From positions 62,001 through 126,000 of the forward strand of contig JAJEEE010000047.1 of the NCBI GenBank assembly GCA_022821145.1: a stretch of DNA of 64,000 nt. The letters are read 5' to 3'. The notes below the pieces were generated by a model. It made no database searches, was not told where the DNA came from, and saw only the letters and a program-made list of their open reading frames with translations. The stretch is from Acidobacteriota bacterium. GTDB lineage: Bacteria > Acidobacteriota > Terriglobia > 20CM-2-55-15. Below, in pieces: positions 1 to 64,000 of this stretch. Position 1 is the first letter of the stretch. Every line of letters begins with the position of its first letter. The translations under genes were made by a program, and so were the position numbers.

Positions 1-384
1 CCGCGCCACGGCTTCGGCGATCTCCCAACTGGTCTCTTCCTTGAGCCTTCGCAGTTGGGTGGTCAGGCCCATGGAAAAATGCGTTTCGGCCACCTTGCGG
101 AACAGGCCGTCCTGCTGAAGCGCTCTCAGGCGATCGACGGGGAACACGCAGTTGATGTCGGCGTCGGCCGCCGTCGTGTCGTAGTGGCCCGCCGACACGC
201 GCAGGTCCGATGCGGCCGCGTCCCCGGGTATGGCGCGGAAGGTCGGATCGTTGTCGCCGAACGGCTCGCCGCCCTCCGGATGGACGCCGGCCGTGGTGAC
301 CAACCCGATGCGGGAGTCTCCCAGGGCCCGCTTGAACGGGGTGTAGGGGACGCAGGCTCGGGCGATTTGAGGGGCCGCGGACAT
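1..384 (-). CDS. Glycine/sarcosine/betaine reductase selenoprotein B-like (GrdB/PrdB family), partial
   Basis: The frame runs from ATG at 384 to the left edge with no stop, giving the first 128 residues. The text GLVTTAGVHPEGGEPFGDND, then VSAGHYDTTAADADINCVFP and DRLRALQQDG, matches the N-terminal part of the GrdB/PrdB reductase-B family, in which a conserved region of the type 'DIN..FP.DRL' follows an 'H..D' segment. Relatives are often selenoproteins with a UxxC active site, but that site lies beyond the edge, so Sec use cannot be judged. It starts 50 bp after the selenocysteine peroxiredoxin on the same strand, so co-transcription is likely. The substrate is unknown; proteins of this family in non-fermenters are not proven glycine reductases. 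Confidence 0.72.
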   Translation of the reverse strand, partial: MSAAPQIARACVPYTPFKRALGDSRIGLVTTAGVHPEGGEPFGDNDPTFRAIPGDAAASDLRVSAGHYDTTAADADINCVFPVDRLRALQQDGLFRKVAETHFSMGLTTQLRRLKEETSWEIAEAVAR

Positions 385-434
385 GGATCGACGAACGGCA
401 CGGGACCCGGGGGTCCCATGCCGCCCCCGCCGGA

Positions 435-914
435 TCAGTCGTCGAGTTTCTTCAATTCCTCGAACAGCACGGAATTCTTGGGCTGGTCGCCGATCTCGTG
501 CACGTCGACATAGCGGATCACGCCCTGCTTGTCGACGATGAAGATCGCGCGCTCGGAAAATCCTTCCCGGCGCAGGACATTGTATTGAAGGGCCACGTGT
601 CCGTGCGGAAAGAAATCGCTCAACAGCGGATAGGACAGTCCGCCGAGCGATTCCGCCCACGCCTTGTTGCTGAAGATCGAATCGATGCTGATGCCCATGA
701 CCTGGGCATCGTACCGGTCGAACTCGGAGAGATCCTCCTCGTACGCCGGCATCTGCAGGGTTCAGACCGGAGTGAACGCAACGGGGTAGAAGGCGATGAC
801 GACGTTCTTCTTCCCCTTGAAGCTGGACAGCGTGACTTCCGTGTCCAGGTGCGAGTTGAGCGTGAAGTCGGGCGCCGCGTCACCCACCTTGAGCTCGTTT
901 GTCGGGTTCGGCAT
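435..914 (-). CDS. Peroxiredoxin (AhpE/Bcp-like) with in-frame TGA as peroxidatic selenocysteine
   Basis: Read from ATG at 914 (preceded by GAGGAGA), the frame gives 159 residues, with one TGA at 762-764 as codon 51 and a real stop at 435. The text around it is FYPVAFTPV-TGA-TLQMPAYE, so the TGA sits exactly on the peroxidatic residue of the peroxiredoxin motif PxxxTxxC. Conservation continues on both sides: VGDAAPDFTL at the N-terminus, then GISIDSIFSNKAW, the active-site Arg in FSERAIFIVD, and length typical of a single-domain thiol peroxidase. Sec-containing peroxiredoxins are an established bacterial family that reduces H2O2 or organic peroxides. A hairpin follows the TGA. The alternative, a 105-residue fragment starting at the Met after the TGA, would lack the catalytic residue. 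Confidence 0.88.
726..738 (-). promoter_or_regulatory. Candidate bacterial SECIS hairpin for the peroxiredoxin
   Basis: In the mRNA, GGAG-GAUCU-CUCC forms a four-pair stem (five with a G-U pair) and a five-base loop beginning with G, starting 24 bases after the UGA. An outer CCGG/CCGG pairing may enclose it. Position and a G at the loop start fit the loose bacterial SECIS model (apical loop about 16-37 bases downstream). The stem is short, so this is weaker than the DUF3179 element. Confidence 0.5.
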
Positions 915-1098
915 GAAATCTCCTCTCTGGTCAGTTGCGCCGCCCGGCCCGTGGTGACCGGCGACCGGATAGGATAAGCAATCTCCGGCTCAAAATCACC
1001 CCCTGCGCGGATTTCGGTGACGCACGGTTGCGGCACCCCAATGCCTTGTCGTACAGGCGAGAGCTGGACCCAAGCTTTTCGAAGCGGCCGCGTACCGG

Positions 1099-1227
1099 TT
1101 ACGCTCGCGGCCGGTCGCCCGAACCACGTTCGTGCGCTGCAACCGCCAGTGGACGGTCCGCATCGGTCAGAGCGGCGGGCGCTTCCATGAGCTTGTAGAG
1201 ATACGTCGTGTCGAGGAGGACCTGCAC
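1099..1227 (-). pseudogene. Truncated PIN-domain toxin remnant
   Basis: Directly after the antitoxin stop (TAG 1231-1233), a GTG at 1227 opens a 42-residue frame beginning VQVLLDTTYLYKLMEAP. This resembles the first beta-strand of PIN nucleases (LLDT plus hydrophobics, first catalytic Asp), but the frame stops at 1099 after about a third of a PIN domain (normally 120-140 residues). No later acidic motif is visible downstream. I read it as a decayed toxin whose antitoxin survives. A chance ORF is possible because only the first motif can be seen. Confidence 0.45.
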
Positions 1228-1230
1228 GGC

Positions 1231-1545
1231 CTACTCGTCGCGTTCGTCGTCCAGTCGGAGGACATGGCGGCTGAGCACGGAATCGTGGAAGGCCGCTTCC
1301 ATGGCGTCCACTTCGTCCGGCGGCGCGTTCTCGATCCCCAGGCGGCGTCGCGCCGCTTCCAGCTTCTCGAAATCGATCCCGCCGCGACGGTCGCAGCGCA
1401 CAAGCTCCGCGGCAGGCCGCCCATGCTTCGTGATGATCACACGCTCGCCGTTACGGGCGGCCGCGACCAGTTCGGAGAGCCGTGCTTTCGCGTCGCGAAT
1501 GGCAAGTTCCATGACGGGTGGCTCCAGTCGTTCTGCCGTTGTCAT
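1231..1545 (-). CDS. Type II antitoxin, Phd/YefM-like
   Basis: 104 residues from ATG 1545; a second ATG at 1512 starts closer to the conserved block (MELAIRDAKARLSELVAAA). The pattern 'DAKARLSELV..A..GE.VIITKHGRP.AELV' is the N-terminal DNA-binding fold of Phd/YefM antitoxins. The acidic, helical C-terminus (DERDE) is the toxin-binding tail. The expected partner immediately downstream is a truncated PIN remnant, so the module is probably inactive as a toxin system, although the antitoxin could still act as a repressor. Confidence 0.8.
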   Translation of the reverse strand: MTTAERLEPPVMELAIRDAKARLSELVAAARNGERVIITKHGRPAAELVRCDRRGGIDFEKLEAARRRLGIENAPPDEVDAMEAAFHDSVLSRHVLRLDDERDE

Positions 1546-1679
1546 CACTTTGCCCCGGAGCGGCGGCGCATTCAAGACCGTATCGTGACCACATCGTTCA
1601 TAACGAGGCGTGACCGAACGGATCGGGTTCGACTTCAGCGCCGTCGGCGGCCACGTCCGATTCGGCCGCGCCCGCGGCG

Positions 1680-2288
1680 TCACTCCGGAGTCAACCAGCC
1701 GAGAACGACGAACCCGCCGACGAGCAACAGGAGAAAGACGATCGCCAGGATCTCGAAGTACCGGTCGATGAACACTCGAATCCGCGCCCCGAACGCGCGG
1801 ATCAGAGCGCCGATCAGGAAGTAGCGCAGCGAGCGCATCGCGGCCGACGTCGCAATGAAGACGCCGAAGTTCACGTCGAACACGCCGGCCGTGATCGTCG
1901 CCACCTTGTACGGGATGGGCGTGAGCGCGGCCGCGGCGACGGCCAGCGCGTTGTATTCGTCGTACAGCTCCGCGATGCGCGCGTAGTGGCCTTCGTAACC
2001 GTAGAGCCGGACGAGCGGTTCGCCGATCAGATCGTAGAACTCGTGGCCGATCAGATACCCGAACGCGCCGCCCAGGACCGATCCCGTGCTGGTGATCAGC
2101 GCGAAGCGGAACGCGCGCGCCGGCACGGACACGGCCAGGGCGATGAACAGCGGCTCGGGCGGGATCGGGAAGAACGACGACTCCGCGAACGCGACGACGA
2201 ACAGCGCCCAGGATCCGTACGGGCTGTCGGCCCATCCGAGCACCCAGTCGTACATTCGCCGCATCCACGTGGTCACCGGTCCGAGCAT
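1680..2288 (-). CDS. YqaA/DedA-like membrane protein (SNARE-associated/VTT domain)
   Basis: About 202 residues from ATG 2288; earlier in-frame Mets would run into the divergent rmlD leader. Hydrophobic segments include SYPGSWALFVVAFAESSFF-like text near residue 22, a re-entrant region with FFPIPPEPLFIALAVS, a glycine-rich SVLGGAFGYLIG, then LTPIPYKVATITAGVF and a C-terminal helix (LAIVFLLLLVGGFVVLGWL). The ESSFFPIPPE and TPIPYK motifs are characteristic of the YqaA branch of the VTT family. Relatives act in membrane homeostasis or lipid scrambling; a specific role cannot be assigned here. Confidence 0.8.
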   Translation of the reverse strand: MLGPVTTWMRRMYDWVLGWADSPYGSWALFVVAFAESSFFPIPPEPLFIALAVSVPARAFRFALITSTGSVLGGAFGYLIGHEFYDLIGEPLVRLYGYEGHYARIAELYDEYNALAVAAAALTPIPYKVATITAGVFDVNFGVFIATSAAMRSLRYFLIGALIRAFGARIRVFIDRYFEILAIVFLLLLVGGFVVLGWLTPE

Positions 2289-2385
2289 GGCCGTCGACGA
2301 CGTTAGCACAGCCCGGGAGAACCCGAGGGCGCCTCGGCTTCGGTGATATGATCCGGTGGCCCATGGCGCCGGGTCCGGCATCCAG

Positions 2386-3264
2386 ATGAAGATCGCGATA
2401 CTCGGAGCGAGCGGACAGTTGGGCTCCGACCTGCGGGAGTGCCTGAACGGTCACGAGTTGACGGCGTTCACCCGGGAGGACTTCGACGTTCGCGACCAGC
2501 CGGCCGCGTTGGAGCACCTGACGCGGATCCGGCCGGACGTCATAGTCAACACGACGGCCTTCCACCAGGTCGATCTCTGCGAATCCCGGGCCGACGACGC
2601 GTTCGCCGTCAACACGGTCGCCGTCTACGGGCTGGCCGCGATCGCGAACCGGTTGGGGGCCAAGCTGGTGCACATCAGCACCGACTACGTGCTCTCGGGT
2701 GACGGAAGCCGGCCGCTGTCGGAGGACGATGCGCCGTGTCCGGTCAACGTCTACGCCCAATCCAAGCTCGCCGGGGAGTACGTTGTCCGCAACGTCGCCG
2801 ACCGGCACCTGCTGATCCGGACCTCGGGCCTCTATGGCGCGGCGGGCGGCGCGGGAAGGGGCGGCAACTTCGTCGAGACCATGATCCGGAAGGCCGGGAA
2901 CGGGGAACACGCCCGCATCGTCGATGACCAGATCGTCTCGCCGACGTGGACCGGCGACCTTGCCCCGCAGATCGCGTCCATGTTGGACAACGACCTCGAG
3001 GGGCTGTTCCACGCATCGGCCGAGGGCAGTTGCTCCTGGTACGCGTTCGCCACCACCGTAGCGTCGCTGTGCGGACTCGCCGCGTCGTTCACGGCGACGA
3101 CCAGCCGGGCTTACGGCAGCCCGGCGCCGCGGCCGGCCTACTCCGTGCTCGAGAACGCGCGCCTGGAGCGGCTCGGGCTCAACCGCATGCTCGATTGGAG
3201 GGACGGCCTGGCGCGGTATCTCCAGGTCCGGCACGGCATAGCGCCCGGCGCGCCGCATCCATGA
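2386..3264 (+). CDS. rmlD: dTDP-4-dehydrorhamnose reductase (RmlD)
   Basis: 292 residues from ATG 2386. RmlD makes dTDP-L-rhamnose by NAD(P)H reduction of the 4-keto sugar. Evidence: Rossmann motif GASGQLG at residues 7-13, the NTTAFHQVD segment typical of RmlD (NaaAYT.VD), the STDYVLSGDG strand, and the short-chain dehydrogenase Tyr-Lys pair in YAQSKLAGE near residue 125. RTSGLYG and the substrate-binding DDQIVSPTWTGDLA block are also characteristic. Its stop overlaps the next start (ATGA at 3261), so it is translationally coupled to the glycosyltransferases that follow, consistent with rhamnose-containing surface glycan synthesis. rmlA, B and C are not in the window. Confidence 0.9.
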   Translation: MKIAILGASGQLGSDLRECLNGHELTAFTREDFDVRDQPAALEHLTRIRPDVIVNTTAFHQVDLCESRADDAFAVNTVAVYGLAAIANRLGAKLVHISTDYVLSGDGSRPLSEDDAPCPVNVYAQSKLAGEYVVRNVADRHLLIRTSGLYGAAGGAGRGGNFVETMIRKAGNGEHARIVDDQIVSPTWTGDLAPQIASMLDNDLEGLFHASAEGSCSWYAFATTVASLCGLAASFTATTSRAYGSPAPRPAYSVLENARLERLGLNRMLDWRDGLARYLQVRHGIAPGAPHP

Positions 3265-4460
3265 ACATCCTGTTCCTGACGGCGTACCCACCCGTCCTGG
3301 ACATGCACGGCGGCGGGGTCCGGATGTACCACAATATCCGGATTCTGGGCCGTAGACACCGTGTGCACGTCGTCTCATACGTGGAGAGCGACGAGGAACG
3401 CGACCGTCTCGGAGAGATCGGCGGAATCTGCGAGTCGGTCCGGGCGGTCGTCCGCGCGCCCGGCCGCGCGGCTGGCCGCCGGTTCCGGACCCCCGCACAG
3501 ATCCGCGGATTCGACCTCCCCGAGATGCGCCGGGCCGTCGAGGAGACGCGCCGCCGGCACGCCATCGACGTCGTCCAGTGCGAGTACGTGGAGATGGCGC
3601 TGTTCCACGCCGCCGACGCGTTCTCGGTCTGGACCGTCACGGATCTGTTGTCCCCCGGTCACCGGGAGCGGTTCGAGTCGGCGACGCGTCCGCTGGAGCG
3701 GGCCCGCTGGTACCGGCGCTGGAAGTCCATGGCGCGCTTCGAAACCCGCGCGGCCACCCGATTCGACCGCGTGGTGGCGATGACGCCCGACGATGCGGCC
3801 CACATCCGCCGCCGCGCGCCCGGCGCGGACGTCCGCGACATTCCGATCGGTGTGGACAGCCGCCGCTACGCGCCGCTGGATCCCGACCCCGCCGCCCCCC
3901 TGCGGGTCGTGTTCCTGGGAAACCACCGACATGCGCCCAACCTGGAAGCGGTGGCCTTCATACGGGACCAACTCGCGCCGATGCTGCCCTCGCTCCGATT
4001 CGAGGTCGCCGGGCGCGGTCTGCCCAACGGCATGCTCGACGGCAGCCCCGTCCGCGATGTGGGCTTCCAGGCCGACACGCGCGGCCTGTATCGACGGCCG
4101 AACACCATCGTCGTGGCGCCGCTGTTCTCGGGTCGCGGGCAACGGGTCAAGCTGCTGGAAGCCTTCGCGATGGGCGTTCCGGTGGTCGCGACGACGTTGG
4201 CGGCGGCCGGTTTTCCGGTGCGCGACGGGAAGGAGGCCCGGATCGCCGAAACGGCGGACGATTTCCGCTCCGCACTGGCGGCGCTCGGCGAATCCAGAGA
4301 TCTGCGGGAAGATCTCGGCTCCAATGGCCGCCGGATGGTACGGGACCGGTTCGAATGGGACATACTGGCGGACCGGTTTCTCGAAGTCGTCGAACCGGGC
4401 CCGGATTTCGACGGCCGGGGGAAGGGACGATGGAATCGACAGCCCGGATCGATGTCCTGA
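3261..4460 (+). CDS. Glycosyltransferase, GT4-type (GT-B fold)
   Basis: 399 residues, ATG overlapping the rmlD stop by four bases. MNILFLTAYPPVLDMHGGG is the usual N-terminal strand and glycine-rich acceptor loop. The C-terminal half carries VVFLGNHRHAPNLEAV, the conserved 'F.G...H.PN..A' of GT4 enzymes using NDP-sugars. APLFSGRGQRVKLLEAFAMG corresponds to the nucleotide-sugar site (a variant EX7E region: one Glu visible) followed by PVVATTLAAAG. It probably transfers a hexose onto a lipid-linked or cell-surface glycan. Acceptor and donor are unknown. The last 31 bases overlap the next gene. Confidence 0.85.
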   Translation: MNILFLTAYPPVLDMHGGGVRMYHNIRILGRRHRVHVVSYVESDEERDRLGEIGGICESVRAVVRAPGRAAGRRFRTPAQIRGFDLPEMRRAVEETRRRHAIDVVQCEYVEMALFHAADAFSVWTVTDLLSPGHRERFESATRPLERARWYRRWKSMARFETRAATRFDRVVAMTPDDAAHIRRRAPGADVRDIPIGVDSRRYAPLDPDPAAPLRVVFLGNHRHAPNLEAVAFIRDQLAPMLPSLRFEVAGRGLPNGMLDGSPVRDVGFQADTRGLYRRPNTIVVAPLFSGRGQRVKLLEAFAMGVPVVATTLAAAGFPVRDGKEARIAETADDFRSALAALGESRDLREDLGSNGRRMVRDRFEWDILADRFLEVVEPGPDFDGRGKGRWNRQPGSMS

Positions 4461-5317
4461 CGCTCTTTCACAACGATCGACGCCGGGTCGGTTCGTTCGT
4501 GGACGCGCTCGGACGCACGTCGATTCCGATCACCCTCCACGTCCTGGACAACGGTTCGGCGGACGGGACCGCCGATGCCCTGGCCGCCCGCCTTCCCGAG
4601 TTCGAATTCCCGGTTCGGATGCACCGGTCGATGCGCAACCTCGGTTTCGCGGCCGGCATGAACCGGCTGGCCCGCCAGGCCGACGGCGAGTTCATGTTTC
4701 TCCTGAACTCCGACGCCCGCCCCGCGCCCGACGTCATCGAGCGGCTCGCGGCGCGGGCGCGCTCGGACGCCCGCATCGGGATCTGCGAGGCGCGCCAGGC
4801 GCCGCACGCACACCCGAAAGCGGTCGATCCGGCAACCGGGGAAACGACGTGGTGCTCGGGCGCCGCGGCGTTGATTCGCCGGGCGGCCTTCGAAGAGCTC
4901 GGCGGTTTCGACGAGACGCTGTACTTCATGTACTGCGAAGACATCGATCTGAGTTGGAGACTGTGGCTGAACGGGTGGAAGTGCGTCCACGTTCCCGACG
5001 CCATCGTGGAGCATCCGGCCGGAGGCTCGCCGGACCCCGGCCGGGCGGCCCGCAGGCCCTCGCGGCACTATTTCAGCTTCCGCAACTCGCTCTTCATCTA
5101 TCACCGGTTCCGAAAACCGGGCGACGGACGCGTCCTGGCGGGCTTCCTGTCGAAGCGATTCGCGTCCCGGCGCTATTCGTTCCTCAGCAAGGCCCTGTTC
5201 GCGATTGCGTTCGTGGATCACATTCGCTATATTCCGTACTTGCGACGGACCCGGCCAAGGGACGGGTACCGGGATCATCCGTGGGTTCGGCTCAACGAAA
5301 CATCGCTGGCGGAATGA
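4430..5317 (+). CDS. Glycosyltransferase family 2 (rhamnosyltransferase-like)
   Basis: 295 residues from ATG 4430, behind GAAGGGACG. The order is typical of GT2: VLTLFHND, then HVLDNGSADGT, then NLGFAAGMNRLARQADGEF, the DxD-like NSDARP metal motif, and the acceptor part CSGAAALIRRAAFEELGGFD followed by YCEDIDLSWRLWLNGWKC. This subset (WcaA/rhamnosyltransferase-like) builds O-antigen-type glycans, which fits the adjacent rmlD. It overlaps the end of the upstream glycosyltransferase by 31 bases, so the cluster is one transcription unit. Confidence 0.87.
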   Translation: MESTARIDVLTLFHNDRRRVGSFVDALGRTSIPITLHVLDNGSADGTADALAARLPEFEFPVRMHRSMRNLGFAAGMNRLARQADGEFMFLLNSDARPAPDVIERLAARARSDARIGICEARQAPHAHPKAVDPATGETTWCSGAAALIRRAAFEELGGFDETLYFMYCEDIDLSWRLWLNGWKCVHVPDAIVEHPAGGSPDPGRAARRPSRHYFSFRNSLFIYHRFRKPGDGRVLAGFLSKRFASRRYSFLSKALFAIAFVDHIRYIPYLRRTRPRDGYRDHPWVRLNETSLAE

Positions 5318-5438
5318 GCGGGAGCTGCCCGGAATCCGGGCGGTTCCGCCGCTCGAACCACGGAAAGGCGCAGCTCGGGGGGATGACGACGCGGTTGGGT
5401 CAATCGATTACTCTCAAACGAACTTCCGGGCTCTCTCA

Positions 5439-6431
5439 GTGCATACACTATCGGTCGTAATTCCCACGCTCAATCGTGCGGATCTGCTGGCCCGTACGAT
5501 CCATTCCATCGAATCCCAGACGATTCCCCGGGACCGTTACGAGGTCATCGTCGTCGACAACAACTCGGACGACGAAACGCAACGCGTGCTCGCGGAAAGC
5601 GCCGACCGGTATCCGAACCTCCAGTTCGCGACAGAGACGCGGCCCGGCGCGGCCGTCACGCGGAACACGGGGCTTCAACGGGCCGGCGGGGACGTGGTCC
5701 TGTTCATCGACGACGACATCGAGGCCGACCCCGACCTGATCGAGGCTCACCTGAAGATCCACGCGACGGAAGCCGACGCCTCGGTGATCGGAACGATCCG
5801 GACCCAGTGGGAAGCGACACGGGACCCGTTTCTCCGCTACCTGAGGGATCGCCGAATCTACAATCCCTACACGCTGAGCGGCGGGCGGATGGATTTTTCC
5901 TCCTACCACACCGGCAACGTGTCCACGCCCCGCCATCTTCTGAACGCCGTCGGCGGCTTCGACGAACGCTTCGCGGTCTACGGGATGGAGGACATCGAGC
6001 TGGGCTACCGACTGGAACGCATCGGCTCGGTCATGATTCCGGGAGCGGACGCCATCGGAACTCACAATTATGCGCCGACGTTCACGCAATTCACGGAACG
6101 TTGCGAGTTGGCCGGCTTCTCCCTCGGACTGATGCTTGCGCTGCACCCCGAACTCCGAAGCCGGTTTACGGAAAACAGCGCCGTCACCCGGGTTCTGCGT
6201 CCCTTCCACAAGGCATACCGTGCGGTCGTCCCGTTCATCGAACCGGCCGTTCGTACTCTGAGCCTGCTGGATTCCCGCCAAGGAACGGGTCCGGTTTCCG
6301 TGCCGCTGGCATTCCACTTCGGTTGGGCCCTTCGGTACCACTTCTTCGTCGGCTACTCCCGCTATCTGGCCGTCGCCCGCGGGCCGATGGTGGCCGTCAA
6401 GGCCCGTCCCGTCAAGGAGTCCGGAGACTGA
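5439..6431 (+). CDS. Glycosyltransferase family 2
   Basis: 330 residues if started at GTG 5439 (V-HTLSVVIPTLNRADLLART); no in-frame ATG lies close to the conserved start, and the text upstream is not protein-like. Motifs are VVIPTLNR, EVIVVDNNSDDET, TRNTGLQRA, FIDDDIEADPD (metal-binding DDD), and GGFDERFAVYGMEDIELGYR. The C-terminal 80 residues are hydrophobic/aromatic (FHFGWALRYHFFVGYSRYL) and may contact the membrane. It is the third transferase of the rmlD cluster, separated from the previous gene by about 120 bp. Confidence 0.83.
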   Translation: MHTLSVVIPTLNRADLLARTIHSIESQTIPRDRYEVIVVDNNSDDETQRVLAESADRYPNLQFATETRPGAAVTRNTGLQRAGGDVVLFIDDDIEADPDLIEAHLKIHATEADASVIGTIRTQWEATRDPFLRYLRDRRIYNPYTLSGGRMDFSSYHTGNVSTPRHLLNAVGGFDERFAVYGMEDIELGYRLERIGSVMIPGADAIGTHNYAPTFTQFTERCELAGFSLGLMLALHPELRSRFTENSAVTRVLRPFHKAYRAVVPFIEPAVRTLSLLDSRQGTGPVSVPLAFHFGWALRYHFFVGYSRYLAVARGPMVAVKARPVKESGD

Positions 6432-6545
6432 CGGAGATTCCGGTGCGCGGTGGATTGGGCTGACCGACGCCGCTGGGAACCGAACACGGATCCACGTTCG
6501 ACTTTTTCGGCGTTCACGGCGTCTTCCGAAGTGTGAGGCCGGATC

Positions 6546-7124
6546 TTGAGCCTGGAACGCGCCGACGACAGCAAGATCATCGAAAGAGTGCTCGCCGGAG
6601 ACGCCAACGCGTTCAATCTCCTGGTCTGGCAGTGGGAGAAGCCGATCTACAACTACATCTTGCGAATGGTCCGCAGTCCGGACGACGCCATGGACCTGTG
6701 CCAGGACAGCTTCATCAAGGCGTTCGAGGAGCTCGGCAAGCTCAAGGAGCGCGACCGGTTCTCGGCCTGGCTGTACCGGATCGCGCACAACGTTTGCTAT
6801 TCGCGGTTCCGCAAGGATCGCGGCAAGGTCTTCGTCGAGCTGAACCCGGACTTGGGCGCCGCGCGGATGCCCATCGAGGGCCGGCTGGACGTGGAGAAGG
6901 CGCTGGACGCGTTGCCGGAGGACCAGCGTGAAGTGGTGGTGCTGAAGGTGTACCAGGGCCTGAAGTTCGACGAGATCGCGGCCGTGCAGGGCGCGCCCGT
7001 GTCGACCGTCAAGTCGCGGTTGTACATGGGTTTCGAAAAAATGAAATCGGTTCTGGGAGATGACCGGCGCGCGCACGGCCGGCCCGGAACGTCACGAACG
7101 GGTGAAACCGATGCCTCATCTTGA
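6546..7124 (+). CDS. RNA polymerase sigma factor, ECF (sigma-70 family)
   Basis: 192 residues from TTG 6546; a stop (TGA 6534-6536) precedes it in frame, which excludes earlier starts. Region 2 shows WEKPIYNYILRMVRSPDDAM then LCQDSFIKAFEEL and FSAWLYRIAHN, the -10 recognition helix pattern. Region 4 shows ALDALPEDQREVVVLKVYQG then FDEIAAVQGAPVSTVKSRLY, the helix-turn-helix for the -35. It overlaps a downstream anti-sigma factor by 14 bases and heads the type II secretion cluster, so it may control it. Confidence 0.92.
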   Translation: MSLERADDSKIIERVLAGDANAFNLLVWQWEKPIYNYILRMVRSPDDAMDLCQDSFIKAFEELGKLKERDRFSAWLYRIAHNVCYSRFRKDRGKVFVELNPDLGAARMPIEGRLDVEKALDALPEDQREVVVLKVYQGLKFDEIAAVQGAPVSTVKSRLYMGFEKMKSVLGDDRRAHGRPGTSRTGETDASS

Positions 7125-7767
7125 AGACAGGCTGGCCGAATTCGTATTCGAGGAACTGTCCGCCAACGAGATGGCGGCGGCGCGTCAACACGTCGCCCGG
7201 TGCCTGGAGTGCCAGGGCCGCGTCGCGGAGTTCCGCGGCGTCCACGATCGGCTGGCGCAATCGCCCGACGTGGACGTGCCGCGGCGCGTGGTCTTCGTAC
7301 CCGGGGCGCGGCGCGAGAGGTTCTGGAGCGGGTGGGGTCTCGCATGGGCCGTCCCGAGTGGACTCGCGGCGGCCGCGCTGCTGGTCGTGTTCTGGGCCGG
7401 CCCGTTCCAGTTGGACTGGGACGACGCGGGACTGCGGATCGCACTCGGCCCGGCGCCTTCCCCGGCGGCGGTTACGACCGCGGTGGCGCCGATCGACTAC
7501 GATAGCCTGGACTACACGCAGATCGAGGCGCGCATCGAGCCCGTCGTCGAAGCGCGGCTGGAGGCGGCTCTCGCCGAGCGCGACGCCGACTGGCGCCGGC
7601 TGCTCGAGGCGCGCATCACCGCCATCGACGAGTCCCAGCGCCTGGAGTTGCTTCGAGTACGCGCCGAAATGGGAAGCCTGTTCGACGGGCAGCGCAACGT
7701 CACGCGCGAAATGTACAAGCAGTCCGCCTCGCTGCAGGAGTTCGCCCAACGGTGGGCGCTGGAATAG
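7111..7767 (+). CDS. Anti-sigma factor with HxxxCxxC zinc motif and one membrane span
   Basis: 218 residues from ATG 7111. The N-terminal ~45 residues form a zinc-binding anti-sigma domain: ELSANEMAAARQHVARCLEC contains the H-x3-C-x2-C signature. A single hydrophobic segment near residues 75-95 (GLAAAALLVVFWAGPF) puts the C-terminus outside. The C-terminal part is predicted coiled coil (IEARIEPVVEARLEAALAER, then RRLLEARITAIDESQRLELL). It is coupled to the ECF sigma factor by overlap and presumably sequesters it at the membrane. The signal is not apparent. Confidence 0.85.
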   Translation: MPHLEDRLAEFVFEELSANEMAAARQHVARCLECQGRVAEFRGVHDRLAQSPDVDVPRRVVFVPGARRERFWSGWGLAWAVPSGLAAAALLVVFWAGPFQLDWDDAGLRIALGPAPSPAAVTTAVAPIDYDSLDYTQIEARIEPVVEARLEAALAERDADWRRLLEARITAIDESQRLELLRVRAEMGSLFDGQRNVTREMYKQSASLQEFAQRWALE

Positions 7768-7776
7768 GGGACGACG

Positions 7777-8310
7777 ATGAGACGCCGCATACTGACGGGA
7801 CTGGCTTCGCTGGCTCTGCTGGGCCCGGCGGCGCCGCACGCCGTTACGGGCGCGGCCGACGTTGCCCCGGAGGAGGCCATGGCCCTGACCTCGGCCATCG
7901 ACGCCCGACTCGGAGCGATCGTTCCCAACGTGTTCCAGGAAGCCAAGGCGACGTACCTGGACGACTACGGCCTTGTCGTCACGGCCGAGGTGGCGCTGGC
8001 GCAGCCGCGCAACCCCTTCGTCGGACCCGGCGATCCCGAGTTGACCCGCAGCCAGAGCCGGGCGCGCCTCGATGCGCTCCAGGAGGGCGCCGTGGAGGTG
8101 TTGGGCGAACGGGTCCCGGAAATCGACGGCCTGTTGCCCGAGGAGCGGGTCACGCTGGTGATCTACGTGATCAACCCGAACCCGGTCGACCTGCCGGACC
8201 TGCCGGCGCAACTCGTGTTCTCGGTCCGGAAGCGCGATGCGGACGACTTCCGCGCCGGGGCGCTGGACGACGCCGCCTTCCGCCAGCGTGTCGGCGCTCG
8301 GGAAGACTGA
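7777..8310 (+). CDS. Secreted/periplasmic protein of unknown function
   Basis: 177 residues from ATG 7777, preceded by GGGGACGACG. A signal peptide is clear: MRRRILTGLASLALLGPAAP with cleavage likely near AVTGAADVA. The mature part has no family I recognise. It mentions a patterned beta segment (TLVIYVINPNPVDLPDLPAQ) and many acidic residues. It sits between the anti-sigma gene and gspE with 5-9 bp gaps, so it belongs to the same operon and may be a regulator or accessory of secretion or of the sigma/anti-sigma pair. Confidence 0.75.
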   Translation: MRRRILTGLASLALLGPAAPHAVTGAADVAPEEAMALTSAIDARLGAIVPNVFQEAKATYLDDYGLVVTAEVALAQPRNPFVGPGDPELTRSQSRARLDALQEGAVEVLGERVPEIDGLLPEERVTLVIYVINPNPVDLPDLPAQLVFSVRKRDADDFRAGALDDAAFRQRVGARED

Positions 8311-8314
8311 GACC

Positions 8315-10006
8315 TTGAAAGCACTCCTGTCCACAGATCGGAAGCTCTTCGGAGAAGTACTGCGCGACAAGGGCCTGATCGCCGAGGACGATCTCGCCAA
8401 CGCGCTGACGCTTCAGAAGGAAAGCGGGGACCGGCTCGGCAAGATCCTGGTCGACCTCGGTTTCGTGTCCCAGAGGGACGTGCTGGCCTGCCTGGGCGAG
8501 CACATGGGCGTCCCGGTGTTCACGGGCGACTATCCCGCCGTGCCGATCGAGGCCGACCGGCTCGGACATCGCTTCCTGCGCGCCGCTGTGGCCCTCCCCG
8601 TGCACCTGGAAGGCGACGTCCTCTCGCTCGTGATGGCCGACCCGCTGGACACGGAGACCCGCTCCGCCATCGGCCAACGGACCGGGTTTCGACTCGATGT
8701 CCACCTGGCTTCCGAGGCCGCCATCTGCGATCACCTCGACCGCCTGTACGGCGGGGACGATTCGGAGGCGTTGATCGAGACCCTGGGCGAGTCGATCGGC
8801 GACGACGACATCGAGCAGCTTCGCGATCTCGCCTCGGAGGTTCCGGTCATCCGCATGGTCAACCTGATCATCTCGCGGGCCGTCGAATCGCGGGCGAGCG
8901 ACATCCACATCGAGCCGTTCGAGAAGGAGTTGCAACTGCGCTACCGCGTCGACGGAGTGCTGCAGAACATCGACCCGCCGCCCAACGCCCTGAGGGCCGC
9001 CGTGATCTCGCGCATCAAGCTGATGGCGAAGCTCAACATCGCCGAACGCCGCCTTCCGCAGGACGGCCGGATCAAGCTGAAGGTCCTGGGCAAGGAGATC
9101 GATCTGCGCGTTTCGACGCTGCCCACCATGTACGGCGAAAGCGTCGTGATGCGGATTCTGGACAAGTCCAGCACCGATCTGATCGACCTCCGGCGCCTCG
9201 GGTTCCCCGCCGACCTGTACGACTCGATCTGCGCGATGACGTCCAAGCCGCACGGCATCTTCCTGGTCACCGGCCCCACCGGAAGCGGCAAGAGCACGAC
9301 GCTCTACAGCGCGTTGAAGAGAATCAACATCCCCGACCGGAAGATCATCACCATCGAAGACCCGGTCGAGTACCAGATGGACGGCATCAACCAGATCCAG
9401 GTCAACGCCCAGATCGGTCTGACCTTTTCGGCCGGGCTGCGCCACATCGTGCGGCAGGATCCGGACGTGATCATGGTCGGGGAGATCCGCGACCTCGAAA
9501 CGGCCGAGATCGCGATCCGGTCGGCGTTGACGGGCCACCTGGTGTTCAGCACGCTCCATACCAACGACGCGCCCAGCGCCGTCACGCGCCTGATCGACAT
9601 GGGCGTCGAAGACTACCTGCTTGCGTCGTCGCTGATCGGCATCCTGGCCCAGCGCCTCGTGCGCGTGATCTGCTCGTCGTGCCGGAAACCCGAGCGCGCG
9701 GCCGCGTCCGCCATGCGGGACGCCGGGTTCCCGGTCGACGAAACGCCCGGCTGGGTCGAGGTATTCCGCGGTCCCGGGTGCGAGGCCTGCGCTTACACCG
9801 GGTTCGAAGGACGTCAGGGCATCTTCGAGCTGCTCGACGTGGACGACGCCATGCGGAGCGTCATCACGACGAGCCCGGATTCGAACGTGCTCAAGTCCCA
9901 GGCCGAACGATCCGGAATGCGGCCGCTGCGGGACGACGGCTGGTCGAAGGTGTTGGCCGGCGTCACCACGCCCGAAGAGATCCTCCGGGTCACCCAGGAG
10001 ATGTAG
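8315..10006 (+). CDS. gspE: Type II secretion/type IV pilus assembly ATPase GspE
   Basis: 563 residues from TTG 8315, five bases after the previous stop. GspE is the cytoplasmic hexameric ATPase that drives pseudopilus assembly. Residues 1-150 are the GspE N-terminal (MshEN-type) domain with LRDKGLIAEDDLANALTLQK. The ATPase half has Walker A GPTGSGKSTTLY near residue 319, the Asp box IITIEDPVEYQ, Walker B region IMVGEIRDLETAEIAI, and His box TGHLVFSTLHTNDAPSA. A zinc tetracysteine is present (CSSC near 452, CEAC near 489), as in GspE/PilB. Start choice: the conserved KALLSTDRKLFGEVLRDKG begins right at the TTG. Confidence 0.93.
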   Translation: MKALLSTDRKLFGEVLRDKGLIAEDDLANALTLQKESGDRLGKILVDLGFVSQRDVLACLGEHMGVPVFTGDYPAVPIEADRLGHRFLRAAVALPVHLEGDVLSLVMADPLDTETRSAIGQRTGFRLDVHLASEAAICDHLDRLYGGDDSEALIETLGESIGDDDIEQLRDLASEVPVIRMVNLIISRAVESRASDIHIEPFEKELQLRYRVDGVLQNIDPPPNALRAAVISRIKLMAKLNIAERRLPQDGRIKLKVLGKEIDLRVSTLPTMYGESVVMRILDKSSTDLIDLRRLGFPADLYDSICAMTSKPHGIFLVTGPTGSGKSTTLYSALKRINIPDRKIITIEDPVEYQMDGINQIQVNAQIGLTFSAGLRHIVRQDPDVIMVGEIRDLETAEIAIRSALTGHLVFSTLHTNDAPSAVTRLIDMGVEDYLLASSLIGILAQRLVRVICSSCRKPERAAASAMRDAGFPVDETPGWVEVFRGPGCEACAYTGFEGRQGIFELLDVDDAMRSVITTSPDSNVLKSQAERSGMRPLRDDGWSKVLAGVTTPEEILRVTQEM

Positions 10007-10019
10007 CCGATCCCGAGCC

Positions 10020-11231
10020 ATGGGCACGTTCGTCTACAAGGCCGTGAACCGCCAGGGGCGCCATACCGAAGGGCGCCTCGAAGCCGCCGATGCGCGCGCG
10101 GCGTCGTTCAACCTGCAGACCATGGGGCTGATTCCGATATCGGTCGAAGCGCCGGCGCCCCGCCGGCAACTGAACCTGTCCCGTTTCGGCATCCGCTGGG
10201 TCCGGCGCCGCGACATCCTCTTCTTCACCGAGGAGCTGTCGACACTGGTGCGGGCCGGCCTCCCCCTGGACCGCAGCCTGAGCATTACGGCGGAACTCGC
10301 GTCCAACCCCGTGCTCGAAGGCGTGATTCGCGACCTGTTGCAGCGGATCAAGGGGGGGGCGTCGCTCGCCGACGCGCTGGCGGCGCATCCCCGCCACTTC
10401 TCGCCGCTCTACGTCAGCATGGTGCGCGCGGGAGAGGCAGGCGGCGTCCTGGACGTCATCCTCGAACGGCTGACCGGTTTCGAACGATCCTCCGACGAAC
10501 TCCGTTCCTACCTGACGTCATCGCTGGTCTACCCGGCTTTGTTGACGCTGGTGGGGATGGGTTCGCTCGGGATCCTCTTCTACATGGTCATTCCGCGCTT
10601 CGCCACGATCTTCGAAGACATCGGGGCGGAGATCCCGCCGCTCACGATGGCGCTGTTGGCGATCTCGACGGCCGTCCGCTCCTATTGGTGGGCCGCGCCG
10701 CTGGCCGCGGCCGGGATCGTTCTGGGCGCGCGCGCCTGGGTGCGCTCGTCGCGGGGCGGCCGGCAGTGGGACGCCCTGCGGCTGCGGTTGCCGCTGGTCG
10801 GTTCGACGCTGATCAAGATCGAGGTGTCGCGGTTCGCGCGCACGCTGGGAACGCTGCTGGCCAGCGCCGTGCCGCTGATCATGGGCGTACGCATCGTCCA
10901 GGACATCGCCCGCAACCGGATCGTTACCGAGGCCATCGCCAAGATCGCCGACGGCGCGAAGCGCGGCGAGGGCGTGGCCCGGCCGATGCAGGAAGCCGGG
11001 GTGTTCCCGGGTCTGGCCACGCACCTGGTAAGCATCGGCGAGGAAACGGGCCGGCTCGACACGATGCTGCTTCAACTGGCCGACGTCTACGAGAAAGACG
11101 TCCGGACGTCGGTGAAGGCTCTGACTTCCGTATTCGAGCCGGTTATCATTCTGGTCATGGGAGTGCTGATCGGCATCGTCGTTCTGTCGATGTTGCTGGC
11201 GATCTTCAGCATCAACGATATCGCTCTGTAG
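10020..11231 (+). CDS. gspF: Type II secretion inner-membrane platform protein GspF
   Basis: 403 residues, matching the family size. Begins MGTFVYKAVNRQGRHTEGRL, the conserved GspF/PilC opening. Two T2SSF repeats are visible: the first with FFTEELSTLVRAGLPLDRSL, the second with EVSRFARTLGTLLASAVPLI. Membrane spans lie near residues 165-195 (LLTLVGMGSLGILFYMVIP), 210-230 and the C-terminus (IILVMGVLIGIVVLSMLLAI). GspF couples the GspE motor to the pseudopilus in the inner membrane. It follows gspE after 13 bp. Confidence 0.93.
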   Translation: MGTFVYKAVNRQGRHTEGRLEAADARAASFNLQTMGLIPISVEAPAPRRQLNLSRFGIRWVRRRDILFFTEELSTLVRAGLPLDRSLSITAELASNPVLEGVIRDLLQRIKGGASLADALAAHPRHFSPLYVSMVRAGEAGGVLDVILERLTGFERSSDELRSYLTSSLVYPALLTLVGMGSLGILFYMVIPRFATIFEDIGAEIPPLTMALLAISTAVRSYWWAAPLAAAGIVLGARAWVRSSRGGRQWDALRLRLPLVGSTLIKIEVSRFARTLGTLLASAVPLIMGVRIVQDIARNRIVTEAIAKIADGAKRGEGVARPMQEAGVFPGLATHLVSIGEETGRLDTMLLQLADVYEKDVRTSVKALTSVFEPVIILVMGVLIGIVVLSMLLAIFSINDIAL

Positions 11232-11245
11232 CGGGGAAGGCACCG

Positions 11246-11689
11246 ATGACGGAAACCACCCGAAAGCGACCGCGGCGACGCCGGCCCGACGCCGGAATCA
11301 CGCTCATCGAACTGCTGGTCGTCATGGTCATCATCGGTCTGTTCGCGACGCTGGTCGGCACGCGCGTCATCGGCCGCGTCGACCAGGCCCGCGTGACCGC
11401 GGCGCAAAGCCAGATTGCCCAGTACTCGACCGCTCTCGATCTGTTCCGCCTCGACACCGGACGATACCCGACCACCGAAGAGGGGCTCCAGGCCCTCCGC
11501 ACCCGGCCCTCCGGGCTGGACTCCTGGGACGGCCCCTACGTGGAAAGCAACATCGGCACCGATCCCTGGAACAACGCCTACGTCTACCGGCAACCGGGCG
11601 AGCACGACGAGTTCGACCTGGTGTCCTACGGCGCCGACGGCGCCGAAGGCGGGGAGGACGACGACGGCGATATCGTGAGCTGGGAATAG
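11246..11689 (+). CDS. gspG: Major pseudopilin GspG
   Basis: 147 residues from ATG 11246. A basic leader (MTETTRKRPRRRRPDAG) precedes the class III prepilin site, cleaved after Gly before ITLIELLVVMVIIGLFATLV; the +1 residue is Ile rather than the usual Phe or Met, and Glu is at +5. The globular part has the GspG signatures: YPTTEEGLQALRTRP, DPWNNAYVYRQPGEHDEFDL and the C-terminal calcium-loop GEDDDGDIVSWE. This is the main subunit of the type II pseudopilus. Confidence 0.93.
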   Translation: MTETTRKRPRRRRPDAGITLIELLVVMVIIGLFATLVGTRVIGRVDQARVTAAQSQIAQYSTALDLFRLDTGRYPTTEEGLQALRTRPSGLDSWDGPYVESNIGTDPWNNAYVYRQPGEHDEFDLVSYGADGAEGGEDDDGDIVSWE

Positions 11690-11756
11690 ACTTTTTCCCC
11701 CGTTGCCGCGTCATTACCGTGTGGCCGGCCCAAGAGCGCGGCCGGACGGTCCCGAA

Positions 11757-13088
11757 ATGCTGAAGACCACCGTTGGATGCGAACTCTCCGAGGAGACACT
11801 GAGGATCGCCGTCGTGCGGTCATTCCTGGGCCGGCGCCGTCTCCTGGGTACCTACGAGATTCCGGGATTCGGCTCGATGCCGGCCGTGGAACGGCGGCGG
11901 CGCTTGCTCGACCTCCGGAAGAAGCACGGGATTCCGGTCTCGCGCGTGCACCTGATCCTGCCGCACGAGGACGGGATCGCCCGGCAACTGGAACTGCCGC
12001 TGGAGGTTCAGGACAAGCTCGACGACGTGGTGCGCCTCCAAGTGGAGTCGGTCTCTCCGTGGCCGGTCGAGGACGTGTACTGGGCCTGGACCCGGACACC
12101 GTCCGCCAAGGGCTCCGGAAAGGTGATGGTCACGATCGTCGTTGTCCCGAAGGACCGGCTCCATGCGCATGCCGAGGCATTCGGCGCGGCCGGGCTCCCG
12201 CTGAGGGGGGCGACGCTCGCGGGCGGCGCCTGGGCCCAGGGCGCCGCGACGCTCTGGGAGGGCTCGGCTCCGGTCATCGTCCTTGGTTGCGAATCCGGGC
12301 GCGTCGATGGTGTCGTGACCATCGGCGGGCGGTTCTTCGCGGCCGGGGGCGCCGGTTCGGACACGGTCGCCCTGGCGCGTTCCGTGGTTGACCGGCTGCT
12401 GGCGCTCGGACGCGTGTCGGAGCCCGGCACGGCGAAGCTCGTCGCTTATGGCGCCGCCGTCGACGCGCTTCCGGAAGAACCGCCCGTCCACATCCCGCTG
12501 GAGAACGCGCCGGCCGGCGCGTGGCGGCGGTTCGGCGCCGTCGCGGCCGCGTTGTCGGGAATCTCCGTCGGCGGGTTCGCGCCGAACGTGCTGCCTTCCG
12601 CTCTGAGATACCGCCAAAGCCGACGGCAACTGATTCCGACGGCCGTGCTGCTCCTGCTGGGCGCCGCCGTCGTCCTGGCGTCGGCCGCCCGGGAGCCGTA
12701 CCAGAGCCGGATCTACGCAGCGCGAATCGCGGAGGAGATCGAGCGCGTCGCGCCGGAGGCGATGGCCGTGGCCGACCGTGAACAGGAGCTTCTCGCCCTG
12801 GAGCAGCGATACCAGTCGCTCGCCGGCCATGCGTCCTCCCCGGACCGGGCCCTGGAGAGCCTGCGGGCGGTCGCCGGCCTGCTGCCCGTCACGGACTGGC
12901 TCTCCAGCTACAGCTACCAGGACGGACGCGTCGAGATCACGGGACTGGCCCTGGACACCACGGCGCTGCAGGGCCTGCTGGAAGCGGACGCCCTGTTCGG
13001 GAACGTCGAGTTCGTCGGGCCCGTCAGCCCCGATCCGTCGGGCAAGAACCGGTTCACCCTCCGGCTCGAGACGGGAGCCGCACCATGA
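11757..13088 (+). CDS. gspL: GspL-type assembly protein (PilM-like actin fold fused to PilN-like part)
   Basis: 443 residues from ATG 11757 (MLKTTVGCELSEETLRIAVV). The N-terminal ~250 residues look like the actin-like PilM/GspL cytoplasmic domain (RVHLILPHEDGIARQLELP). A single membrane span at about 294-315 (LIPTAVLLLLGAAVVLASAA) is followed by a coiled coil and a ferredoxin-like periplasmic domain (VEITGLALDTTALQGLLEA), i.e. the PilN/GspL C-terminal half. GspL links GspE to the membrane platform. Its last four bases overlap gspM. Assignment rests on order (G-L-M-C-D) and architecture more than on strong motifs. Confidence 0.8.
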   Translation: MLKTTVGCELSEETLRIAVVRSFLGRRRLLGTYEIPGFGSMPAVERRRRLLDLRKKHGIPVSRVHLILPHEDGIARQLELPLEVQDKLDDVVRLQVESVSPWPVEDVYWAWTRTPSAKGSGKVMVTIVVVPKDRLHAHAEAFGAAGLPLRGATLAGGAWAQGAATLWEGSAPVIVLGCESGRVDGVVTIGGRFFAAGGAGSDTVALARSVVDRLLALGRVSEPGTAKLVAYGAAVDALPEEPPVHIPLENAPAGAWRRFGAVAAALSGISVGGFAPNVLPSALRYRQSRRQLIPTAVLLLLGAAVVLASAAREPYQSRIYAARIAEEIERVAPEAMAVADREQELLALEQRYQSLAGHASSPDRALESLRAVAGLLPVTDWLSSYSYQDGRVEITGLALDTTALQGLLEADALFGNVEFVGPVSPDPSGKNRFTLRLETGAAP

Positions 13089-13654
13089 CGATCCGCCTGA
13101 AACCCAGAGACCGGCGGGCCGTCGTGGGGCTGGCGTTCGCGCTGGCGGCCTACGGCGTCATCTCGTGGCTGGCGTTGCCGGCGTGGGACAGGCTTCAGGC
13201 GGCGTCGGAGACGGTCGAGGTCCGCGAGTCCGAACTCCAGCGCTACCGGCGGGCCCTGGTTCGCCAAGGGCGGTACGAGGAGTTGGGCCAACGCCTGGAA
13301 ACACGCATGGAGACCCTGGAATCCCTCGTCATCCGGGCCGAGACCGCCGCTCTCGCGTCGGTCGCGCTGCAGTCCGTCGTCGAGGCCACGGCCGCGGACG
13401 CGGGCGTGACGCTGGGCGAACGGACCCTCGCCCCGCCCCGGGAACTGGACGACTTCTACGGCGAGACCGCCATGTCGGTGACGTTCGAGTGCGAGCCGGC
13501 GCAACTGGTCGCGCTGTTGGCCGGCATGCGCGACACGGCGATTCTGGTCACGGTGCGCCAACTCGAGATCGAGACGGCCGAGGCGGCCGAAACGGACGCG
13601 AGCAAGCGGCTGCGGGTCTCGCTCACCGTGGCCGGGCTGATGGAGACCACGTAA
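13085..13654 (+). CDS. gspM: GspM-like type II secretion inner-membrane protein
   Basis: 189 residues, ATGA overlap with gspL. One N-terminal span (RAVVGLAFALAAYGVISWLAL), a coiled coil (ETVEVRESELQRYRRALVRQ), then a small ferredoxin-like domain ending in QLEIETAEAAET. This layout is that of GspM/PilO, the partner of GspL. Sequence conservation in the family is low, so the call leans on size, topology and position between gspL and a GspC-like gene. Confidence 0.77.
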   Translation: MTIRLKPRDRRAVVGLAFALAAYGVISWLALPAWDRLQAASETVEVRESELQRYRRALVRQGRYEELGQRLETRMETLESLVIRAETAALASVALQSVVEATAADAGVTLGERTLAPPRELDDFYGETAMSVTFECEPAQLVALLAGMRDTAILVTVRQLEIETAEAAETDASKRLRVSLTVAGLMETT

Positions 13655-13667
13655 CACGGGGGCCGGC

Positions 13668-14363
13668 ATGGATCGACGTATTCTGGTTCTGAACCTCGTT
13701 TTCGTCGCGTTGATCGTCACCGCGGCGGTCCGGCTCATCGACCGGTGGAACGCCTACGAGGCGGAACACCAGGTCGATGCGATCCAGCCCGAGGCCGAGA
13801 TCGATCCGCCGGAGATCCCCGCCGAGGCCGGGGACGGCGGTTCCGAGCCGCAGGACTGGAGCACGGTGTCGGGACTGAACCCGTTCAGCCCCGACCGCAA
13901 CGACATTCCGATCGTGGCGCCGCTCCCGCCCCCCGAACCCGAGGAACAGCCCGTGCCCGCGTCCCTGACCCTGCCGATGATCCGCGGGACGATGCTGCTG
14001 GGCGAGGACCGCATCGCCTTGTTGGCGCCCCGATCCCCGCTCCTGCCCGACCAGCCGGTCCGGGTCGGGGAGACCTTCGAGGGATGGAGGCTGGAGGAAA
14101 TCGGCCGGAAGCACGTGGTCGTGGCGGCCGGCGGCGCGCGGCGCACGGTCGAGATGAACGACCCGACCGCTCCCGTCCTCCGGGAAAACGTACGCACGCG
14201 CGCCAGCGCGGCCCCGGCGCCGGCTCCTGTCCCGGCCCCCGCCCCCGCGGCCGCGCCGACGCCGGCGCCGACCGCTTCGACCGCGCCGGCGGAACCGGCG
14301 GTCCCGCGTACACGCACGATCCAGACGCCATTCGGGGAAAGAACCATCCCCATCGACGAGTAA
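13668..14363 (+). CDS. GspC-like inner-membrane protein of the type II secretion system
   Basis: 231 residues from ATG 13668. An N-terminal span (ILVLNLVFVALIVTAAVRLI), an acidic proline-rich linker, and a beta-rich module LPMIRGTMLLGEDRIALLAP then VRVGETFEGWRLEEIGRKHV resembling the HR domain of GspC/PilP, which binds the secretin N0 domain. NPFSPDRN before it is also seen in GspC/GspN-type proteins. The tail is a long Ala-Pro repeat (residues about 185-212) ending in TPFGERTIPIDE, with no PDZ domain. It lies 7 bp upstream of gspD, as expected for gspC. Confidence 0.7.
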   Translation: MDRRILVLNLVFVALIVTAAVRLIDRWNAYEAEHQVDAIQPEAEIDPPEIPAEAGDGGSEPQDWSTVSGLNPFSPDRNDIPIVAPLPPPEPEEQPVPASLTLPMIRGTMLLGEDRIALLAPRSPLLPDQPVRVGETFEGWRLEEIGRKHVVVAAGGARRTVEMNDPTAPVLRENVRTRASAAPAPAPVPAPAPAAAPTPAPTASTAPAEPAVPRTRTIQTPFGERTIPIDE

Positions 14364-14370
14364 GGCCACC

Positions 14371-16296
14371 ATGAACACTTCGCTGCCGATTCTTGTGCTC
14401 GCGGGCGTCCTGGCCGCGCCGGCCGTCACCGCGGCGCCGGCCCAGGACCCGGACGACCTGTCTCCGGTCCAGATCGAGATGGACAACGCCGACATCCATG
14501 ACGTGATCCGGATCATCGGCGACACGCTGGAGTTGAACTACGTGATCGACCCGGCCGTCCAGGGCCGCGTCAACATGAGCACGTCCGAAACGCTGCGGCG
14601 CGCCGACCTGCTGCCGATCCTGGAGACCGTCCTGAAGATCAACGGCGCCAGCATGGTGCGCAACGGGAACTTCTACGAGATCCGCGCCACGGGAGAGGCG
14701 ATCCGCGGTCCGCTCGAGGTGCAGGCGGCGGCGCCGGCCGCGCTGGACGACGATCAGATGATCCTGCAGGTCGTGCGCCTGCGGTTCGCATCCGCCACGG
14801 AAATGTCGACGTTGCTGACGCCGTACCTCAGCACGGGCGCCAGCATCAACATCCATGCGGGCGGGAACGTTCTGCTGGTCACCGAGCGGCGCAGCAACCT
14901 TCGGAAGCTCCTGGACGTCATCGAGATCTTCGACGACGCCGTGTTCGCGAACGAGCGCGTGCGGATCATCCCCATCCGCAACGCGCTCGCGGCGGAAGTG
15001 GCCGAGGACCTGGAGGCCGTCTTCAACGGATACGCCCTCTCGGAGGACAACGGCGGGGGCGCCCGGTTCGTTTCGATCGAGCGTTTGAACTCGATCCTGG
15101 TCATCTCGTCGGTCGAGGCGGCGTTCCTCGAGGTGGAGCGATGGATCGACCGGCTGGACCAGCCGGTTTCGAACACCGGCATGCGGAACTACGTCTACAA
15201 GGTGCAGAATACGCGGGCTTTCGATCTGTACAACGTCCTGATACAGCTCTACGGCGGCGGCCGGCCGGTGGCCGGGGCCCAGGCCGTCCCCGTCGTCGAC
15301 GCCGGCGCCGGCTTCGCGGCGGCGCCCGCCGCGAACCCGTTCGCCACGCCGGCGGCCCAGGCCCCCGGACTCGGGGGAGACGCGTTCGTTCCCGGCGCGG
15401 GCGAGACGCGCATCGTCCTCGACGAGGTCACGAACTCGCTGATCATCCACGCCACGGCGCAGCAATACGAAGAAATCCGGCAGACGATCGAGGAGCTGGA
15501 CGTGCTCCCCCGGCAGGTCCTCATCGACGCCCAGATCTACGAGGTGACGCTCGACGACACGCTGTCGCTGGGAGTCACCGCCACCCTGCAGAGCCGCGGC
15601 ACGCTGGCGAATCCGCAGACGACGGCCTCCTTCGCCGGGTCGCCGCCGTCGCTCAGCGGGCAGACCTTCGCGTTCGTCGGGCGCATGCGCGAGCTCGTCC
15701 TGTTCCTGAACGCCGCGGAGAACCGGTCGCGCGTGCGCGCCGTCTCCGCGCCCTCCGTGCTGGTGAGCGACAACATGGAGGCGCAGTTCCAGGTCGGCGC
15801 CGAGGTGCCGGTTCCGGTGTCGTCGTCCATCACGCCCGTCCAGTCGGACGGGACGAACCTGTTCGCCCAGCAGATTTCGTTCCGGGACACCGGTGTACTG
15901 CTCAACGTTCGACCGCAGATCAACGACAGCGGCATGGTGACGCTTGAAATCAGTCAGGAGATCAGCCAGGCGGGCGCGAACAACACGTCCGGCATCGTGG
16001 CGCCGGTCATCGGAAAATCCAGCGTCACTTCGACGATCGTGGTCCAGGACGGGCAGACGATCGCGCTGGGCGGGTTCATTCGCGAAACCCTGGAATACGG
16101 CCGCAACCGGGTCCCGGTGCTGGGCAGCATACCCGGGCTGGGCCTCCTGTTCGGGAACACGCGCGAACAGACGACGCGCTCGGAGCTGATCCTGTTGATC
16201 ACTCCCCGCGTCATTCGCGACTTCGACGCCGCGGCGGCCGTGACCGCGGAGCTGCAATCCAAGCTGGAAGAAGTCGAGGCGTTTCTGAACGACTGA
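14371..16296 (+). CDS. gspD: Type II secretion outer-membrane secretin GspD
   Basis: 641 residues, family-typical. Signal peptide (MNTSLPILVLAGVLAAPAVT). N0: IEMDNADIHDVIRIIGDTLE; then N1, N2 and N3 repeats (VVRLRFASATEMSTLLTPYL; IIPIRNALAAEVAEDLEAVF; YVYKVQNTRAFDLYNVLIQL), a Gly/Ala-rich insert near residue 310, and the secretin barrel with VRAVSAPSVLVSDNMEAQFQ, TGVLLNVRPQINDSGMVTLE and the signature VPVLGSIPGLGLLFGN before ELILLITPRVI. It forms the outer-membrane channel for folded exoproteins. It is the last gsp gene of the plus-strand half. Confidence 0.94.
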   Translation: MNTSLPILVLAGVLAAPAVTAAPAQDPDDLSPVQIEMDNADIHDVIRIIGDTLELNYVIDPAVQGRVNMSTSETLRRADLLPILETVLKINGASMVRNGNFYEIRATGEAIRGPLEVQAAAPAALDDDQMILQVVRLRFASATEMSTLLTPYLSTGASINIHAGGNVLLVTERRSNLRKLLDVIEIFDDAVFANERVRIIPIRNALAAEVAEDLEAVFNGYALSEDNGGGARFVSIERLNSILVISSVEAAFLEVERWIDRLDQPVSNTGMRNYVYKVQNTRAFDLYNVLIQLYGGGRPVAGAQAVPVVDAGAGFAAAPAANPFATPAAQAPGLGGDAFVPGAGETRIVLDEVTNSLIIHATAQQYEEIRQTIEELDVLPRQVLIDAQIYEVTLDDTLSLGVTATLQSRGTLANPQTTASFAGSPPSLSGQTFAFVGRMRELVLFLNAAENRSRVRAVSAPSVLVSDNMEAQFQVGAEVPVPVSSSITPVQSDGTNLFAQQISFRDTGVLLNVRPQINDSGMVTLEISQEISQAGANNTSGIVAPVIGKSSVTSTIVVQDGQTIALGGFIRETLEYGRNRVPVLGSIPGLGLLFGNTREQTTRSELILLITPRVIRDFDAAAAVTAELQSKLEEVEAFLND

Positions 16297-16335
16297 TTCC
16301 GGACGGCGGCGCGGACGCGAAGGAGTCGACGCGGC

Positions 16336-17301
16336 GTGGACATCATCAAGGAAATCGTCGACGTCGTCGACATCGAGATCGAAGGCCTTCGGGAGGTCCG
16401 CGACCGGATATCCGGGCGCTTCGCCGAGGCGGTCGAGCTCATCGCGAACACCGGCGGTCAGGTCTTCGTGACCGGCATCGGCAAGTCCGGCATCGTCGCC
16501 CAGAAGATCGCGGCGACGTTCCGGAGCACGGGCACGCCGGCGGTGTTCCTGCACGGCGGCGACGGGCTGCACGGCGACGTGGGCATGATCGGAAACGGCG
16601 ACGTCGTCATCGCCATCGGCAAGAGCGGAGAGACCTCGGAGTTGAACGCGCTGCTGCGGGCGACCCGCGCCAACGGGGCCCGCGTCGTGTCGATGACGTC
16701 GAACGCCGACTCGTCGATGGCGTCGCTGTCCGACATCGTCCTCACGCTCCCGGCCTCGCGCGAGGCCTGCCCGCTGAACCTGGCGCCCACGACCAGCACC
16801 ACGATCGCGCTCGCCGTCGGCGACGGGATCGCGGTGGCCCTGATGAAGCTCAAGAACGTCTCGGAGGAAGACTTCGCGCGTCACCACCCCGGCGGGCAAC
16901 TGGGGAAGCGGTTGCTGCTGAAGGTAGGGGACGTCATGCGCAAGGGGGCCGGGAATCCGGTCATTCCAGTCGACAGCAGCGTTCGCGAGATGCTGGCGCG
17001 GATCACGGCGTTCGAGGTCGGAGCGATCTCGATCGCCGGCGCCTCGGGCGAGCTGTTGGGCCTGGTCACCGACTACGACGTCCGCCGCGCGCTGGCCTCG
17101 GACCGCAACCTGCTGGACCTGACGATTCCCGAGCTGATGAACCCGGCGCCGGATACGATCGACGAGAACGAACGCGCGGTCACGGCCCTGGAGAGAATGC
17201 GCAACCGGAGCAAGCCCACCGCGGTGCTGCCGGTAGTGGACAACGACGGCCGCCCGGTCGGCATGATCCACCTGCACGACCTGGTGGCCGCCGGGCTGTA
17301 G
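16336..17301 (+). CDS. kdsD: Arabinose-5-phosphate isomerase (KdsD/KpsF/GutQ family)
   Basis: 321 residues from GTG 16336. SIS domain (residues about 30-170): FVTGIGKSGIVAQKIAATFR, LHGGDGLHGDVGMI, IAIGKSGETSELN, LAPTTSTTIALAVGDGIAVA. ARHHPGGQLGKRLL then leads into two CBS domains (about 200-320). This is the full KdsD layout; the enzyme converts ribulose-5-P to arabinose-5-P for Kdo of lipopolysaccharide. It lies 39 bp after gspD. The rest of the Kdo pathway (kdsA, B, C) is absent from the window, so the link to the secretion operon is positional only. Confidence 0.92.
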   Translation: MDIIKEIVDVVDIEIEGLREVRDRISGRFAEAVELIANTGGQVFVTGIGKSGIVAQKIAATFRSTGTPAVFLHGGDGLHGDVGMIGNGDVVIAIGKSGETSELNALLRATRANGARVVSMTSNADSSMASLSDIVLTLPASREACPLNLAPTTSTTIALAVGDGIAVALMKLKNVSEEDFARHHPGGQLGKRLLLKVGDVMRKGAGNPVIPVDSSVREMLARITAFEVGAISIAGASGELLGLVTDYDVRRALASDRNLLDLTIPELMNPAPDTIDENERAVTALERMRNRSKPTAVLPVVDNDGRPVGMIHLHDLVAAGL

Positions 17302-17492
17302 CGCGGCCCCTCCCGGTCATCAGAGTCAGCTATTCCTCCCAGCCACTGGAAAACGTGCACGGCAACCTGCCGCTGGCCGTCATCGACGAGACGGGCTCTC
17401 TGGCGGGGGGCCGGCACTGGCTCCTGTCGCATCCGAAACCCATCGGCGTGATCCCAGGCGTGGATCTCTGCCTCGGCCCCGCCGGACACGCC

Positions 17493-17529
17493 TTGCGTAC
17501 CACAATCAAGCTACAATAATATATACAAT
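17493..17529 (+). promoter_or_regulatory. AT-rich promoter/operator region of the PIN toxin-antitoxin pair
   Basis: An abrupt AT-rich patch in GC-rich DNA. TTGCGT (17493-17498) and AATAAT (17515-17520), spaced 16, make a plausible sigma-70 promoter. Two TACAAT copies (17512-17517 and 17524-17529) and repeated ACAATCA words may be antitoxin-binding sites. The 260 bp between kdsD and this module otherwise hold no convincing gene. Confidence 0.4.
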
Positions 17530-17560
17530 CACGTACACACAGGACGATGGGAGGGTAGAC

Positions 17561-17848
17561 ATGGATTTTGTCAGCGTTCGCGAGTTGCGTACCCGATCCG
17601 CGGCCGTGTGGAAGGCTCTGAACCGGGAGAAGGAACTGGTCGTAACCTCGAACGGGAAGCCGATCGCAGTCCTGGCGGCGACCACCGGGTCGACTCTGGA
17701 GGCGTCGTTGGCGGCTCTCCGGCAGGCCCGCGCACAGTTGGCGGTCGCGGCGATGCAGCAGCGTGCTCGAGAGGCCGACGCGGATGCGCTGTCCCTGGAG
17801 GACGTCAATGCGGAGATTCGGGCCGCTCGCCGCCAACGGCCGGAATGA
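17561..17848 (+). CDS. Type II antitoxin, Phd/YefM-like
   Basis: 95 residues from ATG 17561 with GGGAGGG upstream. MDFVSVRELRTRSAAVWKAL followed by ELVVTSNGKPIAVLAAT is the Phd/YefM DNA-binding fold (a 'VS.RELR' start and the 'VT.NGKP.AVL' hairpin). The C-terminal half is charged helix (AREADADALSLEDVNAEIRA), expected to wrap the toxin. It is coupled to the PIN toxin by an ATGA overlap at 17845, and probably represses its own AT-rich promoter. Confidence 0.87.
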   Translation: MDFVSVRELRTRSAAVWKALNREKELVVTSNGKPIAVLAATTGSTLEASLAALRQARAQLAVAAMQQRAREADADALSLEDVNAEIRAARRQRPE

Positions 17849-18249
17849 GGGTCGTGATCGATACCAACGTACTGGTTTCCGGCCTGCTCACGCCGTTCGG
17901 TCCACCGGGCATCATCGTCGCCCTGGTAGCCGCCGGCCGGCTCCGTCCCTGTTACGACGCCAGGATACTCGCCGAATACGACGAGGTCTTGCGGCGTCCG
18001 GCGTTCCCGTTTGCCGACGACGACGTCGTGGCGCTCATGGCGCAGATTCGAGGCGGCGGAGAGCTGGCGACTGCCGAACCGTTGTCTACACCGCTTCCCC
18101 ACCCGAACGATGAACCGTTCCTGGAGGTTGCCGTTTCCGCGATGGCCGAGTATTTGGTGACCGGCAACGTCCGGCACTTCCCCAGCGACCGCCGCTCGGG
18201 CGTTCGCGTCGTCACGCCGCGCGAGCTCTTGGACTCCGGCCTGCGGTAG
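17845..18249 (+). CDS. PIN-domain toxin (putative RNase, VapC-like)
   Basis: 134 residues from ATG 17845, overlapping the antitoxin stop. PIN acidic residues are visible: VIDTNVLVSGLL (first Asp near residue 5), the Glu/Asp pair in DARILAEYDEVLRRP, and HPNDEPFLEVAVSAMAEYLV followed by TGNVRHF. This is the 'putative toxin component near putative type' PIN group (PIN_3-like). It would cleave RNA unless bound by the antitoxin. The module is inserted exactly where the two convergent gsp operons meet, and a 33-bp dispersed repeat begins 22 bp after its stop. Confidence 0.87.
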   Translation: MRVVIDTNVLVSGLLTPFGPPGIIVALVAAGRLRPCYDARILAEYDEVLRRPAFPFADDDVVALMAQIRGGGELATAEPLSTPLPHPNDEPFLEVAVSAMAEYLVTGNVRHFPSDRRSGVRVVTPRELLDSGLR

Positions 18250-18270
18250 ACCCGGAACCTGGGCCGGGAA

Positions 18271-18303
18271 GGTAAGCGTCCTTACGAGACCGTCTACATG
18301 AAT
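18271..18303. repeat. 33-bp dispersed repeat, copy 1
   Basis: Begins GGTAAGCGTC and ends CTACATGAAT. A second copy at 36801-36833 matches 31 of 33 positions, and similarity stops sharply at both ends. It contains GTAAG-CGTC-CTTAC, a small hairpin; the substitution in the other copy keeps a G-U pair. Both copies lie about 22 bp from the end of a toxin gene. No coding or known mobile-element match is apparent. The remainder of 18250-18485 holds no gene I can support. Confidence 0.85.
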
Positions 18304-18485
18304 TGACCTGGATTCGTCATGCTGGCCGGAGGCCGTGAGGGCCGAAGGGGAGGCGTGATGGAGATCGAGGAACGGGAGCGTGTCGCGTCCGAAGCGACGG
18401 ATGCGGTCGAAGGGCCAACCGGACCGGGACCCGTCGTCGGGCCGGTCGCGGTCCACGCCAAGGGTGGACAACGCGTCCGCGCGGG

Positions 18486-19508
18486 TCAGGGCGTCGCGAA
18501 CTCCGGCAGGGCGTCACGCTCCAGCCAAGCCTCCACTCGGCGAAGGACGAGGAGGCCCAGAATCAAGTCCTCCTCGATCCTGAACAGGAACTTCTGGCGG
18601 ACGGCGCGCCGGACGCCGTCCGGGGTCCGGGCGACGGAAAGGATCGCGGGACTGTCCGGCTGGCCGAACTCCATGTAGTCCAACACCGCGGGAGGCAGCG
18701 GGCCGCCGGCCAGCCGGGCCATGTCTTCCGGCCCGGCGATCCGCCGTTCGCGCCTCTCGGCGACGATGCGATCGACGAGCCGCTGGGTCATTCCGGGGAC
18801 GGCCGAAAGGGCCCGGCGCGGCGCCAGGTTGGGATCGACGCCCGGGCCGCCGTCGTCCGTCGTCACGAAAGCGTCCAGCCCGGGCCGCAATGTCACGGAG
18901 CCGGCCTCGTCGACGAGTCGATCGATGAAGTCTCCGCGCGTCAGGCCGCGAATCAGGAGCGGATCGGCGGCCCCCAGCCGGGCGTTGCGTGCGGCATAGC
19001 CCTGGGATGCGTAGCTGAACGATTCCGCCCCGCGCAGCGAGAGCTGGTCGTCCGCGTCGCGCCAGTCTCCCACGGCCGCCGCGATGCGGCCGCCGGTGTC
19101 CGCATCCCCCGTCCAGCGCTCGAAGAAGCGTTCCAGGAGTGGAAGCGGCGCCGTCGAGAGGTTGATCTTCCCGTCGTCCCCCTCCAGGTACAGGTCGACC
19201 TGACCCTCCGGGATCTCGATTCGGTAATGGAAGTCCGGCAAGACCGGGGTGACCGCGGCGGTCCCCAGCGTCGCGTCCGCCACCCGCCAGCCATCGTCGA
19301 CCACGAGGTACCGGGCGAACTCGACGCCGGATTCTGCCAGAAGCTCCGCCGAGAGGCTCTGGCGTTCCGCGATCGCCACCCGCGCCTCCGACCCGACCGA
19401 AGACGCCAGCGTCAGGCCGATGAGCGAGGCCATGGCCACGACCCACAGGACGACGATCAGGACCATGCCCGAATCGGCGCGCCGGATATCGCTGGCCCGG
19501 CGGCTCAT
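18486..19508 (-). CDS. gspK: Minor pseudopilin GspK
   Basis: 340 residues from ATG 19508 (ATGA overlap with gspJ). The leader SRRASDIRRADSG is followed by MVLIVVLWVVAMASLIGLTL, the GspK type, which lacks the usual Glu+5 of other pseudopilins. The helix-rich insertion domain is visible (GRIAAAVGDWRDADDQLSL matches the family 'DWID.D'), with helix-hairpin-helix-like text VDPNLAPRRALSAVPGMTQR. GspK caps the pseudopilus tip with GspI and GspJ. It is the last gene of the minus-strand gspHIJK operon. Confidence 0.88.
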   Translation of the reverse strand: MSRRASDIRRADSGMVLIVVLWVVAMASLIGLTLASSVGSEARVAIAERQSLSAELLAESGVEFARYLVVDDGWRVADATLGTAAVTPVLPDFHYRIEIPEGQVDLYLEGDDGKINLSTAPLPLLERFFERWTGDADTGGRIAAAVGDWRDADDQLSLRGAESFSYASQGYAARNARLGAADPLLIRGLTRGDFIDRLVDEAGSVTLRPGLDAFVTTDDGGPGVDPNLAPRRALSAVPGMTQRLVDRIVAERRERRIAGPEDMARLAGGPLPPAVLDYMEFGQPDSPAILSVARTPDGVRRAVRQKFLFRIEEDLILGLLVLRRVEAWLERDALPEFATP

Positions 19509-20140
19509 TGCAGGCGGGCCCCTTCCCGGGTGGCTCGAAAGGACTCCAGCGCCACGATCTCGTCGCCATCCGGCGCGGCGAAGCGAATCGCGACGGCGGC
19601 GGGCAACCCGTCCCGCGGATCCCATCGTTCCACCCAGCCGCGTTCCAGGCCCCCGGATCCGTCCTGGAAGTACCGAAACTCGACGCCGTCGGCCGCGAAG
19701 AGCCGCCCAGTCCAGTAGGGATCGGTTTCCGGAACGTTCTCGGGCGAGAGGATGCGGTGTTCGGACACTTCGAGCGCCCCGCCGCGATCCGGCCCAGCCG
19801 ACGGTTCCCAGTTCCAGCGAATCCACCGCGGTATCGACGACGGACCGTCGGCGATGCTGGTCGCGCTCACGAACTCGATCCGGTCCGGGGCGCCGGAGAA
19901 CGCGAGGACGCCGCCGGCGCCGACGAGCGGCAAGGCCGCCTGGAGTTGCTCCCGGGCGAGACGCACCGCCGTGTGGCGATCCCGCAACCGGTCGACGGCC
20001 GCGTTGCCCCGCGTCCAGGCCGCGATCCCGACACCCAGCGCCGAGAACGCGCCCACGGTCACGAGCGCCACGATGGCGAAGGCGACCACCACCTCGATCA
20101 GCGTGAAACCACGCTGGGATTCAGTCGAGGGCGACGACAT
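19505..20140 (-). CDS. gspJ: Minor pseudopilin GspJ
   Basis: 211 residues. Prepilin cleavage site: SQRG before FTLIEVVVAFAIVALVTVGA, with Phe at +1 and Glu at +5. FAADGVEFRYFQDG corresponds to the conserved GspJ strand followed by W. Length and the location between gspI and gspK support the call. It overlaps gspI by 20 bp and gspK by 4 bp, so the four pseudopilin genes are translationally coupled. Confidence 0.87.
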   Translation of the reverse strand: MSSPSTESQRGFTLIEVVVAFAIVALVTVGAFSALGVGIAAWTRGNAAVDRLRDRHTAVRLAREQLQAALPLVGAGGVLAFSGAPDRIEFVSATSIADGPSSIPRWIRWNWEPSAGPDRGGALEVSEHRILSPENVPETDPYWTGRLFAADGVEFRYFQDGSGGLERGWVERWDPRDGLPAAVAIRFAAPDGDEIVALESFRATREGARLQ

Positions 20141-20543
20141 CGAGTTGGTCGGCCAACCGCGCGCCTTCGGGCGGCGGGGCTTCCTGAAAACGGTAGGTGT
20201 GGAACGTCATCTCGGCGCCGTCGCGGCGGACCGTGACGGAAATCTTGACGATGTGCTCGGACGCCGACTCGCGGTCGCCGGCGAAGAACGATGTCTGGAC
20301 ACGCCACTCCGCCCCGTCCGCGAATCGGCCCGCCGCCTCCTGATCGGCGGGCAACGCCTCGACCAGCTTCACCTCGGCCAGCTTGGACCGCGCATGGCGG
20401 GTGAGCACATGGGCGGCTTCGACGCGGGAAATGCCCCGGAGCGATACCGACATCTGCGCGAAGATCGCGGTGAGGGTCAATCCGAGGATCGTCGTCGCCA
20501 CGAGGACTTCGATCAACGTGAACCCGCCCTCGACGCGCTTCAC
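20121..20543 (-). CDS. gspI: Minor pseudopilin GspI
   Basis: 140 residues from ATG 20543. MKRVEGG then FTLIEVLVATTILGLTLTAI is a canonical prepilin leader and transmembrane helix, with Phe+1 and Glu+5. The short C-terminal domain ends with HTYRFQEAPPPEG. GspI seeds assembly of the pseudopilus tip complex. It overlaps gspH at its start by four bases and gspJ at its end. Confidence 0.85.
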   Translation of the reverse strand: MKRVEGGFTLIEVLVATTILGLTLTAIFAQMSVSLRGISRVEAAHVLTRHARSKLAEVKLVEALPADQEAAGRFADGAEWRVQTSFFAGDRESASEHIVKISVTVRRDGAEMTFHTYRFQEAPPPEGARLADQLDVVALD

Positions 20544-20980
20544 GGCGCCTCCTCGACGAAGCGGATCGCGCCCGGCGCCGGCCCCAGCTCGACGACGCCC
20601 CGGCGGCCGCGCCGGTTCTCCAGTTCCAGGCGTTCCGGCCCGACGATCTGCCCGGAGCCGAGCAGCAGGTAGGTCACCGGGGCCCCGTCACCGATGCGGA
20701 TCGAGGCATCCAGCGCCGTCCGACGCGAGGACCCGGCGCCGATGAGAACCGCCTCCCCGTCTTCGACGCGCACGGCCAGGGATTCCTGCCGCATGCGCGC
20801 GTCCGCCTGCGTTCGCCGCAATACGGAGACGATCTGCCGTCCGGTCGAACGCAGCGTCATGTTCTCGAGCCCCGCGCCGATCGACGGGCCGACGAACGCC
20901 GCGGCCAGCGCGACGAGGGCCACGACGACGAGCGTCTCGATCAGGGAGATGCCGGATGCGCGGCGGACAGTGACCTTCAT
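20540..20980 (-). CDS. gspH: Minor pseudopilin GspH
   Basis: 146 residues from ATG 20980 (upstream in-frame Mets give no prepilin leader). MKVTVRRASG then ISLIETLVVVALVALAAAF is the prepilin site, with Ile at +1 and Glu at +5. RQIVSVLRRTQADARMRQES matches the GspH helix followed by strands (SLAVRVEDGEAVLI). First gene of the gspH-I-J-K operon, which points towards the gspE-D operon; together they supply every core component except a prepilin peptidase. Confidence 0.85.
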   Translation of the reverse strand: MKVTVRRASGISLIETLVVVALVALAAAFVGPSIGAGLENMTLRSTGRQIVSVLRRTQADARMRQESLAVRVEDGEAVLIGAGSSRRTALDASIRIGDGAPVTYLLLGSGQIVGPERLELENRRGRRGVVELGPAPGAIRFVEEAP

Positions 20981-21049
20981 TGCGCCCTCGCGGTTCAAGG
21001 ACGCCTGGGGAGGCCGAAAAGACGAACGCCGGGGACGAACTCGCACGCT

Positions 21050-22162
21050 TTACCCGGCGGGACGGCCACGGCGGAACTCGCCGACGCGTTCGATGACGTA
21101 GTCGACCTCCGCGTCGCGAAGCTCGGGAAAGATCGGAAGCGCCAGGCACGTCCGGGCCGCCTCCTCGGCCGCGGGACAATCGCCCGGACGGCCCGTCATC
21201 GGCGCCAGCCCTTCCTGCAAGTGGAGCGGGAGCGGGTAGTAGACGCGCGTCCCGACGCCGCCATCGCGGAGATGGGCGGCCAACGCGTCCCGGTCGGCCG
21301 TGCGGATGACGAACTGGTGATACACGGGCCGGTTGAGGGCGCTCGGCGCGGGAACGGCCACGATCCCGTCCAGGCCGCTACGATAACGATCGGCGATCGC
21401 CCGGCGCCGCGCGTTCCATTCCTCGACATGGGGCAGGCACACCCGGAGAGCGGCGGCCTGGATCGCGTCCAGCCGGCTGTTGACGCCAAGGATCGTGTGC
21501 CGGTAACCGCCCACGTCGCCGTGGACGCGCAGCAGCCGCAGGCGGCGCGCGACGGCGTCGTCTCCGGTCACCACCATGCCCGCGTCGCCGATCGCCGCCA
21601 GGTTCTTCGTGGGATAGAACGAGAAGCATCCGGAGAAGCCCATGGTCCCCGCGCATCGGCCCCCGTGACGGGCGCCGAAAGCCTGCGCCGCGTCTTCGAT
21701 GACCGGCACGCCGTGTGCGTCGGCGATGGCCCGGATTCGGCGCATGTCGGCGCAGTCCCCGTAGAGGTGCGCCACGACGACGGCGCGCGTCCGGGACGTG
21801 ATCCGGCGCCGCACCTCGTCGGGGTCCACCTGGAACGTGTGAACGTCGATATCGGCGAAGGCGACGCGCGCCCCGAGCCGCAGCGGCGTCGACGCGGTCG
21901 AGAAGAAGGAGAACGCCGGGACGATCACCTCGTCTCCCGGCCCGATCCCCGCCGCCATCAGCGAGAGCAGGAGCGCGTCGGACCCGGACGCGACGCCGAC
22001 GGCGTGCTTCACCTCGAGCGAGTCGGCGATCTTCCGTTCCACGTCGTCGACGACCGCGCCCAGGACGAACCGGTGGGAATCCACAACGTCCATCAGCGCC
22101 CGGGACAAGTCGTCTCGCAGCCGCCGCGTCTGACGTCCCAGGTCGAAGAACGGCACCGTCAT
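21050..22162 (-). CDS. DegT/DnrJ/EryC1 family PLP-dependent sugar aminotransferase
   Basis: 370 residues from ATG 22162 (MTVPFFDLGRQTRRLRDDLS). Family marks are VASGSDALLLSLMAAGIGPG, VIVPAFSFFSTAS, FADIDVHTFQVDPD, VIEDAAQAFGARHGGR, and the PLP-lysine segment CFSFYPTKNLAAIGDAGMVV, followed by NSRLDAIQAAALRV. These enzymes aminate nucleotide-linked keto-sugars for surface glycans or natural products. The substrate is not clear from sequence. It is convergent with nothing and lies 70 bp upstream of gspH on the same strand, so it may share transcripts with it. Confidence 0.9.
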   Translation of the reverse strand: MTVPFFDLGRQTRRLRDDLSRALMDVVDSHRFVLGAVVDDVERKIADSLEVKHAVGVASGSDALLLSLMAAGIGPGDEVIVPAFSFFSTASTPLRLGARVAFADIDVHTFQVDPDEVRRRITSRTRAVVVAHLYGDCADMRRIRAIADAHGVPVIEDAAQAFGARHGGRCAGTMGFSGCFSFYPTKNLAAIGDAGMVVTGDDAVARRLRLLRVHGDVGGYRHTILGVNSRLDAIQAAALRVCLPHVEEWNARRRAIADRYRSGLDGIVAVPAPSALNRPVYHQFVIRTADRDALAAHLRDGGVGTRVYYPLPLHLQEGLAPMTGRPGDCPAAEEAARTCLALPIFPELRDAEVDYVIERVGEFRRGRPAG

Positions 22163-22317
22163 GCCGCCGGCCGCCGCCGGGGTCCCGCCGTGGCCCACCG
22201 TCTCCCGTTGCTCGTTCACGCGACTCCCGCCCAACCTTCCCGCCGGATCGGCGTCGAAACATATTCCGGCACGGCGACAGCAGCGTACGGGCTGGCATCG
22301 GTTAAAATCAACAGCGC

Positions 22318-23154
22318 ATGGAGTTCATCATGAGTTCGAACCGAATGGCCCGCTGGCTTCCCATCGTGTTTCTCGTCCCGGCCGTCGCCGTCACGGAAGG
22401 TGTCGCCCAGGAAGGCGAGCTCCGGGACGAACCGCCGCCGATACCCGTCGAGGAGATTATCGACCAGTTCGTCGCCAAGGAAACCGAGTTCGCCCAGGCC
22501 CGCGCCAACTATACGTACCGGCAGGACATCACCGTTCACGAGCTCGACGCGGACGATCGCGTCGGCGGCGAGTACCGGATGGTGAGCGAGATCCTCTTCG
22601 AGGACAACGGCCGGACGCGGACCGAGCGCATCGTCTTCGCACCGCAGAGCACGCTGGAGCGGATCCAGTTGACGCCCCAGGACCTGGAACGGTACGAGTC
22701 GATCCAGCCGTTCGTGATGACCGAGGCGGAGGTCCATCTCTACGACATCGAATACACCGGCAAGCAGCAGATCGACGAGATCGACTGCTACGTGTTCGAG
22801 GTCGGACCCCGCGTGATGGAGGAGGGCGAGCTCTACTTCGAAGGCCGGATCTGGGTGGACGACCTCGATCTCCAGATCGTGAAGACGTTCGGCAAGACCG
22901 TTCCGGACATCCGTGACGGGGACCAGGACAACCTGTTCCCCCGTTTCGAAACCTATCGCCAGCAGATCGACGGCGTGTACTGGTTCCCCACCTACACGCG
23001 CGCGCTCGACACGCTCGAGTTCCGGACCGGGCCCGTGCGCATCCGGGAAGTCATCCGATACGAGGATTACCAGCGATTCGAGGCCGACGTGTCGCTGACC
23101 TTCGGCGATGAAGTCGAAGTGGACGCGCCGCCCGACGAGGAACCCGACAACTGA
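22318..23154 (+). CDS. Secreted protein of unknown function (LolA/lipoprotein-sorting-like fold possible)
   Basis: 278 residues from ATG 22318; ATG 22330 is also possible. Signal peptide: SNRMARWLPIVFLVPAVAVT with cleavage before QEGELRDEPP. The mature part is rich in beta strands with acidic and aromatic residues (YTYRQDITVHELDADDRVGG; IEYTGKQQIDEIDCYVFEVG; FEGRIWVDDLDLQIVKTFGK). The 'FEG.IWVD..DL.IVKT.G' line recalls acidobacterial outer-membrane lipoprotein-sorting (LolA-like) proteins. No catalytic motif is visible. It ends in an acidic tail. Confidence 0.72.
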   Translation: MEFIMSSNRMARWLPIVFLVPAVAVTEGVAQEGELRDEPPPIPVEEIIDQFVAKETEFAQARANYTYRQDITVHELDADDRVGGEYRMVSEILFEDNGRTRTERIVFAPQSTLERIQLTPQDLERYESIQPFVMTEAEVHLYDIEYTGKQQIDEIDCYVFEVGPRVMEEGELYFEGRIWVDDLDLQIVKTFGKTVPDIRDGDQDNLFPRFETYRQQIDGVYWFPTYTRALDTLEFRTGPVRIREVIRYEDYQRFEADVSLTFGDEVEVDAPPDEEPDN

Positions 23155-23185
23155 GACCGCGCCTCGGGGTGGCGGAATCGCCGGC

Positions 23186-24769
23186 CTACGGCAACAGCGT
23201 CATCAACTCCGACTCGATTTCCGGATATTCGTCCGACAGATCCGTGGTCTCACCCGGGTCGTCGGCCAGGTGGAACAACATCCATTCCGCGGGCTCGGCG
23301 CCGCCGCCCGCGCCGGACCCCGGCGGCCCGCCGATGATCTTCCACGGCCACCGCACCAGGGCGCGGCTCCGCGCGGTCAACAGGGGCACGGCCTCCACGT
23401 GCACCGGCGCGGGGTCTCCTTCGACGCGCCCCCAGAAGGAGCGGCCTCGGACCGGAACGACTTCGCGTCCCTCGAAAACGGCGCCCGGCGGGTCCCCGCC
23501 CGCGATCTCGACGAACGTGGGGAGCACGTCCATGACGGTGAGAAACGTGCGGTCCAGACCGCCCTTGTCGGCGACCGACGGGTAGCGCACGAACGCCGAC
23601 GACAACGTCCCGCCCGAGTGCAGCGAACTCTTGGTGTCCCGATAGGGCGCCATCGCCGCTTCGGCCCATCCCTGCCCGTAACCGACGAAGGAATTCGCGC
23701 GGCCCACGTTGGCCAGGCTGTTGTCCTCCACGCCCCGCGGGATGGTCTGGGGATCGGGGTCCCGTTCGCCTCCGGCCGCACCGTTGTCCGACATGAAGAC
23801 GATCACGGTGTCATCGAGCGCGCCCGCCTCTTGCAGGTAATCGATCAACCGGCCCGCATGGTAGTCCATGTTCTCGACCATGGCCGCGTAGATCTCCATG
23901 GTTCGGGCCGACATGCGCTTCTCGTCGTCATCCAGAGTGTCCCAGCGCGCCGCTTCGCTGACGTAGTCCTCCAGTCCCAGCCCCTCGGGCAGGACGCCCA
24001 ACTCCGTCGCTCCCGTCACGCGGGCTTCACGCAGGACGTCGTAACCCGCGTCGTAGCGGCCGCGATATCGGTCGATCCAGTCCTCGGGGGCCTGCAGCGG
24101 CCAGTGCGGCGCGGTCAGCGCGAGATACCCGAACCAGGGGACGCCGTCACCCGCGTTCCGCTCGATCTGCTCGATCAGCTTGTCGGTGTACAGCCTCGTG
24201 GAGTACCACCCCTCCGGCGGGTCCGTGCGTTCGCCGTTCTCGCGATAGGCGACCGATGTCGGCGGAAAGTTGCTCGGGCCCATATGGCTGTCTCCCGCCC
24301 TGACGAGCGCATACGTCGATTCGAAACCGCGCCGCGACGGGCTGTCCCGGTCGTCGATCCCCAGGTTCCACTTGCCGGCCATATAGGTGTGATAACCCAG
24401 CGCGCGGATGCGTTCCGGGAGCAGAGCCACCTCCGGGAGCGGGGGGTCGTCGAGTGCGAGGACCCCGGCTTCGACCGTCGTCGTGCCGGACATCAGCATG
24501 CCTCGTGTGGGCGCACAGCTTGGCCCGACGTGGAAATTGGCGAAACGGACTCCTTCGAAGGCCAACCGGTCGAGGTTGGGCGTGGCGATCTCGCCGCCGA
24601 AAGCTCCCAGATCCGTATATCCCATGTCGTCCGCAAGGATCAGCAGGATGTTCGGCCGCGAGTCGGCCACTCCGGCCGTCGACTCCGGGTCTGCGTCCGG
24701 CGCGCCGCAGCCGGCCGTCAACGCCAGGAGAAGGAATCCGGCCGCGCGGCGCCTGAAGAACACCGGCAT
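23186..24769 (-). CDS. Exported sulfatase (arylsulfatase family, Cys-type) lipoprotein
   Basis: 527 residues from ATG 24769. The leader ends in a lipobox-like LLALTAGC. RPNILLILADDMGYTDLGAF supplies the calcium-binding Asp pair; SCAPTRGMLMSG carries CxPxR with Cys near residue 85, the residue converted to formylglycine in Cys-type sulfatases. GKWNLGIDDRDSP, APHWPLQAP and VFMSDNGAAGGE complete the active site. It hydrolyses a sulfate ester; the substrate is unknown. It starts 3 bp after the PD40 gene, forming an operon with that and a ModA-like protein. Confidence 0.92.
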   Translation of the reverse strand: MPVFFRRRAAGFLLLALTAGCGAPDADPESTAGVADSRPNILLILADDMGYTDLGAFGGEIATPNLDRLAFEGVRFANFHVGPSCAPTRGMLMSGTTTVEAGVLALDDPPLPEVALLPERIRALGYHTYMAGKWNLGIDDRDSPSRRGFESTYALVRAGDSHMGPSNFPPTSVAYRENGERTDPPEGWYSTRLYTDKLIEQIERNAGDGVPWFGYLALTAPHWPLQAPEDWIDRYRGRYDAGYDVLREARVTGATELGVLPEGLGLEDYVSEAARWDTLDDDEKRMSARTMEIYAAMVENMDYHAGRLIDYLQEAGALDDTVIVFMSDNGAAGGERDPDPQTIPRGVEDNSLANVGRANSFVGYGQGWAEAAMAPYRDTKSSLHSGGTLSSAFVRYPSVADKGGLDRTFLTVMDVLPTFVEIAGGDPPGAVFEGREVVPVRGRSFWGRVEGDPAPVHVEAVPLLTARSRALVRWPWKIIGGPPGSGAGGGAEPAEWMLFHLADDPGETTDLSDEYPEIESELMTLLP

Positions 24770-24772
24770 TCT

Positions 24773-26617
24773 CTACTGTCCCATGCCCTCGGCAGGCAGC
24801 CACGCGGGCGTGCCTTCCTCGTACTGGTTGTCGGTCAGGGGCCGCTGGTTCGAACCGTCGGCATCCATGATGAACAACTCGGCGTACGGCTGCGGCTGGT
24901 TGATCGTCAGCGGGGACTCGTCCTTGTAGCCGAAGCGCGAGCTGCTCCACAGGATGTGCTCGCCGTCGGGCGACCAGTGGGAATGCGCGTCGTTGCCTTC
25001 CGCGTCGGTCAGCCGCTTCAGACCGGTCCCGTCGGGACGGATGGTCCAGATGTCGAACTCGTCGTACGGGTAGCGTTCGTCCGGCGCGTACCGGGTGAAC
25101 ATGATCTGGTCGCCCTTCGGCGACCACTGCGGCAGCGTATCGTAGTCCGTGGTCAGAACACGGACCTCGCCGGTGGCGATGTCGGCGATCCGCAGGCCTT
25201 CGCCCGCCTCGTTGTCGGTCCAGTAACGAAACACGACCTGCGTTCCATCGGGCGACACGCTCGGAAAACCGGCGTTCCCCGGTTCGTCGGTCACCGCGTG
25301 CGGTTCGGAGCCGTCCGGCCGGATTCTCCAGATCTGGGCCGGTTGGCTGGTGCGCCCGCCGAAGAAGGCGCCGGCTCCGAACGCCAGCCATTCCCCGTCG
25401 CGCGTCCACTCCAGGCCCATCACCGTGACATCGTCCTGGTAGACGCGCCGCGGGTTGGTGCCGTCGGCATCCCACATCACCAGCGCCATGCGGTCGCCGC
25501 TGGGCGTTCGCTCGCTCACGACGAGAGTCTTGCCGTCCGGTGAGATGGCCGGCCATCCGCTGGCGTGGACGAGTTCGAACCCGGGATCCTCCACCGTGCC
25601 GAGCAGTTTCGCGCCCGGCGTGTTGGTGTAATGGTGCATGGTCTCCAACTGCCCGGCCTGATAGACGACCCGCGCGCCGTCCGGGGACCACGCAGGATGG
25701 GACAGGTCACGGGGAGCGGCCGCCTCGCCGCTGGTGAACGTCAGCGTCCCGGTTCCCCGCGTCTTGACCCAGTAGCCGATGCGATCCGGCGCGAGGAACT
25801 GCGGGGCTACTTTCAATCCGGGACCGGAGACGTGAACGGTGCGCTCGCCCGTAGCCACGTCCATGGAGACAATCCTGGACGTCCCGCGTCCGAAATGGGC
25901 TCCGAAGGTCTCCACCACGGGCATCTCGTAGAACACGATGCGGCGTCCGTCGGCGGACCAACTCGGCGATCCCGCGCTCATTTCCGGGTCCGACGTGAGC
26001 TTGCGCAGGCCGGCGCCGTCCACGCCGATCAGGTAGATGCTGGCCCATTGCACATGTTCCCACTTGCCGGCGGGGCCGGGATAGCCCTGGTGAGGCTGTC
26101 CGGCGCCCCGGTCGGAGGAAAAGGCGATCGTCCGCCCGTCCGGAGACCATCTCGGGCGGAAGTCGCCCCCCGCCGCATCGGTCAGGTTGCGTACCCGGCG
26201 GGTTTCCAGATCCAGGATGAAGATGTCCGTCGAACCTGCGTCCCGGCTCGAGACGAACGCCAGGGACCGGTTGTCGGGCGACAGGGCCGCCTGATCGTCG
26301 AAAGCCGGGGAATCGGTCAGCCGCTCCAGACCGGTCCCGTCCGCACGAATGCGGTAGATGTCCGCGGAACCGTTCCGTTCCGACGTGAAGACAACCCACC
26401 GGCCATCGTGCGAAAACGAGGCGTTGTAGTCCAACTCGGCGCCCGCCGCCAGCTTGCGCGGGTTACTGCCGTCCGCGTCGGCGATCATCAACTCGGAACG
26501 CAACGGTTGATACTGGTCCACGAAAATGCGACCCGCATCCTGCGCGTCCAGAGTCGCCCCGAAACTCAGCGCCACAACCAGGGACACGATCGCGGCGCGC
26601 GCCACGCAACCTCTCAT
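24773..26617 (-). CDS. Secreted PD40/TolB-like beta-propeller protein
   Basis: 614 residues from ATG 26617. Signal peptide [20 protein letters not shown], cleaved near LDAQDAG. About ten PD40 repeats follow, with the pattern 'W(S)PDGR.I.F' ([60 protein letters not shown]). No C-terminal peptidase or amidohydrolase domain is present, so it is a pure propeller, perhaps a binding or scaffold protein. It is co-transcribed with the sulfatase downstream; the ModA-like gene is 62 bp upstream. Confidence 0.9.
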
Positions 26618-26679
26618 GGTCGTCCTCCTCGGCGCAGACTACGCCGTCGCCGGCCGGACCGCAATCGTTAAGCCCGTCG

Positions 26680-27486
26680 CTACCGGCGGGCCTCCCGGAC
26701 CACCGGGCTCAGCCCGGCGGCATCGATCACGGCCGCCGCCGCTTCCGAAGACAGGAACTCGACGAGCCGCCGGGCGTTGTCCGGGTTTTCCATGTGATCG
26801 GTCATGACGGCGACGATCGTCGAAACCTGTTGTATCTCCGCGGGGATCGGCCCGGCGTAATCCGCGCCCTCGATGGGCAGGATCTCGCTCCGCGCCTGGA
26901 ACCCGATCTCCACCTCGCCGCGTGCGACGACGCTGGCGACGCGTTCGCCGACGATACGCCGCGCCTTGCCCTCGATCTCGTCCCAGATACCCAGTTCGGG
27001 GAACACGACCGTCGAGAGATACGTGCCGCTGACGCTGGCCGAATAACCGATCGACTCCGCCGCCCGCACCGTCTCGACGAAGGCCTCGATGGTGCCGATG
27101 TCGGGCCTCGCCGCGCCGCTCCGCACCGCCATGCCCACGACGGAACGCGCCAGCTCGGCGCGCGAGGCCGGACGGATGCGGCCGGTGGCGGCGACATCGC
27201 CCATGGCCGCGCCGTTGAAGATCAGCAAGTCGAACGACTCGCCGCGTTCCAGGCGGACGGGAATGGACCGCGGTCCCCCGCCCGTCGACGGGCCGTATTC
27301 GGTAACGACCTCGATGCCGGTGGCCTGTTCGAACGTCGGCCCGAGCATGTCGAAGGCCGCCGTGAACCCACCGGAGGTGATGACCTTGACCCGCGGAGGC
27401 GAATCCTGCGCGGAGCCTTGAAGCGCGAACGCCAGCAGCGCCGTCGCGTTCGCCGTCGTCAACAACGTTCTCATCGTCGTCGTCAT
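26680..27486 (-). CDS. Molybdate-binding protein-like (ModA family) periplasmic protein
   Basis: 268 residues from ATG 27486. Signal peptide ([20 protein letters not shown]). [20 protein letters not shown], then [14 protein letters not shown] and SAFVFPELGI-like text fit the substrate-binding family used for molybdate and other small anions: the 'A.G....A...L.P.FE..TG..V' opening is clear. No ABC permease or ATPase is adjacent, so transport is doubtful. In acidobacteria such solo ModA-like proteins are common. The operon partners are a PD40 propeller and a sulfatase. Confidence 0.8.
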
Positions 27487-27787
27487 GGCCCACCCTCGCT
27501 GATCATGGCCGCCGCGCCGGATTCCGCCGCCGTCGCCCCCATCACACTACAGGGGCGACGCCGGGTCAACGAAACTCCCGCATCGCAACAGAGGGTTCAC
27601 GCTCGAAACCGACCGGGCGGACGCATGCGGATGGATCGGCGCTTCGTCGGCGGCCTCGGCCGCCGGCGCGAACCCTCGCCTATAGGGCTTGACATCATCG
27701 AACGCACGTCACTAGTGTTCCCGGTGTCCAACATTTTGGCCCGTGAGTCCGATCCGGACACGACGTCCGATCGGAGGAGGAGTGTCC
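27487..27787. other. Divergent intergenic region
   Basis: About 300 bp between the minus-strand ModA-like gene and the plus-strand FAH-like gene. It contains a candidate sigma-70 promoter for the latter (annotated separately) and a strong ribosome-binding site, CGGAGGAGG, at 27772-27780. I see no coding region or RNA gene in it. Confidence 0.6.
27690..27719 (+). promoter_or_regulatory. Candidate sigma-70 promoter for the FAH-like gene
   Basis: A perfect TTGACA box (27690-27695) followed after 18 bp by TAGTGT (27714-27719). The -35 is consensus but the -10 matches only at its ends, so confidence is modest. The start codon at 27788 would leave a leader of about 60 bases with a good ribosome-binding site. 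Confidence 0.35.
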
Positions 27788-28945
27788 ATGCGTTTGACTG
27801 CCACGATCCTGATCGGCGCCTTCGCCCTGGCGCCTGCGCCCGCAACGGCTTCCGCCCAGGCGATGCAAAGCGCGGAGCCGTTCGCGGTCGGTACCTTCGA
27901 AATCGATGGGCAAGAGACCCTGGGACTCGTTCTCAGGGAGCAGTTGGTCGTCGAGCTCGGCGACGCCAACCGGAATCTGCAGATGAACCCGCTCTACGCC
28001 GAGATGGCCATGCCCGCCGACATGCTCCAGCTCATCGGCATATACGAATACGGCCTGAGATACCGTCTCTACGAAATCGTCAACCACCTCGCGGCGAGCG
28101 GGCAACTGGACGCGAGCCCACGCCCTTCGTTCATTCACGACGTGGAAAACGTCACGATCCTCGCCCCGATCCGCTACCCGGGCAAGATCCTGAACGCGGC
28201 CGTCAACTTCTACAGCCACGCCTGCGAGGGTTGCAACGAGGAGGAACTGGCCGAGAGCAACCGCCAGCGGCGCGAGAACCGCGGCGTTCCCTACCTGTTC
28301 CTCAAGCCGTCCCGAGGCGCCGTCATCGGCAGCGGCCAATCGATCGTGATTCCCGCCGGTCGCGACCGGATCGATTGGGAGGTGGAGTTCGGCACGGTCA
28401 TCGGCCGCCCGGCCAGTTACGTTTCGGCCGCCGACGCCGAGGACTACGTCTTCGGCTATCTGGTCTCCATCGACGTCTCGGATCGCGGCGGGCGTCCCCC
28501 CGGCGGCTACGGTCAGGGTTCGGACTGGTTCGTCGGCAAGGGACACGACACCTTCGCGCCCATGGGACCCTGGATCGTTCCGAAGGAGTTCTACGGCGAT
28601 CCGATGGAGCGGTTGCACCAGCAACTGACCATCGATGGAGTGACCGTGCAGGAAGCCAGGGCCGGCGACATGATCCACTCCCTGTGGGAGCTGATCGAGT
28701 ACGGCTCGTCGATCATCACCCTGTTTCCGGGCGACGTGCTGAACAGCGGCACCTCGGGCGGCACCTCGACGGGCGCGTTCGCCGAGGGCACGCGCAGCGG
28801 TTTCCTGCAACCCGGAGAGGTCATCGAAGCGACGATCGAAGGCGTCGGCACGCTCCGGATGCCCGTCGTGGCGGGCGACCCCCTGCCGGACGACCTCACG
28901 GGGGCGCATCTGCCGCCCGTCAGCACCTATCGAGACGATCCCTAG
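27788..28945 (+). CDS. Exported fumarylacetoacetate hydrolase-fold protein
   Basis: 385 residues from ATG 27788, eight bases after CGGAGGAGG. The first 24 residues form a signal peptide ([20 protein letters not shown]). The C-terminal two-thirds is the FAH fold: [20 protein letters not shown], the metal ligands in [18 protein letters not shown] (Glu pair) and [16 protein letters not shown] (Asp), then [19 protein letters not shown]-fold enzymes cleave C-C bonds or decarboxylate keto acids and are normally cytosolic, so the export signal is unusual. A CxxC (ACEGCNEE) follows the first strand. The substrate is unknown. Confidence 0.87.
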
Positions 28946-28961
28946 TCGAACACGCCGGGAC

Positions 28962-29015
28962 GGGGCCCGAATTCTTCCGTCGAAGGCTGTCGACGGTTCA
29001 AGGAATTCGGGCTCC
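28962..29015. terminator. Long stem-loop between the FAH-like gene and yebC
   Basis: GGGGCCCGAATTC (28962-28974) pairs with GAATTCGGGCTCC (29003-29015), and an inner CCGTCGA/TCGACGG stem (28977-28983 with 28990-28996) closes on AGGCTG. It starts 16 bp after the stop of the upstream gene. No T-run follows, so it is either a non-canonical terminator or a structured remnant. Confidence 0.5.
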
Positions 29016-29100
29016 GACGCGGACTCCGCGCGGCCCGTCTCGGCCCCGGTTGGCCCGGCGCCCCTATGCTAAACTGATTCCGTTTCGGCGCGAGGAGCGT

Positions 29101-29847
29101 ATGTCCGGCCATTCCAAGTGGCACAGCATCAAGCACAAGAAGGCGGCCACCGACGCCAAGCGCGGCAAGGCATTCACCAAGGTCATCAAGGAGATCACCG
29201 TCGCCGCCCGCCTGGGCGGGGGCGACGAAGCGGCCAACCCGCGGCTGCGGACGGCCGTGGCCGCGGCGAAGGCGCTGAACATGCCGTCGGACAACATCCG
29301 GCGCGCCATCATGAAGGGGACCGGCGAGCTGGAGGGGGTGTCGATCGAGGAGATCACGTACGAGGGATACGGCCCCGGCGGTGTCGCGCTGATGGTGGAG
29401 TGCCTGACCGATAACCGGAACCGCACGGTCAGCGAGCTGCGCCACCTGTTCGACAAGTACGGCGGCAACCTCGGCGAGAACGGCTGCGTCGCCTGGATGT
29501 TCGACAAGCGGGGCTACATCCTGGCCCCCCGGTCCGGTCTGGACGAGGACACGGCGATGACGCTGGCGCTGGAGGCCGGAGCCGACGATTTCTCGGTCCA
29601 GGACGGCAACTACGAGATCCTGACGGCGCCGGAGTCGTTCGACGCGGCCCTGGAGGACTTGAAGAAGAACGGCATGGAGCCGCTTCGAGCCGAGCTGTCG
29701 ATGATGCCCCAGAGCTACGTGAAGCTCGAAGGCCCCGCCGCCCGGCAGATGATCAAGCTGATGGACCTGCTGGACGACCATGACGATGTCCAGAACGTCC
29801 ACGCCAACTTCGATATCGAGGAGTCCGAGTTGGCCGACGCCGTCTGA
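29101..29847 (+). CDS. yebC: YebC/PmpR family DNA-binding or translation-associated regulator
   Basis: 248 residues. [20 protein letters not shown] is the invariant YebC start. [40 protein letters not shown] and [20 protein letters not shown] follow, through to [11 protein letters not shown] at the end. The family was annotated as a transcriptional regulator and has more recently been linked to relief of ribosome stalling. It lies just upstream of ruvC, the usual bacterial order. Confidence 0.96.
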
Positions 29848-29875
29848 CGCCCTTCCGGGGAGCCGTGCCCGAACG

Positions 29876-30370
29876 ATGAGGATACTGGGAGTCGATTGCG
29901 GTTCGCGGGTGACGGGATACGGGGTGATCGAAGCCCGGAACTCCAGTTGCCGTCTCGTCGACTACGGGGTCGTGCGCCCGCCCGGCGGCGCGTCGCTCGC
30001 CTCGCGGCTCCAGTTCATTCACCAGGCGCTCCGGGACGTCATCCGGAGCCATGCGCCGGATGCCGCGGTGTTCGAGAACATCTTTCACGCCGCCAACGCC
30101 CAGTCGGCCCTGAAACTGGGCCACGCACGCGGCGTCTCCATGCTGGCGGCGGCCGAGGCGGCGGTTCCGATCTTCGAGTACACCGCGTTGCAGGTGAAGA
30201 GCGCCGTGACCGGATACGGCCGCGCCGAGAAGGCCCAGGTGCAACGCATGGTCCAGTCCATTCTGGATCTGGCCGACGCGCCGGCGCCCTTCGACGCGTC
30301 CGACGCACTGGCCGTCGCGATCTGCCATGCCCAGAGCCGCCGGTACGCGGAGGCCACGGCCGCGTCATGA
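29876..30370 (+). CDS. ruvC: Holliday junction resolvase RuvC
   Basis: 164 residues from ATG 29876. RILGVDCGSRVTGYGVIEAR contains the first catalytic Asp (residue 7); FENIFHAANAQSALKLGHAR holds the Glu near residue 66; FDASDALAVAICHAQ supplies the last acidic pair. RuvC cuts Holliday junctions with RuvAB in the cytoplasm. ruvA and ruvB are not adjacent; instead an unknown secreted-type gene overlaps its stop (ATGA at 30367). Confidence 0.95.
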   Translation: MRILGVDCGSRVTGYGVIEARNSSCRLVDYGVVRPPGGASLASRLQFIHQALRDVIRSHAPDAAVFENIFHAANAQSALKLGHARGVSMLAAAEAAVPIFEYTALQVKSAVTGYGRAEKAQVQRMVQSILDLADAPAPFDASDALAVAICHAQSRRYAEATAAS

Positions 30371-31014
30371 ATCCCGCTCTTGTATTGGCGACGGCCGTGC
30401 TCGTCCAGCAACCCGCGCTGGAACGCTTCAGCTTCTGCAAGGAGAGCCCGGGCGGAGAGTACGCGAACCAGTGCTTCGAGGTCGACGCGGACGGCCGCGG
30501 AGTGTTCCGATTCGCCGCGCCGGACGCCGATCCGGTCGAGGTCCCGTTCGAGTTCTCGACGCGGGGCGTGGAGCGTTTCAACGAGTTGCTCCAGGCCACC
30601 GACCACCTGGCGGACGCCGAGCGCTACGAGTCCGGCCGGAGGGTGGCGAACATGGGAACCAAGACCATCGTCGCCGAGGGATCCTGGGGTCGGAGAGAAG
30701 CGGTGTTCAACTACTCGGAGATCGACGAGGCGCGCGAGCTGACGACGTTCTTCGAGCGCATGATCTCTCAGGAAATGCTCCTGTTCGGCCTCGAGCTGGC
30801 GCTCCAGTTCGATCGCCTGGGCATTCCGGAGCGCCTGGAGGTGATCGAGCGGGAAGCCGACTCCGGCCGGTTGCCGGATCCGGGCCGCGTGGTTCCGGCG
30901 CTGGAGCGGATCGAATCGGCCTCGGGCCTGGTCAACTACGCGAAGACGACGGCCACGCGCCTCAAGGAACGGTTGATCGAGGCCGCGGACTCAAGTCCGG
31001 GGGCCGCGGACTAG
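30367..31014 (+). CDS. Hypothetical protein coupled to ruvC
   Basis: 215 residues from ATG 30367, overlapping the ruvC stop by four bases. The first ~14 residues are hydrophobic (NPALVLATAVLVQQPA), a weak signal or anchor. A CxxxxxxxxxxxC pair (FCKESPGGEYANQCFEVD) is followed by beta-rich text (VFRFAAPDADPVEVPFEFST) and a helical C-terminus. I do not recognise a family. Its last codons and stop (TAG 31012-31014) lie inside a 21-bp tandem repeat, so the natural C-terminus may have been altered by repeat spread. Confidence 0.65.
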   Translation: MNPALVLATAVLVQQPALERFSFCKESPGGEYANQCFEVDADGRGVFRFAAPDADPVEVPFEFSTRGVERFNELLQATDHLADAERYESGRRVANMGTKTIVAEGSWGRREAVFNYSEIDEARELTTFFERMISQEMLLFGLELALQFDRLGIPERLEVIEREADSGRLPDPGRVVPALERIESASGLVNYAKTTATRLKERLIEAADSSPGAAD

Positions 31015-31068
31015 AGTCCGGGGGCGGCGGACTAGAGTCCAGGGACTGCGGACTCAAGTCCGGGGGGC
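30985..31068. repeat. Four tandem 21-bp units, each with an internal palindrome
   Basis: Units start at 30985, 31006, 31027 and 31048, each opening GCGGACT. Each contains GGACT-NN-AGTCC, a perfect 5-bp inverted repeat with CA or AG in the centre. The array spans the 3' end of the hypothetical gene and the gap to the convergent MEMO gene, whose stop is at 31071. It could act as a bidirectional terminator or be a slippage-prone repeat. Confidence 0.9.
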
Positions 31069-31070
31069 CG

Positions 31071-31883
31071 TTACGCGACCGTGATCCCCGCGTATCCGAC
31101 CACCCGTTCCCGCTCCCCGAAGACATCCCCGGACGTCCCGTAGCGGACGAGCTCGGCCCGGGACGCTCCCAGCGCATTCGCCGCGGTCAGCATGGCGACG
31201 GTCGGCGCGAAGCCGCACATGGAAATATCTTCCCGGAACACGGTCTCGTGGAGACCCTCGGGATTCCGCTCGAGCACGCGATCGATGGCCTTGCGGTCCT
31301 TGATGCGGGTCACCGCGTCGGACTCGTAGTGGTTCATGTCGCTGGACGCCACGATCAGGATCGGGGAATCGGATCGGGCCACGACGTTCGCGACGGCTTT
31401 CCCGAGCCGGATCAGCGGCTCCAGGGCCGAGACGCCGACGACGATGGGCACGAACCGCAGTTCCGGCCCCACCAGGAACTGGAGGAACGGGATCTCCACC
31501 TCCAGCGCGTGCTCGTTCGCGTGCGCCTCGGTGTCGTCCTCCAGCTCGGGATCGGCCTCCAGCAGGGCGGCAGCGAGATCGGAATCGATGGACGCCGTCC
31601 CGAGCGGCGTGTCCCATCCGCCGGCGCACGTCATCGAGAGCGGGCGTCCCATCCCCGTGTGGTTCGGACCGAGCAGGATGAAACGGTCGGGCAGCTCGAC
31701 GCTCGTGAACACGTCTCCGGCGATCGCGCCGGAGTAGACGTAGCCGGCGTGCGGCGCCACGACGCCCAACGCGCGGGCGCGCCGGCGCGTCGTCGACGCG
31801 CGCGTCATCGATTCCAGGGCCTCGATCAGGTCGGGGGCGTCGCCGGGATAGAAGCGCCCGGCCACCGCTGGAGGGCGTACCAT
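31071..31883 (-). CDS. amrB: AmmeMemoRadiSam system protein B (MEMO1 family)
   Basis: 270 residues from ATG 31883. VRPPAVAGRFYPGDAPDLIE is the conserved opening; VAPHAGYVYSGAIAGDVF, FILLGPNHTGMGRPLSM, EHALEVEIPFLQFL, ASSDMNHYE and MCGFAPTVAMLTAANALGA are the MEMO signatures, with His/Asp residues placed as in the dioxygenase-like fold. In bacteria it is usually encoded beside an AMMECR1 protein and a radical SAM enzyme. Neither is adjacent here, so the system is split or incomplete. The VWFA protein gene ends 12 bp upstream on the same strand. Confidence 0.93.
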   Translation of the reverse strand: MVRPPAVAGRFYPGDAPDLIEALESMTRASTTRRRARALGVVAPHAGYVYSGAIAGDVFTSVELPDRFILLGPNHTGMGRPLSMTCAGGWDTPLGTASIDSDLAAALLEADPELEDDTEAHANEHALEVEIPFLQFLVGPELRFVPIVVGVSALEPLIRLGKAVANVVARSDSPILIVASSDMNHYESDAVTRIKDRKAIDRVLERNPEGLHETVFREDISMCGFAPTVAMLTAANALGASRAELVRYGTSGDVFGERERVVGYAGITVA

Positions 31884-31895
31884 TCGCCGCTGCGA

Positions 31896-32936
31896 TCAGT
31901 CCTCGTCGTCTTCCGGAACGTGGTTGTAGAAGCCCTTCTTGTGCCGGACCCGCAGATCGTCGTCGTCGCCGTCCTCGTCCAGGTCGATGGGCGCCACCTC
32001 GATGCGGATCTCCCGGAGATCGTCGTCGGTGTCGAGGGCGTCGCTCGGCACGAAGCCGATCCGGTACTGGTTCCGCATCAGGAAGCTGACGCCTTCGTAG
32101 ATGCCCGGGTACTCGCCCTGGAATCTCGGGAACCAGGCCTGCCCGCCCGTATTCTGTGCGATCGAGCGGAGCGCGACTTCCGCCTGCAGGAAGTCCATCC
32201 GCTGGAACGAGCTGAGCCGATGCTCGTACATCGTCCGGAACATCTGGCCCATACCGACGGCATAGATCATCGTGTCGGAGTCTTCCGCGCGCCGCAGCGT
32301 CTCGCCATAGTTGGATCGGCTGAAGGTGTCGAAACCCGTGCTCAGCAGGAAGATCGCCTTCTTGCCGTCGACGTTCTCCAAACGGTCGAGCGTGTAGTTG
32401 ACGGCGTCGTACAGGTTCGTCTCGCCGAAGTCGGGATAGGTCAGCGTGAACAACCCGTTCAGCAGCTCGTTGGGGTTCTGCGAGAAATCCGTGACGATTT
32501 CCGGCGTGAGGTCGTAGGAGACGATGGCCGCCCAGTCGTCCTCGCGGAGCGACTGGATGAAGCCGTACGCCGGGTAGATCACGTCGTCGTAGTACCAGCC
32601 CCAGGTGTTGGCGAACTCGATGAGAAGAACGATCGTGAGCGGACTGTCCGTGGGACGGAAGTCGGTGACCGGGTGCTCGATGTCGTCCACGAAGAGCGTG
32701 AAGTGCTCCTTCTGCAGCCCGGTCAGCGGGTTGCCGTCGTCGTCGGTGACGACCACGTCGACCTGTTGCGTCTCCACATCGATCGACAGGGCGAACGGGT
32801 CGTCGATCGACACGGGTTCGGGCTCCGGCGGCAACGGAACGTTCCGCCCGACGTTGGTGTTCGGTCCCTGCGCCGCGCCGAAGCCCGCCGCCAGAACGAC
32901 GAGCCCCGCGGCGCCAGCCAGCCGCTTGAATGTCAT
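31896..32936 (-). CDS. Secreted VWFA-related acidobacterial-domain protein
   Basis: 346 residues from ATG 32936 (an upstream Met lacks a signal peptide). Leader MTFKRLAGAAGLVVLAAGFG, then FALSIDVETQQVDVVVTDDD and GNPLTGLQKEHFTLFVDDIE. This 'V.V.V.D..G..V.GL...DF.V.ED' line precedes a von Willebrand A-like core (LTIVLLIEFANTW, DDWAAIVSYDLTPEIVTDFS, KKAIFLLSTGFDTFS). The combination defines the VWFA-related domain described as acidobacterial, the best taxonomic marker in the window. The MIDAS motif is altered. The acidic tail ends VPEDDED. The role is unknown, probably adhesion or envelope. Confidence 0.92.
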   Translation of the reverse strand: MTFKRLAGAAGLVVLAAGFGAAQGPNTNVGRNVPLPPEPEPVSIDDPFALSIDVETQQVDVVVTDDDGNPLTGLQKEHFTLFVDDIEHPVTDFRPTDSPLTIVLLIEFANTWGWYYDDVIYPAYGFIQSLREDDWAAIVSYDLTPEIVTDFSQNPNELLNGLFTLTYPDFGETNLYDAVNYTLDRLENVDGKKAIFLLSTGFDTFSRSNYGETLRRAEDSDTMIYAVGMGQMFRTMYEHRLSSFQRMDFLQAEVALRSIAQNTGGQAWFPRFQGEYPGIYEGVSFLMRNQYRIGFVPSDALDTDDDLREIRIEVAPIDLDEDGDDDDLRVRHKKGFYNHVPEDDED

Positions 32937-33052
32937 GGTCCTCTCCTGGGTTCTACCTGCCAAGCGTATCCCGCGGAACACGCCGGCCGCAACGATTTAG
33001 ACGGTTCCGGGAGCAAAACGCACCGCGATCGGGGCATGCTATCCTCGTCGGT

Positions 33053-33139
33053 GGAGGAATGGCCGAGCGGTCGAAGGCGGTGGTCTTGAAAACCACTGTG
33101 CCGGAAACGGCACCGGGGGTTCGAATCCCTCTTCCTCCG
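33053..33139 (+). tRNA. tRNA-Ser (anticodon TGA)
   Basis: 87 bases. The acceptor GGAGGAA pairs with TTCCTCC (33132-33138); the anticodon stem GTGGT/ACCAC encloses CTTGAAA, anticodon TGA, reading UCA codons. A long variable arm (GTGCCGGAAACGGCAC) marks the serine class, and the T-loop is TTCGAAT. No CCA is encoded. It is not tRNA-Sec, whose anticodon is TCA. Confidence 0.96.
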
Positions 33140-33149
33140 TCGTCTCCCG

Positions 33150-33683
33150 TCAGCTGTCTTCGGAGCCGGCGCCGCCCATCCACAGGTGCATCGTGTTGAC
33201 GTCCTTGCCCTGCAGCTTGAGGTAGTAGAAGAGCTGTCCCTTGTGCTGGCCGAGGTGCCAGATCATCTCGTTGCAGTGCTGGTACAGGGTCCGCTGGGGG
33301 CCGCCCCAGGGCGCACTGCTGCGCTCGTTGGCCAGGCGGTCCTCGCCGGCCTCGGCGAACAGCTTGTTTGCCAGCGCCTTGTCCTCGGCCAGCAACTCCA
33401 GCGCTTCGTCGACGCTTGCGACCGACGGCATCTGCGCCGCCGAGGGCAAAGTCCCTTCGCCCGACGCGTCACCGGCTTCGGGCGGCGTGGGCCACTGGCC
33501 GGTAACGAAACCCTTCACGCCGCCGCCGCAGGCATCGGCGCAGTGCATCAGCAACTGAGCCGTCGTCATCCAGTTGCGGCCGATCGGCGGTTTCCACTCC
33601 AGGTCGTCGACCATCCGGGACAACCCTTCCGTCGCCCGATACACGGCCTCGGCATCCTGTTGAAGCATCGCGACAAGTCCCAT
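33150..33683 (-). CDS. DinB-like four-helix metalloprotein
   Basis: 177 residues from ATG 33683. Four-helix pattern with metal-ligand histidines: LLMHCADACGG after WMTTAQ, then YQHCNEMIWHLGQHKGQLFY (the H-x6-H-x3-H block near the C-terminus) and YLKLQGKDVNTMHLW. This is the DinB/YfiT superfamily, which includes thiol-dependent S-transferases and metal-dependent hydrolases. A specific reaction cannot be assigned. It is convergent with the tRNA. Confidence 0.85.
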   Translation of the reverse strand: MGLVAMLQQDAEAVYRATEGLSRMVDDLEWKPPIGRNWMTTAQLLMHCADACGGGVKGFVTGQWPTPPEAGDASGEGTLPSAAQMPSVASVDEALELLAEDKALANKLFAEAGEDRLANERSSAPWGGPQRTLYQHCNEMIWHLGQHKGQLFYYLKLQGKDVNTMHLWMGGAGSEDS

Positions 33684-34132
33684 TATCGATCCTCCCTTGA
33701 AGCGCGCATCATACCCCGCGTCCCAGGGCTTCGGCGGCGCGTGTCGGCGTTTTCATGCAGATTCGAGCGCGCAGCAAGGTTGCCCGAACCCGCTCACAGG
33801 CTTCCCGCCCATTGACGTCAACGAGTGATCGCCGATGCGGCGGTAAGGCCGAAGATGACTACGGACGGTCTCGGTGGCGGCCGGGTATGTCGACCCGACC
33901 CCCGACGTTGTGGCACCGAATGGCGCCGCTGCCGTCGCGAGGCGCCGTGAAGTCGCCCCACACATCGCGGACGTTGGTCGAACCCGAACCGTCGCGGTGT
34001 GTTGCTCGTGTCCAAGAAACCCTGGGGCGGTACGGATTGGTGTGCATGGTATGATACACGCCTTCGAAAACGGCTCTGATTCTTGTCGCGTGAATAGGGG
34101 AATCCGTTTCTCGAGTACGGGGGCTTACCGAA
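33684..34132. other. Intergenic region upstream of the G8-domain gene
   Basis: About 450 bp without a supportable gene; base composition falls towards the 3' end. It holds a candidate extended -10 promoter (annotated separately) and a weak GGGGG ribosome-binding stretch before ATG 34133. The short frames inside have no protein-like character. Confidence 0.55.
34047..34055 (+). promoter_or_regulatory. Candidate extended -10 promoter for the G8-domain gene
   Basis: TGG-TATGAT: TATGAT differs from TATAAT at one position and is preceded by TG with the extended -10 spacing. No good -35 is visible upstream, as expected for this promoter type. It leaves a leader of about 70 bases to ATG 34133. Confidence 0.4.
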
Positions 34133-36709
34133 ATGCGAGCACATAGTCGTCTGTTCGTTTCACTGCTTTTTGCGGCCTTTTTCTTCCTCGGCGGACATGC
34201 CGTCGTCGAGGCTCAGGAAGCGGTCAACAGCGGGCTCTGGTCCGATCCGGCCACCTGGTCCGACGGGGAGGCGCCGGGCGAAGGCGACGCCGTCACCATC
34301 GGAGAAGGCATTGAAGTTGTCCTCGACGTCAGTCCGCCGCCGCTGCGAAGTATCAGGCTCAACGGCAAACTGAGCTTCGCGGACGATAGAGATCTTGAAC
34401 TGACCACCGAGTGGATCCTGATGCGCGGGGAGTTGGAGATTGGCACCGAAGCCGCCCCCCATACGCGCAATGCGACCATTACCCTGACCAATAACGTCCC
34501 CGATGAGAACATCGAGGAAATGGGTGACCACGGGATCATGATCATGGGCGGAACCCTGAGCCTGCACGGCGATCGGGAAAACGCCTGGACCAAGTTGGTC
34601 GAAACGGCCGAGGCGGGCAGCACGCGGATCGAAGTTCTCGACGCGAGCGAGTGGCGAGTCGGTGACGAAATTGTCCTGGCGTCAACGGATTTCAATCCCC
34701 GGCAGGCCGAGACGCACCACATTGCTGCGATCAGCGGAAACACCGTGACGCTCGATCAGCCGCTTGAATACATGCATTTCGGCGAGATCACCTTCGACGT
34801 CGATCAACGCGGCGAAGTCGGGTTGCTGACGCGCAATATCAAGGTTCAGGCTTCCGCCGACGCCGAAGACTCGTACCTGGGCGGGCATATCATGGCGATG
34901 GACGGGAGCACGATGAATGTGGCCGGCATCGAGTTGACTCGAATGGGTCAGCATCTGGAGCTCGCCCGGTACCCGATCCACTGGCATATCAACGGCGACG
35001 TGGAGGGGCAGTACATCAAGAACTCCGCGATTCACGACACGTTCAACCGCTGCGTGACCATTCATGGCACGGATAATCTGCTGGTCGAAAACAACGTCAC
35101 GTACAACACGGTGGGGCACTGCTTCTTCATGGAAGACGGCATCGAGTCGGGCAACCGTCTCGTTCGCAACCTGGGGATCCAGACCAAGTGTCATCCGACC
35201 CTGCCGTGTGTCCCGACAATCCTCGCCGCGGCCGGCGAGACCAGAACGGGAACGAATGGCCAGGGCTCCGAGGACGTCCTGATTCCATCGGACAACACGG
35301 CGTCGACCTACTGGATCACCAATCCGGACAACATCTACATCGACAACGTTGCCGCGGGTTCCGATTCGACAGGTTTCTGGATGTCGTTACCGGAGCACCC
35401 GGTCGGCGCGTTTGAAGGCACGGAGATCAGCCTGAATACCTGGCCGCGTCGAACTCATTTCCGCGAATTCAGGGGCAACGTCGCCCACTCCAACTACGAC
35501 GGGTTCATGTTCGACCGGAATATCGCGCCCGACGGCACTTTCGGGGTGACCGGCAGCTCGCATACCGGCCTTGAAGATCCCGCGGACCCGGACAGCACGG
35601 CGCTGGAATCGGTCTTCGAGGACCTCACCACCTACAAGAACCGCAATGGCGGCATCTGGGGCCGCGGCGAGATGCACGTATTCAGGAACGTGAGGTTCGC
35701 CGACAACGCCATGGGCTTCACTCACGCGTCCGGCGCATTCGGTCGTTACGAATTCACGTCAAAGGTCGTGGACTCGCTGTTCGTCGGCGAAACCGGGAAC
35801 GTCGGCAACCCCAGAACTCCGGAGGAGATCGCTTACGGCCGCAGCTTGCCGAAGCCCGAATTGCCGGATTTCCCGATCCGCGGCTACGAGTACTACGATT
35901 ACCGTCATGACGTCGAGAACACGACCTTCGTGAATTACGAGGACAACGCCACCCGCATGACGGGCGCCATCTCCAACCTGCTGTACAGCAGCTTCGGGGT
36001 CAGCACCAACAACGCCTTCGAGCGCCTGGAATTCGTCGACGCCAAGCCGGTGTATTTCCCGCCGATGGAGAGGAGATGGGGCAACGACAATGGAGGCAGT
36101 CGGTCCTACACGACCGCGGCGTACCGCGACAGGGACGGCTCGCTCGGCCGTGGCCCCGATTCCTACGTTCTCATCCATGACGGCGTCAACGACAGTATCG
36201 CGGTCGACACGGAAGCCTGCGATATCCATGAGTCGTGGAACGCGGCCGTGTGCGAGGGCGATGTCGGACGCCTGACTGTCGGCGGTGGCGGCGCCGGCGG
36301 TCGAGGCGCTTTCGGCGGTCGAGGCCGAGGTTTCGGCGGTCGAGGCGGGTTCGGCGGTCGAGGCGGCGGCGCTGCCGCCGAGCCGGTCATACTCAGCCGT
36401 AATGGCCGGGAGTACGACACGACCACCACCAACGTACGAGCCGGAACCGAGATCACGGTGACCACCGAAAGGCCGGACGTGACCCTCACCCTGCGTGAGA
36501 TGGATGAAGGCTCCTGGGTGATTTTCGAGCTGCCGGGATTCACCACCGCCGCTTCGGGTGCTCGGCAAGACAGCCTGGATGCGCTGCGCATGGCCGGCGA
36601 CACCGCGTACTTCCAGGACCCGGACGCGCTCTGGGTCAAGGTTGTCTCCAACGGTGACATCGGCACCGGCGCCCCCGGTGGCGGAACCAGCATCAACGTC
36701 AGCAGGTAG
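34133..36709 (+). CDS. Secreted G8-domain, CEMIP/TMEM2-like parallel beta-helix protein
   Basis: 858 residues from ATG 34133. Signal peptide (LFVSLLFAAFFFLGGHAVVE). The G8 domain at residues ~30-150 starts SGLWSDPATWSDGEAPGEGD and includes EWILMRGELEIGTEAAPHTR, the conserved 'W...P..GD.V.I' and 'G.L.IG.....' text. A long right-handed beta-helix follows (YPIHWHINGDVEGQYIKNSA, IHDTFNRCVTIHGTDNLLVE, VGHCFFMEDGIESGNRLVRN), closely matching the CEMIP/TMEM2 core, including 'P.HWH..GDV'. A Gly-Arg repeat (FGGRG units, residues ~717-750) and a small C-terminal domain end it. Animal relatives degrade hyaluronan; the bacterial substrate is unknown. Codon and base use looks less GC-rich than its neighbours, which suggests transfer. 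Confidence 0.85.
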   Translation: MRAHSRLFVSLLFAAFFFLGGHAVVEAQEAVNSGLWSDPATWSDGEAPGEGDAVTIGEGIEVVLDVSPPPLRSIRLNGKLSFADDRDLELTTEWILMRGELEIGTEAAPHTRNATITLTNNVPDENIEEMGDHGIMIMGGTLSLHGDRENAWTKLVETAEAGSTRIEVLDASEWRVGDEIVLASTDFNPRQAETHHIAAISGNTVTLDQPLEYMHFGEITFDVDQRGEVGLLTRNIKVQASADAEDSYLGGHIMAMDGSTMNVAGIELTRMGQHLELARYPIHWHINGDVEGQYIKNSAIHDTFNRCVTIHGTDNLLVENNVTYNTVGHCFFMEDGIESGNRLVRNLGIQTKCHPTLPCVPTILAAAGETRTGTNGQGSEDVLIPSDNTASTYWITNPDNIYIDNVAAGSDSTGFWMSLPEHPVGAFEGTEISLNTWPRRTHFREFRGNVAHSNYDGFMFDRNIAPDGTFGVTGSSHTGLEDPADPDSTALESVFEDLTTYKNRNGGIWGRGEMHVFRNVRFADNAMGFTHASGAFGRYEFTSKVVDSLFVGETGNVGNPRTPEEIAYGRSLPKPELPDFPIRGYEYYDYRHDVENTTFVNYEDNATRMTGAISNLLYSSFGVSTNNAFERLEFVDAKPVYFPPMERRWGNDNGGSRSYTTAAYRDRDGSLGRGPDSYVLIHDGVNDSIAVDTEACDIHESWNAAVCEGDVGRLTVGGGGAGGRGAFGGRGRGFGGRGGFGGRGGGAAAEPVILSRNGREYDTTTTNVRAGTEITVTTERPDVTLTLREMDEGSWVIFELPGFTTAASGARQDSLDALRMAGDTAYFQDPDALWVKVVSNGDIGTGAPGGGTSINVSR
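36310..36364 (+). repeat. Short direct repeats encoding FGGRG units
   Basis: Three copies of a 16-base word (nTTCGGCGGTCGAGGC) at 36310, 36331 and 36349 inside the G8-domain gene encode the Gly-Arg linker. The near-identical DNA shows recent expansion by slippage rather than only amino-acid selection. Confidence 0.8.
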
Positions 36710-36773
36710 GTTCAACCCGCTGCATGACTCGCCCGCGTTTCTCGCCGGGTGTGCTGTACGTATCCTCCGCCGA

Positions 36774-36787
36774 GATGTTCCATCGAC
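36774..36787. repeat. Left copy of a 13-14 bp word flanking the RelBE module
   Basis: ATGTTCCATCGAC (36775-36787) recurs in the same orientation at 37543-37555, on the other side of the toxin-antitoxin pair. The sequence around the two copies is otherwise unrelated. They may be footprints of the module's insertion, but chance cannot be excluded. Confidence 0.45.
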
Positions 36788-36800
36788 TTGGAGGCAGTAC

Positions 36801-36833
36801 GGTAAGCGTCTTTACGAGACCGCCTACATGAAT
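36801..36833. repeat. 33-bp dispersed repeat, copy 2
   Basis: Same element as at 18271-18303, same orientation, 31 of 33 positions identical; the two changes are transitions. It lies 91 bp after the G8-domain gene and 21 bp from the toxin stop of the RelBE module (which reads towards it). The internal GTAAG-CGTC-TTTAC hairpin keeps pairing through G-U. Confidence 0.85.
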
Positions 36834-36854
36834 CGAGGACCGCGCGTCCAGGGC

Positions 36855-37127
36855 CTATTCCGCGAAAAGATCGGAGTGCGTTCCGGTTCGAACCAGGCGC
36901 AACTCGTTGCCCTGGACCCGGTAGATCAGGAGCCAGTCCGGTTCGAGATGCGCCTCGCGGTAGCCCTTCCAGATTCCCCGTAGCGGATGATCGCGATAAC
37001 GGGCCGGCATCGCCTCCTGCTCGAGCAGCGACGTCAATAGAGTCCGTAACTTCCTCAAGTCCTTACCTCGCGATGCGGCTCTTCGGACGTCGCGCTTGAA
37101 CTGCGACGAGCGAACCGGGACGAGCAT
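36855..37127 (-). CDS. RelE/YafQ-type mRNA interferase toxin
   Basis: 90 residues from ATG 37127. SSQFKRDVRRAASRGKDLRK then HPLRGIWKGYREAHLEPDWL and LIYRVQGNELRLVRTGTHSD is the YafQ signature ('HPL.G.WKG.RE.H..PDWLLIY......L.L.R.GTHS.LF'). YafQ cuts mRNA in the ribosome. Its start is 1 base beyond the antitoxin stop, so the two are co-translated. The 33-bp dispersed repeat lies downstream. Confidence 0.93.
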   Translation of the reverse strand: MLVPVRSSQFKRDVRRAASRGKDLRKLRTLLTSLLEQEAMPARYRDHPLRGIWKGYREAHLEPDWLLIYRVQGNELRLVRTGTHSDLFAE

Positions 37128-37128
37128 G

Positions 37129-37386
37129 TCAGATGTCGAGGTCCTGGAACAATGCCTCCGCGCTGCCGAATCGCCGGCCCTTGCCCGCGTCCAACTCCTT
37201 CATGGCCTTGACCGTTTTCGGGTTGGGAACCTGGATGGGGAACGGCAATCGCTTCTCGTCGGCCACGCGCAGCAGCAACAAGCGAATCGCGTCGGAAACC
37301 GACAGGCCCATGGATTGCAACGCCTTCGAGGCGCGCGCCTTCGTTTCGCCGTCGATTCGGGCGCGCACAACCGTGTCCGAACTCAT
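37129..37386 (-). CDS. RelB/DinJ-type antitoxin
   Basis: 85 residues from ATG 37386 (SSDTVVRARIDGETKARASK); an upstream in-frame Met would start before the promoter -10 and is rejected. Ribbon-helix-helix pattern: VRARIDGETK, then ALQSMGLSVSDAIRLLLLRV, then the toxin-binding tail (VPNPKTVKAMKELDAG). It neutralises the YafQ-like toxin and should repress the operon through the palindrome beside its promoter. Confidence 0.9.
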   Translation of the reverse strand: MSSDTVVRARIDGETKARASKALQSMGLSVSDAIRLLLLRVADEKRLPFPIQVPNPKTVKAMKELDAGKGRRFGSAEALFQDLDI

Positions 37387-37411
37387 GTTGAACCCCCCAT
37401 GACGTAGCATC

Positions 37412-37440
37412 ATTGTAGCTACAGATGCTGAAGCGGTCAA
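37412..37440 (-). promoter_or_regulatory. Promoter and operator of the RelBE-type module
   Basis: On the minus strand, TTGACC (37440-37435), a 17-bp spacer and TACAAT (37417-37412) form a near-consensus promoter 26 bp before the antitoxin ATG. A perfect palindrome TGTAGCTACA (37414-37423) overlaps the -10 and fits an autoregulatory operator for the ribbon-helix-helix antitoxin. Confidence 0.7.
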
Positions 37441-37542
37441 TCAGGGAGTCTTCGCCGAGCTTCTGCGAATCAGCGACCGATGCAACTGCAACAAGCGTTG
37501 CCGGATCCTGAACATTACCGACAATACGTGCCCGCCCCTGAA

Positions 37543-37555
37543 ATGTTCCATCGAC
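37543..37555. repeat. Right copy of the 13-bp word flanking the RelBE module
   Basis: Second ATGTTCCATCGAC, 768 bp from the first, in the 177-bp gap between the antitoxin promoter and the end of glnS. No gene is seen in that gap. Confidence 0.45.
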
Positions 37556-37617
37556 GCGGGGGAGAACGCGTTCTCGAAGGCGACGCGGACCGAACGATGC
37601 CTGCCCCGTCGGTTTCC

Positions 37618-39336
<1,719 letters not shown>

Positions 39337-39345
39337 CGAGTCCGG

Positions 39346-40941
39346 CTAGTCGAGAATGCCCGCCAACTCCTGCAGCAGATTCCAGTTCTCGAGCCGTTCG
39401 TCCCGCGACGCCTCCATGGTCGGCGACGGGTTGCCTTCCTTGTCGAAATGCTTGGCGAAACGGCCTTCGGTCCGGGCGAAGGTGATGAAGTCGACCGGTT
39501 CCTTGGTCTTGGGATGGACGTACCAGTCGTTCTTGACCTGCGGGTTGCCGGTCAGGCTCAGCCGCTCCTTGAACCGGGAACCCTTGCGGGGGTCGTAGAT
39601 GAATACGGGGAATGTCCGGGAGTCCGCGGCCAGCTTCGCCTGGTGCATGGCCATGTTGTCGCCGACGCCGTGCTCGGGCTGGCAGGTCGTGAACACGTTG
39701 ATGATGGCCGGGCCGGGATACTCGTTGGCCTCCATCACCGCCTTGTAGAAGTGGTTCGTGTGAGCGCAGGTCGTCTGGGCCACGTACACGTCCTTGTGCA
39801 TCATGGCGATGTTGGACAGCTCCTTGCGGTGCTCGGCCTTGCCCGGGACCACCTTGCCGTGGGCGCTCATCTTGGCTTCCTGGCCCATGAACGAGCTGGT
39901 CGACGTCTGCCCGCCCGTGTTCGAGTAGACCTGCGTGTCCAGCACCAGGACGTTGATGTCCATTCCCGAGGCGAACATGCGGGACAGGGACTGGAATCCG
40001 ATGTCCAGCATCGCGCCGTCGCCGCCGATGACCCATAGCTTCTTGTCGCTCCAGCCCAACTGATCCCAGCGGGCGCGCACGCCCATGGCGTCGGCGGGCG
40101 CGTTCTCGAACAGCGAGTTCGTCCAGGAAACGGCATAGGGGTTGTAGGGGTACGTCGACGTATAGACCGTGTTGCACCCCGTCGCCGCGACGATGCCGAT
40201 GTTCTCCTGCCCGTAGACGAAGCCCGTGGCCGCCAGCATCATGCGCAGCGCCGTGGCCTCGCCGCAACCCATGCACGACCCGGCGCCTCCCACGTAGAGC
40301 AGCGAGCGCTCGGCGAGCATCATGTCGGCCAGCGCCCTCTCGTTGATGAACTTGTCGGGAGTCGGCGGCAGATCGTTGTAGAACTTCCAGGCGCGCTGAT
40401 ACCAGCCGAGGTTCTCGTCGTCCTTCCGGATCATCTTCAGCGCGTCGTGGTCGCCGCAGGCGTCCACGCACTCCGCACATCCCTTGCACTTGGTGGGGTC
40501 GATGAAGATGCCGAACTTGCCGCCGCCCACGCCCTTCTTCTCGAGCACCTTGAAGTACTTGTTCGTGATCGCCCACTGGGCGCCCATCGATTCGCGCTCC
40601 CCGGCGTCGTCGATCGCGCCCAGGTGCTCGTCGAGCACGTCGGGCTCGACGGCCTTGCCCAGGATCGCCGTGTCCGGGCATTGCGTCACGCAATCCATGC
40701 AGCCCACGCAGTTGTCGGCGTTCAGCTCCGGAATGTCGGGCGCGATGTAGCTGAAGTCGCGCAGCGCGCCGGTGTTGGCGGGGATGACGCTCCGGGCCAC
40801 CTGGTCGTCCGCCGCCAGGCCTTTCTCGGCGGTCCCGTCGTTGTAGGCGCCTACGACCCGGTTGTTGAAGTCGTCGAAGTCGACAACGTTCAGGCGGATG
40901 TCTTCGCGTAGCCTTTCGACTTCCGGTTCCAGCGCTTTCAT
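39346..40941 (-). CDS. Pyruvate:ferredoxin oxidoreductase, beta (TPP) part with 2x[4Fe-4S] domain
   Basis: 531 residues from ATG 40941. The N-terminal ferredoxin-like region has two clusters: CVGCMDCVTQCP near residue 75 and CKGCAECVDACG near residue 155. Then CMGCGEATALRMMLAA and the TPP/Mg motif IGGDGAMLDIGFQSLSRMFA ending with DTQVYSNTGGQTSTSSF, as in the C-terminal third of NifJ. It oxidatively decarboxylates pyruvate (or another 2-oxoacid) to acyl-CoA while reducing ferredoxin. It is the partner of the upstream alpha/gamma gene (52 bp away); together they cover all NifJ domains. Confidence 0.9.
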   Translation of the reverse strand: MKALEPEVERLREDIRLNVVDFDDFNNRVVGAYNDGTAEKGLAADDQVARSVIPANTGALRDFSYIAPDIPELNADNCVGCMDCVTQCPDTAILGKAVEPDVLDEHLGAIDDAGERESMGAQWAITNKYFKVLEKKGVGGGKFGIFIDPTKCKGCAECVDACGDHDALKMIRKDDENLGWYQRAWKFYNDLPPTPDKFINERALADMMLAERSLLYVGGAGSCMGCGEATALRMMLAATGFVYGQENIGIVAATGCNTVYTSTYPYNPYAVSWTNSLFENAPADAMGVRARWDQLGWSDKKLWVIGGDGAMLDIGFQSLSRMFASGMDINVLVLDTQVYSNTGGQTSTSSFMGQEAKMSAHGKVVPGKAEHRKELSNIAMMHKDVYVAQTTCAHTNHFYKAVMEANEYPGPAIINVFTTCQPEHGVGDNMAMHQAKLAADSRTFPVFIYDPRKGSRFKERLSLTGNPQVKNDWYVHPKTKEPVDFITFARTEGRFAKHFDKEGNPSPTMEASRDERLENWNLLQELAGILD

Positions 40942-40993
40942 ATCGACCTCGTTTCCTTCGACGGACTCGTTCCGTTCGGTGAATCGCGGGCGG

Positions 40994-43006
40994 CTAGACG
41001 GCGACGCCGTCGGCCTCCGCCGTGGCCCGCATGACGGCGCGGGGTACTTCGAGAACCTCGTGGTAGCCGCGCGACACGGCCTGGAGGTTGTCCTGAACGA
41101 CCTGTTCCCCGCGCTTCCCGAAGTATTTCCGCAGCGCCTTCTCAACGCCTTCGAACAGCCGGTCCTCGCCGATGCCGGACTCGCCCTGCAGCGGGGTCAC
41201 CCGCAGGAACACCCCCAGCAGCACGATGCCTTGCATGCGCTGTTGCAGGTCGGCGAGCGAGGAGACGTCCTTGGCGATCTGGACCGTGTCGAGCGCGAAC
41301 AGACGGGCGTTCTTCTGCAGCATGAACGCGCGGGCCCAGGACGGCACGGCGCTCCAGATCTTCTCGGGATCGGTCTGGTGACTCTGGACGAAGACCATCC
41401 CGTTTTCGGACAGGCCCATCAGCGGGTTTTCCAGGTTGAACGCGTTGACGTCGTTCAGCGGGATGAACTCGACGTCCTCGAGCTCGGAGTGCACCCGGAT
41501 GTGCTCCTTGGCGATGGTCAGGTAGTACGTGGTCGGGAGGCCTTTCTTCTCGGAGCCGTACTTGGGATAGGCCTGCACGTCCATGCCGAAGACTTCCCCG
41601 GCGATGGTCGCGATGACCTTGTTGGTGGTGACCGACCCGTAGCCGCCGACAGAGTGCCCGCGCATCGAAAAAGAACCGGGCGATCGCACGTCCGGGTCCT
41701 CGGTGATTTCGAGCGCGGTCTCGTGCTTGATTCCGAGCGAGAAATAGTGGCGGGGGCTGTCGCCGAGCATGTTGCGCATCACCGCCAGGAAATCGCCGGA
41801 ACGCACGTCGCGGCTGCCCAGCCCGGCCGAGCCTCCGTAGAACCGCGGCATGCCGGTGAGGGCGGGATAGCCGGGCGTCCCCGACGCCGCGTCGGCGAAG
41901 GCCGCCTTGATCTCCAGCAGGAACGGGTTGGAAGCCATCATCGGGATGTCGAGGCGCTCCAGCACCGTGACGGCCTGGACATGGCGGAGGGCTTCGACGA
42001 TTTCGATGGCGGGGAAGGGGCGGTAACAGGTGAGGTGCAGCAGGCCGACCTTCCAGCCGAACTTCTCGCGTATGTAGTCGACGGCCGCCTCGCCGGTTTC
42101 CATCATGCAACCCGACCCCACGATCGCGTACTCGGCGTCCTCCAGGCGGTAGGGGTGGACGACGTCGTACCGGCGCCCGGTCATGCGGTAGTACTCGTCC
42201 ATGACCGACTTGAGCGTCGGCAGGACACGGTCGTAGTACTTCCGCTGGGCGATCTTGCCCTTCATGTAGCTGTCCTGGTTCTGCACGACGCCGGACATGA
42301 CCGGAACGCGGGGGTCCATCAGGTTGCGCACCTTGGACTGAGGGTCGCCGACGAACTGTTTCATGAACTCCGGCTCCGGCAGCCGGACGTTCTCGATGGT
42401 GTGCGTCGTGAGAAAACCGTCCTGGACGTTGAGGAAGGGCGTCTCGGTATCCTCGGCCGCCCGGCGCGAGATCAGCGCCAGGTCGCCGGCTTCCTGGGCG
42501 TTGCGGCCGAACAGCACGCCCCACCCGCAGTCGGCCACGCAGTATACGTCGTCGTGTCCGGTATGGACGTTGAGGGAATGGGAGGTGATCGCCCGGGCTC
42601 CGATATGGAACACGATCGGCAGGCGCTTCCCCGAGATCGTGTAGAGCACCTCCTTCATCAGCACCAGCCCCTGTCCCGACGTGAAGTTCGTCACCCGCCC
42701 CCCGGCGACGGCGAATCCCTCGCAGGTGGTGGCGGCGCTGTGCTCGGACTCGGGTTCGATGAAGGCCAGCCGTTTCCCCCAGAGATTCTCCTTTCCGTTG
42801 GAAACGGCGATCTGGTAACCGCTGCCCATCGTCGTGGACGACGTGATCGGGTAGGCGCAGGCGCCTTCCGTGATCTGGGTCTCGACCCAGACGACCATGC
42901 CCGCGCCGTCGGCCGTGGTCGGAATACCCGGGAAGGGCGCACGGCTCTCGCCCGCGGCCTCGCCGGGCTGGGCGCCCGGTACTCGGACATTCAGAGTCGA
43001 ACTCAT
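40994..43006 (-). CDS. Pyruvate:ferredoxin oxidoreductase, alpha-gamma part
   Basis: 670 residues from ATG 43006. Alpha domain: EGACAYPITSSTTMGSGYQI with the pyruvate-binding SST, then HSAATTCEGFAVAGGRVTNF, TSGQGLVLMKEVLYTISGKR, and VQDGFLTTH. Domain II (GLLHLTCYRPFPAIEIVEAL) follows. The C-terminal gamma domain has GHSVGGYGSVTTNKVIATIA. This is the order of the N-terminal two-thirds of NifJ, separated from the ferredoxin/TPP part as its own gene. It implies low-potential ferredoxin metabolism or reversible carboxylation; oxygen-tolerant versions exist. Confidence 0.9.
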   Translation of the reverse strand: MSSTLNVRVPGAQPGEAAGESRAPFPGIPTTADGAGMVVWVETQITEGACAYPITSSTTMGSGYQIAVSNGKENLWGKRLAFIEPESEHSAATTCEGFAVAGGRVTNFTSGQGLVLMKEVLYTISGKRLPIVFHIGARAITSHSLNVHTGHDDVYCVADCGWGVLFGRNAQEAGDLALISRRAAEDTETPFLNVQDGFLTTHTIENVRLPEPEFMKQFVGDPQSKVRNLMDPRVPVMSGVVQNQDSYMKGKIAQRKYYDRVLPTLKSVMDEYYRMTGRRYDVVHPYRLEDAEYAIVGSGCMMETGEAAVDYIREKFGWKVGLLHLTCYRPFPAIEIVEALRHVQAVTVLERLDIPMMASNPFLLEIKAAFADAASGTPGYPALTGMPRFYGGSAGLGSRDVRSGDFLAVMRNMLGDSPRHYFSLGIKHETALEITEDPDVRSPGSFSMRGHSVGGYGSVTTNKVIATIAGEVFGMDVQAYPKYGSEKKGLPTTYYLTIAKEHIRVHSELEDVEFIPLNDVNAFNLENPLMGLSENGMVFVQSHQTDPEKIWSAVPSWARAFMLQKNARLFALDTVQIAKDVSSLADLQQRMQGIVLLGVFLRVTPLQGESGIGEDRLFEGVEKALRKYFGKRGEQVVQDNLQAVSRGYHEVLEVPRAVMRATAEADGVAV

Positions 43007-43083
43007 CGGAATGCCTCCCTCTCGATCACGCCTGTGGAGATCGCAAGAACTAGAAGCTTACCAGATTCCGGACGCGGGTGTCA

Positions 43084-43114
43084 TCCTGGCGCGACCCGGC
43101 GCACGGCGCCAGGA
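43084..43114 (-). terminator. Hairpin after the permease gene
   Basis: TCCTGGCGC (43084-43092) and GCGCCAGGA (43106-43114) form a perfect 9-bp stem with a 13-base loop, in the 217-bp gap between the permease stop (43224) and the oxidoreductase start (43006). No T-run follows, so function as a terminator is inferred from position. Confidence 0.45.
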
Positions 43115-43223
43115 ATCGGCCGAAATATATGTGCATGCGAGACTTGCGGCGACGGCCGGCTCACACGGCTCCCTCCACGATCGTGGCGGGGGCGGACTCG
43201 ATCGGGAATCTCCGGCCACGGTC

Positions 43224-44462
43224 CTACCCGAACAGGAGGAAGCAGATCAGGGCGCCCGCCACGGTCATGGACAATCCCCACGCCAGCAACTGGTTGAACA
43301 GCTTCCGGCTCTCCGGCCCCGCGGCGGCCCCGGCGACGCAGAGCGCTCCGATCGTCGATAGCGGCGAGACGTCGACCAGGTGGCCGCCGACGTTCATGGT
43401 CATCGCGAGCGCCTCGGCCATGCCCCCGCCCAGGTTCTCGTCGAGTCCCGGCACGATCGGGAGAAAGGCCGGCAGGACCACGCCGGAGGTGCTGGAATAC
43501 GCCGATATCAACCCGACCGTCGCGGCCAGGAACGGAATGATCGTCGACTGCGACGTGATCGACGTCAGCAGGCCCACGAAGAGGTCCATGCCGGCGGTCA
43601 TCTCCAGCAGGTTGATCAGGACGGTCACGCCGCACACCAGCATGATCGTGCCCCACGGCATCCGCCGGATGGCCTCGTCCGTGTTCGTCGCGCGGAGGAG
43701 CCCGAGCACGACGGCGGCCGCGAACGCGCCCATCCCGACGTTGATGTCATAGACCACGACGCCGACGATCAACTGGCCGATCACCACGAGGGTCAGGATC
43801 TGCTTCCAGTTCAAGGGCTCAACGGCGTCGCTGGGCTCGCTCACGCGGTCCCGGCGCGCCAGGAGGCGCCAACCGCCGAAGACGAGATAGCCCGTGAAGG
43901 CGACGATGGCGTGGGCCAGGAAGTTGTACAGCCAGGACTGGATCTCCAGCCCGCCCAACCCGATGCGGTCCATGACGCCGGAGACGATGATGCCGGTGGG
44001 CGCGATGGGCGACAGCGAGCCGGCATTGGCGCCGTTGCCGACCATGATGGCCATCAGGAACAACGGGACGTGCATGCGGACGGCGGTGGCCATGGCCATG
44101 GGGGCCAGCAGGCCCGCCGTGGCGATATTGCCCGGCCCCATCGACGCCAGCCCGCCGCCCAGGAAGAAATACAGGATCGGCACCACGCCCACGCGCCCCC
44201 GGCACAACCGGACGGCGTGGCGCGCCACCTTCTCGAGCGTCCCGTTGACTTGCGCGCCGCTGAAGAGCAGCGTCACGCCGGCGAGCGTCATGAACAGGTT
44301 GACGGGGAACCCCCCGATGATCTCCGAAACCGGAAAGCCGCCCAGGTAGACGCCGATGAACCAGGCCAGGGCGATCGACAGGAGACCGACGTTCAGCGAT
44401 GTCGTGATGCTGAGGGTCACGGCCAGGGCCAGGGCCATCAATGTCAGGATTCCCAGGTTCAT
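43224..44462 (-). CDS. Anion/dicarboxylate permease (MatC/SLC13-like)
   Basis: 412 residues from ATG 44462. Ten or more hydrophobic segments; two inverted halves each end in a small-residue/Ser-rich hairpin: NGANAGSLSPIAPTGIIVSG in the first and SSTSGVVLPAFLPIVPGLDE plus NVGGHLVDVSPLSTIGALC in the second. The opening NLGILTLMALALAVTLSITT is typical of the MatC (malonate carrier) family, part of the ion-transporter superfamily. It likely imports a small organic acid. It overlaps the D-threonine aldolase-like gene by four bases (ATG within its stop), so the pair forms an operon. Confidence 0.82.
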   Translation of the reverse strand: MNLGILTLMALALAVTLSITTSLNVGLLSIALAWFIGVYLGGFPVSEIIGGFPVNLFMTLAGVTLLFSGAQVNGTLEKVARHAVRLCRGRVGVVPILYFFLGGGLASMGPGNIATAGLLAPMAMATAVRMHVPLFLMAIMVGNGANAGSLSPIAPTGIIVSGVMDRIGLGGLEIQSWLYNFLAHAIVAFTGYLVFGGWRLLARRDRVSEPSDAVEPLNWKQILTLVVIGQLIVGVVVYDINVGMGAFAAAVVLGLLRATNTDEAIRRMPWGTIMLVCGVTVLINLLEMTAGMDLFVGLLTSITSQSTIIPFLAATVGLISAYSSTSGVVLPAFLPIVPGLDENLGGGMAEALAMTMNVGGHLVDVSPLSTIGALCVAGAAAGPESRKLFNQLLAWGLSMTVAGALICFLLFG

Positions 44463-45550
44463 CGTCGGCTCCCTTCCGGAAGGCGTTTCAACGGCCAGTC
44501 GTCCTCGACGACGCCGCCGCGAACGACGCGAACGCGATCGTACAGGTTCACGGTCGGGTCTGTGTGCGGCACCAGGAACTCGATCTTGTCGCCCAGCTTC
44601 GGCGGCGGCGACAGCGTCCCGAGATGAAGAAACCCGTGCTCGTCGCCGGCCCATTCCCAACGGACACCCGGGAGACCCAGGGGTTCGGGGCCGAACGGCC
44701 GGTCGGTGGCGAACGCCTTGAAACCGGCGTCCACGGTCACGCGGTCACGGTGGTTGACGCTGATGACGGTGGCCAGGACGCGCAGGGCGGGCGCGAAGTC
44801 GTCGCCGACGACGGCCCGATAGGCGACATCCATCAAGGGGTAGGAACCCGCCTGCAGCTCGCTGACTTCGGGAATCTCCACGTCGATGTTCCACGTGCCG
44901 GTGGACCCCCCCGTCAGCGTCCGCGCGTCCAGGCCCGAGGCGATCAACTCGCGCTGGACCTCGATCGCCGGGCCGATGGCCGCCAGCGAGTGCCGGCGGC
45001 GCGCATCGAAACCCTCGGTGTGCGACCCGCCGACCGAATAGGCTTGCAGGCCGGAGAACTCGAGGCCGTCGCCGCCCGCAACGTCCTGCGCCAGCCGTAT
45101 GGCGCGCTCGTCACAGGGGATTCCGGTCCGGTGGTCTCCGACGTCAAGGTCCACCAGGACCCGCAGCGTCACGCCGGCTCGGGCGGCGGACCGGGCATAC
45201 ATCGCCGCCTGCTCGGGATGGTCGACCACGACGTGGACGTCGCCGCCTTCGGCCGCGACGCCGGCCACCCGGTCGGTCTTGACCGGATCGGCGACCGGGG
45301 TGGTCAAGAGGACCGGGACGCCGGCTCCCGTCATCAACTCCATTTCCGGGAGCGTCGCCACGCACACGCCCTCGGCGCCCGCCTCCATCTGCCGCCGCGC
45401 GATCTCGACACACTTGTGAGCCTTCGCGTGCGGGCGGAGCCGCTTGCCGGCCGCCGCGCAGGCCGACGCCATCTTGCGGACGTTGGCTTCGAAGAGATCC
45501 AGATCCAGAAGCAGGGCCGGCGTCGGCAGGTCGCGAATCGCTACGCTCAC
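44459..45550 (-). CDS. D-threonine aldolase/D-serine dehydratase-like PLP enzyme (DSD1 family)
   Basis: 363 residues from ATG 45550. Alanine-racemase-like barrel: LPTPALLLDLDLFEANVRKM, then RPHAKAHKCVEIARRQMEAG with the PLP lysine, and GSTGTWNIDV near the phosphate site. The C-terminal domain has EHGFLHL and VPHTDPTVNLYDRV. The metal pair reads H-x-D, as in D-threonine aldolase, where D-serine dehydratases have H-x-C. So aldol cleavage of a beta-hydroxy-D-amino acid is favoured. The coupled permease could supply the substrate or carry away a product. Confidence 0.85.
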   Translation of the reverse strand: MSVAIRDLPTPALLLDLDLFEANVRKMASACAAAGKRLRPHAKAHKCVEIARRQMEAGAEGVCVATLPEMELMTGAGVPVLLTTPVADPVKTDRVAGVAAEGGDVHVVVDHPEQAAMYARSAARAGVTLRVLVDLDVGDHRTGIPCDERAIRLAQDVAGGDGLEFSGLQAYSVGGSHTEGFDARRRHSLAAIGPAIEVQRELIASGLDARTLTGGSTGTWNIDVEIPEVSELQAGSYPLMDVAYRAVVGDDFAPALRVLATVISVNHRDRVTVDAGFKAFATDRPFGPEPLGLPGVRWEWAGDEHGFLHLGTLSPPPKLGDKIEFLVPHTDPTVNLYDRVRVVRGGVVEDDWPLKRLPEGSRR

Positions 45551-45589
45551 TGTACGGTAGGCAACGGGCCGGACAGCGCCCGCCGGTGT

Positions 45590-47413
45590 CTACCCGTCGT
45601 CGCCGTTGGAGTCTTCGTCCTCCGCCGGAGGCGGCGGATCGGGAAGCGCTTCGCCGTCCAGGACCAGAGCGACCACGCGGGCCGGGACGGTCGGTCCGTC
45701 CTCTTCCTCGCCGAATCCGCCGCGGCCGAATCCGGGGCCGCTGCCGTTGACCTCGACGACGATGTACTGGCGCCCGTCCAGCTCGTAGGCGACCGGCGTG
45801 GCGAAGCTGCTGCCCAGGTATCCGGACCAGAGCGCCTCGCCGGTCCGGGCGTCGTGCGCCCAGATGCGGTCGTCGCCGGGACGGAACACCAGGTTGCCCG
45901 CCGTCGACAGCGTGCCGCCGCTGGTCCCGCCGCGTTCCACGCGCCAGACCTCGCTGTTGGTCACCGGATCCCAGGCAAGGACCACGCCGCCGCGCGGGCC
46001 GCGCAGCTCCGGCCGCGGCGGCCGTTCCTCCGCGGCGGCGCCGCGACCGAACGGGACGCCGGTGTTGAACCCGCCGGGCTCGTATTCGAACTCCGCGTCC
46101 ACCGAATAGAAGAAGTTGCTGCTGCCCGCGGGGAAGTAGACCAGGCCCGTATCCGGGTTGTAGGACATCGGATGCCAGTTGTGGGCGCCGCCGGGACCGG
46201 GGCTGACCCAGGCGCCGACGCTCTCCTCGTCGTAACGCGCGTCGGGATTCTCGATGGGCCGGCCGGTTTCCGCGTCGATGCCGCTGGCCCAGGTCACGTC
46301 GTCGGAAAACGGTTGCGCCGATATGAACGCGCCGCTGGTCCGGTCGATCACGTAGAAGAACCCGTTCTTGGGCGCCTGGACGACGACCTTGCGTTCCCGC
46401 CCCTCGATCTCCAGATCGAGCAACATCAACGGCTGCACGGCCGTGTAGTCCCAGTCGTCGCCCGGCGTGGTCTGGTAGTACCACTGCAGCTCGCCGGTGT
46501 CCGCGTCCACGGCGACGATGGAGGCGAGATAGAGGTTGTCGCCGCCCCCCGGGCTGCGGATGGCGCGACTCCACGGAGAGCCGTTGCCCGTGCCGATATA
46601 CAGCAGGTTTTCCTCCGGATCGAACGCGTATCCGTCCCACACGGTGCCGCCCCCGCCGACGATCCACCACTCGCCGGACCACGTCTCGGCGGCGCGCTCC
46701 ATGGCCTCGTTCTCGAAACCGTCGGCCGGGTTCCCCGGCACGGTATGGAAGCGCCAGACCTGTTCGCCGGTCTCGGCGTCATAGGCGGTGACGTAGCCGC
46801 GGACGCCGAACTCGGCGCCGCTGTTCCCGATGACGACCTTGTCGTTGACGACGCGCGGCGCCCCGGTGATGCTGTAGTCCAGGCCGAGGGGCGTGGTCTG
46901 GACCGCCCAGTCCACCAGGCCCGTCTCCCGGTTCAACGCGACGAGCCGTCCGTCGAGCAGCCCCGCGTACACCCGGTCGCCGTGCATCGCCAGACCGCGG
47001 TTCACCGGCCCGCAACAGACGCTCGGCCCCCCGTCGGCGTTGCTGCGCACGATCCCGGGGTCCCAGCGCCAGATCTGCTCCCCGGTCCGCGCGTCGAGGG
47101 CGAAGACGTTGCTCCAGGTTCCGGTGGCGTAGATCACCCCGTCTCGCACCAGCGGCGTGGATTCCAGGTTGCCGGCCGTGTTGACGATCTCCCACTCCCA
47201 GGCCAGACCGAGCCGGTCGACATTGGAATCGTTGATCTGGTCGAGCGGACTATAGTGGGTTTCGGCGTAGTCCCCGCCGTAGGTCAGCCACTCGGCGTTG
47301 GGAGAATCGAGCAGGGCGGCCCGATCCACGGGTTGTTGGGCGAGGACGACGCCCGCCACCAACCCCATCGCCACGGCCAGATACCATCTCAACCGAGCCG
47401 GTGTGTTCGGCAT
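45590..47413 (-). CDS. PQQ-dependent dehydrogenase (quinoprotein, no cytochrome domain)
   Basis: 607 residues from ATG 47413. Signal peptide (RWYLAVAMGLVAGVVLAQQ). Eight-bladed propeller repeats with the tryptophan-docking pattern A-DA-TG---W ([42 protein letters not shown]). [13 protein letters not shown] holds the vicinal cysteine pair that closes on PQQ in type I quinoprotein alcohol dehydrogenases. DDVTWASGIDAETGRPIENP fits the metal/active-site blade. No C-terminal haem CxxCH is seen, so electrons must go to a separate cytochrome. A close paralogue lies at 52756-54456. The tail is acidic (PPPAEDEDSNGDDG). Confidence 0.92.
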   Translation of the reverse strand: MPNTPARLRWYLAVAMGLVAGVVLAQQPVDRAALLDSPNAEWLTYGGDYAETHYSPLDQINDSNVDRLGLAWEWEIVNTAGNLESTPLVRDGVIYATGTWSNVFALDARTGEQIWRWDPGIVRSNADGGPSVCCGPVNRGLAMHGDRVYAGLLDGRLVALNRETGLVDWAVQTTPLGLDYSITGAPRVVNDKVVIGNSGAEFGVRGYVTAYDAETGEQVWRFHTVPGNPADGFENEAMERAAETWSGEWWIVGGGGTVWDGYAFDPEENLLYIGTGNGSPWSRAIRSPGGGDNLYLASIVAVDADTGELQWYYQTTPGDDWDYTAVQPLMLLDLEIEGRERKVVVQAPKNGFFYVIDRTSGAFISAQPFSDDVTWASGIDAETGRPIENPDARYDEESVGAWVSPGPGGAHNWHPMSYNPDTGLVYFPAGSSNFFYSVDAEFEYEPGGFNTGVPFGRGAAAEERPPRPELRGPRGGVVLAWDPVTNSEVWRVERGGTSGGTLSTAGNLVFRPGDDRIWAHDARTGEALWSGYLGSSFATPVAYELDGRQYIVVEVNGSGPGFGRGGFGEEEDGPTVPARVVALVLDGEALPDPPPPAEDEDSNGDDG

Positions 47414-47832
47414 CGCTTCCTTCCTCCGAATCCGGCCGCGCCGGATCTACGATTCACCGGTTTTCCACGGCGTGCGGGAATCATACCGGAGCGCCGAGCC
47501 ATTCTCAACGCCGGGGCCGGGGTCAAGAGGAGAACAGGCGACTGTCGCGTCCATGACCGTGCGTGACGCCTATTCGCGCCGTCGACGCCGGCCGCTGACT
47601 CGAAGTCAGAACGCTTTGGCCACCCCGCCTGGACGAGAACGGCGTTTGCCGTATGCCGGGACTTGATGTTGTTGTCGACGGGGAAGCTCCGCCCGGAAAT
47701 CGGAGGGCATCATCGCCGACGAATTCCGCGCTTGGCAAGGCCCTGTGCGGAGCGGACGCCGGCAACCGTTGGGAACGGACCCATACGGGTGTTCGCGGGC
47801 TCGGAACACCGCCGAGGCGAGCCGCGGCAGTA
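47414..47832. other. Intergenic region, no gene seen
   Basis: About 420 bp between the PQQ dehydrogenase start and the DUF6152 gene end. Short frames on both strands have no protein-like composition. No repeat, tRNA or clear terminator is visible; a small GGCCGCGCC inverted repeat lies near 47437. Confidence 0.5.
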
Positions 47833-48234
47833 TCATTCGTCGTCCCAGTTTCCGATGGTCGTTCCGTCGGCGAACTTCGCGCCGACGAACCCCCCGGCCG
47901 GCGCCCCGCTCAGCATCGGACGATAGCGCATCGTCACTTCGGCGCCCACCGGAAAGCTGGACGGGCGGATTCCGCGCCGGCCCAACTGGTTGGGGCTGCC
48001 CCACTCGATGCTCCATTCGACGCTCTCCCCGCTCTCGTCCTCGACGAGCACCTGGATCCAGGTGTGGGGGTTCGTGAACTGGAACTCCTTGACCGTGCCG
48101 GCGATCTGCCGGACTTCGTCCCGGGAGAACCCGGTGTTGGAGTGATGACCGAGCGCCGGGCGGGCGGCCAGGCACAGCCCGGCCGCGGCCACGCCGACAA
48201 GAGCGGCGTTTCCGAAGAGTCGTTGTCGCGTCAT
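47833..48234 (-). CDS. Secreted DUF6152 family protein
   Basis: 133 residues from ATG 48234. Signal peptide (LVGVAAAGLCLAARPALG) followed at once by HHSNTGF, the family's mature HH start. Then VRQIAGTVKEFQFTNPHTWI and an 'E...GS...L...G' segment (EWSIEWGSPNQLGRRGIRPS), FPVGAEVTMRYRPML. It is a small periplasmic beta-barrel-like protein of unknown function. It follows the PDLxGVW-type gene by 32 bp on the same strand; the same pairing recurs at 60075-62245. Confidence 0.83.
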   Translation of the reverse strand: MTRQRLFGNAALVGVAAAGLCLAARPALGHHSNTGFSRDEVRQIAGTVKEFQFTNPHTWIQVLVEDESGESVEWSIEWGSPNQLGRRGIRPSSFPVGAEVTMRYRPMLSGAPAGGFVGAKFADGTTIGNWDDE

Positions 48235-48266
48235 GGCAAGCCCCTTGGGTTCGGAGATCGGTCGCC

Positions 48267-49112
48267 TCAATCGAGCGGAAACGGGTTCCCGTCCGGGTCG
48301 AGCGTCAACGTGACGCCCTGTTCCGTATCGACCGGATTGCGGTTGTTTTCCGCGCACCCGTAGTCGTACACCATCGTGCCCGGTGGCAGTCTTCGAAACT
48401 GGTGCGTGACGGGCCACGGCCCGGTCAGGGCCTGCGGATCGGTGATGACCATGTCGATCTGAAGATTGCCCGCATCGTTCACGTACATTCGATGCGTCCC
48501 TTCCGCCTGGTTGCTCAGCACGAGACCCGTGCGATCGAGCAGGACATCCCGGTCCATCCACCCCTTCGTGCTCTTGGTTTCCCACACGAGTGTCCGACCC
48601 TCCCAGCGCCCCACCGAGACACCCGTGTACGTGGGCCAGCGGTCTTCCGGAGCGGGCATCTCGCGCCCATCGGTATAGATCCTGTAGACGTTGGGCCCGT
48701 TCTCGCTCAGGATCCACGTCTGTTCCGGCCGAACGACCATCTCGTAGACGTCCGGCAGGTTGAAGATACGGGGCCACCCCGCGGGAACGCCGCAGTTGGA
48801 TATGACGTCCGGGAACCGTTGCTGGTCCCTCAGCGCCAGGTGCTCCCGGTACATGGCCTCCCACTCGGCGTTGTAGGGCGGATGCTCCCGGACCCCCGGA
48901 GTCGTCGAACCGCCCTCCCCCTCCCGGGTCGCCTGATCGAAAACCGTGCCGCCGATCATTTGCCAAACGCCGCTCCAATCCGGGAGATCACCGAAGTCGG
49001 GCGGGGTGTCTCCCTGAGCGCGGGACGTACCCGGCGCGAGGAGGAGAATGACGCCGAGACCGGCAATCAGGGCGGCCCTTCGAGACCACAGTGACTCGTT
49101 GCTATTCCACAT
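48267..49112 (-). CDS. Secreted acidobacterial protein of the PDLxGVW-like type
   Basis: 281 residues from ATG 49112. Signal peptide (RAALIAGLGVILLLAPGTSR). Mature start DFGDLPDWSGVWQMIGGTVF, then NCGVPAGWPRIFNLPDVYEM, ILSENGPNVYRIYTDGREM, and GVSVGRWEGRTLVWETKSTK, ending NLQIDMVITDPQALTGPW and a YGCAENN segment. The 'G.W.....W.G.TLV.ET' line and the terminal Cys-Glu-Asn text are shared with genes at 60512 and 62280. The function is unknown. Upstream lies a palindromic operator candidate. Confidence 0.78.
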   Translation of the reverse strand: MWNSNESLWSRRAALIAGLGVILLLAPGTSRAQGDTPPDFGDLPDWSGVWQMIGGTVFDQATREGEGGSTTPGVREHPPYNAEWEAMYREHLALRDQQRFPDVISNCGVPAGWPRIFNLPDVYEMVVRPEQTWILSENGPNVYRIYTDGREMPAPEDRWPTYTGVSVGRWEGRTLVWETKSTKGWMDRDVLLDRTGLVLSNQAEGTHRMYVNDAGNLQIDMVITDPQALTGPWPVTHQFRRLPPGTMVYDYGCAENNRNPVDTEQGVTLTLDPDGNPFPLD

Positions 49113-49186
49113 GACCTTCAACCTCGTGACTCGCGGCTCCTTCCGAAACGGCTCGGCTGCGATTCGGGACCGAAACCCGACGGTAA

Positions 49187-49203
49187 CGGAATTGTAAATT
49201 CCG
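49187..49203. promoter_or_regulatory. Palindromic operator/promoter between divergent genes
   Basis: CGGAATT-GTA-AATTCCG is a perfect 7+3+7 inverted repeat. It overlaps a minus-strand TACAAT (-10-like; TTGTCG lies 18 bp upstream) leading to the gene at 49112. The 153-bp gap serves both that gene and the plus-strand gene at 49266; GTTAACGTTA also occurs just before the latter. Confidence 0.45.
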
Positions 49204-49265
49204 TGCCCGCCTAACGACAAGCCCGAACGACGGGCGGCGGGAGCGCATCTGTTAACGTTACGGGC

Positions 49266-49982
49266 GTGGCAGCGCAAACCATCCGCATAGAGACTCGATT
49301 TCGAGGACCGCGAAACTCCGGAAACGGCGGTTACACGTGCGGCCGCCTGGCCGAGTTCATCGACGGACCGGCGCGCGTCCGTCTGCGCGTGCCGCCGCCG
49401 CTGGACGCGCCTCTCGACGTCGAACGACACGGCGGCGGTGTCCGCGTCGTCCGCGGCGAAACGCGGATCGCCGAAGCCTGGCCCGCGTCCGATCTCGAGC
49501 TCGACGTGCCGGCGCCGCCGGGCTTCGACGACGCCGAGCGGGCATCCCGGGATTTCAGCGGCTTCCGGAGCCACCGGTTCCCGACGTGTTTCGTGTGCGG
49601 CGTCGATCGGAAACCCGGCGACGGCCTCCGCCTCTTTGCCGGCCCGGTCGCGGACCGTGACCTGGTGGCCTGCACATGGATCCCCGACCCCTCCCTGTCC
49701 AAGGACGGACGGACGGTCGATCCGGTCTTCGTCTGGAGCGCGCTGGATTGTCCGGGCGGTTTCTCGTTCCCGCATCCACGGTCCGGAACGATTCTCCTGG
49801 GAGAACTGACGGTCCGGTTGCAGGCGCCCCTGGAACCCGGCGCGCCCGCCATCGTCATCGGTTGGCAGATCGGCCAGGACGGGCGCAAGCACTTCACCGG
49901 CACGGCGCTGTTTTCCTCCGGCGGCGCCGTGTGCCACGGCGCCGGCCGCGCCACGTGGTTCGAGGTCCCGGACGATCCCTGA
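49266..49982 (+). CDS. Hotdog/thioesterase-like protein of unknown function
   Basis: 238 residues from GTG 49266. The opening IRIETRFRGPRNSGNGGYTC then GRLAEFIDGPARVRLRVPPP resembles acyl-CoA thioesterase-like N-terminal hotdog folds. RFPTCFVCGVDRKPGDGLRL has a CxxC and leads to a second half with VWSALDCPGGFSFPHP and LLGELTVRLQAPLEPGAPAI. The 'A.DC.GG' and 'G.L.V......' text matches thioesterase-type hotdog proteins found in actinobacteria and acidobacteria. Cytoplasmic, single gene. The reaction is inferred only from the fold. Confidence 0.68.
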   Translation: MAAQTIRIETRFRGPRNSGNGGYTCGRLAEFIDGPARVRLRVPPPLDAPLDVERHGGGVRVVRGETRIAEAWPASDLELDVPAPPGFDDAERASRDFSGFRSHRFPTCFVCGVDRKPGDGLRLFAGPVADRDLVACTWIPDPSLSKDGRTVDPVFVWSALDCPGGFSFPHPRSGTILLGELTVRLQAPLEPGAPAIVIGWQIGQDGRKHFTGTALFSSGGAVCHGAGRATWFEVPDDP

Positions 49983-50093
49983 CACCCCCGCCCGGCGCCG
50001 TTAACAACGTTTAACACTCCGCCCCGTAGCGTTGGGGGCCCGGCCGCCGTATTCGCCTATAGACAACGGCCAAACGGCGGAAGGGAGCGAGCG

Positions 50094-51542
50094 ATGGCGT
50101 CAGGCACACGGAAGACGGGAAGAAAGCAGGTATGGTTCCGCGTTTTTCTCGCGGGCGGACTGACGCTGGCGCTCATCCTGTTGGCGCACACGGTGTCGAC
50201 GTACGTCTACGTGTCGGGCAACATGGTGACGCAGGCGGCGCTTCGGGACGCGGCATCCCGGCTGCGTTCCGTCGAACGCCACATTCGCGGCGCCGGCGTC
50301 AGCGATCCGGCGGCTCTGTCGGAGGTTCTCGAAGAAGTCCGGACCGAGTCGGACCCTCCCATCGCCTGGTTGAGGCTCATCCGCCCGGACGGTTCGGTGC
50401 TGGCGTCCACGGCGGCCGCCCTCGACCCGCCGGTCTCCTTTTCGAACCTGCGCGGATCCGCGGCGGATGCAGGGACGTTCCACGAAACGCGCGAGACCGC
50501 GGAAGGAACGGTTCTGGTCACGGCCTTTCCCGTGCGGCTGAATCCGGGCGGCCGGGCCGGTGCGCTCCTGGAAATGGCCGTGGACCCGGACGCCACGGCC
50601 GCGAGTTTCGCCTATCTGCGCGTGAACCTGGTGATCGGCGTGTCGGCGGCGTTGGCGTTGCTGGGAACGCTGGTGCTGGTCCGCCTCCGGTTTCCGCACT
50701 ATCTCCGTGGGAAGCAACTCGAGAACCAGGTGGCGACGGCCCGGTCCGTGCAGAACCGTTTGCTGCCGAACTCGACTCCGGCCTCGGCCGCGGCCGAAAT
50801 CGCCGCCGATTGCCAACCGGCGGGTCACGTCGGGGGCGACTTCTACGACGTCTTCGAGACCGACCGGAGCCGGTTGGCGCTGATTCTGGGAGACGTGTCG
50901 GGCAAGGGGATCGCCGCGGCGCCCCTGATGGGGTTCATCCACGGCGCGGCCCATGCCAGCGAGTGGACGGAGTCGACCTACGACCACGAGCGTGCTTCGC
51001 GGCGCCTCAACGACCTGGTGTGCCGCAAGACCGACCCGGAGCGTTTCGTCAGCATGTTCTGGGCGTACTTCGACGCCGACGACCATCGGCTGCGCTATGT
51101 CAACGCCGGCCACTTGCCCGCTCTCATCGTGCGGAACCCGCGCACCGGAGCCGGAACACGCCGCCTGGAAGAAGGCGGGCCCGTTCTCGGCGTGGTGCCC
51201 GGCGCCGCCTACACGCAGGGCGCCGTGGAGATCGAACCCGACGATGTTCTGGTCGTGTATTCCGACGGCATCGTCGAGGCTTCGAACGCGCGCGACGAGG
51301 AATTCGGAGAAGCGGGGATCGCGCGCGCCGTCGCCGAATCCTGGCGTGAGCCGGCCGAGGACATCCGGGCCCGGATTCTCGCCGCGCTCGACGGGTTCAC
51401 GGGAGGCCGTGCGCCGGAAGACGATCGGACCCTGATCGTGATCCGGTTCGGACAGGCGGCCGTCGAGGCGCGCGCCGAAGAGGCCGCGGCCGAAGAGGCC
51501 GTGGCCGAGGAGGCCGTGGCCGAAGTCGCCATGTGCGCGTGA
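50094..51542 (+). CDS. Membrane-anchored PP2C/SpoIIE serine phosphatase
   Basis: 482 residues from ATG 50094 with GGAAGGGAGCGAGCG upstream. Two spans, near residues 15-37 (FLAGGLTLALILLAHTVSTY) and 178-198 (LVIGVSAALALLGTLVLVRL), flank a periplasmic sensor. The SpoIIE domain follows: HVGGDFYDVFETDRSRLALI, ILGDVSGKGIAAAPLMGFIH, YVNAGHLPALIVRN, VVYSDGIVEASNARDEEFGE with metal Asp residues intact. The C-terminus is a repeated EEAVAEEAVAE tail. Such enzymes dephosphorylate anti-sigma-factor antagonists or similar in partner-switching pathways. No antagonist or kinase is adjacent. Confidence 0.9.
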   Translation: MASGTRKTGRKQVWFRVFLAGGLTLALILLAHTVSTYVYVSGNMVTQAALRDAASRLRSVERHIRGAGVSDPAALSEVLEEVRTESDPPIAWLRLIRPDGSVLASTAAALDPPVSFSNLRGSAADAGTFHETRETAEGTVLVTAFPVRLNPGGRAGALLEMAVDPDATAASFAYLRVNLVIGVSAALALLGTLVLVRLRFPHYLRGKQLENQVATARSVQNRLLPNSTPASAAAEIAADCQPAGHVGGDFYDVFETDRSRLALILGDVSGKGIAAAPLMGFIHGAAHASEWTESTYDHERASRRLNDLVCRKTDPERFVSMFWAYFDADDHRLRYVNAGHLPALIVRNPRTGAGTRRLEEGGPVLGVVPGAAYTQGAVEIEPDDVLVVYSDGIVEASNARDEEFGEAGIARAVAESWREPAEDIRARILAALDGFTGGRAPEDDRTLIVIRFGQAAVEARAEEAAAEEAVAEEAVAEVAMCA

Positions 51543-51560
51543 ATGCCACGAGCGCGATTC

Positions 51561-51594
51561 TTGCAAAATAGAAAATCGTTTCTATAATGCAAGA
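51561..51594 (+). promoter_or_regulatory. Palindromic, probably leaderless promoter of the DUF4143 ATPase gene
   Basis: TTGCAA (51561-51566), a 16-bp spacer and consensus TATAAT (51583-51588). The same stretch is an inverted repeat: TTGCA..ATAGAAA and TTTCTAT..TGCAA around ATCG. ATG 51595 begins 7 bases after the -10, about where transcription should start, so the mRNA is probably leaderless and the palindrome an operator. Confidence 0.65.
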
Positions 51595-52743
51595 ATGCTG
51601 CGCCGTCGGATCACGGACCTGCTCGGCCAGCGCCTGACCGATTATCCGGCCGTCGCGCTGATCGGATCGCGTCAGAGCGGCAAGACCACGCTGGCCCGGT
51701 CGTTGGACGGGATCTATTTCGACCTGGAACAACCGGCCGACCGATTGCGGCTCGACCTCGGCTGGGACGAGGCCGCCGCCTCCACGCGACTGATCATCCT
51801 GGACGAAGCCCAGGCCGCGCCGGAGGTCTTTCCCCGCCTGCGCGGGGCGATCGACGCCGACCGGAAGCGCCACGGCCGATTTCTGCTGCTCGGCTCGGTT
51901 TCGCCGGAGCTGACGACCCAGGTCTCGGAGTCCCTGGCGGGCCGGCTCTCGATCGTCGAGTTGACGCCCCTGTTGCTGCCGGAGCTGGACAGCCCGACCG
52001 CGCTCCGGCGAATGTGGCTACGGGGCGGCTACCCGGACGGCGGCGTGTTGGGAGGCGCCGGATATCCCGTGTGGCAACGCGACTATCTGAGTTTGCTCGT
52101 TCAAAGAGACCTTCCCAACTGGGGCTTGCCGGCTCGCGGCGAGGCCATCCGGCGCTTGTTCGGCATGCTTGCCGCCCGTCATGGCCAAGTATGGAACGCC
52201 AGCGAGATCGGGAAGGGATTGGGCATGTCCTACCACACCGTGAACGATTACCTGAACTACCTGGAAGGAGCCTTCCTGATACGGCGTCTGCCGGCGTATC
52301 ACGCCAACATTGGCAAACGGCTCATCAAGCGGCCGAAGGTCTACTGGCGGGATTCCGGACTGCTCCACGCGCTTCTGAACGTGGAGGATCCGAAACACCT
52401 CCTGGCCCAACCTTGGGTCGGTTACAGTTGGGAGGGCTTCGTCGTGGAACAGGTCCTCGGCGCCCTGAGCTCGGGCGGGCGGCCCGTCGACGCCTATTTC
52501 CTGCGAACCTCCGACCAGCGTGAGATCGACCTGATCATTCGTTTCGGCCGGGAGTTGTGGGCCGTCGAGATCAAGCTGACCACCCAGCCCGTCGACGCCG
52601 ACCTGCGGCATTTGAACGCCACCGCCGACCTGATCGGCGCCGACAAGCGGATCCTCATCTCACAGGGCCGGGAGTCCGTCGACGGCGGGTCCCGGATGCT
52701 CTGTAATCTTCCGGACTTTCTGAGCCACATCGCCGCGGCATAG
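51595..52743 (+). CDS. AAA ATPase with C-terminal DUF4143 domain
   Basis: 382 residues from ATG 51595. Walker A: VALIGSRQSGKTTLARSL; Walker B: RLIILDEAQAAPEVFPRLRG; sensor-like LLLGSVSPEL. Then a winged-helix/DUF4143 part with NASEIGKGLGMSYHTVNDYL, YWRDSGLLHALLNV and the nuclease-like end REIDLIIRFGRELWAVEIKL, which resembles the D-(x)-E-x-K core of restriction-like folds. The family is widespread, often alone and mobile, and its biological role is unclear. It is isolated here, with a palindromic AT-rich promoter unlike its surroundings. Confidence 0.88.
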   Translation: MLRRRITDLLGQRLTDYPAVALIGSRQSGKTTLARSLDGIYFDLEQPADRLRLDLGWDEAAASTRLIILDEAQAAPEVFPRLRGAIDADRKRHGRFLLLGSVSPELTTQVSESLAGRLSIVELTPLLLPELDSPTALRRMWLRGGYPDGGVLGGAGYPVWQRDYLSLLVQRDLPNWGLPARGEAIRRLFGMLAARHGQVWNASEIGKGLGMSYHTVNDYLNYLEGAFLIRRLPAYHANIGKRLIKRPKVYWRDSGLLHALLNVEDPKHLLAQPWVGYSWEGFVVEQVLGALSSGGRPVDAYFLRTSDQREIDLIIRFGRELWAVEIKLTTQPVDADLRHLNATADLIGADKRILISQGRESVDGGSRMLCNLPDFLSHIAAA

Positions 52744-52755
52744 CGGCGCCGCCCC

Positions 52756-54456
52756 TCAGTCCAGGGAGAACGTCCACACCGCCGAGCCGCCTTCGCCGCC
52801 CCGGCCCGCCATGACCGAGACGTATTGGCGGCCGTCGAGCGCGTAGGTGACGGGCTGCCCCGGGCCGGGGGCCGTGGCCGCTTCCCAGAGCGTCTCGCCC
52901 GTCTCGGCGTCCAGCGCCAGGAACCGGCCGTCGGCCTTGCCGACGAAGAGCAGGCCGCCGCCGGTCGAAAGCGTGCCCCCGTGAGAGCCGTCGCCGGCGA
53001 TGCGCCACCGTTCTTCCTGGGCCACGGGATCCCACGCGACCAGGAACCCGCCCCGGTTGGGCATCCCCGGGTTCGGAGGCCGGACGAACCCCTCGGGCGC
53101 CCCGCCACGGCCGATCAATCCCGTGTTCGAGCGTCCGAACTGGTACTCGTACGCCGTGTTGACGGCGAAGTAGTTGTTGCCGTTCTGACCGGGAATGTAG
53201 ACCAGGCCCGTCGCCGGGTTCCACGACATGCCCTGCCAGTTGTGCGCGCCGTAAGGGCTGGGCCACAGCCACGCGGGACCGGTCCGGCTGTAACGCGCGT
53301 TCGCGGCTTCGATGGGACGGCCCGTTTCCGGATCGACGCCCTCCGCCCAGTTGACTTCCGCGAACGCCTCGGCCGATATGAACGCGCCCGTCACGCGATC
53401 GATGACGTAGAAGAAGCCGTTCTTCGGCGCCTGCATCAGCACTTTCCGTTGGCGGCCTTCGATCGTCAGCTCCGCCAGGATCATCGGTTGCACGGCGGTG
53501 TAGTCCCATTCGTCGCCGGGCGTCGTCTGGTAGTACCAGACGAGCTCGCCGTCGTCGGGCCGCACGGCCAGGATCGACGACAGGTAGAGGTTGTCGCCGC
53601 CGCCGGGGCTCCGGAGCGTCTGCGTCCAGGGGCCCCCGTTGCCGGTGCCGACGTAGAGCAGGTCCTCCTCGGGGTCGTAGGCGAACGCGTCCCACACCGT
53701 TCCGCCGCCGCCGAGCTCCCACCATTCGCCCGTCCATGTCTCGGCCGCGCGCGCCAGCGCGTCGCTCTCGAAACCGTCGGCGGGGTTGCCGGGCACGGTA
53801 TGGACGCGCCACGCCTGCTCGCCGGTTTCCGCGTCATAGGCGGTGAAATACCCGCGGACGCCGAATTCCGCCCCGCCGTTGCCGATGACGACCTTGCCCT
53901 TCACGACGCGCGGCGCGCCGGTGATGCTGTATTCGTCGTCCCTGGGCGTCGTCTGGACCGACCAGACGACGCGTCAATTTTCGGCGTCGAGCGCCACCAG
54001 GCGCCCGTCGAGGAGACCGACGTATACCTTGCCCGCGTACAGGGCCGCGCCCCGGTTGACCGGACCGCAGCACAGGTGCGGCCCGCCCGGGCCCCGGGGG
54101 ATGTCCGCGTCCCATCGCCAAAGCTCCTCGCCCGTGCGCGCATCCAGCGCGAACACGCTGTTCCAGGTTGTCGTCCCATACATGACCCCGTCGGCGATGA
54201 GCGGCGTCGCCTCCAGCGTTCCGGTCGAATCGGTATCGTAGGACCAGGCCGGCGCCAGCCCGCCGACGTTGTCCGTGTCGATCAGATCGAGCGGGCTGTG
54301 TCGCGTTTCCGCGTAGTCGCGGCCGTTGGACAGCCACTCCTCCGCCGGGACCTCCCGCAAACGCGTGTCGTCGACGGCTTGGCGGGCCAGGGCGTGGCCA
54401 CCCCAACCCAGCAGGGCCATCGCCAACAAGCCGGCGCGAAAGTTGCAGGTGCGCAT
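52756..54456 (-). CDS. PQQ-dependent dehydrogenase with an in-frame TGA (codon 161)
   Basis: 566 codons from ATG 54456 to the stop at 52756, interrupted once by TGA at 53974-53976. Frame and similarity to the intact paralogue at 45590-47413 continue on both sides: [21 protein letters not shown] versus LVALNRETG-LVDWAVQTTP, so TGA replaces the Gly of the blade motif TG. Signal peptide ([15 protein letters not shown]), vicinal cysteines [12 protein letters not shown] and all propeller repeats are present; no haem domain. A perfect 11-bp hairpin begins 2 bases after the TGA. Explanations: nonsense mutation (GGA to TGA), assembly error, or recoding. Gly is not a usual Sec position, so I do not call it a selenoprotein. 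Confidence 0.8.
53946..53972 (-). promoter_or_regulatory. Perfect 11-bp hairpin directly after the in-frame TGA of the PQQ dehydrogenase
   Basis: In the mRNA GCGUCGUCUGG pairs fully with CCAGACGACGC around a UCGGU loop, starting at the second base after UGA. The loop begins at base 13, slightly closer than the usual bacterial SECIS (about 16-37), and its first two bases lack the expected G. So it is either an unusual SECIS or a coincidence of conserved codons. Confidence 0.4.
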
Positions 54457-54529
54457 GGCGGCCTCTCTTGTAATACACGCGCCCGGAAAGTACAAACGGA
54501 TTTGCGGAACGCCCACCGGGAGGGTCGAC

Positions 54530-55891
54530 ATGTCCAACGCCGAGACAACGCACATGAATCGGAGGGAGTTCGCCGGAACTCTGGGCGCCGGGGCCGCCGT
54601 GCTGACCTCGTGCGCCTCGGGACCATCGGCGCCGCCCGACGCCCGGCCCAACGTCATCTACGTCATGGCCGACGACATGGGCTATGGAGACCTCAGCGGC
54701 TACGGACGCCCCGACGTGGAAACGCGCGCCCTGGACCGCCTCGCCTCCGAGGGCGTGCGGTTCACGCAGGCGTATTCGACCGCGCCGATATGCACGCCGA
54801 CGCGAGTCGGGATGGTGACGGGCCGTTACCCGGCCCGCCATCCCGTCGGTCTGATGGAGCCGCTGCGCACGGGAGTGGCGGCGCATCGGCTCATGGGGTT
54901 CGATCCGGAACACCCGACCCTGAGCTCGCTCCTGCAGGGGGGCGGCTACACGACCGCGTTGTTCGGAAAGTGGCACCTGGGCTGGCTGCCCGAGTACCGT
55001 CCCGAGCGCCACGGCATCGACGAGTTCTTCGGCCCCCTGGGCGGGTCGATCGATCACATCAGCCACATGAACGCCATGGGCGAACACGACCTCTACCGCA
55101 ACGGCGAGGAAGTCTTCGAGGACGGGTACTTCACCGATCTCGTGACCGACCATGCCGCCCGTTTCCTGGCCGAGCGGCGCGAACCGTTCTTCCTGAGCCT
55201 GCAATACACGGCGCCCCACTGGCCGTGGCAGCGACGGAACGATCCGCCCTACGAAGCCGGCCGGCCGCTGGACGACGACGGCCCGCCCGGGATCTATCCC
55301 GAAATGCTCCGGATATTCGACGAGAACGTCGACCGGCTGATGGCGGCCGTCGACGACGCGGGCCTCCGGGAGAACACGATCGTGATCTTCACGAGCGACA
55401 ACGGCGGCGAACGCTACTCGAACATGGCCGGGTTGGCCCGCGGCAAGGGCGAAGTCTGGGAAGGCGGCATTCGCGTCCCGGCGTTCGTTCGTTGGCCCGG
55501 CGCGATCCCCGCCGGAGGAACGACCACGCAAGTCGCGATGGGATTCGACTGGACGGCGACGATCCTGGCCGCCGCCGGCGTCGATCCGGCGGAGACGCAC
55601 CCGCTGGACGGAATCGACCTGATGCCGGTGATGCGCGGGGCGGCGCCCGTCATGGAACGTACGCTCTACTGGCGGACCTTCCAGTCGTCGCGGCAGGGCG
55701 CCGTCCGGAGCGGCTGGTGGAAATACCTCCGGGACGAGCAGGGGGCATACCTGTTCGACCTGGCCGTCGACGCCGGGGAACGCAACGACCTGCGTGCCGT
55801 CGAGACCGACCGGTTCGAACGGCTCCGTGACGCCTACGACCGGTGGGACGGCGAAATGTTGACACCGGCGCCGCTCGACCTGAACGCCTGA
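54530..55891 (+). CDS. Tat-exported sulfatase (arylsulfatase family, Cys-type)
   Basis: 453 residues from ATG 54530; ATG 54554 is an alternative that begins MNRREFAGTLGAGAAVLTSC, a twin-arginine leader ending in a lipobox-like Cys. RPNVIYVMADDMGYGDLSGY gives the metal Asp pair; ICTPTRVGMVTGRYP holds CxPxR (Cys near residue 88, formylglycine site); TALFGKWHLGWLPEYRPERH, TAPHWPWQRRND and IFTSDNGGERYSNM complete the site. It hydrolyses sulfate esters, perhaps of polysaccharides; the substrate is unknown. Divergent from the PQQ dehydrogenase with a 73-bp gap. Confidence 0.93.
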   Translation: MSNAETTHMNRREFAGTLGAGAAVLTSCASGPSAPPDARPNVIYVMADDMGYGDLSGYGRPDVETRALDRLASEGVRFTQAYSTAPICTPTRVGMVTGRYPARHPVGLMEPLRTGVAAHRLMGFDPEHPTLSSLLQGGGYTTALFGKWHLGWLPEYRPERHGIDEFFGPLGGSIDHISHMNAMGEHDLYRNGEEVFEDGYFTDLVTDHAARFLAERREPFFLSLQYTAPHWPWQRRNDPPYEAGRPLDDDGPPGIYPEMLRIFDENVDRLMAAVDDAGLRENTIVIFTSDNGGERYSNMAGLARGKGEVWEGGIRVPAFVRWPGAIPAGGTTTQVAMGFDWTATILAAAGVDPAETHPLDGIDLMPVMRGAAPVMERTLYWRTFQSSRQGAVRSGWWKYLRDEQGAYLFDLAVDAGERNDLRAVETDRFERLRDAYDRWDGEMLTPAPLDLNA

Positions 55892-55967
55892 CGCCCGGCG
55901 GGGCGGACGCGGCCTCCTTGAAAGATCCCACAGCCGGAGTACATTAAGAGGGGAGGAGGTATCGCTC

Positions 55968-58916
55968 GTGCCCGCGCCGCTGGAAGAGCGGATCTTCGAA
56001 ACCGGCCAGCGCCTCTACCGGCGCCTCGAAGGCCAGACCTCATCGGTCTTCCGGAAGGACTACTGGATCGGCCAGGCCATGACTTGGTCGATGAGCGACC
56101 CCGAGTTCAAGGCCAACCTGTTCCGCTTCGTCGACGTCTTCCCCAGCCTCGGCGATGCGGCCGACATTGCCCGCCACGCCGAAGAATACTTCGGGAGGGA
56201 CTCGGGCGGCCTGCTCGGGAAGATCGGGCTGCGGGCGTTGTCCGGAAGCGTCGGCCGTGGATTGGCGGCCCGGCTTCTCAGAACGCGGATCGAGGCCGTC
56301 GCGCGCCAGTTCATCGTCGGCGCGGGTCCGGAAGACGCGCTCCCGGCCCTGGCCGCGCTTCGGAACGACGGCCTGGCGTCCACGGTGTCGCTGCTGGGAG
56401 AAGCGGTCGTTTCGGAACGGGAAGCCGACGTCTACCTGCAGCGATACATCGACCTGCTCGAGCGGTTGACGGCGGCTTCCCGCAACTGGCCGCCCCTCGG
56501 AAACGGAAGCGCCCTGGACTGGAACCAGGCGCCCCGGGTCAACGTCTCCGTCAAGCCGTCGTCGCTCTACTCCCAGATGTCGGCCCGCGCCTTCGACCAC
56601 TCCGTGGACCGGGCCAAGGAGCGCCTTCGCCCGATCCTTCGGAAAGCCATGGCGCTGCAGGCGGCCGTGACGCTCGACATGGAGCACCACGACCTGAAGG
56701 CCCTGACGCTGGCGCTGTACCGGAGCGTCATGGACGAGCCCGAGTTCCACGACTATCCCCACACGGGCCTCGCGATGCAGTCGTACCTGCGCGAGACGGC
56801 GTCGGACGCGCGCGGCCTGGTCGAGTGGGCGCGCGCCCGGCGCCAACCCCTGAGCGTCCGCCTGGTCAAGGGCGCCTACTGGGACAGCGAGGTCGCCTGG
56901 GCGCGCCAGCGGAACTGGCCCGAGCCGGTCTTCCTTCGCAAGAACGAATCCGACCGCGCCTTCGAGGACGCGGCGCGCCTCTTCCTGGAGAACCACCGCC
57001 ATGTCCGCCTGGCATGCGGATCGCACAATCTCAGGTCGCAGGCCTTCGTGATCGAAACGGCCCGGGAACTGGGCGTCCCCGACGACGAGGTCGAGTTCCA
57101 GGTCCTGTACGGCATGGCCGAGCCCATTCGGAACGCGTTGATCGAGGAAGGACGCCGCGTTCGGATGTACGCCGCCGTCGGAGAGATGATTCCGGGAATG
57201 GCGTACCTGGTCCGCCGGCTCCTGGAGAACACGTCCAACGAGTCGTTTCTGCGCCAGGGTTTCGTGGAGGGAACGGACGTTCGCGAGCTCCTGCGCCCGC
57301 CGGAACCGGCCCCCGGCGCGGACGGCGGCAACAGCCGGCCGCGCGACGGTTTCCGAAACCATCCGTTGCTGGATTGGACGATGGAGACGAATCGCGACGC
57401 CTTCGCCGCCGCGATCGAGGAGACGCGCGCCAGCCTGCCGAGGACGGCGCCGCTGATCATCGGCCGCGAGCGCGTCGACACGGCCGCGACCATCGAATCG
57501 CGCGACCCGAACGATGTCCAACGGGTCGTCGCCGTGGCGTCCGCCGCGGACGGCGGCGAGTTGGAACGCGCCGTGCGCGCGGCCGGCGAGGCCTACCCGT
57601 CGTGGCGCGACACGCCGGCCGCGGAGCGCGCCGGCGTGCTGTTCGAAGCCGCCGAAGCCGCCCGGCGGCGGCGCATGGAGCTGGCGGCGCTCGAGGTGTT
57701 CGAAGCCGGAAAGAGTTGGGACGAGGCCGACGGGGACGTGTCCGAAGCCATCGACTTTCTCGAGTACTACGGACGGGAAATGACGCGGCTGTCGCGCCCC
57801 CAGGACCTCTCCGCGGTTCCCGGCGAATCCACCTCGCTCTTCTACGAACCGGGCGGCGTCGCCGCCGTCATCGCGCCGTGGAACTTTCCCATCGCCATCT
57901 CCGTCGGCATGGTCTCGGCGGCGCTCGTCACCGGGAACACCGTCGTCTACAAGCCGTCTTCGGAGACACCCGGCTGCGGCTTCGCGGTCTGGGAGCTTTT
58001 CGACGCGGCCGGACTGCCCGCCGGTGCGCTGAACTTCTGCCCCGGCGGCGGATCGGCCATCGGCGACGCTCTGGTGACCCATCCCGATGTCTGGCTGATC
58101 GCCTTCACGGGAAGCCGTGAAGTGGGGCTGCGCATCAACCGTCTGGCCGGGGAGTCGTCTCCGCGCTCCTCCAACGTCAAACGCGTGATCGCCGAAATGG
58201 GCGGCAAGAACGCCATCATCGTCGATACCGACGCCGACCTGGACGCGGCCGTCCACGACGTCCTGCAGTCGGCCTTCGGCTATCAGGGACAGAAGTGCTC
58301 GGCGTGTTCGCGCCTGATCGCCGTCGAGCCGGTCCACGACGTCCTTCTCGAGCGTCTGAAGGAAGCCGCGCACAGCGTCGAGTTGGGGCCGTCCCGGGAC
58401 CCGGCCGCGTTCATGGGGGCGGTCATTTCCGAAGAGGCGGCCGCGAAGATCCGCCGATACATCGAGATCGGGAAGGCCGAGGGCCGCGTCGTCGTGGAAC
58501 GCGCGCCGGACGGCGTCGCGGGCCATGGCGTTCCGATGACGATCGTCGCCGGCATCGAGCCGGAACACCGCCTGGCCCAGGAGGAGATATTCGGTCCCGT
58601 CCTGTCGGTCATGCGCGCCCCGGACTTCGACGGCGCGATCGAGATGGCCAACCGGACCCCGTACGCGCTGACGGGCGCGGTCTTCTCCCGCAGCCCCGCC
58701 CACATCGCCCGTGCGCGGGCGCGTTTCCGGGTCGGCAACCTGTACATCAATCGCGGTTCGACCGGCGCCATGGTGGGCCGCCATCCGTTCGGCGGCTTCA
58801 AGATGTCGGGGGTCGGATCGAAGGCCGGCGGTCCGGACTACCTGCGCCAGTTCATGGTCCCGCGCAACGTCGTCGAGAACACGATCCGCCGCAGCTTCAC
58901 GCCCGAGACCGACTAG
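55968..58916 (+). CDS. putA: Bifunctional proline dehydrogenase / P5C dehydrogenase
   Basis: 982 residues from GTG 55968, with GGGGAGGAGGTATC just upstream. Residues ~20-450 form the FAD proline dehydrogenase barrel: VNVSVKPSSLYSQMSARAFD, AVTLDMEHHDLKALTLALYR, SVRLVKGAYWDSEVAWARQR and LACGSHNLRSQAF. Residues ~500-970 form the aldehyde dehydrogenase: VIAPWNFPIAISVGMVSAAL, AFTGSREVGLRI, catalytic Glu in VIAEMGGKNAIIVD and catalytic Cys near residue 778 in GYQGQKCSACSRL. It oxidises proline to glutamate with substrate channelling. There is no N-terminal DNA-binding domain, so it is not a trifunctional PutA. Confidence 0.95.
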   Translation: MPAPLEERIFETGQRLYRRLEGQTSSVFRKDYWIGQAMTWSMSDPEFKANLFRFVDVFPSLGDAADIARHAEEYFGRDSGGLLGKIGLRALSGSVGRGLAARLLRTRIEAVARQFIVGAGPEDALPALAALRNDGLASTVSLLGEAVVSEREADVYLQRYIDLLERLTAASRNWPPLGNGSALDWNQAPRVNVSVKPSSLYSQMSARAFDHSVDRAKERLRPILRKAMALQAAVTLDMEHHDLKALTLALYRSVMDEPEFHDYPHTGLAMQSYLRETASDARGLVEWARARRQPLSVRLVKGAYWDSEVAWARQRNWPEPVFLRKNESDRAFEDAARLFLENHRHVRLACGSHNLRSQAFVIETARELGVPDDEVEFQVLYGMAEPIRNALIEEGRRVRMYAAVGEMIPGMAYLVRRLLENTSNESFLRQGFVEGTDVRELLRPPEPAPGADGGNSRPRDGFRNHPLLDWTMETNRDAFAAAIEETRASLPRTAPLIIGRERVDTAATIESRDPNDVQRVVAVASAADGGELERAVRAAGEAYPSWRDTPAAERAGVLFEAAEAARRRRMELAALEVFEAGKSWDEADGDVSEAIDFLEYYGREMTRLSRPQDLSAVPGESTSLFYEPGGVAAVIAPWNFPIAISVGMVSAALVTGNTVVYKPSSETPGCGFAVWELFDAAGLPAGALNFCPGGGSAIGDALVTHPDVWLIAFTGSREVGLRINRLAGESSPRSSNVKRVIAEMGGKNAIIVDTDADLDAAVHDVLQSAFGYQGQKCSACSRLIAVEPVHDVLLERLKEAAHSVELGPSRDPAAFMGAVISEEAAAKIRRYIEIGKAEGRVVVERAPDGVAGHGVPMTIVAGIEPEHRLAQEEIFGPVLSVMRAPDFDGAIEMANRTPYALTGAVFSRSPAHIARARARFRVGNLYINRGSTGAMVGRHPFGGFKMSGVGSKAGGPDYLRQFMVPRNVVENTIRRSFTPETD

Positions 58917-58935
58917 TTCGGCAGCGGTTGCGCGG

Positions 58936-60063
58936 CTATTCCTCGAAGACCTCCGGGTTCGGGAACGTCAGCGAGAAGCCGTACCAGCGCGTGAAAACCT
59001 GGTTCGGGCGTTCCATCGGGACGGCTCCGCCGTCGGCGTCGATCAGGCGTCCGGCCACGATCGACTGCCCGTTTTCGAGCCGGACCTGACGCCCTTCGAT
59101 CGCCGCGCCCGCGGCATCGACGTAGAGCGCCGCCGGGACCGACGTGCCCGGGTCGCGGTAGACCAGCAGGTTCCGCCCGCCGACGGTGTCGACGAAAGCG
59201 CCCCGTCGGCGAATCCCTTCGAACGGGTAGAAGCGCCGCAATCCGTCTGCGTCCCATACGCCCAGGCCCATCTCCATCCGTTCCCGCCGGGTGTCCTCTT
59301 CGCCCAGCGTCTCGACGAACATATCCCCCATCCGGGCGTCGGGATCCGGAAGCCCGCGCGCTCCGGCCGGTCCGCCGCCACCGCCGCCGCTATCGGGAGG
59401 CGGCGGCTCGCCCAGGCCGCCCCGCCCGAACGACGTCGGCGTGAACCCCGGGCCGCTGTTCGCGAAGGGACGCCCCGAAATGGCGATTCGCATTCCGGGG
59501 TCCAACTCGAGCGCCTGCGCGACGGTCATCTGCCGCAATGCACCGGATATCTCCAGCGAACGTCCGGCGTGTTCGCCGTACATGGCTTCGCCGGTGATGT
59601 GGTTCCACAGTGTCAGCGTCCTGCGGTCCTGCATGACGAAGAGGCCGTCGTACAGGCCGGCGTTGGTGAAATGCAGCCACCGCCCGTCCAGCTCGGGGAT
59701 CAGACTGACCCCCGTGTTGCAGACCACTCAGAACGTCGCCATCCAGTGCTCGCCGTTGGACGACGTGCCCTCGGCGATGTGGTGGTACGCCATCTGGTCC
59801 ATCAGCAGGGCGAGGCGGCCGTCGGCGGTATCCGTGACCAGGACCCAGTGGTCCGCGTTGACCTTCTCGTTCCCGATGGCCTCGGCGAGAGGCTCGGTCC
59901 CCGTCGGATAGAACGTGTGGAACCAGTCGTGACCGGCGTTGCTGAACCGGTTGAAATCGAACGCGCCGGCGCCCGTCGCCTGAGCGGCGAGCGTCGCCGG
60001 CATCGCCAACAACACCGCAAGGGCGGCCGTTGGGCCGGGGCCGGAAGGAAGCACGTTGCGCAT
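58936..60063 (-). CDS. Secreted DUF3179 protein with in-frame TGA in the CxxC motif (candidate selenoprotein)
   Basis: 375 codons from ATG 60063 (GGAAGGAAGC upstream) to the stop at 58936, with a single TGA at 59728-59730 as codon 112. Signal peptide MRNVLPSGPGPTAALAVLLA, cleaved near LAAQATG. Text around the TGA: EHWMATF-TGA-VVCNTGVSLI, aligning with the DUF3179 core 'VTYCPLCGTG.VFDR..DG..L.F...G...'. So TGA replaces the first Cys of CxxC, giving UxxC. Conservation continues on both sides (LDGRWLHFTNAGLYDGLFVM; RRTLTLWNHITGEAMYG). An 8-bp stem with a GUC loop follows. DUF3179 function is unknown. A nonsense mutation precisely at the Cys is the rival view. Confidence 0.86.
59695..59713 (-). 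promoter_or_regulatory. Candidate bacterial SECIS for the DUF3179 protein
   Basis: mRNA GGGGGUCA-GUC-UGAUCCCC: eight pairs (one G-U) closing a GUC triloop, or AGUCU if the last pair opens, which resembles the AGGUCU loop of the fdhF SECIS. The stem starts 15 bases and the loop 23 bases after the UGA, inside the known 16-37 window. It lies within the coding region, as bacterial SECIS elements do. Confidence 0.75.
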
Positions 60064-60074
60064 GGGGATCGTCG

Positions 60075-60506
60075 TTATCGAGCCTGTTCGGTGGGATCGG
60101 AGCCGTCCAGCGGCGCTCCAGTCCCCGACGACCCGGCGAACAGCCGCCGTCCGTCGGGAAACGTCACGTCGCGTCCGTTGGCCCGGTTCGACCCGTCCAG
60201 GGCGCGGTAGCCCTCGACCAGGACTTCGGTGCCCGGAACGACCGAGTCCCGCGTCCACCCGCGCCGAACCAGGGCGCCGGGAGGCCCCGCCTCGATCATC
60301 CAACTTTCGACGGTGCCGTCCTCCAACGTGACGTCGAGATGCATCCAGGCGTGCGGGTTGATCCATTCCATCCGGGTGATCTGGCCGCGCAGGCGCACCG
60401 GCTGCGTCGAGTCGAACTCCGCCGCGAACGCATGATGGGCGACGGCCGGTTCGACGCCAAACGGCGCCAGCGCCGCTACCGATATGAGTACAAAAGCGGT
60501 CCGCAT
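60075..60506 (-). CDS. Secreted DUF6152 family protein
   Basis: 143 residues from ATG 60506. Signal peptide (RTAFVLISVAALAPFGVEPA) then AHHAFAAEFDSTQPVRLRGQ, ITRMEWINPHAWMHLDVTL, and GPPGALVRRGWTRDSVVPGT: the full DUF6152 layout with the HH start and the 'W.NPH.W..' motif. It lies between the VOC-fusion gene (5 bp upstream) and the DUF3179 gene (11 bp downstream), all minus strand, so the three are one operon. Its function is unknown. Confidence 0.87.
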   Translation of the reverse strand: MRTAFVLISVAALAPFGVEPAVAHHAFAAEFDSTQPVRLRGQITRMEWINPHAWMHLDVTLEDGTVESWMIEAGPPGALVRRGWTRDSVVPGTEVLVEGYRALDGSNRANGRDVTFPDGRRLFAGSSGTGAPLDGSDPTEQAR

Positions 60507-60511
60507 GGCGT

Positions 60512-62245
60512 TCACCTTTCGCCGTCCCCGGCCGCCCGCTCCTGCGCGCGAGCTCCGCTGAGGATGTTGGTCATACCGTAGTTGCCCTCGTGGCACGCGT
60601 ATTCGACCAGCTCGTACTGTGCATCGTCCCGGTCGAACGTGAACATCCCCGTCCAGGGCCGCGTCCACATCGACGGGTCGTCGACGGTGAACCGGTACTC
60701 GAGCAGGTCCGGACCGATCCGAGTGAACCGTTCGATCAGCGTCAGCGTTTCCCCGGAACCCCGGTACGGCGCGCGCCCGTTGAAGCCCGTCACCTCGACC
60801 ACCAGCGTGTCGCCTTCCCAACGGCCGCGGGAATCGCCGAGCCACTGCGTCAGGTTCGCGCCCAGCGGGGGACGCGGATCGGTCGGGATGAGGCGGGTCT
60901 CGTGAATCATTTCCTTCGTGATCGCGACGTATCCCGGGCCCTGGACGATCTGGAGGCCGTTGTTGTAGATGCCCGGCATCATCAGGCCGGGGAGCCCGCG
61001 CGTGATGCAGCGCACGTAGTTGCTCAGGTCCTCGGGGCCGGCCGGAAGTCCGCCGCGTCCACCGCGCCCGCCCCCGGCGCGGGCCTGCGCCTCGGGCGTG
61101 AGCGGCGGAAGCCGGCCGTCGGGCGGATCGATCACCATGGCCACCTGCGTGGACGGCGAGGACCCGACCAGCCCGAGCGTGGTGTCGCGCCACTCCCGCT
61201 CGTAACCCCAGATGCTGCCCAGCGTGCCCCGTTCGCGCCGGGCCGCGGCCTCTTCCGGAGTCAACGTGTCGACGCCCTCGAGGTCGCCGGGCCGTTCCAG
61301 CGGGACACCGTGCGCCCGGTCCCCGGTCCAGATGCCCTGCAGCTCGGGATCGCCCCACGGAGTGCGGGGAGCCGTGTACGGCTCCGCGGGGACGATGGGG
61401 CCGGAGTCCGCCGCGACCAGACTCGTTTCGCGTCCCGCCCAGCCGGGCTCGACCACGGCCAGCGCGACGCTGTCCGGACCGGCGACGAAGGCGCGCCGCG
61501 CCGAAGTCCGACCCGTCTCCGGCGCGCCCTCGAACGCGACGCCGAGTCGATTCATGACGCCGGCGGCCTCGTCCAGGTCCGCGACCAGGAAGCCGATGTG
61601 GTCCACCGCGCGGCCGCGCGTCGGCGCCGGCGGCACGCCCTCCGGATGCGGCGAAACGAAGAGCCACACGTTGTCGAAGGCCAGGCCGTCCAGTTGTTCC
61701 CTGAACCTGGCGCGTTCGCCGCCCATGACCGACCGGTACCAGTCCAGGCTCGCCTCCGGATCGGTCGAGCTCAGATGCACGTGGTGGAAACCCCGCCTCG
61801 ACGGATCTTCCAGGAGCTCGATCCGCGTGCCCCAGGGATCGAAGATGAACCCGTGGATGAACAACCCGGGCTCGTCGCGAAACATCGAACCGTCGTCGAA
61901 CCGTTGGAGCCGCACGCCGCGTCCCCCGACGCCGACGCGTTCCAACTCCGCCATCTTGGACGCCAGGTCCGGAAACGCGAAGCCGATATGGTCCACCCCC
62001 GTTCCCGGGCTCGCTCCGACCGTGATGAGCGCGTCGAAGTGGATCTCGACTCCGCAGTCGACGGCGTCGTCGCGATCCGGGACCGCCGCGCACTCCATGT
62101 GCCGGACGTACCAAGCCACGGCCTCGGTCGGGCTCGGCACGGCCAGATGGACATGGTGATAGTCCGCTCCGCGTGTCACGGCCGGCGTGGCGGCCATCGA
62201 CGCGGCAACGGCCAGCGACGTCAGGACGGCGTGTCTAAGATTCAT
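60512..62245 (-). CDS. Secreted fusion: two VOC/glyoxalase domains plus PDLxGVW-like domain
   Basis: 577 residues from ATG 62245. Signal peptide (AVLTSLAVAASMAATPAVTR). Domain 1 (about 28-130): HHVHLAVPSPTEAVAWYVRH; IGFAFPDLASKM. Domain 2 (about 150-265): HHVHLSSTDPEASLDWYRSV; HIGFLVADLDEAAGVMNRLG. Both keep the His and Glu spacing of vicinal-oxygen-chelate folds (IELLEDPS). Residues 290-577 are the acidobacterial secreted domain also found at 48267 and 62280: DPELQGIWTGDR, RGRWEGDTLVVEVTGFNGRA, then YELVEYACHEGNYGMTNILS. This combination suggests binding or conversion of a small molecule outside the cytoplasm. I know of no characterised example. Confidence 0.85.
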   Translation of the reverse strand: MNLRHAVLTSLAVAASMAATPAVTRGADYHHVHLAVPSPTEAVAWYVRHMECAAVPDRDDAVDCGVEIHFDALITVGASPGTGVDHIGFAFPDLASKMAELERVGVGGRGVRLQRFDDGSMFRDEPGLFIHGFIFDPWGTRIELLEDPSRRGFHHVHLSSTDPEASLDWYRSVMGGERARFREQLDGLAFDNVWLFVSPHPEGVPPAPTRGRAVDHIGFLVADLDEAAGVMNRLGVAFEGAPETGRTSARRAFVAGPDSVALAVVEPGWAGRETSLVAADSGPIVPAEPYTAPRTPWGDPELQGIWTGDRAHGVPLERPGDLEGVDTLTPEEAAARRERGTLGSIWGYEREWRDTTLGLVGSSPSTQVAMVIDPPDGRLPPLTPEAQARAGGGRGGRGGLPAGPEDLSNYVRCITRGLPGLMMPGIYNNGLQIVQGPGYVAITKEMIHETRLIPTDPRPPLGANLTQWLGDSRGRWEGDTLVVEVTGFNGRAPYRGSGETLTLIERFTRIGPDLLEYRFTVDDPSMWTRPWTGMFTFDRDDAQYELVEYACHEGNYGMTNILSGARAQERAAGDGER

Positions 62246-62279
62246 GGCGCGTCACCTCGATTCATCGGCCGAGGGGTCT

Positions 62280-63092
62280 TCAATCCGCCGGTTGCCGCCG
62301 CAGGTGACCATAGAGGATCTCCTCGGCGAACTCGACGCACTTGAATTCGAGAATCCGAACGTTGTCTTCGAGCCGCCGGTAAAGCGGCATGCGAATCGTC
62401 CAGGGACGCGTGAAGACGTTCGGATCCTCGATCGTGGCTTCGTACATCATGGCGTTCGGGCCCAGCGGCGTGTACCGTTCCTCCACCCGAAGCGTGTTGC
62501 CGGCGAAGTTGCCGGCGCGGTCGAACCAGGACTGCCCGTTGAACCCGGCGACGTCCACGACCAGGGTGTCGCCGTCCCACCGGCCGTGCGAGCGGCCCAT
62601 CCAACTGTCGATCGGCGCGGGTTGCGGGTCGTACTCGTCCATTTGAATAGTCCGGATGGTATCGGCGAACCCGTAAGCAATGAGAATCTTGTCGGTGCCC
62701 TGAACGATCTGGAACGGATGCGGAAGATACGTCGCCCGGGGCACGCCCGGCAGGTAGCACCGGATCTCTGGGTCCTCGGTGAACCGGTTCTCGAAGTTCC
62801 GCTGTTTCTGCTCCCGCGCCCAGTCCTGGTAGGGGATCTCGTCGCCGACGACCACGCCCTGGCCGGGCGGGATCGCGCCGATCGCCCCCATTTCGGGCAG
62901 ACCGGCGCCGGCCGTATGGTCCTGGATGTCCCAATGCGCCGTGCCGATCGCCTGCCAGACGCCGTTCAGATCGGGACGACCGTCCCAGGCGCGGGCGATG
63001 TCCGCGTCCTGGGCCGCCGACATGTTCGCCGATATGAGGAACGCCGCCGCGAGCGGCGCGGCGCGCATCCACCGATGGTTCGCGGAACTCAT
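62280..63092 (-). CDS. Secreted acidobacterial protein of the PDLxGVW type
   Basis: 270 residues from ATG 63092. Signal peptide (APLAAAFLISANMSAAQDA). WDGRPDLNGVWQAIGTAHWD, then CYLPGVPRATYLPHPFQIVQ, DEYDPQPAPIDSWMGRSHGR, WDGDTLVVDVAGFNGQSWFD, and LEFKCVEFAEEILYG at the end. The family is abundant in acidobacterial genomes, with unknown function. It heads the minus-strand group 63092-58936, 34 bp before the VOC fusion. Confidence 0.85.
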   Translation of the reverse strand: MSSANHRWMRAAPLAAAFLISANMSAAQDADIARAWDGRPDLNGVWQAIGTAHWDIQDHTAGAGLPEMGAIGAIPPGQGVVVGDEIPYQDWAREQKQRNFENRFTEDPEIRCYLPGVPRATYLPHPFQIVQGTDKILIAYGFADTIRTIQMDEYDPQPAPIDSWMGRSHGRWDGDTLVVDVAGFNGQSWFDRAGNFAGNTLRVEERYTPLGPNAMMYEATIEDPNVFTRPWTIRMPLYRRLEDNVRILEFKCVEFAEEILYGHLRRQPAD

Positions 63093-63168
63093 GGACCATT
63101 TCCTTATAGGGTGCCTCGTCATGGCAGTCAAGAAACCGAGGGCTGTCGCGTCACGGCGCCGCCGGAAA

Positions 63169-63570
63169 CTATTGAAGCGTGATCCTGAAGTCGCCCGCGA
63201 CATCGCCGTGGCTCCATGTGCCCACGATCGAGCGGTGGGGCGAGCCCAGGTCCTCGATCCGGCCGTCGATCACGTAAACGATGGCGTTCCCGGCCGGGTC
63301 CTCCGCCTCGACTTCGATGCGCACGGACCAGTCGCCCGGATCGAGTCGCGCGTCGGTGAACGGCAGGTCGGCGGCGCCGGGGTTGATCGTTCCGGTGATC
63401 CGCTGCCCGTCCCAGTCCATCACGACGAGGACGCGGTTTCGATGGTCGGAAGACGGGCCCCAGTCTCCGACCCAGCTCCCGGTCAGCGGGTGCGCTTCCT
63501 GCGACGACGCCCATGGGGCGGCGCCGAGGATCAGGGCGAGCCACAATGGGATCTGGACGAAACGTTTCAT
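63169..63570 (-). CDS. Small secreted beta-rich protein, unknown
   Basis: 133 residues from ATG 63570. Signal peptide (KRFVQIPLWLALILGAAPWA) cleaved near SSQEAHP. The mature part, LTGSWVGDWGPSSDHRNRVL then WDGQRITGTINPGAADLPFT and SIVGTWSHGDVAGDFRITLQ, is the pattern of a lipocalin-like or small beta-barrel domain common in acidobacteria ('G.W.G.W....'). No catalytic motif. It is divergent from the DUF6152 gene at the right edge. Confidence 0.75.
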   Translation of the reverse strand: MKRFVQIPLWLALILGAAPWASSQEAHPLTGSWVGDWGPSSDHRNRVLVVMDWDGQRITGTINPGAADLPFTDARLDPGDWSVRIEVEAEDPAGNAIVYVIDGRIEDLGSPHRSIVGTWSHGDVAGDFRITLQ

Positions 63571-63628
63571 TGCCGTGCCGGGGGCGAATGGCCGCAGAAT
63601 ATACTGGGCGGGGTTGGAGGTACAACAC

Positions 63629-64000
63629 ATGAAACGACTGGGCGGGCGGACGCGCGCGGCGCTGATCGGTGCATGGCTGGCGGCGTGGGCCTCTCCGCTG
63701 GCGGCGCATCATGTCGTCGCGGCCAAGTTCGATCCGGACCTGCCCGTTCGGCTCGATGGCCGAGTCACGAAGGTCGATTGGGCCAATCCTCACGTCCACG
63801 TCTTCGTCGACGTCGACGGCCCCGACGGCACGGCCAACTGGGCGATCGAGCTCGAGAGCCGCGCCGCCCTGGAAGCGTCCGGGTGGCGCGCCGACACGCT
63901 CGCGCTCGGCGAGCCGGTGACCGTCGACGGCTGGGCCGCGCGGGACGGCAGTCTTCAAGCCTGGTCGAGGGCGCTGGTCCGGTCCGGGACGAACGCACGC
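63629..64000 (+). CDS. Secreted DUF6152 family protein, partial (right edge)
   Basis: 124 codons from ATG 63629, open at the window edge. Signal peptide (ALIGAWLAAWASPLAA) followed by HHVVAAKFDPDLPVRLDGRV, TKVDWANPHVHVFVDVDGP and LGEPVTVDGWAARDGSL: the DUF6152 layout with the HH start and 'W.NPH' motif. It is preceded by GGGTTGGAGG. The third DUF6152 gene in the window. The family is usually ~120-140 residues, so only the tail is missing. Confidence 0.85.
   Translation, partial: MKRLGGRTRAALIGAWLAAWASPLAAHHVVAAKFDPDLPVRLDGRVTKVDWANPHVHVFVDVDGPDGTANWAIELESRAALEASGWRADTLALGEPVTVDGWAARDGSLQAWSRALVRSGTNAR

Follow-up and report, generated by a model that had tools for sequence, protein, structure and literature searches.

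A predicted exported DUF3179 protein with a probable selenocysteine in its UxxC motif, encoded in an Acidobacteriota genome

The window, by which we mean the whole 64,000-nucleotide stretch of DNA analysed here, carries on its minus strand a DUF3179 gene with a single in-frame TGA, which almost certainly specifies selenocysteine (Sec, U):

60063-58936, minus strand: DUF3179 gene, predicted to encode a selenoprotein of 375 residues followed by a TAG stop, with one putative Sec codon
59730-59728, minus strand: in-frame TGA, read as U112, the first position of UxxC; TGA in 11 relatives, Cys in one (L057)
59719-59721, minus strand: TGC codon of the partner Cys (C115), unchanged in all 39 DUF3179 proteins aligned
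59695-59713, minus strand: candidate bacterial SECIS hairpin, GGGGGUCA-GUC-UGAUCCCC, 8 bp, starting 14 nt past the TGA
59464-59880, minus strand: first DUF3179 repeat, residues 62-200, containing UxxC and the invariant His94; predicted to be beta-rich
60075-60506, minus strand: DUF6152 gene, directly upstream and ending 11 bp short of the DUF3179 start codon; its own start (60506) is approximate, taken from the ORF translation

The DUF3179 gene runs from an ATG at 60063-60061 to a TAG at 58938-58936 and, when TGA is read as U, contains exactly one such codon, in the context ...GEHWMATF-U-VVCNTGVSL.... The N-terminus of the protein resembles a signal peptide (MRNVLPSGPGPTAALAVLLAMPATLAAQA), and the Pfam DUF3179 profile (PF11376) matches at 56.3 bits against a gathering cut-off of 27; no NCBIfam model matches the protein, and its relatives give chance-level NCBIfam matches only. 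A preliminary description of this DNA had reported one in-frame TGA at 59728-59730 in an otherwise intact 375-codon protein, falling where DUF3179 proteins have the first Cys of CxxC. Both observations are confirmed on the minus strand, the second by the Pfam match and by the invariance of the U/C column at residue 112. Standard gene callers truncate selenoprotein genes at TGA, and the program-listed ORF in this frame (58936-59727) begins only downstream of that codon; a standard gene call would thus drop both the signal-peptide-like N-terminus and the UxxC motif.

The DUF6152 gene is a probable operon partner of the DUF3179 gene. A glyoxalase-domain gene also lies upstream in the same direction, and a PutA-like proline dehydrogenase/aldehyde dehydrogenase gene lies downstream in convergent orientation. 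These neighbours point to no single pathway, and no conserved gene neighbourhood is seen among the class relatives L113-L115. At L113 (4333-9140, G188:C32) a Sec-DUF3179 gene follows genes for a multi-haem cytochrome c and a weakly DUF7133-like protein, all in the same direction; these probably form one operon.

Thirteen in-frame TGAs lie between two coding-like open stretches in the window, and only those of the DUF3179 gene and of a peroxiredoxin gene look like Sec sites. The peroxiredoxin (AhpC/TSA, PF00578, 122.8 bits; 435-989, minus strand) has its TGA at 764-762, which places U at the peroxidatic Cys (FYPVAFTPVUT); it is likely a second selenoprotein, belonging to a known family and resembling known Sec-peroxiredoxins. 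The TGA at 53974-53976 (minus strand), in a dehydrogenase-like frame, corresponds to Gly in a same-genus genome (L116) and is probably a nonsense change or an assembly error rather than a Sec codon.

Eleven relatives have TGA at the same codon as the DUF3179 gene: two Gammaproteobacteria MAGs (L054, L055), a Gemmatimonadota MAG (L056), four genomes of the same class (L059-L062) and relatives in at least four further genomes of the phylum (L119-L122). An Aureispira MAG (L057) has TGC, giving Cys in LTFCCVCNSG; it is the Cys homologue within the subfamily, and many others occur in other DUF3179 clades. TGA/TGC exchange of this kind had been put forward in the preliminary description as a means of checking the Sec reading, and the residue other than Cys or Sec that it named as an argument against that reading is absent from the column, position 112 always being C or U. 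Both U/C112 and C115 are invariant in DUF3179 alignments of 33 and 39 rows, as are A85, H94, G136, D146, W153 and G163. The subfamily is 14-22% identical to the remaining DUF3179 clades in the alignment. Beyond the phylum, the closest relative recovered has 46% identity, and the plasmids and viral contigs searched contained no relatives. Two copies depart from the intact form, L062 (G042) having no intact in-frame N-terminus upstream of UPACNTG and L123 (G740) an additional TAG; they are possibly decaying.

The hairpin is the one recognized in the preliminary description as an in-frame 8-bp stem with a GUC loop after the TGA. Bacterial SECIS elements are defined by a loop of 3-9 nt with G in its first two positions, a stem of 4-16 bp, a distance of 16-37 nt from the UGA and a minimum free energy (MFE) of at most -7.5 kcal/mol (PMC13188914); the hairpin lies within all of these bounds, with a 3-nt loop beginning with G, 8 bp, a distance of 22 nt and -11.4 kcal/mol (z -2.84). 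Synonymous recoding alone yields the complete 8/8 stem in the same register in 1.8% of draws, so the hairpin of a single sequence is only suggestive; it is covariation across the relatives that marks it as more than chance. Twelve subfamily sequences align gap-free over 47 nt from the TGA, with stem columns 18-25 facing 29-36 (the covariation test was also made with eight sequences). Across the twelve, the stem is paired in 94.8% of cells, and five of the eight pairs show double-sided compensatory changes, such as C-G to U-A and G-C to A-U. The covariation score of 0.475 compares with a shuffle mean of 0.282, was reached in none of 500 shuffles, and drops to 0.04-0.24 in slid registers. Sec and Cys loci were not told apart by generic MFE testing under fixed criteria (14/28 against 17/42). 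They are distinguished by the synonymous-codon and covariation tests, the mean z in the synonymous-codon control being -0.98 for Sec genes (n=30) and -0.10 for Cys genes (n=43).

The source assembly is 99% complete and encodes the full set of selA, selB, selC and selD, for which the preliminary description had suggested a search: tRNA-Sec (selC) at C21:23952 (75 bits), SelA at C61:128929 (440 bits), SelB at C87:17212 (380 bits) and SelD at C85:100588 (360 bits). Across the class, DUF3179 occurs in 132 of 399 genomes. Sec and Cys forms were tabulated by hand against SelB among the matches listed, with SelB scored as present at E < 1e-60, a threshold that separates it from EF-Tu-like matches; the motif sequence was read directly at some loci, and in other genomes the evidence is the TGA count within the match. 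Among the matches listed, SelB accompanies the TGA form in 77 of 81 genomes of the class, against 28 of 46 with Cys forms only (Fisher p 2e-6). In family f9, again among the matches listed, all 11 genomes with the Sec form and none of the 15 with the Cys form have SelB (p 1.3e-7); this family has a clade with both forms, YUTLCHTG or YCTLCHTG. The four TGA-form genomes with no clear SelB match (G023, G076, G314, G382) are MAGs of 73-96% completeness. Loci L063-L087 make up this [U/C]TLCHTG clade of DUF3179, whose form matches SelB without exception in f9; most of its Sec forms carry a hairpin CACACC-GGUCU-GGUGUG downstream of the TGA.

The region is syntenic in a same-genus genome (G001) at 83-89% identity, with ~0.9 kb of the DUF3179 gene missing; the remnant (L116 5510-5655, G001:C297) comprises N-terminal codons ~11-44 and the last 20 codons, in different frames. 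The genus can therefore do without the gene, whose absence from G001 is most likely due to deletion. The other members of the host's taxonomic family among the genomes compared, G002-G010, have no DUF3179. Relatives of the subfamily are found in distant phyla, a distribution that would be compatible with horizontal transfer.

A sequencing or assembly error, or the stop codon of a pseudogene, might also account for the TGA, and the window offers a precedent in the codon at 53976-53974 (minus strand), where the sister species has Gly. For the DUF3179 gene we consider this extremely improbable, and for the subfamily it is already refuted, given that independent assemblies of 11 relatives have TGA at exactly the same codon, that codon bias extends to both sides of it, that the hairpin covaries, and that the genome encodes the Sec machinery. 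For the re-sequencing that the preliminary description had named, the conservation of the codon in these relatives serves as a substitute. The standing of the family is a separate question. The first DUF3179 selenoprotein was reportedly described by Zhang and Gladyshev in 2007 from an Olavius algarvensis symbiont. The selenoprotein lists in two reviews include the DUF3179 domain-containing protein (pfam11376, UxxC/T) as a prokaryotic family, and both cite the 2007 Olavius algarvensis symbiont study for it (PMC9312934, PMC13188914). Published examples of the family are MBW1804167.1 and MDJ0986319.1. The proposal in the preliminary description that the gene represents a candidate new selenoprotein family is thus unsupported. 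The low identity to other DUF3179 clades and the distance to the best relative outside the phylum could be taken to favour a genuinely new family, but the Pfam threshold is passed and the same UxxC is already on both lists (PMC9312934, PMC13188914), and we regard a new family as very unlikely. We conclude that the gene almost certainly encodes Sec and adds one more well-supported member to a known family. A divergent subfamily of predicted exported proteins, the frequency of Sec across the class and the gene loss by deletion in the sister species may be new.

AlphaFold2, run on 33 aligned rows, confidently predicts two repeats (pLDDT 85.7), each with the order strand-strand-helix-strand-strand-strand, and places UxxC in a beta-turn between strands 106-112 and 117-122. 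A model of the first repeat alone reaches a pLDDT of 93.7, and nearly all of its top Foldseek matches in the PDB are Rieske-fold proteins, led by the NirD-like 4aiv (probability 1.00, E 0.02) and 3c0d (0.99) and followed by Rieske ferredoxins and oxygenases; no match has E <= 0.001, and TM-scores are 0.4-0.6. The fold search with the full two-repeat model gave no usable match, and a sequence search of the PDB found no relative. A thioredoxin-like fold was considered and rejected. Thioredoxins carry their redox motif at the N-terminus of a helix; here UxxC sits in a strand-strand turn in the AlphaFold2 models, so the arrangement is not that of thioredoxins, and no thioredoxin is among the listed matches.

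These models give rise to the main rival of a redox site, in which Sec is inserted as proposed and UxxC together with His binds a metal or iron-sulfur centre on a Rieske-derived fold, rather than forming a free selenol/thiol pair. The Rieske matches of the first-repeat model, the invariance of His94, U/C112 and C115, and, in relative L113, the co-directional multi-haem cytochrome c gene that lies two genes upstream all lend themselves to this reading; the redox role, for its part, is read from the motif alone, whose beta-turn placement is unlike that in thioredoxins, and the PDB offers no relative of the protein by sequence. Rieske [2Fe-2S] proteins are characterized by CxH and CxxH ligand boxes. 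These are absent from the DUF3179 alignment, where only His94 and U112xxC115 are conserved and the first Cys of box I has no conserved counterpart, and comparison with Rieske proteins by hhalign gives a probability of 1.1%. With no structural match passing E 0.001, the ligand pattern absent and the profile comparison failing, we prefer the redox site and consider a metal centre unlikely. It is also rather doubtful that DUF3179 proteins are a tandem Rieske-like fold whose metal ligands were replaced by Sec-x-x-Cys/His, yielding an exported selenoenzyme or a metal-selenolate site; to our knowledge, Sec on a Rieske-like scaffold has not been described. Covalent attachment of haem through C/U-x-x-C-H is suggested by the [C/U]TLCH of one DUF3179 clade and by an Idiomarina paper that tabulates a DUF3179 protein among cytochromes, but the motif of the protein in the window is UVVCN, which lacks a His behind the Cys, and CxxCG or CxxCN is found in most clades, making haem attachment exceedingly improbable.

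Our analysis thus favours a DUF3179 selenoprotein of the known family (probability about 0.93), in which UGA112 is decoded as Sec and the product is an exported protein with a Sec-x-x-Cys redox pair. We propose that SelB, with Sec-tRNA, would decode the UGA, directed by the hairpin that lies 15-33 nt past this codon. Once mature, the protein would be exported; the first of its two repeats would hold Sec-x-x-Cys in a beta-hairpin, with a conserved His near it in sequence. The pair would most likely act as a fast selenol/thiol redox centre in the periplasm or envelope, cycling between selenenylsulfide and reduced forms. We infer Sec insertion, export and redox chemistry from the genomic evidence, the redox role from UxxC, its exchange with Cys and the signal-peptide-like N-terminus; our literature search found no experiment showing Sec in any DUF3179 protein.

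So far, little has been published on DUF3179 selenoproteins beyond table entries. The comparative evidence for Sec is here unusually clean, combining a covarying SECIS with a distribution of Sec and Cys forms that follows SelB. The Sec form is common in the class (81 genomes with TGA among the matches listed), and the paired Sec and Cys homologues make the function, substrate and fold easy to test. Gene calling that stopped at the TGA removed both the predicted signal peptide and the predicted active site from the listed ORF.

Compared by family and motif description, the protein shares with the listed DUF3179 selenoproteins (PF11376, UxxC/T) its Pfam family, a single Sec at the first CxxC position and the existence of Cys homologues, and differs in its UVVCN[TS]G or UPACNTG motif and much altered second repeat. 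A paralogue in the same genome (L001, G000:C31:58330-59238) has CxxC at the same site (YCTLCGTV); it contains Cys rather than Sec, is ~18% identical and matches the Pfam profile over its full length at 229.6 bits. Thioredoxin-like UxxC selenoproteins share the motif, whereas here it lies in a beta-turn of a predicted duplicated beta-rich domain. Rieske-fold proteins such as NirD (4aiv) and the Rieske ferredoxins give a weak Foldseek match to one repeat, while DUF3179 has neither their CxH/CxxH ligand set nor profile similarity to them.
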